This document shows positions 1 to 27,178 of a DNA stretch of 27,178 bases, in pieces. The first letter of the stretch is position 1, and every line of letters begins with the position of its first letter. Source of the DNA: a virus; IMG/VR virus record IMGVR_UViG_3300036908_000040, positions 1 to 27,178 of that record; one strand, 5' to 3'. The translations under genes were made by a program, and so were the position numbers. The notes beneath the pieces are model-generated. The model had not been told where the DNA came from. It saw only the letters and a program-made list of their open reading frames with translations, and ran no database searches.

Positions 1-2
1 GG

Positions 3-1019
3 GGTAACGCGGTCACGCTTGCGGGCGGCGATGCCAAGCAGTTTGAAAGCACGTTAAAATCTCTCAGTGATAAATTCGGATCAACACCTGCCATTGCGTT
101 AAAAGCTTTACCGAAGTACGCAGATTTATTAAGCCGTTTAAGCCCACAACGCGCGCAACAAGTTGGAAAGGGCTTAGGGCTTGACGAAGGTACAATCTTG
201 CTGTTACAGCAAGGACGCCGAGAAATTGAAGATATCATCAAGTCTCAAAAAGAACTGTTTACGATAACGACTAAGGACGCCGAGGCGTTCGGAAAATACG
301 ACCTAGCGATTAAAAAAAGTGAAATAGCGCAACACGGGCTTTTTAATTACATTGCGTCAATCGCAGTTCCCTATTTAACAAAATTCTATGACATTTTATA
401 CAAAACGATTAAAACCGTATTAGAACATAAAGACCTAGTGATAGGCGCGTTGTACGCTATTGGCGCGGCGGCTTTATTTATCGGTAGAGGCTTTTTAATT
501 GCAAGTGCGCCTATAATTGCGATGTCCCTCTTAATCGGAGGACTAATTGCTTTATTTGCGATTGTGTATGATGACGTCCAAGCATTTTTAAAAGGTCAGG
601 ATTCGGTTTTAGGCTATTTATTAGAAAAGTATCCTAAGACGGCAGATGCAATTAAAGGGGCTTTTAAAATAATGACCCAAGCAGCTTACGCATTTTTACA
701 CCCGATTGATACTATTATCGCGGCGTTGAATAAAGTCAAAGAATTAATAGAAAACATATTCCATGGCGGAAATAGAAAGTTAACTATTGGCGTAACAAAC
801 GGTAAAGATTTAGTGCGCGGAAGCGGCGGCCATATCTTGCCGATTATTCCCGGGTCAAATACGTCTAGCACAAATACAAATAAAACGGTGAACATCAATG
901 CTATAAATGTGAATACACAAGCGACCGATTCGCAAGGAATTGCAAACGCTATCGGTGGGGACTTAACGAATCAGATTAAACAATCAAACGCTTATTTTGA
1001 TACGCCGGTGCATAGCTAA
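3..1019 (+). CDS. Tail tape measure protein, C-terminal part (5' end outside window)
   Basis: The frame is open from the first bases and no start is needed inside the window, so this is the C-terminal ~338 residues of a longer protein. It has alternating helical charged segments, then a strongly hydrophobic stretch (from about LVIGALYAIGAAALF to LIGGLIALFAIVYDD, nucleotides about 435-570). A DDVQAFLKGQDSVLG motif follows; similar sequence is common near the end of myophage tape measures. The tail after about nucleotide 830 is Ser/Thr/Asn-rich. Tape measures set tail length inside the tube. The position just before a Dit-like gene and the baseplate genes fits. The stop TAA overlaps the next ATG by one base (TAATG). 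The role is inferred from composition and synteny. Confidence 0.8.
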   Translation, partial: GNAVTLAGGDAKQFESTLKSLSDKFGSTPAIALKALPKYADLLSRLSPQRAQQVGKGLGLDEGTILLLQQGRREIEDIIKSQKELFTITTKDAEAFGKYDLAIKKSEIAQHGLFNYIASIAVPYLTKFYDILYKTIKTVLEHKDLVIGALYAIGAAALFIGRGFLIASAPIIAMSLLIGGLIALFAIVYDDVQAFLKGQDSVLGYLLEKYPKTADAIKGAFKIMTQAAYAFLHPIDTIIAALNKVKELIENIFHGGNRKLTIGVTNGKDLVRGSGGHILPIIPGSNTSSTNTNKTVNINAINVNTQATDSQGIANAIGGDLTNQIKQSNAYFDTPVHS

Positions 1020-1588
1020 TGGCGAACATACTTTCAACGGTTCTAGGAGCGGTAACCCCGTTTTTCCAGACAGATAATGTCGCGGTTTTTACACAGGGTT
1101 ACCGCCAGATTTTTCGCGCAGCCCGTATTCTAAAAGCGGTAGTAAAAGAACAAGCTAAAATTATGGAGCACCCGGTCGAAACCGGAATTGTGATTACAGA
1201 CCACAGGGTTATCCAACCCGTTGAAATCGAGCTGTCTTTAATCTTAAACTCACGCGATTATAAAGACGTGTACGCGACTATTAGACAGTATTATTTAGCA
1301 GGTACTTTGCTGGTCGTGCAAACACGAGCCGGGGTGTACGAAAATCAGATCATCGAATCTTTACCGCACGAAGAAGACCCAACAATTTATGACGCGCTTA
1401 CCGTTGCGTTAAGCTTAAAAGAGGTTATTTTTGTTACAGCCCAGTACGGCGTTGTGCCTAAAAACCCGAGAAATTCGACAACTCAAAAACGCGGTACGCA
1501 GCAAGGTACGCCTGCCAGCTCAGGAAGTTACGCGTCTGCGTTGACCGGCTTAAAACCGGCGGGCGCGTTCAAGGGGGCAGCCACATGA
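1019..1588 (+). CDS. Dit-like tail/baseplate protein
   Basis: 189 residues. The block HPVETGIVITDHRVIQPVEI, followed by SLILNSRDYKDVYATIRQYY, is the signature I recognise from the Dit-like N-terminal domain of phage tail proteins. In myophages this protein links the tail tube or tape measure to the baseplate hub. The last ~40 residues are Ser/Thr/Gly/Ala-rich and probably a flexible tail. The gene starts in the stop codon of the tape measure and its TGA overlaps the next start (ATGA), so translation is probably coupled. The family call is fairly secure; the exact place in the baseplate is inferred from synteny. Confidence 0.8.
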   Translation: MANILSTVLGAVTPFFQTDNVAVFTQGYRQIFRAARILKAVVKEQAKIMEHPVETGIVITDHRVIQPVEIELSLILNSRDYKDVYATIRQYYLAGTLLVVQTRAGVYENQIIESLPHEEDPTIYDALTVALSLKEVIFVTAQYGVVPKNPRNSTTQKRGTQQGTPASSGSYASALTGLKPAGAFKGAAT

Positions 1589-1914
1589 TTACCGTCCCAT
1601 TATCCGCAATACCGAATCAATCGTTATCAATTCAACTCGATTTAACAAACTATGATATCGAGATTTTAGCCTGTGGAAATGTTATGGCTGCCACGATATC
1701 AATTGATAACGTCCAAGTGGTATCGGGCGTGCGGTTAGTTCCCAACGGCGCGATTATCGCCTCCGCGTATATGCAAGTCGGAAATTTTGTATTGGTCACT
1801 GATGACGATGAATACCCGGATTATAATTTTTTCGGTATTGACCAGTTTTTAATTTATGCCTCGCCTATCGAGTTAGCACAAATTGCCGCCGGTACTTTTG
1901 TGATACCGATATGA
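1585..1914 (+). CDS. Baseplate plug protein (Pam3 gp18-like)
   Basis: 109 residues, almost all beta-strand by composition. It begins ITVPLSAIPNQSLSIQLD and continues with NYDIEI, CGNVMAATISIDN, VPNGAIIASAYMQVGNF and a DDDEYPDY-FFG-DQFLIYASP block. This series matches the small plug proteins typified by gp18 of cyanophage Pam3, which sit in the centre of simplified myophage baseplates. The size fits the family. The ATG lies in the ATGA overlap with the Dit-like gene, and the gene ends in another ATGA overlap with the hub gene. The placement between Dit-like and hub genes supports the call. Confidence 0.75.
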   Translation: MITVPLSAIPNQSLSIQLDLTNYDIEILACGNVMAATISIDNVQVVSGVRLVPNGAIIASAYMQVGNFVLVTDDDEYPDYNFFGIDQFLIYASPIELAQIAAGTFVIPI

Positions 1915-2741
1915 CAAACGCTCTTGACCCGCGCATAATTACAGTGGTTATTGAGGTCAACGGACAGACTAAAACGTATTCATCGCCTTTAAATATCACC
2001 GCAACAGGCACAAAATACGGAAACTCCCTACAAAACGAAGCGACTATTTCAATATCAAATTTAGACAAAGACACACAAGACTATTTATTAACGGAAACCT
2101 CACCGTATAACTTGAACCGTACCGCGAAACGCGTCACGCTAAAAGCCGGGCGCGAGAGTTACGGCACGAGCATTATATACGTGGGCAACATTACCAACGT
2201 TACTGTCTCACAACCTCCAGATATCCAAACGACCTTAAAATGCTTGACCGGTAATTTTGTTAAAGGTAATGTGATTACACGCAATCAACCCGGCCAAGCG
2301 ACTCTTAAACAAGTGACTTCGCAGATTGCGCAAGACACCGATACCGTTTTAAATTTCCAAACGCAAGACAAAAATATTGGAAATTATTCCTACGCCGGAG
2401 GAGCTTTAAAACAAGTTGAGAATGCCGGAAATCTGGGAAATTATAACGTTTTTATTGATGATAACACTTTGGTTGTCAAGGACGCCTTCATTCCTTTGAG
2501 TAACACAACACGAATTTTAAGCGCCGAAACCGGAATGATCGGAATACCCGAATTCACCGAGCAAGGTATAAAAGTTAAATTTTTGGTAGATAATCAAACA
2601 AAGCTGGGCGGCGGTTTGGATATACGTAGTACTATGTATCCCGCAGCAAATGGCATATACGCAATTTACAAATTGGGGTTTGATATAGCCAGCCGTGACG
2701 TACCGTTCTATTACATAGCGGAGGCGGCGCGTAGACGATGA
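1911..2741 (+). CDS. Baseplate hub protein (gp27/gpP-like)
   Basis: 276 residues. The start, with VVIEVNGQTKTY and later NEATISISNLDKDTQDYLL, has the layout of beta-rich hub proteins of small myophages: two beta-barrel-like halves that trimerise and carry the central spike. A middle segment (residues about 130-170: QATLKQVTSQIAQDTD, NYSYAGGALKQV) is like the inserted helical part of these proteins. It lies directly before the spike gene, as expected since the spike sits on the hub. Both ends overlap neighbours by four bases (ATGA). Function is from synteny and general resemblance; I see no catalytic motif. Confidence 0.7.
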   Translation: MTNALDPRIITVVIEVNGQTKTYSSPLNITATGTKYGNSLQNEATISISNLDKDTQDYLLTETSPYNLNRTAKRVTLKAGRESYGTSIIYVGNITNVTVSQPPDIQTTLKCLTGNFVKGNVITRNQPGQATLKQVTSQIAQDTDTVLNFQTQDKNIGNYSYAGGALKQVENAGNLGNYNVFIDDNTLVVKDAFIPLSNTTRILSAETGMIGIPEFTEQGIKVKFLVDNQTKLGGGLDIRSTMYPAANGIYAIYKLGFDIASRDVPFYYIAEAARRR

Positions 2742-3331
2742 GCAACAATAACCCCTCACTTGATCCGGCAAATAACGGCAGCCTCGCCGGTGCGATACAA
2801 TTTGCATTTAGTAAACTAATGCAAAATACGGACGGGATGATGCCCGCTCAAGTAGTATCGTATGACCGAGCGTCTAACCGGGCACAAGTTCAAATTTTAA
2901 TCACGCTAATTACCACGGACGGTTCTCATGTGCCGCGACCGGTGGTTGCAAGCGTCCCGGTGATGGTTGCCGGGGGCGGAGGGTTTATCTTAAGCTATCC
3001 AATAAAAGCGGGGGATATGGGGTGGATTTTAGCGAGCGACCGCGACACGAGTAATTTTTTACAAAATTATACGCAAGGGCAGCCCAACACCTTCCGCGTT
3101 AAAAATTTCGCTGATGGTTTATTTATTCCTGATGCTATGCGAGGATTTACAATTGACTCCAGTAACACGGATAATATAGTTTTGCAAAACCTAGACGGGA
3201 GTGTGTGCATTGCGTTAAGCGCCACGGGGGTTACCATAAAATCAAAAGAAATAAGTATCGACATGGGCGACGCTGGTAACGTCTTACATCTTAACGGATC
3301 GATTCTTGCAACAGGGACGATAACACCATGA
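2738..3331 (+). CDS. Membrane-puncturing spike protein, Gp138 family
   Basis: 197 residues. Residues about 25-130 form the Gp138 N-terminal OB-fold: MPAQVVSYDRASNRAQVQI, then PVMVAGGGGFILSYPIKAGD and GWILASDRDTSNFLQ. In this family the OB domain docks on the hub, and the C-terminal trimeric beta-helix makes the needle that pierces the outer membrane during contraction. Here the C-terminal part is short (NIVLQNLDGSVCIALS, VTIKSKEISIDMGD) and ends in ILATGTITP, so the needle is modest. No HxH iron-binding tip is visible. It is coupled by ATGA overlaps to the hub and the wedge genes. The type of spike suggests a Gram-negative host. Confidence 0.85.
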   Translation: MSNNNPSLDPANNGSLAGAIQFAFSKLMQNTDGMMPAQVVSYDRASNRAQVQILITLITTDGSHVPRPVVASVPVMVAGGGGFILSYPIKAGDMGWILASDRDTSNFLQNYTQGQPNTFRVKNFADGLFIPDAMRGFTIDSSNTDNIVLQNLDGSVCIALSATGVTIKSKEISIDMGDAGNVLHLNGSILATGTITP

Positions 3332-3729
3332 CAAGTTTAAGCCTGTCAGCAAACGTTAACGGCACAATTTCGGGCGTTTCGTATAACGATCTATATTTAG
3401 ATGCCGACGGAAATATCTCCGTAAGCTACGATTTACAGGCGGTTTTAGAGGAATGTTCGGAAGCCGCAAAAACTTTGCTTGGCGAATTGATTTTTAATAC
3501 GTCTGTGGGTGTTCCCTACGCGCAGACGGTATGGTCTGGCGTGCCAAATATCTCGCAATTTACGTCAGCTTTACGCCAGACCTTACTATCCGTTCCAGAA
3601 GTAAATGAGGTACTATCAATAGTTACTGGTCGGACTGCCGCAACAATACACGCCGCGCCGAATCAACCGACTGTAACTTACACGGCAATTATAAGCACAA
3701 TCTACGGCAACGGGGCAATCAATGGCTGA
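3328..3729 (+). CDS. Baseplate wedge protein, gp25-like
   Basis: 133 residues with the gp25/gpW signature: DLYLDADGNISVSYDLQAVL near the N-terminus, then ECSEAAKTLLGELIFNTSVG and PYAQTVW. These sheath-initiator/wedge proteins nucleate sheath assembly and join the wedge to the tube, and their presence argues for a contractile tail. The size is close to the family norm. The start codon lies in the ATGA overlap with the spike gene; the end overlaps the baseplate J start by eight bases. The order spike, gp25-like, J-like matches P2- and Mu-type baseplate operons. Confidence 0.85.
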   Translation: MTSLSLSANVNGTISGVSYNDLYLDADGNISVSYDLQAVLEECSEAAKTLLGELIFNTSVGVPYAQTVWSGVPNISQFTSALRQTLLSVPEVNEVLSIVTGRTAATIHAAPNQPTVTYTAIISTIYGNGAING

Positions 3730-5512
3730 TGTGTATACGTATATAGTCGAGGACGGGGTAATTACCTCAGATGCGGGGACTATCTTATCGGAGGTCGCTA
3801 CAGAGTACCAAGACACGTTTGGGCAACAGTTAATCGTTCCCAATACGTTAACGCCTATGGGTGCATCCACACCGCAAGGGCTTTTAATCGTTACCGAAGC
3901 CCTCGCCAGAATTGCGGTAGCCGATAATAACGTTGCTCTCGCTAATCAGATAAACCCTAATGTTGCCGGGGGTACGTTCCTTGACGCGATAATGTCGCTG
4001 TCCGGTATTGCACGCACGCCTGCCACATCGTCCTCCGTATTTGCTACCGTCAACGGCGTATCCGGTACAATAATACCCGCCGGCTCTCAAGCTGCAGAAA
4101 CGGGATCAGGTAAGAATAATGTGTTTCAAACAACGGCGGCGGTTACGATTCCGGTGGAGGGCTTCGTATCTGATGTAGAATTTAAGTCAGTAGCAACAGG
4201 CGCGATACCCTGTAACGCCGGAACGCTGACTAATATTATTAGTAATGTTTTGGGATGGGATTCTATTACCGCAAATTCGCAGGCGGTTTTAGGCATGGCC
4301 ACACAATCGGACGTAGTAGCCCGGTTGTTCAGAAATAACACCTTGGCGTCACAAGGAGCGGCGGTAGCTCAAGCGATAACGTCAGGCGTTTTGCAAGTAC
4401 CCGGCGTTCTAAGTATGCGATTTCTGGAAAATGTGGCGGCAACTACGCAAGTTATACAGGGCGTTACAATGGTTAGCCATTCCATTTACGCCTGCGTGAA
4501 CTACAACGCTCAAAACAGTTTTACGGTTGTTTTAGCCACATTGACGGGCACGGTGGCTACAATAATTCCTGCCGGTTCGCAAGTTTCTGATAGTGCTCCT
4601 AATGTGTTTCAACTCCTAAACGCGGTTACAATCCCGGCGAGCGGTACGATTACCAACGTTTTATTTCAAGCGGTGAATTTAGGCGCAATTGTGGTTAATC
4701 CTTTGACGTTAACCACAATTGTAACGCCGGTTACGGGATGGTCAACGGTAACAAATCCGGCGGCATCCTTAACCGCAAACCAGCAAGCAATCGGTACGAA
4801 TTCTGAGGTTCTTGCAACGGTAACCGGTACGCCGACGACCGTAATTCCCGCGGGTTCTAAGGCTTCGAGCGGCGGCGCGGTGTTCCAAACGTTAGTAGCC
4901 GTGACGATACCGGGCGGGGGTTCGCTTGCGGGAGTACTCTTTCAAGCATTATCAACCGGAGCTATACCCGTCCCTATAGCCTCTTTAACCACTATTGTAA
5001 CACCGGTTTCCGGGTGGGCTAGTGTGACTAACCTCGCGTTAGGAATACCCGGCATACCTTCAACTATAGCGCAAGCCTTAGTTTCTAAAAAAAGCGCGGG
5101 GGCGGCGTACAATAATGGCCCTGGTACTCAAATACAAGCGGTTATTATCGTGCCGTTTAGTAACCAGCAAATGACCATACTTTTTGATGTACCCACACAA
5201 ATCCCGATTAATGTGGTTGTTAATGTTAAACTTCTCTCGTCCGTAACCAACGCTATTACTGCAATTAAACAGGCTATTGTTAACTACGCGACAGGGCAAA
5301 TATCTGGGATTGCCGGTCTGACGGTTGGTCAAAACGTTTCAAGTTTTGAGCTTGCCGGAGCGATAACGTCTCAGTTACCAGAGGTCTACGTACAGAGCCT
5401 TTATATTGCAATAAGCCCTACTGCGCCGACGCTGCCGACGGAGATAGCTATCGCGGTTTATCAGGTAGCGACAATCGTCCCCGGTAATATCGTTGTGAAT
5501 TTCCTATCATGA
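3722..5512 (+). CDS. Baseplate J-like wedge protein with triplicated barrel module
   Basis: 596 residues. The N-terminal ~105 residues (GTILSEVATEYQDTFGQQL, TPMGASTPQGLLIV) and the C-terminal end match the baseplate J/gp6-like family, the main scaffold of the contractile wedge. The middle holds three copies of a beta module starting near residues 107, 269 and 362. Each has a TVxGT-x-TIIPAGS stretch, a VFQ-x-VTIP stretch and an FxA-x-GAI stretch, and each ends near GW. J-like proteins normally carry one such module, so this one is enlarged. The N-terminal copy is followed by a helical segment (SDVVARLFRNNTLASQG) and the third by the conserved C-terminal helices. ATG overlaps the wedge gene by eight bases; the stop overlaps the next ATG. 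Confidence 0.88.
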   Translation: MADVYTYIVEDGVITSDAGTILSEVATEYQDTFGQQLIVPNTLTPMGASTPQGLLIVTEALARIAVADNNVALANQINPNVAGGTFLDAIMSLSGIARTPATSSSVFATVNGVSGTIIPAGSQAAETGSGKNNVFQTTAAVTIPVEGFVSDVEFKSVATGAIPCNAGTLTNIISNVLGWDSITANSQAVLGMATQSDVVARLFRNNTLASQGAAVAQAITSGVLQVPGVLSMRFLENVAATTQVIQGVTMVSHSIYACVNYNAQNSFTVVLATLTGTVATIIPAGSQVSDSAPNVFQLLNAVTIPASGTITNVLFQAVNLGAIVVNPLTLTTIVTPVTGWSTVTNPAASLTANQQAIGTNSEVLATVTGTPTTVIPAGSKASSGGAVFQTLVAVTIPGGGSLAGVLFQALSTGAIPVPIASLTTIVTPVSGWASVTNLALGIPGIPSTIAQALVSKKSAGAAYNNGPGTQIQAVIIVPFSNQQMTILFDVPTQIPINVVVNVKLLSSVTNAITAIKQAIVNYATGQISGIAGLTVGQNVSSFELAGAITSQLPEVYVQSLYIAISPTAPTLPTEIAIAVYQVATIVPGNIVVNFLS

Positions 5513-6267
5513 AAATTCAAGAATTTGATTACAGTGTGGATTTATTACAAGCCATTTTATGGCAATATAATGACGCTACTAATTTGTTGAGTTTGTTAAG
5601 TAAAAAACAATCTTGGTATAATACCTTCCAAACCGAGTTTTGGGTTAACTGGTATAACACGGTTTTTAATCTAGCTACTACCACGCCCACTTTTTTTGGG
5701 ATGGCCGTTTGGTCTATAATTTTACAGCTACCGTTGTTTGTTCCGTTTGAGACCGAGCCAACGGATAAACCGTTATGGGGTTTTAACGCTTACGACCCGA
5801 CTTTCCCGGACTTAGAAAATACGTATAAAAATTTCGGATTGGGTAATTTTTCAACGCAAGGGCAAAATTTCCCGTTAACCATTGGGGAGCAACAATTTCT
5901 TTTACGATTAAGATATTTTCAGCTCTCAACATTGGGAAATATCGCGGGGATACCCACAAGTACCACCTCAGAGATAACTACGTACAGCATAAACACGTTT
6001 TTAACTTATTTATGCGCGACTAGTAACATCGGATTTACTGGTCAAATGTATGTGATTGATTATTTAGATATGACAATCGCGTATGTTTTTACAACTACAG
6101 ATTTCCCTTACTGGCTTTTAAAAGCGTTAATCGCTACCGACATCCTGCCACGCCCGGCCGGGGTGGGAATACGGTATATTTTACAAGGCCAACAGGCTAT
6201 CTGGGGTTTTAGCAGTAATTATCAAAATTTCGAAAACGGAACATTTATACATTATGGCCTATTTTAG
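5509..6267 (+). CDS. DUF2612-type baseplate/fibre-junction protein
   Basis: 252 residues, rich in aromatic residues. The block WGFNAYDPTFPDLEN followed by NFSTQGQNFPLTIGEQQFLL resembles DUF2612 phage proteins, which are encoded directly after baseplate J and before fibre genes. By position it takes the place of P2 gpI, joining the wedge tip to the receptor-binding fibre. The biochemical role is not established by sequence. The start is in the ATGA overlap with the J gene. It is separated from the next gene by 14 bases holding a good ribosome site (AGGAG). Confidence 0.7.
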   Translation: MKIQEFDYSVDLLQAILWQYNDATNLLSLLSKKQSWYNTFQTEFWVNWYNTVFNLATTTPTFFGMAVWSIILQLPLFVPFETEPTDKPLWGFNAYDPTFPDLENTYKNFGLGNFSTQGQNFPLTIGEQQFLLRLRYFQLSTLGNIAGIPTSTTSEITTYSINTFLTYLCATSNIGFTGQMYVIDYLDMTIAYVFTTTDFPYWLLKALIATDILPRPAGVGIRYILQGQQAIWGFSSNYQNFENGTFIHYGLF

Positions 6268-6281
6268 AACAGGAGTTTTTC

Positions 6282-7049
6282 ATGCCAACACCTAATCCTT
6301 ATTTTTTATACCCCTTTGGCGGTCAGGGGGACGATACTGCGATACCCAATACCGGAGGCTCTACGGGAAATATGTCGTATCAATACGGGTTTACGCCGAA
6401 TTATGAAGCGAATCTATTAACCGACCCCTCGGCAATTCCTGTGCCACGCCAGCAAATGAATCAATTATTTTTTGATATCACAACGGCATTACAGATTATA
6501 CAAACGCAGGGCTTGCCGACATACGTACCCGTAGGCAGCGGCGGCGCGGCTAATTATCCCCTAGGCGCAATGGTTCGGTACTTAAATAAAAACTATATTA
6601 GCATGGTGCCAACTAATACGTCTGTACCCGCGGCAAATAACGACTGGTTGCAACTCGGAACATATATAACTACGAACATCGCGGCGGCGGCAACTGTAAG
6701 TTTACCCACATCGGGGGGAGCGGTAGCCATTGGGGCTATCTCCTTGCCTCCGGGATTATGGCGGATAGATGGAAACGTTAACGTGGGTTTTTCAGCGGTC
6801 TCACCTACCGCGGTTTCTATGTCCGCTTGGACGTCTATTACCGGAGACCCCGAGCCAGACTATTCGTTCTTAGGCTATGGCACGCCAATAACCGCGGCGT
6901 CCGATACTACGGGATGCATAACCCCTACGGTACAGCTTAGCCTAACCGCTCCGGCCAGCGTCAGTCTGTACGCGATTGCATTTTTTACCGGAGGAACGGC
7001 GAACGCATTCGGTAATATTTCCGCCACATTGTTAAATTACCCGTATTAA
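6282..7049 (+). CDS. Short tail fibre / receptor-binding-type protein
   Basis: 255 residues. The N-terminal ~90 residues contain GNMSYQYGFTPNYEANLLTD and PVPRQQMNQLFFDITTALQ, a block I associate with attachment domains of phage fibre proteins. A middle part (YPLGAMVRYLNKNYISMV, then NNDWLQLG) resembles carbohydrate-binding-like short modules. The C-terminal ~120 residues are Ala/Thr/Ser/Gly-rich beta strands fitting a trimeric head domain. The ribosome site ACAGGAG lies seven bases before ATG. It ends the structural operon and is followed at once by a parS-like palindrome. Fibre identity is inferred; the receptor is unknown. Confidence 0.65.
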   Translation: MPTPNPYFLYPFGGQGDDTAIPNTGGSTGNMSYQYGFTPNYEANLLTDPSAIPVPRQQMNQLFFDITTALQIIQTQGLPTYVPVGSGGAANYPLGAMVRYLNKNYISMVPTNTSVPAANNDWLQLGTYITTNIAAAATVSLPTSGGAVAIGAISLPPGLWRIDGNVNVGFSAVSPTAVSMSAWTSITGDPEPDYSFLGYGTPITAASDTTGCITPTVQLSLTAPASVSLYAIAFFTGGTANAFGNISATLLNYPY

Positions 7050-7067
7050 ATGTTTCACGTGAAACAT
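7050..7067. promoter_or_regulatory. parS-like palindrome, copy 1
   Basis: Perfect 18-base palindrome ATGTTTCACGTGAAACAT in the 34-base gap between the fibre-like gene and the muramidase gene. Its inner 16 bases are identical to the canonical chromosomal parS site bound by ParB. Flanks are AT-rich. Confidence 0.85.
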
Positions 7068-7083
7068 ATTTGAGGCTTAGAAA

Positions 7084-7569
7084 ATGGCGATATTTGATAA
7101 GGATATCATACGGATTGAGGGCGGCTTAACGCATGACCCTCAAGACCGTGGGGGTTTGACTAAGTACGGAATAAGTCAACGCGAATATCCCGACTTAGAC
7201 ATTTTACGATTAACGCCCGAGCAGGCGATTGTACTATACCGCAAAGACTACTGGGACAAACTACAATTAAGTACGCTTGATAACCAGCAGGTTGCGAACT
7301 TAATATTTTTACTTGCCGTTAATATTGGAATTTTTGAGGCGATCACAATAACACAAGACGCGGTCAATCATTGTTCGACGTATTTAAACGTAAAGATTGA
7401 CGGGAATTGTGGGGTACGTACTATTGACGCCCTTAATCATTCAAATACGCAGTGGTTAATAGACGCAATTAGAATTCGAGAAGTTCAGTATTACTTATCA
7501 ATTGTTAATCGCAATCCGAAACAAGAAGTGTTTTTCAGAGGCTGGATTAATAGGGTGTTTGAGAATTGA
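7084..7569 (+). CDS. Endolysin, glycoside hydrolase family 108 muramidase
   Basis: 161 residues. The N-terminus has the GH108 catalytic block IIRIEGGLTHDPQDRGG, with Glu12 as the expected general acid, followed by TKYGISQREYPD. LTPEQAIVLYRKDYWDKL follows, as in phage lysozymes of this family. The second half (VKIDGNCGVRTIDALN, then FFRGWINRV) fits the C-terminal peptidoglycan-binding type 3 domain. It cuts the glycan strands of peptidoglycan at the end of infection. There is no signal peptide or SAR segment, so a holin should be needed. The ribosome site GAGG lies nine bases before ATG. Length is close to the family norm. Confidence 0.9.
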   Translation: MAIFDKDIIRIEGGLTHDPQDRGGLTKYGISQREYPDLDILRLTPEQAIVLYRKDYWDKLQLSTLDNQQVANLIFLLAVNIGIFEAITITQDAVNHCSTYLNVKIDGNCGVRTIDALNHSNTQWLIDAIRIREVQYYLSIVNRNPKQEVFFRGWINRVFEN

Positions 7570-7718
7570 AAATTTGGCCTATCGTTATTTTTGGTTTATG
7601 CGTTTGTGTGGGTAGCGCGTTCTGCGCGTACATTATGAACGAGCGGGACTTATTGAATGAAAAAATTACTCTTATTCAAAGCCAGCTCGATGCCTACGCC
7701 TCAGTCTTTTACCCGTAA
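7566..7718 (+). CDS. Small single-pass membrane protein of the lysis cassette (TTG start)
   Basis: 50 residues read from TTG, which overlaps the endolysin stop in a TTGA junction. Residues about 4-24 (WPIVIFGLCVCVGSAFCAYI) form one membrane helix, followed by a charged amphipathic stretch (NERDLLNEKITLIQSQLD). This topology, cytoplasmic start then periplasmic helix, is that of an inner-membrane spanin, and the position straight after the endolysin fits. It is, however, much shorter than usual i-spanins. No lipobox and no nested lipoprotein gene is seen. A pinholin-type or other accessory role is equally possible. The coupling makes a real gene likely. Confidence 0.55.
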   Translation: MKIWPIVIFGLCVCVGSAFCAYIMNERDLLNEKITLIQSQLDAYASVFYP

Positions 7719-7720
7719 AT

Positions 7721-7738
7721 ATGTTTCACGTGAAACAT
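7721..7738. promoter_or_regulatory. parS-like palindrome, copy 2
   Basis: The same 18-base palindrome as at 7050. It fills the 20-base gap between two convergent genes: the small lysis gene ends at 7718 and the minus-strand cargo gene ends at 7739. A hairpin would have a 6-7 bp stem and no clear T tract, so it is a poor terminator. Confidence 0.85.
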
Positions 7739-9334
7739 TTATAGCGATGCCCCTGCCACAATAGGCTTAAAATCGATTATAGAAAATAAATTTCTATTAT
7801 TTTCCTTAAACGTTTTCAAGAACTCATTATTTACAAAAGCTTTTTTAATGTACTCAGTATTGGATAATGCCATTAGATAAATCTTTTTCTTGTCTTCTTG
7901 CAACGGACTAACAAAGGTTACAATATATTCCGCCGCATCAGCATGTGTTTCGCTAATTAAAAGGGCATAGGATTCTAACCACATTACCGGGTCAAGACTC
8001 ATTGACGGGCTATTAGATACCATTCTATTGTTTATTTGCGTAAATTCCGCTTTTCTTGATAAAAAATAATTTGAAAGAATGTTTTTTGTTTCTTTGTCTA
8101 TTATGTCAAGACCGATATTTCCCAGATATCCGACTAACCTTGCATTAATTATATTAGCAACATCAGCATTTTTTGTATTGTCCATAATATCAATAAGATT
8201 TAGGGCTATTTCTTTCTGATACTCTTTGCAAGCAAAAAACAATTGCATCTTTAAATTTATTGATTGACCTTCAAGCATGTTAGATTCGAGCGTTTTTATT
8301 AACTTTTTAGCTATTTCCTTATCCATATTTTTTGAATTCAAGTTTAAAATTCCTCGGATTACGATATCCTTGTGCATAGTAGTATTATCTAATATGCTGG
8401 TAAAAAAATCATTCAAGACCTTCGATTCTTTTTTATGTTTATGTATATTATTTTTTTGATAAAGAATTTGTATGTCCGGCAAGATACGGTTGTAGACTAC
8501 CGCGTCTTTAACGGGGTCTAGCGTTTTATAGAGTTCAATTAGCGTTTTAATTGATTTAAATCCAGCCTCAAGACCTAAGTAATCAACAAGCATTTTGCGT
8601 TTTTCAGGGTCGATATCATCGTGTGTAACATACTCGGATAAGTTTTTTATATCTTTGTCGGTTAGAGTATCAGACGATAACAGCATTGAGTCGTATAGCT
8701 CTTCCGTTGACATTGATTTAATGTCGTCAAATGTTAGTTGTCCGAAGGGAACAGACTGCGCCTTCATTGGCGTAACTACTCTGGGATAAGCATCTTCATT
8801 ACTTTTGGGGAACCATTGGAAGATAGTTAGAGGCAATAACGAAGGGCTACTTCTATGTTCGTTCGCGTAGTACGGATTTATATATCCAGCATAACCAAAT
8901 GAGGCAGAAACGAAGGAATCGCAACGGTAGTACCCACATGTAATTATATTCCCCCATACGTCAACGGTTCCATAGCCGTATTTTGGCAAAAAACTATAAC
9001 CTGCGCAATTTAAATTCCGTTGAAAGTTTGCGAATCTGGTTACAAGCCAAGAGTAATACCCGTCATCGCCAATGCCGTATTTACTTCCCCAGTAAAATGA
9101 CCGCGTTGTAAAATAACCCAAATAATTTGCTTGTAGTACCGGAGTCTCGTTAAGCGCTTCAAGAATCCAATAAGTTTCGGTTCCCATGTATTCCGCCCAG
9201 GTTAACGCCACATGGCCAGCCCATGAGGCACCTGGTGCGTTTAAGTCACGGCCAGCAATTTCTGCTCCCCAAACCGGAAGCGCGGCATGCGCATTAAAAG
9301 AAATTGCTAAAAGGGCTAGTGTTAATTTTTCCAT
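7739..9334 (-). CDS. Secreted permuted NlpC/P60-like cysteine hydrolase, probable cargo gene
   Basis: 531 residues. Residues 1-17 form a signal peptide ending AHA, with cleavage before ALPVWG. Residues about 20-150 look like a circularly permuted papain-like (NlpC/P60, YiiX-type) domain. The His comes first (SWAGHVALTW, His41), then a polar acid (WILEAL, Glu59), then the Cys in YRCDSFV (Cys138), the order expected after permutation. Such enzymes cut amide or ester bonds in peptidoglycan or lipids. Residues about 200-531 are helical, Lys/Asn/Ile-rich and unrecognised; they could be a repeat-like binding or escort domain. It lies alone on the minus strand next to the lysis genes, with AT-richer codons in its distal half. 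This fits acquired cargo (a moron). Fold assignment is by motif only. Confidence 0.6.
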   Translation of the reverse strand: MEKLTLALLAISFNAHAALPVWGAEIAGRDLNAPGASWAGHVALTWAEYMGTETYWILEALNETPVLQANYLGYFTTRSFYWGSKYGIGDDGYYSWLVTRFANFQRNLNCAGYSFLPKYGYGTVDVWGNIITCGYYRCDSFVSASFGYAGYINPYYANEHRSSPSLLPLTIFQWFPKSNEDAYPRVVTPMKAQSVPFGQLTFDDIKSMSTEELYDSMLLSSDTLTDKDIKNLSEYVTHDDIDPEKRKMLVDYLGLEAGFKSIKTLIELYKTLDPVKDAVVYNRILPDIQILYQKNNIHKHKKESKVLNDFFTSILDNTTMHKDIVIRGILNLNSKNMDKEIAKKLIKTLESNMLEGQSINLKMQLFFACKEYQKEIALNLIDIMDNTKNADVANIINARLVGYLGNIGLDIIDKETKNILSNYFLSRKAEFTQINNRMVSNSPSMSLDPVMWLESYALLISETHADAAEYIVTFVSPLQEDKKKIYLMALSNTEYIKKAFVNNEFLKTFKENNRNLFSIIDFKPIVAGASL

Positions 9335-9411
9335 TTTTCTTCCTTTTCGTAATTGTGTAATAACTCATGTTTTAACTCTATTGATAGCGTAGACAAGTCC
9401 CCCTCTTTCAT
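9322..9411 (-). CDS. Possible 29-residue leader ORF before the cargo gene
   Basis: Starts MKEGDLSTLSIELKHE and ends WKN; its TAA lies inside the cargo gene start, giving a 13-base overlap. Just upstream, a strong ribosome site (AAGGAG) serves a 7-codon ORF (MQSLFIT) that ends in an ATGA overlap with this one. The three are thus arranged for translational coupling. The peptide is charged and has no known motif. It may be a real leader, or only a chance reading frame in the cargo gene's 5' region. Confidence 0.3.
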   Translation of the reverse strand: MKEGDLSTLSIELKHELLHNYEKEEKWKN

Positions 9412-9632
9412 GTGATGAACAAGCTCTGCATTTTATAGTCTCCTTAAATGTGGTATACTGGTCACTGCGTGCGATTCCTTAAGTCTGATTATTTTGATAA
9501 TCAGATATAGCGGGTTTTTAGTTTATATTCCGCCCAGTGTGCTGCGTTTTGCTACGGTCTGTTAACTCGAGTTCCTGCTTAAATATTGGTCAACATATTG
9601 GTTGATTTTAGTACTAAAAAATAGTATAAAAT
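9412..9632. other. Noncoding gap with hairpin and extended -10 element
   Basis: No convincing gene. On the plus strand there is an extended -10 element TGGTATACT at 9451-9459 without a clear -35. About 25 bases later comes a perfect hairpin at 9484-9505 (9-base arms TCTGATTAT and ATAATCAGA, 4-base loop). It is followed by GCGGGTTTTTAG, a weak T tract. A small plus-strand RNA ending near 9520 is possible, antisense to the cargo leader direction. On the minus strand the 5' region of the cargo gene has a strong AAGGAG site but no good promoter. A short inverted repeat, TCAAC-N6-GTTGA, lies near 9590. No tRNA fold was found. Confidence 0.35.
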
Positions 9633-9830
9633 TTATACCAGTTTAGCAATTATTAAACCCCCGAGCATTGAGACCATCACCCCAAACATCGAGATCATTA
9701 TCCCCACTGTCCGTTTAAACTGGGTATCAATCTTATTTTCTAAGTGCTCAAACCTTTTGTCTATTGAATCCGCGATACGTTCAAGCATCCGCACACGTAC
9801 TTCGGTATTAATAGTTTTTTCGTCAAACAT
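9633..9830 (-). CDS. Small tail-anchored coiled-coil membrane protein, paralogue 1
   Basis: 65 residues. A charged helical N-terminus (MFDEKTINTEVRVRMLERI, then DSIDKRFEHLENKID) leads to one C-terminal membrane helix (about residues 44-64, GIMISMFGVMVSMLGGLIIA). Its N-terminal half is nearly identical to that of the 70-residue paralogue at 10350. The helix-then-membrane layout resembles haemolysin XhlA and some phage holin-associated proteins, but no function can be assigned. Ribosome site AGGGGT lies before ATG, in the same context as the other copies. Last member of the minus-strand small-gene operon. Confidence 0.7.
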   Translation of the reverse strand: MFDEKTINTEVRVRMLERIADSIDKRFEHLENKIDTQFKRTVGIMISMFGVMVSMLGGLIIAKLV

Positions 9831-9872
9831 TTTTTTACCCCTAGGTAGTTGCGCACAGTGTACTCAATTTGA

Positions 9873-10121
9873 TTACGACTCGACTACTGAACACCCGTTC
9901 TTATCCACACACGTTATAGTATATGTCTTGTTATATCCGTTATATGGGGTTTTTTCATTAGGCGTGCATACCCCAACAACCTTAATAACAGGGTGGCTCA
10001 TAGACCGCCAGCGGTATTGTAGTCCTACGCTTGACACGCAAGTCGTAGGGTGTACATTGTAGTACTCCCATTTAAAGTCTGGTTGTCCGGGTATTAATAC
10101 CGTAAGTAACAAAGTCATCAT
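9873..10121 (-). CDS. Small Cys-containing possibly exported protein, unknown function
   Basis: 82 residues. The N-terminus MMTLLLTVLIPGQPDF is short and hydrophobic and could be a weak export signal. The rest (KWEYYNVHPTTC, GLQYRWRSM, VVGVCTPNEKTP, TYTITCVDKNGCSVVES) is beta-like with four Cys that could form disulphides in the periplasm. It does not resemble the helical paralogues on either side. Two ATG codons are adjacent at the start, after a GAGAG ribosome site. No family recognised. Confidence 0.55.
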   Translation of the reverse strand: MMTLLLTVLIPGQPDFKWEYYNVHPTTCVSSVGLQYRWRSMSHPVIKVVGVCTPNEKTPYNGYNKTYTITCVDKNGCSVVES

Positions 10122-10140
10122 TTTTATTTACTCTCACTTG

Positions 10141-10314
10141 CTATATTAATTTCATACTGTGTAAAATAATCGGAAGTAGTACGACTGTGAAAATCGCGCC
10201 GCAAATCCCCATAATAATATCCAGCTTCTTATTCAACTGCGTGTAACACCGCTCTTGTATCCGTATTCTGACCTCGTGATCAATATACTTTTCGGTCTCG
10301 GGGTTTAGCATCAT
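10141..10314 (-). CDS. Small tail-anchored membrane protein, paralogue 2
   Basis: 57 residues. It starts MMLNPETEKYIDHEVRIRIQ, close to the start of the 80-residue paralogue at 10577 (ETENYIEHEVRLRL). It ends in a membrane helix, about residues 33-53 (DIIMGICGAIFTVVLLPIIL), then HSMKLI. The charged middle is shorter than in its relatives. The ending also recalls the gene at 11233 (PILLHYFKLT). Ribosome site GAGAG lies before two successive ATGs. The similarity to neighbours and operon position make it a real gene despite its size. Confidence 0.65.
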   Translation of the reverse strand: MMLNPETEKYIDHEVRIRIQERCYTQLNKKLDIIMGICGAIFTVVLLPIILHSMKLI

Positions 10315-10349
10315 TTACTCTCAAAGTTAAGAGCGTCCTTGCTCAAGTA

Positions 10350-10562
10350 TTATCCGAAGAATTTAGCTACTACCGACCCCAAAAACACGCCGATAATTAT
10401 ACTTAACGTCCACCTGAAATTGGTTTCCATATCCTTTCTTAGCGAGTTAACACTAGCATCGATTTTATTTTCTAAGTGCTCAAATCTTTTGTCTATTGAG
10501 TCCGCGATGCGTTCCAGTAGTTGTATCCGTACCTCGGTATTTACTTTGTATTCGTCAATCAT
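10350..10562 (-). CDS. Small tail-anchored coiled-coil membrane protein, paralogue 3 (mosaic)
   Basis: 70 residues. The N-terminal half (NTEVRIQLLERIADSID, KRFEHLENKID) matches the 65-residue protein at 9633. The C-terminal half (SLRKDMETNFRWTLSIIIG, then VFLGSVVAKFFG) is identical to that of the 80-residue protein at 10577. It is therefore a mosaic of its two neighbours, with the join around residue 35. The last ~20 residues are the membrane helix. The ribosome region before ATG (AAGGTGAAAAA) matches that of the 80-residue gene, so the duplication includes its translation signal. Function unknown; XhlA-like layout. Confidence 0.7.
   Translation of the reverse strand: MIDEYKVNTEVRIQLLERIADSIDKRFEHLENKIDASVNSLRKDMETNFRWTLSIIIGVFLGSVVAKFFG
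10354..10450. repeat. 97-base direct repeat, copy A
   Basis: Covers the 3' half of the 70-residue gene. Differs from copy B (10581-10677) at about six positions by eye; copies lie 227 bases apart. Confidence 0.85.
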
Positions 10563-10576
10563 TTTTTCACCTTCTA

Positions 10577-10819
10577 TTACCCGAAGAACTTAGCCACTAC
10601 CGACCCCAAAAACACGCCGATAATTATACTTAACGTCCACCTGAAATTGGTTTCCATGTCTTTTCTTAATGAGTTAATGGATTCCTTAAGTTCAGATTTA
10701 ATTTCAAGAAAATTTTGTTCTTGTATTTTAAAGCGTTCATCATGCAATCGAAGGCGTACTTCATGCAATCGAAGGCGTACTTCATGCTCAATATAGTTTT
10801 CAGTTTCTTCGTCAATCAT
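10577..10819 (-). CDS. Small tail-anchored coiled-coil membrane protein, paralogue 4
   Basis: 80 residues. The N-terminus (MIDEETENYIEHEVRLRLH) is followed by an exact heptad duplication (EVRLRLH twice), a long charged helix (ERFKIQEQNFLEIKSELKE) and the membrane helix TLSIIIGVFLGSVVAKFFG. This is the longest helical member of the family in the window. Its 3' half is nearly identical in DNA to that of the 70-residue gene. Strong ribosome site GAGGGTG before ATG. The heptad insertion keeps coiled-coil register, so it lengthens the helix without breaking it. Function unknown. Confidence 0.7.
   Translation of the reverse strand: MIDEETENYIEHEVRLRLHEVRLRLHDERFKIQEQNFLEIKSELKESINSLRKDMETNFRWTLSIIIGVFLGSVVAKFFG
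10581..10677. repeat. 97-base direct repeat, copy B
   Basis: Covers the 3' half of the 80-residue gene; partner of 10354-10450. The high DNA identity points to recent duplication or gene conversion. Confidence 0.85.
10741..10782. repeat. Perfect 21-base tandem duplication
   Basis: Two exact, adjacent 21-base units (10741-10761 and 10762-10782) inside the 80-residue gene. They encode one extra coiled-coil heptad, so the frame and helix register are kept. Confidence 0.9.
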
Positions 10820-10829
10820 TTTTTCACCC

Positions 10830-11045
10830 TCATATAATAGTTATAGATTCGGGCGTTTCCCAGTCACATGCGTTTCTCGCGTCCCCGTGGTCGTCTTCAC
10901 AAATTATATACCATTTTACAAGGCATTGTGTTCCTTGCAGGTCTCTCGCGTACGCAAAATACGCGGCATTTCCTAAGTTATCGTTATCCATAAAAGCGTC
11001 ATGTTCTAACGTTACCGTTAAGTTTTCAAGCGTTACTTTTTGCAT
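10830..11045 (-). CDS. Small acidic phage protein, unknown function
   Basis: 71 residues with no membrane segment, unlike its neighbours. It reads MQKVTLENLTVTLEHDAF, then NAAYFAYARDLQGTQCLVKW, CEDDHGDARNACDWETPES. It is acidic, with three Cys and a mixed alpha/beta look, probably cytoplasmic. The ribosome site CCGGAG is well placed, nine bases before ATG. It lies in the small-gene operon, between the paralogous membrane proteins and two very short ORFs. I do not recognise the family. Confidence 0.6.
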   Translation of the reverse strand: MQKVTLENLTVTLEHDAFMDNDNLGNAAYFAYARDLQGTQCLVKWYIICEDDHGDARNACDWETPESITII

Positions 11046-11074
11046 TTTAGAGTCTCCGGTTTTTGTTATATTTA

Positions 11075-11170
11075 TTAATAATCTAAGTTATTAAAATCAT
11101 GTACGCTAATACCGTTTCGTAAGTCTTCCAGCTTCACGGCGTTTTCGTTTTCGTATATTATCGTTGGCAT
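11075..11170 (-). CDS. Possible 31-residue ORF
   Basis: MPTIIYENENAVKLEDLRNG and a short acidic tail ending NLDY. It overlaps the 37-residue ORF in another frame and has no clear ribosome site. It fills the otherwise empty space before the 71-residue gene. The composition is protein-like, but the call is weak. Confidence 0.3.
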   Translation of the reverse strand: MPTIIYENENAVKLEDLRNGISVHDFNNLDY

Positions 11171-11219
11171 AGTCTTGATATTTTAAGTTTTCTGGGGGTT
11201 CTATACCTTCGTCTAGCAT
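11106..11219 (-). CDS. Possible 37-residue basic protein
   Basis: MLDEGIEPPENLKYQDYAND followed by a strongly basic end (IRKRKRREAGRLTKRY). A good ribosome site (AAAGGA) lies nine bases before ATG, and the gene follows the stop of the 71-residue membrane gene by 13 bases. The acidic start and basic tail would suit a small nucleic-acid-binding peptide, but nothing more can be said. Of the two overlapping ORFs here this has the better translation signal. Confidence 0.45.
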   Translation of the reverse strand: MLDEGIEPPENLKYQDYANDNIRKRKRREAGRLTKRY

Positions 11220-11232
11220 TTCTCAGTTTCCT

Positions 11233-11448
11233 TTACGTTAGTTTAAAATAATGTAATAATATGGGTACCGCTATTACCGTAATTATTGCCGTGGATATAC
11301 GTAACATCGTCATCATCATAGATAAATTTGACCGAATGCTTTCTATTTCTTCGCAGATTTTTACGAGACGAGCATCCATGTTAGAAAGCTGCATAGCTTG
11401 CATTTTCAAGTCAACTTCCAGCTCTATTAACTCATCATTCGTTATCAT
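11233..11448 (-). CDS. Small tail-anchored helical membrane protein, paralogue 5 (divergent)
   Basis: 71 residues. The N-terminal ~45 residues form a charged helix with heptad-like spacing (ELIELEVDLKMQAMQL, then NMDARLVKICEEIESI). A C-terminal membrane helix follows (LRISTAIITVIAVPILLHYF). Same layout as the other paralogues but little sequence identity, except the ending, which resembles the 57-residue member. ATG lies inside the end of the preceding gene, a 14-base overlap that points to coupling. Function unknown. Confidence 0.65.
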   Translation of the reverse strand: MITNDELIELEVDLKMQAMQLSNMDARLVKICEEIESIRSNLSMMMTMLRISTAIITVIAVPILLHYFKLT

Positions 11449-11617
11449 TAAGAACCACTTTTAAATTACCGGTTTTTATAATTTCCTTGCCTTTTGAATC
11501 GAATACTTTTACTTGGATCCTTTTGTCTATAAGACAGTCAATATTATCTAAGCGAGAAGCATATGTCCCGATTATTTTTTTCCCGAAATTTTCTACAACA
11601 ACGTCAAATACCTTCAT
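11435..11617 (-). CDS. Small phage protein, first gene of the small-membrane-protein operon
   Basis: 60 residues from MKVFDVVVENFGKKIIGTY to VVLNDNE, beta-rich with no membrane segment. An upstream ATG in frame would give 102 residues. I reject it because it would start inside the polymerase gene, ahead of a strong promoter at 11649-11677. The internal ATG also has an excellent ribosome site (AAGGGGG, eight bases before). No family recognised. As the first gene after the promoter it is likely expressed with the membrane proteins behind it. Confidence 0.65.
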   Translation of the reverse strand: MKVFDVVVENFGKKIIGTYASRLDNIDCLIDKRIQVKVFDSKGKEIIKTGNLKVVLNDNE

Positions 11618-11648
11618 TTTAAAACCCCCTTTTTGTTTGTACGTGTCT

Positions 11649-11677
11649 ATTATATAGCATCTTGTATTATACGTCAA
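11649..11677 (-). promoter_or_regulatory. Sigma70 promoter of the small-gene operon
   Basis: On the minus strand: -35 TTGACG (11672-11677), spacer of exactly 17, -10 TATAAT (11649-11654). Near-consensus. Transcription should start near 11642, 25 bases before the start codon at 11617. Confidence 0.85.
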
Positions 11678-11680
11678 GAT
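11659..11680. promoter_or_regulatory. Operator ATCTTG-N10-CAAGAT, copy 1
   Basis: Inverted repeat with 6-base arms and a 10-base centre, overlapping the -35 and spacer of the promoter here. The same element with identical spacing occurs at 14907. A dimeric repressor bound here would block polymerase. Confidence 0.7.
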
Positions 11681-13938
11681 TATTTCGAGTATCTTTTTGC
11701 ACGCCAGCCTCCTTGAGCTTTTACCGGCCAGTCGGCCGCCCACGCTGGCATTGTCGACATTATCTTTTCAAACTCTCCAACGCTTCCGAATTTTTCGGGG
11801 ACTTCGGAGACTATTTCGTCATGCACATGTAACACGACAGGGTAGGCCGCACGTTCTAACGCAACAATAGCGTGCGCAAGTATATCGCGAGCCGTAGCTT
11901 GTACTACGTTTTCAACTAAACGGCCTCCCCACGTCTCGATGCGCATCCAACCGGGTGCGCCATAAATTGCGTTAGAATTCCAGCCCTCAAAACTCAAAGA
12001 AAGCGCATCGGGGTTTCGCGCGGACGGCACTAATCGGGGGCGATGATACGTCAAATATCTGCCCGACAGTAGCTTGCAATAGAGCGCTTGACCGCGAACC
12101 TCCCACGCAATACCTTGACATGTGAATACTTCGCCGGGGAACATCACCGCTTGAACCGCCGCGCCTTCCGTACCGTAAAACTCCGGCTTCCAACGCCGTG
12201 TTTGACCGCCCCAAAACTCAACGATTGCCGGGCTTGCAGCACGCCACGCCAGTATATTTTTTTTAATCTCTTCATCTGTAAAAAATGCGTCCGCCCCGAA
12301 GGCTTTCCACGCACCAATCCAACCTTGGTAACCGGAGGATAACTCAGCAACTTTTCCCAATTTTCGGTCAGGGTGGTGCTTCCCTGTGCTATTTTTATAG
12401 TCTAAGTATTCCTGAAGTGGTCTCCCCGTTATCTTAGATACGGACGCCTCATAAATTTTACCATGCGTCCTAAAAACCTCTTTCCGCCACTTTTCGCCCG
12501 CAAGTTCTGCTAAAACAACCGCTTCAATCGCACTATAGTCCGAGCAAATAAGGTCATGCTTTGGCGCTGAAATAAACAACCCCCTTAAACACCCCGAAAC
12601 CGTCGCAATGGCGTCTTTAAAGTGGTACTCAACGCATGTCAGCGACCCGGTGTTTATCGTAACTAGCGCATCTTCAACGGCTTCCGGGTTCCATTCGTTC
12701 AGAGTCAAAGGTTTCTCCGTTTGACCACACCAGGGACACTTTTTAAAATTATAAGATTGCTTGTCACAATCAGGACAACGCGAGGTTTCAAGTCCAGAGT
12801 TAGGCAGATTTTGCGGTTGTACACCAACGCCAGCCGCACGCCCTGTACGTGCGGAGTGATACAAAAATAAATCATGAATTCGTCCTGTTTTAGATATTTT
12901 ATTATGCATTGCGTAAAGTTTTTTAACAGCCGCCGAGCCTATGAGCTGCCGGATTTCAAAAACACGGCGAACACCCGCGGGTATCTCCGTTGCTAATAAT
13001 TCCGTTATTTTTTCCTCGTCAAGCGTGTGCGCGACAACTCCTTGCGTCGCTGCCCACGCACGTATCTTGGCGATTTCGGACGCTTTTTTAACGGTGCCGC
13101 CGGTTATTCCTGATAGTTCGCTATTGTATTTCTTGTGCGCCTGTTCGATGATTTTAATCGCGTTCAAAATTGAACGATGGTCGAGCATCACACCGCGGTA
13201 ATTAATCGCTTGGTCGCATTTCCAAAATTCTAGTTCACTCGGTATTAAATCCGGTATAAGGCTTGATAGTTCCGCCTCCGCGGCAATGTCTTGTAAATTA
13301 TAGGCATAAAGTTTTTCCGCGTCCGCGTAGTCCTCCAATACCCGGATGCGCGTTTGTGGATTCGATATTGTGGGATTGCGCGGCATGCTAAACTTTGTGA
13401 GAAGCCGCACGCCGTCTTTATGTTTTTTATGTTTTATGTTTAAAACAGTACCCGCAGGGTCTAGCGATTTCGGCATCGCGTGGGCGACCGACTTAGCCGC
13501 AGCGCAACGCCACGAGTCCCACGGGACAGGCGGCCAATGGTATTTTGGCATGCACACATTTATCCAAATCCAACGTTCAAAGCTCACGTTCCAAGCCTCA
13601 AGCAAACGTCCTGATGCGATATGCTCAAATAGATCCCACGGCTCTATGACATGCGAGGGCAACCATAGGCGCTTACCTTTGCCGTCTTTTAAATCATACG
13701 CGCAGCTTAAAACCTCGGTACTGGGGTGCTCTGAATAAACCGCCGCGCCGATTGTGGGTAAGCCTTTTTTAACGGCGTTAGGTGGCGCTTGATAACGTTG
13801 AGTCGTTTTATTCCAGATAAAACCAGCCTCAGAATACGTCTCAAAATCGATATCAGCGAGAACGGTAGTCGTGCCCATGCCCGCACGCAACGTTTGACCA
13901 TAGAGAAAATTTTCTAACTTAGGGGGTTTTGGAATCAT
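11680..13938 (-). CDS. DNA polymerase, family A, with 3'-5' exonuclease and zinc-ribbon insert
   Basis: 752 residues. Exonuclease motifs: DIDFET (Asp31, Glu33), EAWNVSFE (Asn117) and YNLQD (Tyr213, Asp217). Polymerase motifs: A, CSDYSAIE (Asp467); B, RKLGKVAELSSGYQG (Arg525, Lys529, Tyr537); C, HVHDE (Asp707, Glu708). All key residues are present, so it should be an active replicative, proofreading enzyme. Between RTGRAAG (about 365) and motif A lies an insert with CPDC (388-391) and CPWCG (401-405), a four-Cys zinc ribbon. ATG at 13938 has the ribosome site AAAGG seven bases upstream. A later Met at residue 21 lies too close to Exo I to be preferred. It follows the SSB gene, separated only by two parS-like palindromes. 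Confidence 0.95.
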   Translation of the reverse strand: MIPKPPKLENFLYGQTLRAGMGTTTVLADIDFETYSEAGFIWNKTTQRYQAPPNAVKKGLPTIGAAVYSEHPSTEVLSCAYDLKDGKGKRLWLPSHVIEPWDLFEHIASGRLLEAWNVSFERWIWINVCMPKYHWPPVPWDSWRCAAAKSVAHAMPKSLDPAGTVLNIKHKKHKDGVRLLTKFSMPRNPTISNPQTRIRVLEDYADAEKLYAYNLQDIAAEAELSSLIPDLIPSELEFWKCDQAINYRGVMLDHRSILNAIKIIEQAHKKYNSELSGITGGTVKKASEIAKIRAWAATQGVVAHTLDEEKITELLATEIPAGVRRVFEIRQLIGSAAVKKLYAMHNKISKTGRIHDLFLYHSARTGRAAGVGVQPQNLPNSGLETSRCPDCDKQSYNFKKCPWCGQTEKPLTLNEWNPEAVEDALVTINTGSLTCVEYHFKDAIATVSGCLRGLFISAPKHDLICSDYSAIEAVVLAELAGEKWRKEVFRTHGKIYEASVSKITGRPLQEYLDYKNSTGKHHPDRKLGKVAELSSGYQGWIGAWKAFGADAFFTDEEIKKNILAWRAASPAIVEFWGGQTRRWKPEFYGTEGAAVQAVMFPGEVFTCQGIAWEVRGQALYCKLLSGRYLTYHRPRLVPSARNPDALSLSFEGWNSNAIYGAPGWMRIETWGGRLVENVVQATARDILAHAIVALERAAYPVVLHVHDEIVSEVPEKFGSVGEFEKIMSTMPAWAADWPVKAQGGWRAKRYSK

Positions 13939-13954
13939 TGAAAAACCTTTGAGA

Positions 13955-13972
13955 ATGTTTCACGTGAAACAT
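13955..13972. promoter_or_regulatory. parS-like palindrome, copy 3
   Basis: Exact ATGTTTCACGTGAAACAT in the SSB-polymerase gap, 17 bases before the polymerase start. Paired with copy 4, 30 bases apart centre to centre. Confidence 0.85.
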
Positions 13973-13984
13973 ATTAGCGTCTGA

Positions 13985-14002
13985 ATGTTTCACGTGAAAC
14001 AT
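13985..14002. promoter_or_regulatory. parS-like palindrome, copy 4
   Basis: Exact ATGTTTCACGTGAAACAT, three bases beyond the SSB stop codon. With copy 3 it fills nearly the whole 67-base gap between two co-directional genes. Confidence 0.85.
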
Positions 14003-14005
14003 TTT

Positions 14006-14869
14006 TCATGCTTGCATATAACCGAGCTGGATTAATTGTGTGTCCGTCCAACCCGCTGAAATGTACTGTGCGTAAGACACGCCATTGGCCGCAGGTAACA
14101 TAATACGACCGGGAGCAGGAGCCGATGGTGTCGGAACCGGCGCAGGTATTAGGATGCCAGGATAAGGTTCGATCATTTCCGGTGCGGCGGGGACGGGAAC
14201 GGGCGCAGGTATATAAGGGGGAGGCGTCGGCATTTGAAAAGCCGTTGTAACCGGGGTGGCACTCGCGCCTGCGGGTAACGCTTGGCCGCCAAATCCCACA
14301 GATTTCGGATCAGCCCCCAGCACGATACGTTGACCATATCCTGAGCGCGCAATCATACTATGATTTAGATAAACACCCGGCTGCTGATTGCTTTTGTTAT
14401 CTTCAACATAACCATAAACCTGTATGTAATCGCCGAGCTGTATCGCATTAGGTTCTATCAGGGGAAGCGTGCCATTTTCGTTAAATAGGCTAGGCGCAAA
14501 AGCACCAGAAAATTTTAATATCCAATTTTTCGGAAAGCCCTCATTATCCGATGGTCGTTTACCCTGTGAATTAGGTATTAAACTGTCACCATCCACAACT
14601 TTCCAAGCAAAAGTGGGACTATTAGCGCGACCGTCAGGAAATCCTGCCTGCCCAGCTTCCCATATTTTTTTCCCCCACTCGGTTTGGTTCCAGTGCGTCT
14701 CACCTTTTTTTCCTAAGGCTAATGCAAACCAAAAGTTAACGCGAGGCTGGCCGAGATTAGCGCCGGATTTATAGACGAGCGGTTTATTTTCGGCGTCAGT
14801 AGTAGCGCCGCTATATAGAGACCCTTGAACCAAACGACCAATGGGGGTTAATAATTCACATCTACTCAT
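14006..14869 (-). CDS. Single-stranded DNA-binding protein, Enc34-like
   Basis: 287 residues. Residues about 1-190 match the Enc34-type phage SSB: LTPIGRLVQGSLYSGATTD, GQPRVNFWFALALGKKGE, FAWKVVDGDS, NWILKFSGAFAP, then QVYGYVED and QPGVYLNHSMIARSGYG. A Pro/Ala-rich linker (about 200-255) leads to the C-terminal motif YISAGWTDTQLIQLGYM, a short tail seen in other phage replication proteins. It protects single-stranded DNA at the fork and probably contacts the polymerase encoded next. ATG at 14869 has AAGGAC about nine bases upstream. It is the first gene after an operator-bearing promoter. Confidence 0.85.
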   Translation of the reverse strand: MSRCELLTPIGRLVQGSLYSGATTDAENKPLVYKSGANLGQPRVNFWFALALGKKGETHWNQTEWGKKIWEAGQAGFPDGRANSPTFAWKVVDGDSLIPNSQGKRPSDNEGFPKNWILKFSGAFAPSLFNENGTLPLIEPNAIQLGDYIQVYGYVEDNKSNQQPGVYLNHSMIARSGYGQRIVLGADPKSVGFGGQALPAGASATPVTTAFQMPTPPPYIPAPVPVPAAPEMIEPYPGILIPAPVPTPSAPAPGRIMLPAANGVSYAQYISAGWTDTQLIQLGYMQA

Positions 14870-14896
14870 ATTTAAATGTCCTTAGTTAAAAATGAT

Positions 14897-14925
14897 ATTA
14901 TATGCTATCTTGTCTTATAATACAA
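14897..14925 (-). promoter_or_regulatory. Sigma70 promoter of the SSB-polymerase operon
   Basis: On the minus strand: -35 TTGTAT (14920-14925), 17-base spacer, -10 TATAAT (14897-14902). Predicted transcription start is near 14890, about 21 bases before the SSB start codon. Confidence 0.8.
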
Positions 14926-14928
14926 GAT
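14907..14928. promoter_or_regulatory. Operator ATCTTG-N10-CAAGAT, copy 2
   Basis: Same 22-base inverted repeat as at 11659, in the same position relative to -35 and -10. Two such sites at two promoters point to co-regulation by one dimeric DNA-binding protein. Confidence 0.7.
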
Positions 14929-14936
14929 GTATTTTG

Positions 14937-15341
14937 CTAGTTATCCACATTTTCAGTGGATAGTCTAAAAATTTCCTGTTTTATCAAGGGGGTAATATGA
15001 CGCAAGGGAAGACTGCAAAAAATACCTTCAAGTGCGGCCTCAACCAGCGGAGAAAACTCGCCCGACCCGAGAACGGTGGAGCGCAACGTGGCTAAACATT
15101 TCGAACATAAGACCTCGCGAAATACATACTCCCCTTGCTGCGCTTGAAACGTTAAGTACCAGAGGGCTTTTTTTAAGTCCTCTATCCCGTTCTTTGACGT
15201 GTAACGCCACAGGTGTTTTACAGCGTTACCTATGCAAAAATTTTGGTTTTTAACGATATCAATACACTCAACGTGTTTTCCGCAACTGCAAAAAACATCA
15301 TTAGCGGCGTAGTGCGGCGGGTGGTTTATCATATCAATCAT
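14937..15341 (-). CDS. DUF3310 (SaV-like) phage protein
   Basis: 134 residues. The N-terminal half is a clear DUF3310 domain: NHPPHYAAN, then ECIDIVKNQNFCIGNAVKHL and IEDLKKALWYL. Many phage replication operons carry this small helical domain. It has been linked to nucleotide metabolism, but the biochemical role is unsettled. The C-terminal half (FREVLCSKCLATLRS and onward) holds a CSKC pair and is not typical. The start overlaps the upstream 47-residue gene by eight bases. On the mRNA a 6-bp hairpin (15342-15371, GCCGGA/TCCGGC) ends directly at the ATG and holds the GAGTGAG ribosome site in its loop. Confidence 0.8.
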   Translation of the reverse strand: MIDMINHPPHYAANDVFCSCGKHVECIDIVKNQNFCIGNAVKHLWRYTSKNGIEDLKKALWYLTFQAQQGEYVFREVLCSKCLATLRSTVLGSGEFSPLVEAALEGIFCSLPLRHITPLIKQEIFRLSTENVDN

Positions 15342-15477
15342 GCCGGAGACTCACTCGGATGAACTTCCGGCATCGTCTACAGTAGACCTGTATCAGGCGT
15401 CCTTGCAAATCGCAATCCCGAGTAATCGCGGGTTCAAGCTTATGATTTAAAAAAAAGCATACTATTTTATTCCACAT
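15334..15477 (-). CDS. 47-residue Cys-containing small phage protein
   Basis: MWNKIVCFFLNHKLEPAI, then RDCDLQGRLIQVYCRRCRKF and IRVSLRHD. Evidence for a real gene is strong translation context: GGAGG five bases before ATG, start inside the end of the DUF2800 gene, stop inside the start of DUF3310. Four Cys (Cys7, Cys22, and the pair in YCRRC) and two His could bind one zinc ion. The basic tail suggests nucleic-acid contact. No named family; role inferred only from its place in the replication operon. Confidence 0.6.
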   Translation of the reverse strand: MWNKIVCFFLNHKLEPAITRDCDLQGRLIQVYCRRCRKFIRVSLRHD

Positions 15478-16549
15478 GGTTCCCTCCAAATATTTTACGC
15501 GGTAAATTCCCATGAACTTCCGTTAACTTTAACGCCCCAAACCTATATTCTGCCAGACTTTTTAAAATCTTTTCAGGCAATTTTTGTTTTCGAACTTGTG
15601 CAGGTGTGAGTATCTCTTGCGGTTTCTTAACATCAATCCCAAATAACGCCGCGGTTTCGATAATGTCTTCAACGCTAGCTTTCCAATACTCACGCCCGTT
15701 TCCTAATTCTAGGCGAAAATTAGTAACAGCTTCGCCCTGCCTTATTTTATATTTCGCCTCCTCTTCAAGCCCGGTAATGCGTGCGTCCAACAGATCCGCC
15801 GCGTGTTTTAAATATTTTAATTCTTGTCCGACCTCAGACGCGGTTAATTCCACGGAAGTATTCGGGGTACTCATAGTCGTATATTCAAGCGTAGTTTTTT
15901 GTAGCGCAGGGCAAGCGTGGCGGGCACGACAGTTAGAACATTCGGGGTTAGGGTTACATTGTGCGTTTGATTGCATCGCCGCGTTTTCTTGTATCAGTAA
16001 TTTTTCAAAGTAGGACCTTAACTCAGAAACCGAGATAGTCCAGCTATTAACTTTTTTAGCGGAGGAATAACAACGAGGCTGTACTATTACAAACGTAATT
16101 TTAGACATCTTAACGCTTTTATATTGACTAGATACTAGTCCGGCCGCGTATTCCAAAAGCTGCCAGTTTTCAAAAACTTCGACATATCCATGACCGAATT
16201 TATAATCAAACACATATAACGTGTCTTTATGATTTATGTGATAATCCGGTGTACCCCAGCAGTCTGGATGTATTATTGAAATATCAACACGGCTTTCAAT
16301 ATTCTGCCCCCGTATTCCAAAGGGTTCTATTGTACCGCGGTATAGCGTAGCGCCTTCAATCATTTCCTCAGTTACGCCGAGTTCATCTATCGTATCCCCA
16401 AGCAATGCCGCCGCCGCGACTCGATGCGCGAGTTCACCCTCTCGTGCGTGTGGAGAATCCTCACGTTCCGGGTATTTTTCCTCAAGCGCACGAGACCCCG
16501 GACACGCTACACGCCGCGCCGCGCTTGATGGTGCCAGTCTAGCGTGCAT
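15467..16549 (-). CDS. DUF2800 phage exonuclease-like protein (RecB/Cas4 fold with Fe-S cysteines)
   Basis: 360 residues from MHARLAPSSAARRVACPGS, a start with GGAG ten bases upstream; an ATG ten codons earlier lacks this. PD-(D/E)XK motifs: AREGELAHRV near residue 40, GTPDYHI (Asp102) and VFDYKFGHG (Asp115, Lys117), then ENWQLLEYA. Cys16 with Cys204, Cys207 and Cys213 (in ECSNCRARHACP) is the split four-Cys set of RecB/AddB/Cas4-type Fe-S nucleases. It probably trims DNA ends in phage recombination together with the SSB. The C-terminal ~140 residues are helical. It overlaps the upstream gene by 11 bases and the 47-residue gene by 11. Confidence 0.85.
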   Translation of the reverse strand: MHARLAPSSAARRVACPGSRALEEKYPEREDSPHAREGELAHRVAAAALLGDTIDELGVTEEMIEGATLYRGTIEPFGIRGQNIESRVDISIIHPDCWGTPDYHINHKDTLYVFDYKFGHGYVEVFENWQLLEYAAGLVSSQYKSVKMSKITFVIVQPRCYSSAKKVNSWTISVSELRSYFEKLLIQENAAMQSNAQCNPNPECSNCRARHACPALQKTTLEYTTMSTPNTSVELTASEVGQELKYLKHAADLLDARITGLEEEAKYKIRQGEAVTNFRLELGNGREYWKASVEDIIETAALFGIDVKKPQEILTPAQVRKQKLPEKILKSLAEYRFGALKLTEVHGNLPRKIFGGNHVE

Positions 16550-17300
16550 TTTTAATAATCTCCTTGAGCAAACCCGCAATTACCGGGATTTTATCGGGGT
16601 GTTCAGAAACCGCAGGAATGGTATTAAATCCAAATTTATGCAAAACTTCCATTATCTGCGTTCTGTCTATTTTTCCGCTGGCAGTAGCATCAATTATTAT
16701 TTCCATTAATTCTGAAAATTCCATAGGCGCGAGAACCTCAGGTTTGGAAGGGGGCGGAGGTACTTCGGGAGGGGTAGGAATACCTAAAAAACTATTTTCA
16801 ACCTCTGCTACAATTCGCGGGGGAGCGTCGCGTAGATAACGCCATGACCCGTCCTTGTTTTTAGTTTTTACACGTGTGTGTATGCGCTCGTTCCACGGAA
16901 ATCCGCGGCTGTCTAACCCTTCACCGCGCTTGGGTTTTACGGGAGGCGGCGGCGACGGCGGTTCAACAGCCGTTGTTTCCGAACTTTGAACGGGATCTAC
17001 CCAAACACCCTCGTTAAAGGGCGATAACACCTTAAAGTCCGCGGTAGGAACCTCCTCGTCTTTGAACGGCGAAAAAGGCGTTACGGGTATCGGTGTGTCC
17101 AACCACTCTCCGGGAACTAGGGTGCCAGCAGGTATACTAACAGGCGTGCCCGGAACCATGGCGTCCTCAGGTATAATGCATTTAATCGTCCTAGACTCCG
17201 CCTCCGGTGTATCTTCGGTAAAAGATAATAAATATTCAGCAATGCCACGCAAGGCTTTTTTATCCGTTGAATCCGGGTCGGTTATCTCAATTCTTATCAC
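16539..17300 (-). CDS. Conserved phage protein with PWxERIH motif, unknown function
   Basis: 253 residues from a GTG at 17300, with GGAG eight bases upstream. The longer frame from ATG at 17363 would begin upstream of the predicted transcription start, so I reject it. Centre: Pro-rich linker (PPSPPPPVKP), then GLDSRGFPWNERIHTRVKTK and KDGSWRYLRD, a block I have seen in many phage replication-region proteins of unknown role. A second Pro-rich linker precedes a helical C-terminus (DRTQIMEVLHKFGFNTIPAV). The first gene of the minus-strand operon starting at the divergent promoters; it couples to the DUF2800 nuclease. It may be an adaptor for recombination. Confidence 0.75.
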   Translation of the reverse strand: MIRIEITDPDSTDKKALRGIAEYLLSFTEDTPEAESRTIKCIIPEDAMVPGTPVSIPAGTLVPGEWLDTPIPVTPFSPFKDEEVPTADFKVLSPFNEGVWVDPVQSSETTAVEPPSPPPPVKPKRGEGLDSRGFPWNERIHTRVKTKNKDGSWRYLRDAPPRIVAEVENSFLGIPTPPEVPPPPSKPEVLAPMEFSELMEIIIDATASGKIDRTQIMEVLHKFGFNTIPAVSEHPDKIPVIAGLLKEIIKNAR

Positions 17301-17317
17301 GCTACTTGCTCCACAAT

Positions 17318-17346
17318 TTGACAAAAACCTATAATATCCCCATAAT
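17318..17346 (+). promoter_or_regulatory. Sigma70 promoter for the helicase-primase operon
   Basis: TTGACA (17318-17323), 17-base spacer, CATAAT (17341-17346). It overlaps a divergent promoter on the other strand. Predicted start near 17353, leaving a short leader before ATG 17378. Confidence 0.75.
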
Positions 17347-17360
17347 GCATTATCTGTCAA
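17331..17360 (-). promoter_or_regulatory. Sigma70 promoter for the DUF2800-DUF3310 operon
   Basis: Minus strand: TTGACA (17355-17360), 18-base spacer, TATTAT (17331-17336). Start near 17324, about 24 bases before the GTG at 17300. It shares nearly all its bases with the plus-strand promoter, so only one can be occupied at a time. Confidence 0.75.
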
Positions 17361-17377
17361 CAACAGCAGTACATTAC

Positions 17378-19000
17378 ATGCGATTAAGAGATTACCAAAT
17401 AAAAGCCGTGCACGATATCTACGCGAATTGGGCGAATGGTCATAAAAACGTCATGCTACAACTGGCAACCGGCGGGGGCAAAACTGTGATTATGAGTCAC
17501 ATACTAGCAAACCATCACGGGTATAGCGTGGCAATCGCACACCGTTTGGAATTGGTTAGTCAAATATCCCTAACCCTCGCACGTTTTGGCATCCAGCATA
17601 ATATCATCGCGCAAAAAGCTACAATACGAGAAATTATCAGCACGCATTTATTAGAGTTTAAAAAATCCTGGTATGATCCGCTGGCGCTATGTCAGGTCGC
17701 GGCGGTTGATACGTTAATACGTTTGCCCGAGCATAGCGCATGGTTTAAACAAGTTACGCTGGTCGTACAAGATGAAGGGCATCATGTTCTTAAAAAAAAT
17801 AAATGGGGTAAAGCGGCGTCATTATTTCCAAACGCTAGGGGGCTATACCCTACGGCAACCGTGTGTCGCTCAGACGGCAAAGGCTTAGGGAGGCATTCAG
17901 ACGGCCTTGCGGATGCGCTAGTGTGCGGCGTAACGATGCGCGATTTAATCTTACAGGGTTCATTATGTGATTACCGTATTTTTGCGCCCCCGAGCGACTT
18001 GGACTTATCAAACGTAACGATTACCGCCGGAGGCGACTACAGCGCGCCCAAGCTTAGAACCGCGGTACACAAATCAAAAATAACCGGGGATGTAGTCGAG
18101 CATTATTTGAAAATAGCACCCGGCAAATTGGGTGTAACTTTTGCGGTAGATATTCAAGCGGCTACAGATATCGCGTTAGAATTTAAAAAACACGGGGTTC
18201 CCGCGGAGGTTATCAGTAGCAAAACGCCCGACCTGTTACGTTATACCTTAATGCACAAGTTTAAGAACCGAGAAATATTACAACTAGTCAATGTGGATAT
18301 CCTCGGCGAGGGGGTAGACGTCCCAGCAATTGAAGTAATTAGCATGGCGCGACCAACACAATCCTATACTGTTTTTGCCCAGCAGTTCGGCCGAAGCCTG
18401 CGCCCACTGCCGGGCAAAGAGCACGCCCTTATTATCGACCACGTTAATAACTGCATGCGCCATGGATTACCGGACGCACCACGAAACTGGTCGCTAGATG
18501 CGAGAGAACGCAAAGCGCGTAACGCACCGGATGACGTAGTACCCCTAAAAACCTGCTTAAAATGCTACGCGGTATATACGCGGAGATACAAATCATGCCC
18601 CCATTGCGGCCATTACTCGCCGCCAACTTTTAGGGGATTACCGGAGTTTGTAGACGGGGACTTGACCGAACTTGATGAAAAAACGCTGTCACGTTTGCGC
18701 GGAGAAATTGCACGCATTGACGGCCAGGCGCATCCGCCTGCGCACCTAGCGCCCTATATCCAGCAAGCAATTATTACTAAGCATCAAGCCCGAAGCGATG
18801 CACAGCATAACTTGCGGGCTAATATAGCGATGTGGGCGGGATATTTAAAGCATTCAGGTAACGAAGATTCGGAGATATATAGACAGTTCTACTTTAATTT
18901 TAACACGGATGTACTTACCGCGCAAACGTTAAACGTGGCGGATGCTATTGTATTATCAGACAGAATACTCTACGCTATCGAGGACTTAAAACCAATATAA
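17378..19000 (+). CDS. SF2 DNA helicase/ATPase (DEAD/DEAH, RadD/Res-like) with zinc ribbon
   Basis: 540 residues from MRLRDYQIKAV, the usual SF2 N-terminal Q-like start. In-frame ATGs upstream lie in or before the promoter. Walker A LATGGGKT (Lys35), DEGHH (132-136) as motif II, TAT (159-161) as motif III, GEGVDVPAIE and QQFGRSLRP (Arg339, Arg342) as motifs V and VI. A four-Cys zinc ribbon follows (Cys393, Cys396, Cys407, Cys410). ATP-driven unwinding or branch migration in phage DNA replication or repair. No strong ribosome site is seen before ATG 17378, with the leader only about 25 bases. First gene of the plus-strand replication operon. Confidence 0.88.
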   Translation: MRLRDYQIKAVHDIYANWANGHKNVMLQLATGGGKTVIMSHILANHHGYSVAIAHRLELVSQISLTLARFGIQHNIIAQKATIREIISTHLLEFKKSWYDPLALCQVAAVDTLIRLPEHSAWFKQVTLVVQDEGHHVLKKNKWGKAASLFPNARGLYPTATVCRSDGKGLGRHSDGLADALVCGVTMRDLILQGSLCDYRIFAPPSDLDLSNVTITAGGDYSAPKLRTAVHKSKITGDVVEHYLKIAPGKLGVTFAVDIQAATDIALEFKKHGVPAEVISSKTPDLLRYTLMHKFKNREILQLVNVDILGEGVDVPAIEVISMARPTQSYTVFAQQFGRSLRPLPGKEHALIIDHVNNCMRHGLPDAPRNWSLDARERKARNAPDDVVPLKTCLKCYAVYTRRYKSCPHCGHYSPPTFRGLPEFVDGDLTELDEKTLSRLRGEIARIDGQAHPPAHLAPYIQQAIITKHQARSDAQHNLRANIAMWAGYLKHSGNEDSEIYRQFYFNFNTDVLTAQTLNVADAIVLSDRILYAIEDLKPI

Positions 19001-19011
19001 GGGAAGATAAC

Positions 19012-19380
19012 ATGCGATCAGAAATTGCTATTTTAAACGATGTACGGTTAGAAGCAAGTGAGTTAGGCATAAAATTATGGCGTAATAATTTGGGCGCGAC
19101 ATATACAAGTCATGGCGACTTTATACGCTATGGCTTAGCTAACGATTCAGTCGCGCTTAACGCCGTCCTAAAATCCTCGGACTTAATAGGAATTCGACCA
19201 ATTGTTATCACATCCAAACACCTGGGCATGACCATAGGGCAATTCGTAAGCCGTGAAATTAAATTTCAAGGTTGGCAATTTCGGGGAACAGACCGAGAAA
19301 TAGCGCAAAAAAGATGGATTGACTTAATACAGTCTCATGGCGGAGACGCAAAGTTTGTAACTGAAAGGGGATCGTTTTGA
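19012..19380 (+). CDS. VRR-NUC domain nuclease
   Basis: 122 residues. The C-terminal half carries the VRR-NUC signature VSREIKFQGWQFRGTDRE, followed by AQKRWIDLIQSHGGDAKFVT. Catalytic candidates of the PD-(D/E)XK fold are Asp57 (SSDLIG), Glu82 and Lys84 (REIK). Stand-alone VRR-NUC proteins beside a helicase are common in phages and are thought to process branched DNA. The N-terminal half (KLWRNNLGATYTSHGDFIRY) contains the substrate-side residues usual for phage members. Ribosome site GGGAAG lies shortly before ATG, 11 bases after the helicase stop. Confidence 0.88.
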   Translation: MRSEIAILNDVRLEASELGIKLWRNNLGATYTSHGDFIRYGLANDSVALNAVLKSSDLIGIRPIVITSKHLGMTIGQFVSREIKFQGWQFRGTDREIAQKRWIDLIQSHGGDAKFVTERGSF

Positions 19381-19607
19381 ATCACATAAAATCTATAACG
19401 GATGAAGGAAAAGCCTGGTGCGGCGAAACATTGGGACTCGAGTTTTATTTCAAATCGCTGGATGCAACCGCAATGAATGGCCTGTTTTTAGAGGAACGAT
19501 ACCCTTGCGGTCGTTGCCTTAATTTAGTAATTGAGGCGCTTTTAAAAAATAGAGGGCACAAAAATGAAACAGAAAGCCGGGCGGCCAAAGAGCACGCTGG
19601 AAGATAA
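19377..19607 (+). CDS. Small CxxC protein, unknown function (TTG start)
   Basis: 76 residues from TTG at 19377, which overlaps the VRR-NUC stop; AAAGGGG lies six bases before. It reads AWCGETLGLEFYFKSLD, then FLEERYPCGRCLNLVIEALL, with a basic polar end. One CGRC pair plus an upstream Cys may bind metal. Its last 44 bases overlap the following HTH gene in another frame. No family recognised. The tight overlaps on both sides support a real, coupled gene. Confidence 0.55.
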   Translation: MNHIKSITDEGKAWCGETLGLEFYFKSLDATAMNGLFLEERYPCGRCLNLVIEALLKNRGHKNETESRAAKEHAGR

Positions 19608-19938
19608 AGCTCTAAAAATCCAGCCAAAAATTAAACGCCCAAAATGTAAACCGGACGAAAAACATATAAGGCGCGCGGAGTTACTAAAAGACTTGCTTGC
19701 ACTTGCTTTAAAAATCGGATTAAAAAACGTAACAGGCTATAATTTCCAACAACATTACGGGATTCAACACAGCGTAATGGCTTTTTATTTCGGAACTTTC
19801 GAAAAAGCAAGGGCGCGGGTATTGGATATTGCGATAGAAAAGGAGATTATACCTATCCTGGCTGAGTACGTGGCCGAGAAAAAGGACGTGTTCCCATTCG
19901 AACTAAAAATGAAAATTTTTAGTCACTTAACAAATTAA
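19564..19938 (+). CDS. Small HTH protein, TetR-N-like
   Basis: 124 residues. A basic N-terminus (KQKAGRPKSTLEDK, KIQPKIKRPKCKPDEKH) precedes a TetR-type HTH: LLALALKIGLKNVTGYNFQ, then HYGIQHSVMAFYFGTFEKA. The recognition-helix part (SVMAFYFGTFEKAR) matches TetR-family spacing. The C-terminal ligand domain is missing, leaving one helix pair. It is a DNA-binding protein and a plausible regulator, possibly of the ATCTTG-N10-CAAGAT operators or the iterons, but no link is shown. Ribosome site GAGGG lies eight bases before ATG. It sits directly before the primase-helicase. Confidence 0.65.
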   Translation: MKQKAGRPKSTLEDKALKIQPKIKRPKCKPDEKHIRRAELLKDLLALALKIGLKNVTGYNFQQHYGIQHSVMAFYFGTFEKARARVLDIAIEKEIIPILAEYVAEKKDVFPFELKMKIFSHLTN

Positions 19939-19950
19939 AGGACTATATTT

Positions 19951-22113
19951 ATGAAAAGTACCGAACTCTCTCAAGCCCCAAGATTCATTATTGCTCAATA
20001 CGTAGCGTTAGAATCTGGAAAAATGAATAAAATACCATTACACCCTAAAACCTTAAAACCGCATGACGCGCAAGACCCCACAATACATATGACTTATGCC
20101 GCGGCGAGGACGCTGTTAACTCTCCTCGATGATTCCTATACTTTAGGCTTTGCGATCACAAGTCAAGACAACTATTTTTTTATCGACTTAGATAACTGCC
20201 TACAGCCTAACGGTCAGTGGACACCACTCGCATTAGATACCTGCCAACGGTTTGCAGGCGCATATGTGGAAATATCACAATCTAAACGCGGGTTACACAT
20301 AATCGGAAAATACGAAGGGCAGACCCCGGAACATACTTGTCGTGATAGCGCACGAGGGTTAGAGCTTTACACCTCAGGACGCTTTGTCGCTCTAACTGAA
20401 TACGGCGCGCAAGGTAACGCCGAGACTATACACACCCGGGCGTTGCATGATTACATAAAAACCTACGGCCTGTTAAAATCCCCCGGTGACAGCGACCGCG
20501 CAGAATGGACGACAGAATGCGCCTCCGGTATGACACCACCAGATAACGCCACGCTTATACATCAATTATTAAACGCTAAAAAATCAGCAAGTCAAATATT
20601 CTCAGACGAACAACAACACGCAACATTTAAAGACTTATTCGAAAATAACGAGGGAATACTTGCACAATTTTACCCGTCGGTATCGGGCGATGTATACGAC
20701 CGTAGCCGAGCGGATAGTTCAATAGCGTATCGGTTACATTACTGGTTAGGGGGGAATTGCGAGCGTGTGCAAGAAATTATGCAGTTATCGCAGCTAAAAC
20801 GCGACAAGTGGGAAAGAGAAGACTATTTACCCCGTACCATACTAAGCGCACGGGGGAAACAGACAATGAAAAATTACTTAAGTCCGCTCTCTCACAAGCA
20901 AAGCGACTTTACCGCACCTTGCTCTTTTAATCAACAAGCGTTGAATAAATTTTCTTATCCGAGAATTTCAAGTAATTCAAAAGTGCTAGATATTCCCGAA
21001 AATCTTCAATGCTTGCTTGATGCCTATGGTGTGACGGTGCGGTGGAATACTATGTCGCGCTTAAGAGAGATTGCTCTACCGGGCATAGCCCTTTTAAAAG
21101 AAGACGAACAAAACGCAACTCTGGCAATCCTTGAAGATATAGCGTTATTTAACGAGCTGCCCATAATCCGTATTGATAAAAATTTGGATACTATCGCGCA
21201 AAGAGACGCCTACCACCCCATTGTTGAAGGGTTAGCAAAAAACCCATGGGACGGCCTCCCACGACTTGAGCGGTTTATATCCACAGTTCACACCGAAAAC
21301 GATAAGCTATCTTATAAACTCATAAAACGCTGGCTAATATCAGCAATGGCCGCCGCGCATAGTGAGCGAGGTTTCGCGGCCTCAGGTGTGCTAGTGCTGT
21401 CAGGTGCACAAAACATAGGTAAAACAAGATTCATTAAATCGCTAGATCCCTTTGATTGCTGCGCCGTAAAAGAAGGCGCTATTTTAGACCCGTCAAATAA
21501 AGATAATATCTTAACATTAGCGTCACACTGGATAATTGAACTCGGCGAGCTAGACGCAACGTTTAGAAAAGCCGATATCGCACGTCTTAAAAGTCACTTA
21601 ACTAATACCATCGATATTGTGCGCGCGCCCTACGCTCGTAAAAATAGCTATCTTCCTAGACGCTCAGTGTATGCCGCCTCGGTTAATGATTCTAATTTTC
21701 TAATAGACGAAACCGGGAACCGGCGCTGGTGGACAATACCCACAACTCAAATTGATTTCATGCATGATATCGATATCGCACAAGTATGGGCGGAGGTATA
21801 CCACATATGGCAATCAGAAAGTCAAACGTGGCTCACCACCGAAGAATTCCAAGAACTTAACGACCTTAACGAACATCACACCCAACTCGACCCCTTTAGA
21901 GAAAAAGTTGAAGCGTATTTTGATTTTTCAGACGGGTATAAAGAGAGGGATACCGTGCTAATGACCGCGTCCGATGTGCTCACCTATATTGGATATACCA
22001 ACATTAGTAAAGGCCAAGCCACACGTATGGGCGCAATATTGATCAAAATGACCGGTTCTAAGAGCTATGACTGGCGTAGACGGTACGCATTGTTAAAGCG
22101 TGTGATGACTTGA
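19951..22113 (+). CDS. PrimPol-VapE primase-helicase
   Basis: 720 residues. The N-terminal ~170 residues are a PrimPol (archaeo-eukaryotic primase) domain: FFIDLDN (Asp79, Asp81) and SQSKRGLHIIG (His116). A primase C-terminal-like segment lies about 200-305. Residues about 340-720 are a VapE/D5-type SF3-like ATPase: NPWDGLPRLERF, Walker A SGAQNIGKT (Lys491), ELGELDA as Walker B (Glu530-Asp535), then RRSVYAASVN and ETGNRRWWTIP. It should prime and unwind at the phage origin, probably the iteron array just downstream. ATG follows the HTH gene by 12 bases. Last gene of the plus-strand operon, ended by a strong terminator. Confidence 0.9.
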   Translation: MKSTELSQAPRFIIAQYVALESGKMNKIPLHPKTLKPHDAQDPTIHMTYAAARTLLTLLDDSYTLGFAITSQDNYFFIDLDNCLQPNGQWTPLALDTCQRFAGAYVEISQSKRGLHIIGKYEGQTPEHTCRDSARGLELYTSGRFVALTEYGAQGNAETIHTRALHDYIKTYGLLKSPGDSDRAEWTTECASGMTPPDNATLIHQLLNAKKSASQIFSDEQQHATFKDLFENNEGILAQFYPSVSGDVYDRSRADSSIAYRLHYWLGGNCERVQEIMQLSQLKRDKWEREDYLPRTILSARGKQTMKNYLSPLSHKQSDFTAPCSFNQQALNKFSYPRISSNSKVLDIPENLQCLLDAYGVTVRWNTMSRLREIALPGIALLKEDEQNATLAILEDIALFNELPIIRIDKNLDTIAQRDAYHPIVEGLAKNPWDGLPRLERFISTVHTENDKLSYKLIKRWLISAMAAAHSERGFAASGVLVLSGAQNIGKTRFIKSLDPFDCCAVKEGAILDPSNKDNILTLASHWIIELGELDATFRKADIARLKSHLTNTIDIVRAPYARKNSYLPRRSVYAASVNDSNFLIDETGNRRWWTIPTTQIDFMHDIDIAQVWAEVYHIWQSESQTWLTTEEFQELNDLNEHHTQLDPFREKVEAYFDFSDGYKERDTVLMTASDVLTYIGYTNISKGQATRMGAILIKMTGSKSYDWRRRYALLKRVMT

Positions 22114-22134
22114 AACCGTAAAAACACATATACA

Positions 22135-22157
22135 GGGGGCTTCGGCTCCCTTTTTTT
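22135..22157 (+). terminator. Rho-independent terminator after primase-helicase
   Basis: GGGGGC (22135-22140), loop TTCG, GCTCCC (22145-22150), then seven T. Stem has one G-T wobble. A UUCG tetraloop and T tract make it strong. Confidence 0.92.
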
Positions 22158-22186
22158 ACGCCCAAAAATCACAGTATATAAGGCAA

Positions 22187-22495
22187 CCTCACACCTCAAA
22201 CCCATGCCTCACACCTCAAAAACATAGGTGTGTGGCAAAAAATCCACGCCCCGCCTACGTTTATCACACCTATCACACCTCACACACTTATTGTATATAA
22301 GAATAAATAGTAATAGTGGGCTGTACACAGTGCGTACAGGGAGCTGTATATACTGTGTACACGCAGCTCGTCCTCTCGGAAACGTAGGTGGAGGTGTGAT
22401 AGGTGTGAGGAAGCCTTATAGGACGTGGGTTATGTGCCTGTCACCTAGGTGTTTTGAGGTGTGAGGTAGACGTTTTGAGGTGTGAGGGTGTGAGG
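22187..22495. other. Iteron array with dyad symmetry, candidate replication origin
   Basis: No gene fits this 467-base gap. The 14-mer CCTCACACCTCAAA occurs twice on the plus strand (22187-22200, 22207-22220, 20 bases apart) and twice on the minus strand (22453-22466, 22474-22487, 21 apart). Related CACACCTATCACACCT and GGTGTGATAGGTGTGAGG units lie at 22265-22280 and 22393-22410, again inverted. A CCTACGTTT/AAACGTAGG pair is at 22254-22262 and 22380-22388. The centre is AT-rich (TTGTATATAAGAATAAATAG) and holds another inverted repeat. The order primase-helicase, terminator, iterons is typical of an origin. The binding protein is unknown. Confidence 0.65.
22323..22360. repeat. Central inverted repeat in the iteron array
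   Basis: Perfect 9-base arms GTACACAGT (22323-22331) and ACTGTGTAC (22352-22360) around GCGTACAGGGAGCTGTATAT, at the axis of the flanking inverted iterons. Confidence 0.7.
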
Positions 22496-22521
22496 ATTTC
22501 TGATCATTACGTATAAATTCT

Positions 22522-22550
22522 GTACCAGTCTATACCCCGTGTGATATACT
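22522..22550 (+). promoter_or_regulatory. Weak promoter before the methyltransferase
   Basis: -10 TATACT (22545-22550) with a poor -35 (GTACCA) at 17-base spacing. The next start is 31 bases on, with AT-rich leader and little ribosome site. Confidence 0.35.
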
Positions 22551-22580
22551 GTCAACACGTTAATAATAAAAAGAAAAAAC

Positions 22581-23780
22581 ATGGACATCGTTTTAAAAGA
22601 TATCAGCAAGTTAAAAGATTATGAGAAGAACGCCCGGGTGCATAGCCCGGAACAAATTAAACAGATCATGCACTCAGTCAGCATTTTTGGATTCAATGAT
22701 CCCATCGAAATATCAGAAAATAACGTGATTATAAGCGGTCATGCCCGTGTAGCCGCCGCCAAGGCTCTAGGTTTGACGCAAGTACCAACCATAGTACACA
22801 GCCACCTTAACGAAGAAAACCGCATAGCGTACACTCTAGCGGCAAATAAGATCGCGCTAGGAAGTAGCTGGGATGTGGATATTTTAAAAAATGAATTGGA
22901 GAGTCTAAAAGATATAGACTTTGATTTAAAGTTAACCGGATTTAACGATGATGAATTATCTAACCTATTTTTTGAAGAAGTTAACGGCCTCGTTGACGAC
23001 GATAGTTGCCCTGAGATACCCGAGGAAGCCGTTACCTGCCTGGGCGAAGTATGGACTCTGGGCAACCATAGGTTACTGTGTGGGGATTCTACCGTGGCGA
23101 CTGATGTTGAACGGTTGTTGAATGGCGAGTTACCTAATACTATGATTACCGACCCGCCGTATGGCGTTAAGCTTGACATGTCATGGCGCGACAAGGCAAA
23201 GAAAGACGGTGCTAAAAATAACAAAAACGTTATTCAGAATGACGACCGAGCCGACTGGTACGATGCATATGTTCTTTTTCCGGGAAATATTGCGTATGTG
23301 TGGCATGCCTCAAGGTTCACCGATGTGGTTATGGAAAACCTAAGAGACGCCGGGTTCGACGTAAAACAGCAAATTATTTGGAATAAAGGAAATTTTATTT
23401 TTGGAAGGTCAAACTATCATTGGAAACACGAACCTTGCTGGTACGCTGTTAAAAAAGGCGCGGTATCTAACTGGAAAGGCGACCGAAAACAAACGACCGT
23501 TTGGGACTGTGCGATTCCTAACAGGAATAATTCAGGCTCAAAAGACGATAAAACCGCACACCCAACACAAAAACCGGTCGAACTTTTCGAGCGTTCCATT
23601 GCGCACCATACAAACCCCGGTGAGTATGTGTATGACCCGTTTGCCGGCAGTGGCACAATTATGATAGCGGCTGAAAAAACACAACGACGCGCGCTAATGA
23701 TGGAGTTAGACCCAAAGTATGCGACTATGCTCATAAAAAGATATGAAATTTTTACAGGTAAAAAAGCTGTTAAGGGGTAA
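22581..23780 (+). CDS. ParB-like-domain DNA methyltransferase (N6-adenine/N4-cytosine)
   Basis: 399 residues. Residues about 1-95 form a ParB/Srx-like domain (LKDYEKNARVHSPEQI, VIISGHARVAAAKALGL), without the ParB HTH or dimer domain, so it should not read parS. From about 150 there is a methyltransferase with motif IV DPPYG (191-195) before motif I DPFAGSGT (352-359), the beta-type order. HPTQKPVELFERSI is the usual conserved block preceding motif I. It uses S-adenosylmethionine. No restriction partner is seen, so it probably protects phage DNA or marks the origin or packaging region. Four bases separate it from the terminase-like gene. Confidence 0.9.
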   Translation: MDIVLKDISKLKDYEKNARVHSPEQIKQIMHSVSIFGFNDPIEISENNVIISGHARVAAAKALGLTQVPTIVHSHLNEENRIAYTLAANKIALGSSWDVDILKNELESLKDIDFDLKLTGFNDDELSNLFFEEVNGLVDDDSCPEIPEEAVTCLGEVWTLGNHRLLCGDSTVATDVERLLNGELPNTMITDPPYGVKLDMSWRDKAKKDGAKNNKNVIQNDDRADWYDAYVLFPGNIAYVWHASRFTDVVMENLRDAGFDVKQQIIWNKGNFIFGRSNYHWKHEPCWYAVKKGAVSNWKGDRKQTTVWDCAIPNRNNSGSKDDKTAHPTQKPVELFERSIAHHTNPGEYVYDPFAGSGTIMIAAEKTQRRALMMELDPKYATMLIKRYEIFTGKKAVKG

Positions 23781-23783
23781 ATT

Positions 23784-24215
23784 ATGGCTGAGGAAATTAA
23801 AAAAACATTACGAGGACGTCCGCTCGCATTCATATTAACCCAGGAAATGCTTGACGAAATCCAAAAGCTGTCATCTTGTGGATTGAATCAGAGACAAATT
23901 CGGGACTACTATGGGATAGCTCATACTACGTGGCAAACTAAACGCCGACGTTTTCCTGAAATTTTAGAATATTTTAATAAAGGGAAATCAAAAGGCACGG
24001 CGTTTGTTGCCAATAAACTTATGGAGCTAGTAAAAAAAGGCCATTTTAACGCTATCCGGTTTTATCTTGAAACCGTCGGAGAATTCGGCACCGCGGCCGA
24101 TGACGAAGAAAACGAAGAAAAAAAACCGGTATCCGCACTAACTATAACAGTGACAGACCCTATTGAAGCGGCTAAGATATACCAAGAAATTATGAAAGGG
24201 ACGATGAAATCATGA
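23784..24215 (+). CDS. HTH protein, terminase small subunit-like
   Basis: 143 residues. An N-terminal HTH (CGLNQRQIRDYYGIAHTTW) follows a short basic start. Then come FNKGKSKGTAFVANKLMEL and GHFNAIRFYLETVGEFG, a block shared by small terminases and related phage DNA-binding proteins. The C-terminal region is acidic (DDEENEEKK), then PIEAAKIYQEIM, as in small terminases. A small terminase selects packaging sites for the large subunit, which is not in this window. A fibre gene, not a large terminase, comes next, so the call is cautious. Its stop overlaps the next ATG (ATGA). Confidence 0.6.
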   Translation: MAEEIKKTLRGRPLAFILTQEMLDEIQKLSSCGLNQRQIRDYYGIAHTTWQTKRRRFPEILEYFNKGKSKGTAFVANKLMELVKKGHFNAIRFYLETVGEFGTAADDEENEEKKPVSALTITVTDPIEAAKIYQEIMKGTMKS

Positions 24216-24397
24216 GTTCAACAGTTACGGCCAGCAACGGCAAGGCACTACCCCTCGATGATTTACCGCTAACACTAACCTTTGACGGCGCATTTATCGA
24301 AACCATAACCACGATATACGACGGTATTACCTACGTACAAACATACACAAACGACGGTACAAATATTACCGGGATATCGCCCTTTATCGACCAATAA
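24212..24397 (+). CDS. Small beta-rich phage protein, unknown function
   Basis: 61 residues: SSTVTASNGKALPLDDLPL, TLTFDGAFIETITTIYDG and YVQTYTNDGTNITGISPF. Likely one small beta barrel. Similar short proteins (LDELP-TLTY-ETI-YVQT pattern) occur beside fibre genes in other phages; a fibre-related or virion-decoration role is possible but not shown. ATG overlaps the terminase-like gene's stop (ATGA). The 23 bases before the fibre gene hold no clear ribosome site. Confidence 0.55.
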   Translation: MSSTVTASNGKALPLDDLPLTLTFDGAFIETITTIYDGITYVQTYTNDGTNITGISPFIDQ

Positions 24398-24420
24398 CAT
24401 CATAACAAACGGACTTAAAC

Positions 24421-27178
24421 ATGAGTGTATCACCCGCAGAGTTTATTAAATGGCTGTATGTTTTTGATGTTCCTTTTGGTGGGGGAGGTGGTGGGGGTGT
24501 GACCGCGTCACAAGTCCAACAAGGCATTTTTAATAATGCCACCTCAGTTACCTATCTTGCTGATAATTACACGGTGCTATTAAACCCGGCGGTATCCACG
24601 TTAACGGATGGTTTAATTGTTACATTCACTGCGCCTGGCACTAATACGACCTCAGCACCTACGTTAAAAGTTAACGCACTCGCTCCGGTATTAATGGATT
24701 TAGCAGGCGCAGCAGTAGCGCCGGGCGATATACAGTCGGGCACGACATACATTACGGTATATAACGCGGTTGCGGGAACATTCGCTTTAACAAATCCGTC
24801 CTTTTCAGCGGCTAACACGTTTTTAGTACAATCTAATTTATACAACTTTGCAATTGACGCGGGCGCGGCCAATGCCTATGTGGCTACAATAAACCCTGCA
24901 CCTCCGGCTATTTTTGGAGCGTTGGGTGTTATCTTGCAAATTGGTAGTGGTCACGCAAACACAGGCGCGTCTACTCTTACGTTAAACTCAATAAGTTATC
25001 CGATAGTTTCCGCGTCCGGTCATGCGTTAGTTGGTGGCGAGATAATATCAAGCGGTTTAAGTTACTTTTTATATTCTGGCGTTTTTGATGCTTTTGTATT
25101 AATTAACGCGGTTCCTAATATGCTTGCGCCGTTTGTACTGTTAAGTAACGAGGCCGCATTATACCCTAATAGTTTTTCACTCGGTTCACTGGCAACCGGG
25201 TTATTAAAACAATCCGTTTCAGGCGGCGTTGCGACACTAGCAAACGCGGTTAATGGAACGGATTACTGGATGCCGGGCGACGTTATCGTCCTGCCTGGAT
25301 TACCTACAGACCCAGCGGATGCCGCGAGCAAAGCTTATGTGGATTCGGCGGTTGCAGGATTAGCCCCTGCACCTCCTTGTTACGCGTCAAGCACTACCAA
25401 TTTGACGGGTTACACGTATGTTAATGGCGCGGCGGGTGTTGGTGCTACCTTAACCGCCGGGAGTAATGGCGCGTTTACAACAGACGGCACTACGCCGCCG
25501 GTAAACTCTGCGATATTGTATAAAGACGATACAGACGGTGCGGGCGCGTATAACGGTATTTATATTCTAACGACAGCGGGGACGGTAGGCACGCCCGCGA
25601 TTTTAACACGTGCAACGTACTACGATACGCCTACAGAAATAAACACGACAGGGTTAATACCCGTTACAAACGGCACGGTTTGGGGTGGTACATTGTGGCT
25701 AAACTTAACGCCCGTTACGACCATTGGAACCGACCCTGTAACATATTCACAATTTGGTAAATTTTCAGGGATTTTACCTTTGTCGCAAGGGGGAACCGAA
25801 GCCAATTTAACCGCAAGTCTTGGTGGCATTTTTTATAGTACGGCAAGCAAGGGTGCTATTTTAAGCGGCCCCGCAACAGCGCAACAAATGCTCATGTCGG
25901 GCTCTAGTGACGCGCCGTTTTGGAGTACTACCGTGTGGCCGGTTACGTCCACTATTAACCAGCTTTTATATAGCTCTGCGAATAATGTAATATCCGGGTT
26001 AGCAACCGCCAACAGCGGCGTCTTAATCACTAGCGCGGGCGGCGTGCCGTCAATTGCTCAAACATTACCTGCAATTGTTCAAGGCAACATTACTGCACTC
26101 GGAACAATCGCAAGCGGCGTTTGGAATGGCACAGGCATTGGGGTTGCCTACGGCGGCACGGGGTTAACGAGCACAACGATTAATCAAATTTTATTTAGCT
26201 CGGCGAACAACGTAATTACGGGAATGGCAACGGCTAACAACGGCATCTTGATTACTAGCGCCGGTGGCATTCCTTCGATTGGTTCCACATTACCTGCCGC
26301 GGTTCAAGGCAACATTACCGCACTGGGGACAATTGCGACAGGCGTTTGGAACGGCACAGGTATCGGGGTTGCCTACGGCGGCACGGGCTTAACAAGTACA
26401 ACGATTAATCAACTGCTTTATAGCTCTGCCAATAATACAATCGCCGGACTCGCTACAGCCAATAGTAGTATTTTAAGCACGAGCGTGGCCGGCGTGCCTA
26501 CCTGGACGCAAGCGTTACCTACCGCGGTACAAGTCGCAGTTGCTTCCTTAAACTCAGGAACCACGGCGTCTGCTACCACTTTCTGGCGGGGGGATGGCGT
26601 GTGGGCGACACCCGTAAACACCGGAACGGTTAACTCAGGGTTAATTAACCAAGTTGCGTATTACGCAGCCGCGGGAACTACACTATCGGGGTTAGCAACT
26701 GCTAACAATGGCGTACTGATTACTAGCGCCGGTGGCATTCCTTCGATTAGTTCAACATTACCTGCCGCGGTTCAAGGCAATATTACTGCACTCGGTACAA
26801 TCGCAACGGGCGTATGGAACGGCACAGGTATTGGGGTTCCCTACGGCGGCACAGGCTTAACGGCCACGGTTGCAAATCAACTATTGTACAGCTCTGCGAC
26901 CAACACGATTGCAGGGTTAGCAACCGCTAACAACGGCGTCCTAGTCACTAGCGCCGGTGGTGTGCCTTCAATTAGTTCAACATTACCTGCCGCGGTTCAA
27001 GGCAACATTACTGCACTCGGTACAATCGCGACAGGCGTATGGAACGGCACAGGTATTGGGGTTCCCTACGGCGGCACAGGCTTAACGGCCACGGTTGCAA
27101 ATCAACTATTGTACAGCTCTGCGACCAACACGATTGCAGGGTTAGCAACCGCTAACAACGGCGTCCTAGTCACTAGCG
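24421..27178 (+). CDS. Long tail fibre protein with tandem repeats (3' end outside window)
   Basis: At least 919 residues with no stop before the window ends. The N-terminus MSVSPAEFIKWLYVFDVPF is followed by a seven-Gly run and VTASQVQQGIFN, an attachment domain plus hinge. Beta-rich modules follow, then GLPTDPADAASKAYVDSAV, a well-known segment of phage fibres, and a module with LYKDDTDGAGAYNGIYIL. From about 25951 comes a 75-residue repeat: NQLLYSSANN, GLATANNGVLITSAGG, then TLPAAVQGNITALG, TGVWNGTGIG, YGGTGL. Such repeats build a long trimeric shaft; the receptor tip lies beyond the window. A second fibre gene besides 6282-7049 is present, so this phage may use two. Confidence 0.8.
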   Translation, partial: MSVSPAEFIKWLYVFDVPFGGGGGGGVTASQVQQGIFNNATSVTYLADNYTVLLNPAVSTLTDGLIVTFTAPGTNTTSAPTLKVNALAPVLMDLAGAAVAPGDIQSGTTYITVYNAVAGTFALTNPSFSAANTFLVQSNLYNFAIDAGAANAYVATINPAPPAIFGALGVILQIGSGHANTGASTLTLNSISYPIVSASGHALVGGEIISSGLSYFLYSGVFDAFVLINAVPNMLAPFVLLSNEAALYPNSFSLGSLATGLLKQSVSGGVATLANAVNGTDYWMPGDVIVLPGLPTDPADAASKAYVDSAVAGLAPAPPCYASSTTNLTGYTYVNGAAGVGATLTAGSNGAFTTDGTTPPVNSAILYKDDTDGAGAYNGIYILTTAGTVGTPAILTRATYYDTPTEINTTGLIPVTNGTVWGGTLWLNLTPVTTIGTDPVTYSQFGKFSGILPLSQGGTEANLTASLGGIFYSTASKGAILSGPATAQQMLMSGSSDAPFWSTTVWPVTSTINQLLYSSANNVISGLATANSGVLITSAGGVPSIAQTLPAIVQGNITALGTIASGVWNGTGIGVAYGGTGLTSTTINQILFSSANNVITGMATANNGILITSAGGIPSIGSTLPAAVQGNITALGTIATGVWNGTGIGVAYGGTGLTSTTINQLLYSSANNTIAGLATANSSILSTSVAGVPTWTQALPTAVQVAVASLNSGTTASATTFWRGDGVWATPVNTGTVNSGLINQVAYYAAAGTTLSGLATANNGVLITSAGGIPSISSTLPAAVQGNITALGTIATGVWNGTGIGVPYGGTGLTATVANQLLYSSATNTIAGLATANNGVLVTSAGGVPSISSTLPAAVQGNITALGTIATGVWNGTGIGVPYGGTGLTATVANQLLYSSATNTIAGLATANNGVLVTS
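25951..27178 (+). repeat. 225-base tandem repeats in the tail fibre gene
   Basis: Units start near 25951, 26176, 26401, then, after a ~240-base diverged stretch, near 26866 and 27091. Each is 225 bases (75 codons). The last, incomplete unit (27091 to the end) is identical to the one before it over all visible bases; earlier ones are more diverged. The array is open at the window end. Confidence 0.9.

Follow-up and report, generated by a model that had tools for sequence, protein, structure and literature searches.

Inverted iteron array behind a PrimPol-VapE primase-helicase gene as the probable replication origin of an uncultured tailed phage

An array of short inverted iterons at positions 22187-22495 of the window is very probably a phage replication origin of the self-loading-helicase kind, as in SaPI/PICI and phage Sfi21, and would operate by the mechanism proposed here. 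The window is the whole stretch of DNA that was analysed, a fragment of 27,178 b from an uncultured virus (IMG/VR record IMGVR_UViG_3300036908_000040). We infer the mechanism: the C-terminal winged-helix domain of the fused primase-helicase (PrimPol-VapE) would read the TCACACCT iterons, the mirror halves of the array would assemble two helicase rings face to face, and the DNA between the rings, i.e. the AT-rich stretch and the central hairpin, would melt. The rings would then unwind both ways, with the fused PrimPol priming and the phage PolA-type polymerase extending. Homology, together with the matching layout, makes it most likely that PrimPol-VapE reads the iterons and builds the two rings. 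The record being a fragment counts against this being the sole origin, as another may lie outside it.

The window encodes tape-measure, Dit-like, baseplate hub and baseplate wedge proteins and, judging by these tail and baseplate genes, the virus is a contractile-tailed phage. Its replication genes specify a PolA-type polymerase, a gp2.5-like SSB, a DUF2800 exonuclease, a superfamily 2-type (ResIII/Helicase_C) helicase, a nuclease-like protein and PrimPol-VapE, after which come the ParB_N-methyltransferase gene and then the small-terminase-like gene. An open-ended 919-aa repeat-rich protein at 24421-27177 matches no assigned family; repeats related to its own occur upstream of VapE in the relative L055.

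The array sits behind a terminator in the 467-b noncoding gap that runs from the PrimPol-VapE stop to the methyltransferase gene, and it starts 76 b after that stop (Table 1). As originally predicted, the 14-mer CCTCACACCTCAAA occurs exactly twice in each orientation (22187 and 22207 on the plus strand, 22453-22466 and 22474-22487 on the minus strand), at spacings of 20 and 21 b, and nowhere else in the 27,178 b. Inner related repeats had been noticed as well, and are present; what had been missed is their full form, in which the inner core pairs make up a perfect 18-nt inverted repeat, TCACACCTATCACACCTC, each side of which holds two cores at a distance of 9 b. The core itself, TCACACCT, is found in eight exact copies at 22189-22485 (plus strand 22189, 22209, 22264 and 22273; minus strand 22392, 22401, 22457 and 22478), and the 14-mer appearance of the outer copies results from an extra CAAA beside the core. 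Start-to-start spacings are 20, 55 and 9 b on the left and 9, 56 and 21 b on the right, and the four mirror pairs are centred on 22337, 22336.5, 22336 and 22336, so that the two halves are mirror-symmetric about base 22336 to within one base. Degenerate copies were found at 22226 and 22486. Between the arms, the predicted 9-base inverted repeat is real (TGTACACAG at 22322-22330, CTGTGTACA at 22353-22361) and forms part of an 18-nt, 83% inverted repeat; in folding as single-stranded DNA, the stretch between the arms outdoes 199 of 200 shuffles. The AT-rich centre of the original prediction holds for 22283-22321 and fails for the inter-arm stretch as a whole, which at 56% AT resembles the window (55%).

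Table 1. Features in and around the array (window coordinates).
Feature	Position	Strand	Remarks
Primase-helicase (PrimPol-VapE), proposed initiator	19951..22113	+	NrS-1-like PrimPol and helix-bundle domain, VapE (SF3/AAA+) helicase, C-terminal winged-helix-like domain
Intrinsic terminator	22134..22157	+	Ends helicase transcript before array; stem AGGGGGCTTCGGCTCCCT then TTTTTT
Left outer iterons	22187..22220	+	Two CCTCACACCTCAAA, 20 b apart
Left inner iterons	22264..22281	+	Two TCACACCT, 9 b apart; perfect inverted partner at 22391-22408
AT-rich stretch, proposed melting site	22283..22321	.	72% AT, 39 b
Central inverted repeat, potential hairpin	22322..22361	.	
Right inner iterons	22391..22408	-	Two TCACACCT, 9 b apart
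Right outer iterons	22453..22487	-	Two CCTCACACCTCAAA, 21 b apart
ParB_N-N6 adenine methyltransferase	22581..23780	+	Next gene after array; thought to lie outside the origin
Terminase-small-subunit-like gene	23784-24215		1.3 kb downstream of array

Chance is ruled out as the source of the array by shuffling of both the window and the region itself. When the window was dinucleotide-shuffled 200 times, the best both-orientation 8-mer per 350 b reached 2-4 copies, against the eight observed, and in 2000 local shuffles of the array region the maximum never rose above four copies. One stray TCACACCT lies at 15602, the expectation for the whole window being 0.45 copies. The GC-skew check suggested with the original prediction gave no clear switch at the array, and skew is confounded here by gene direction.

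The proposed initiator is homologous to SaPI PriRep1 in its helicase. PrimPol-VapE falls in the PHROG class primase/helicase, matches the Pfam families VapE (8.9e-49) and NrS-1 HBD (9.4e-9), and resembles the NrS-1 primase in the sequence of its N-terminal part. By sequence it also matches 7pds (phmmer 3.5e-22), the structure of PriRep1 with dsDNA. The C-terminal 400 residues were modelled with AlphaFold2 from 50 relatives (mean pLDDT 92.5); the top fold match of this model in the PDB was again 7pds (Foldseek E 2.9e-20, TM 0.74), with NrS-1 next and SaPI5 primase-helicase structures further down. The modelled C-terminus shows the order helix-strand-helix-helix-strand, and the winged-helix-like domain occupies about residues 645-720.

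Arrays of this layout recur behind VapE genes in many unrelated phages. Relatives were picked by protein, regardless of repeats, in a profile-type search that used a VapE alignment and yielded 80 viral loci, of which 48 were non-redundant and had enough downstream sequence; an array was scored where the 450 b after the VapE stop held an 8-mer in at least four copies and in both orientations. Such arrays were present in 18/48 viral loci, compared with 3/799 other windows of those loci and 0/4800 shuffles (Fisher 1e-21), and with 4/100 of the other noncoding gaps of the same loci. In a second sample, taken separately from bacterial genomes, arrays were present in 13/67 loci against 8/1300 control windows or, without clustering, in 14/78 against 2/186 noncoding gaps. 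Neighbouring iterons on the same strand are mostly 8-9 b apart in the relatives. Among named phages, drawn from a list spread over the search ranking and not chosen for repeats, the array starts at most about 50 b from the VapE stop in Staphylococcus phage 47, Streptococcus phiARI0399, Corynebacterium SamW, Paenibacillus ABAtENZ and Clostridioides phiCDKH02, as it does in the satellite Javan292; mumin has an array about 0.64 kb on, and BK687P5, FoX3, LN34 and phi47:1, from the same list, have none at the VapE stop. By the exact-8-mer criterion, about 60-80% of VapE relatives lack an array at the stop. In some of these the iterons may be shorter or more degenerate, or the origin may lie elsewhere, for instance in phage Mica, which like the relative ep3 has no array adjoining VapE and carries one about 2.8 kb further on. 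A motif-led search, biased towards TCACACCT by design, was left out of these statistics.

It had been suggested that the motif be looked for in relatives; the array layout does recur behind VapE, but the words differ from one relative to the next. The window has AGGTGTGA; of the closest relatives, L212 (55% identity) has inverted runs of TGACACTT around an AT-rich centre and L055 (49% identity) an array of CAGGGTAACC; L119/L120 have ACTGTCAG. Among VapE relatives, conservation is far lower in the C-terminal domain than in the motor core, and it is the C-terminal domain that the motif's similarity tracks more closely (partial Mantel r 0.19, p 0.0015, with the core controlled; r 0.10, p 0.04, for the core with the C-terminus controlled). 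The correlation with the C-terminal domain is a modest effect and is no proof of recognition. We also considered whether the iterons double as primase sites, since NrS-1 PrimPol reads GTGA/GTGG (PMC8718748). This was rejected as a rule: the window iteron AGGTGTGAGG contains GTGA/GTGG, while those of L055 and L054 (CTGCTACC) do not.

Related arrangements were seen beside other initiators. A near-identical GGTGTGACA-type iteron lies in both orientations behind initiator helicases at L105:6092-6266, L113:2464-2648, L094, L070, L060:4723-4974, L083:9145-9490 and L090:8157-8459, the helicase families being RepA/AAA_25 with Toprim, DUF5906, DUF927/Cch and PrimPol-D5; these loci were found by motif, and the shared word is partly a product of that selection. 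DUF3987 PrimPol helicases have a GTGTGAAA array just upstream of the gene and not downstream (L065:1180-1361, L112:7420-7601). Two ParB-methyltransferase relatives without an adjoining VapE gene, L292:550-738 and L295:2134-2245, have iteron-like repeats, inside a replisome-organizer gene in one and directly behind a RepA gene in the other.

By homology, the array belongs with the origins of SaPI/PICI and Sfi21. In SaPIs the origin directly follows rep, and the C-terminal domain of Rep reads it, apparently in the form of two hexamers (PMC7581432); PICI origins always consist of an AT-rich region with a set of iterons on either side and, together with rep, maintain a plasmid (PMC6092414). As in the rep(pri)-ori units of SaPI5 (PriRep1), SaPIbov1 (Rep) and EcCICFT073, the putative origin in the window follows the primase-helicase gene immediately on its 3' side and has two sets of iterons with an AT-rich region between them, although the AT-rich part is just 39 b; the helicase is likewise VapE-like with a C-terminal domain, and among solved folds PriRep1 with dsDNA comes closest to it. 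It differs in coming from a tailed phage and not a satellite, in the fusion of an NrS-1-type PrimPol to VapE, and in its own iteron, TCACACCT, whose layout is near-perfectly mirrored and whose binding is predicted. The element is not itself a PICI, i.e. a satellite without a full virion gene set, because the record carries virion genes. Phage Sfi21 served as a positive control: its GenBank record (NC_000872) annotates a 302-b noncoding origin directly behind the primase gene, in which inner tandem pairs, TTAGTTACTTAGTTACT and AGTAACTAAGTAACTAA, are inverted around an AT-rich centre, with additional outer copies. Sfi21 shares with the window a phage origin directly behind a primase/helicase gene, but its helicase is unrecognised by the VapE profile, its polymerase/primase is a separate gene and its motif is another. 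SCCmec Cch2 is also a self-loading helicase whose C-terminal domain binds repeats just downstream of its gene, in a putative origin; there, three 5-nt direct repeats carry the binding, and mirror-symmetric arms are absent. The NrS-1 phage protein has the same N-terminal PrimPol and HBD family and a C-terminal AAA+ helicase, whereas its genome has just two 8-nt recognition sites and an iteron array is not described there. In phage P4, the alpha protein alone primes, unwinds and reads iterons, although its primase is from another family and its ori/crr layout is different. The relatives, the Sfi21 control, the structure match and the statistics all support the original prediction of a candidate origin beside the primase-helicase gene.

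That prediction went further, taking iterons as a plasmid hallmark and proposing plasmid-like replication and maintenance. On such a reading, a plasmid-type iteron origin would work with host DnaA to maintain a plasmid-prophage. The iteron spacing of about 20 b fits such an origin, and the parS sites cited for it are real: the canonical chromosomal palindrome TGTTTCACGTGAAACA occurs in four perfect copies (7051-7066, 7722-7737, 13956-13971 and 13986-14001) against an expectation of 0.01 at up to two mismatches. Of the other ParABS components, no ParA-type ATPase matched in this fragment, and ParB_N, the sole ParB-like domain found, is a sub-threshold domain match that exists solely as part of the methyltransferase fusion; the parS copies are perhaps sites for host ParB. 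A plasmid Rep family was absent from the window genes scanned with Pfam, which cover the fragment only, and the array holds no DnaA-box match. The iterons are, moreover, inverted and paired with a helicase, and the same arrays stand behind VapE in ordinary tailed phages and in satellites. A plasmid/DnaA origin was rejected for want of a ParA match in the fragment and of a DnaA-box match in the array, and we regard this reading as very improbable.

Two further readings look to the genes downstream. The array lies directly upstream of the methyltransferase gene, to which a ParB_N is fused, and could be the operator/promoter of a ParB-methyltransferase/terminase operon, bound by a repressor or by ParB_N; we consider this improbable. 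In relatives the array follows the VapE gene, and none of four inspected methyltransferase relatives without a VapE neighbour has a both-orientation array just in front; one of the four has its array immediately after a RepA helicase gene, and another has one within the replisome-organizer gene. Because arrays accompany the helicase in relatives, a tie to the methyltransferase was rejected. Eight symmetric sites across 300 b are also large for an operator, and a plus-strand promoter in the array scored no better than chance. Terminase sites can be repeat arrays, and the nearby terminase-small-subunit-like gene would fit a packaging (pac/cos) site read by its product. The chance of this is minimal in our estimation, as arrays recur behind VapE and Sfi21 is annotated with an origin array and a cos site that are separate, about 6 kb apart.

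The phage replication origin proposed here bears on how such origins are shared. The PICI paper states that the layout exists in no other bacterial replicon; we find it following homologous helicase genes, in the tailed phage of the window, in named phages of Staphylococcus, Streptococcus, Corynebacterium, Paenibacillus and Clostridioides and in many uncultured ones, and the Sfi21 record already implied an island-type layout in a phage. Its occurrence in phages may have been noted in the literature before. These results suggest that the island origin is a module common to phages and satellites. Tentatively, we propose that the self-loading helicases of phages and satellites share a general and exchangeable grammar of origins, in which an inverted array of short iterons follows the gene of the initiator. 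This grammar, possibly common to VapE, DUF5906, D5, DUF927/Cch and RepA/AAA_25, would have its word rewritten as the C-terminal reader diverges. Helicase-iteron pairs from relatives with diverged reader domains offer material for testing specificity switching and, if the grammar is true, the origins of uncultured phages would be readable straight from sequence.
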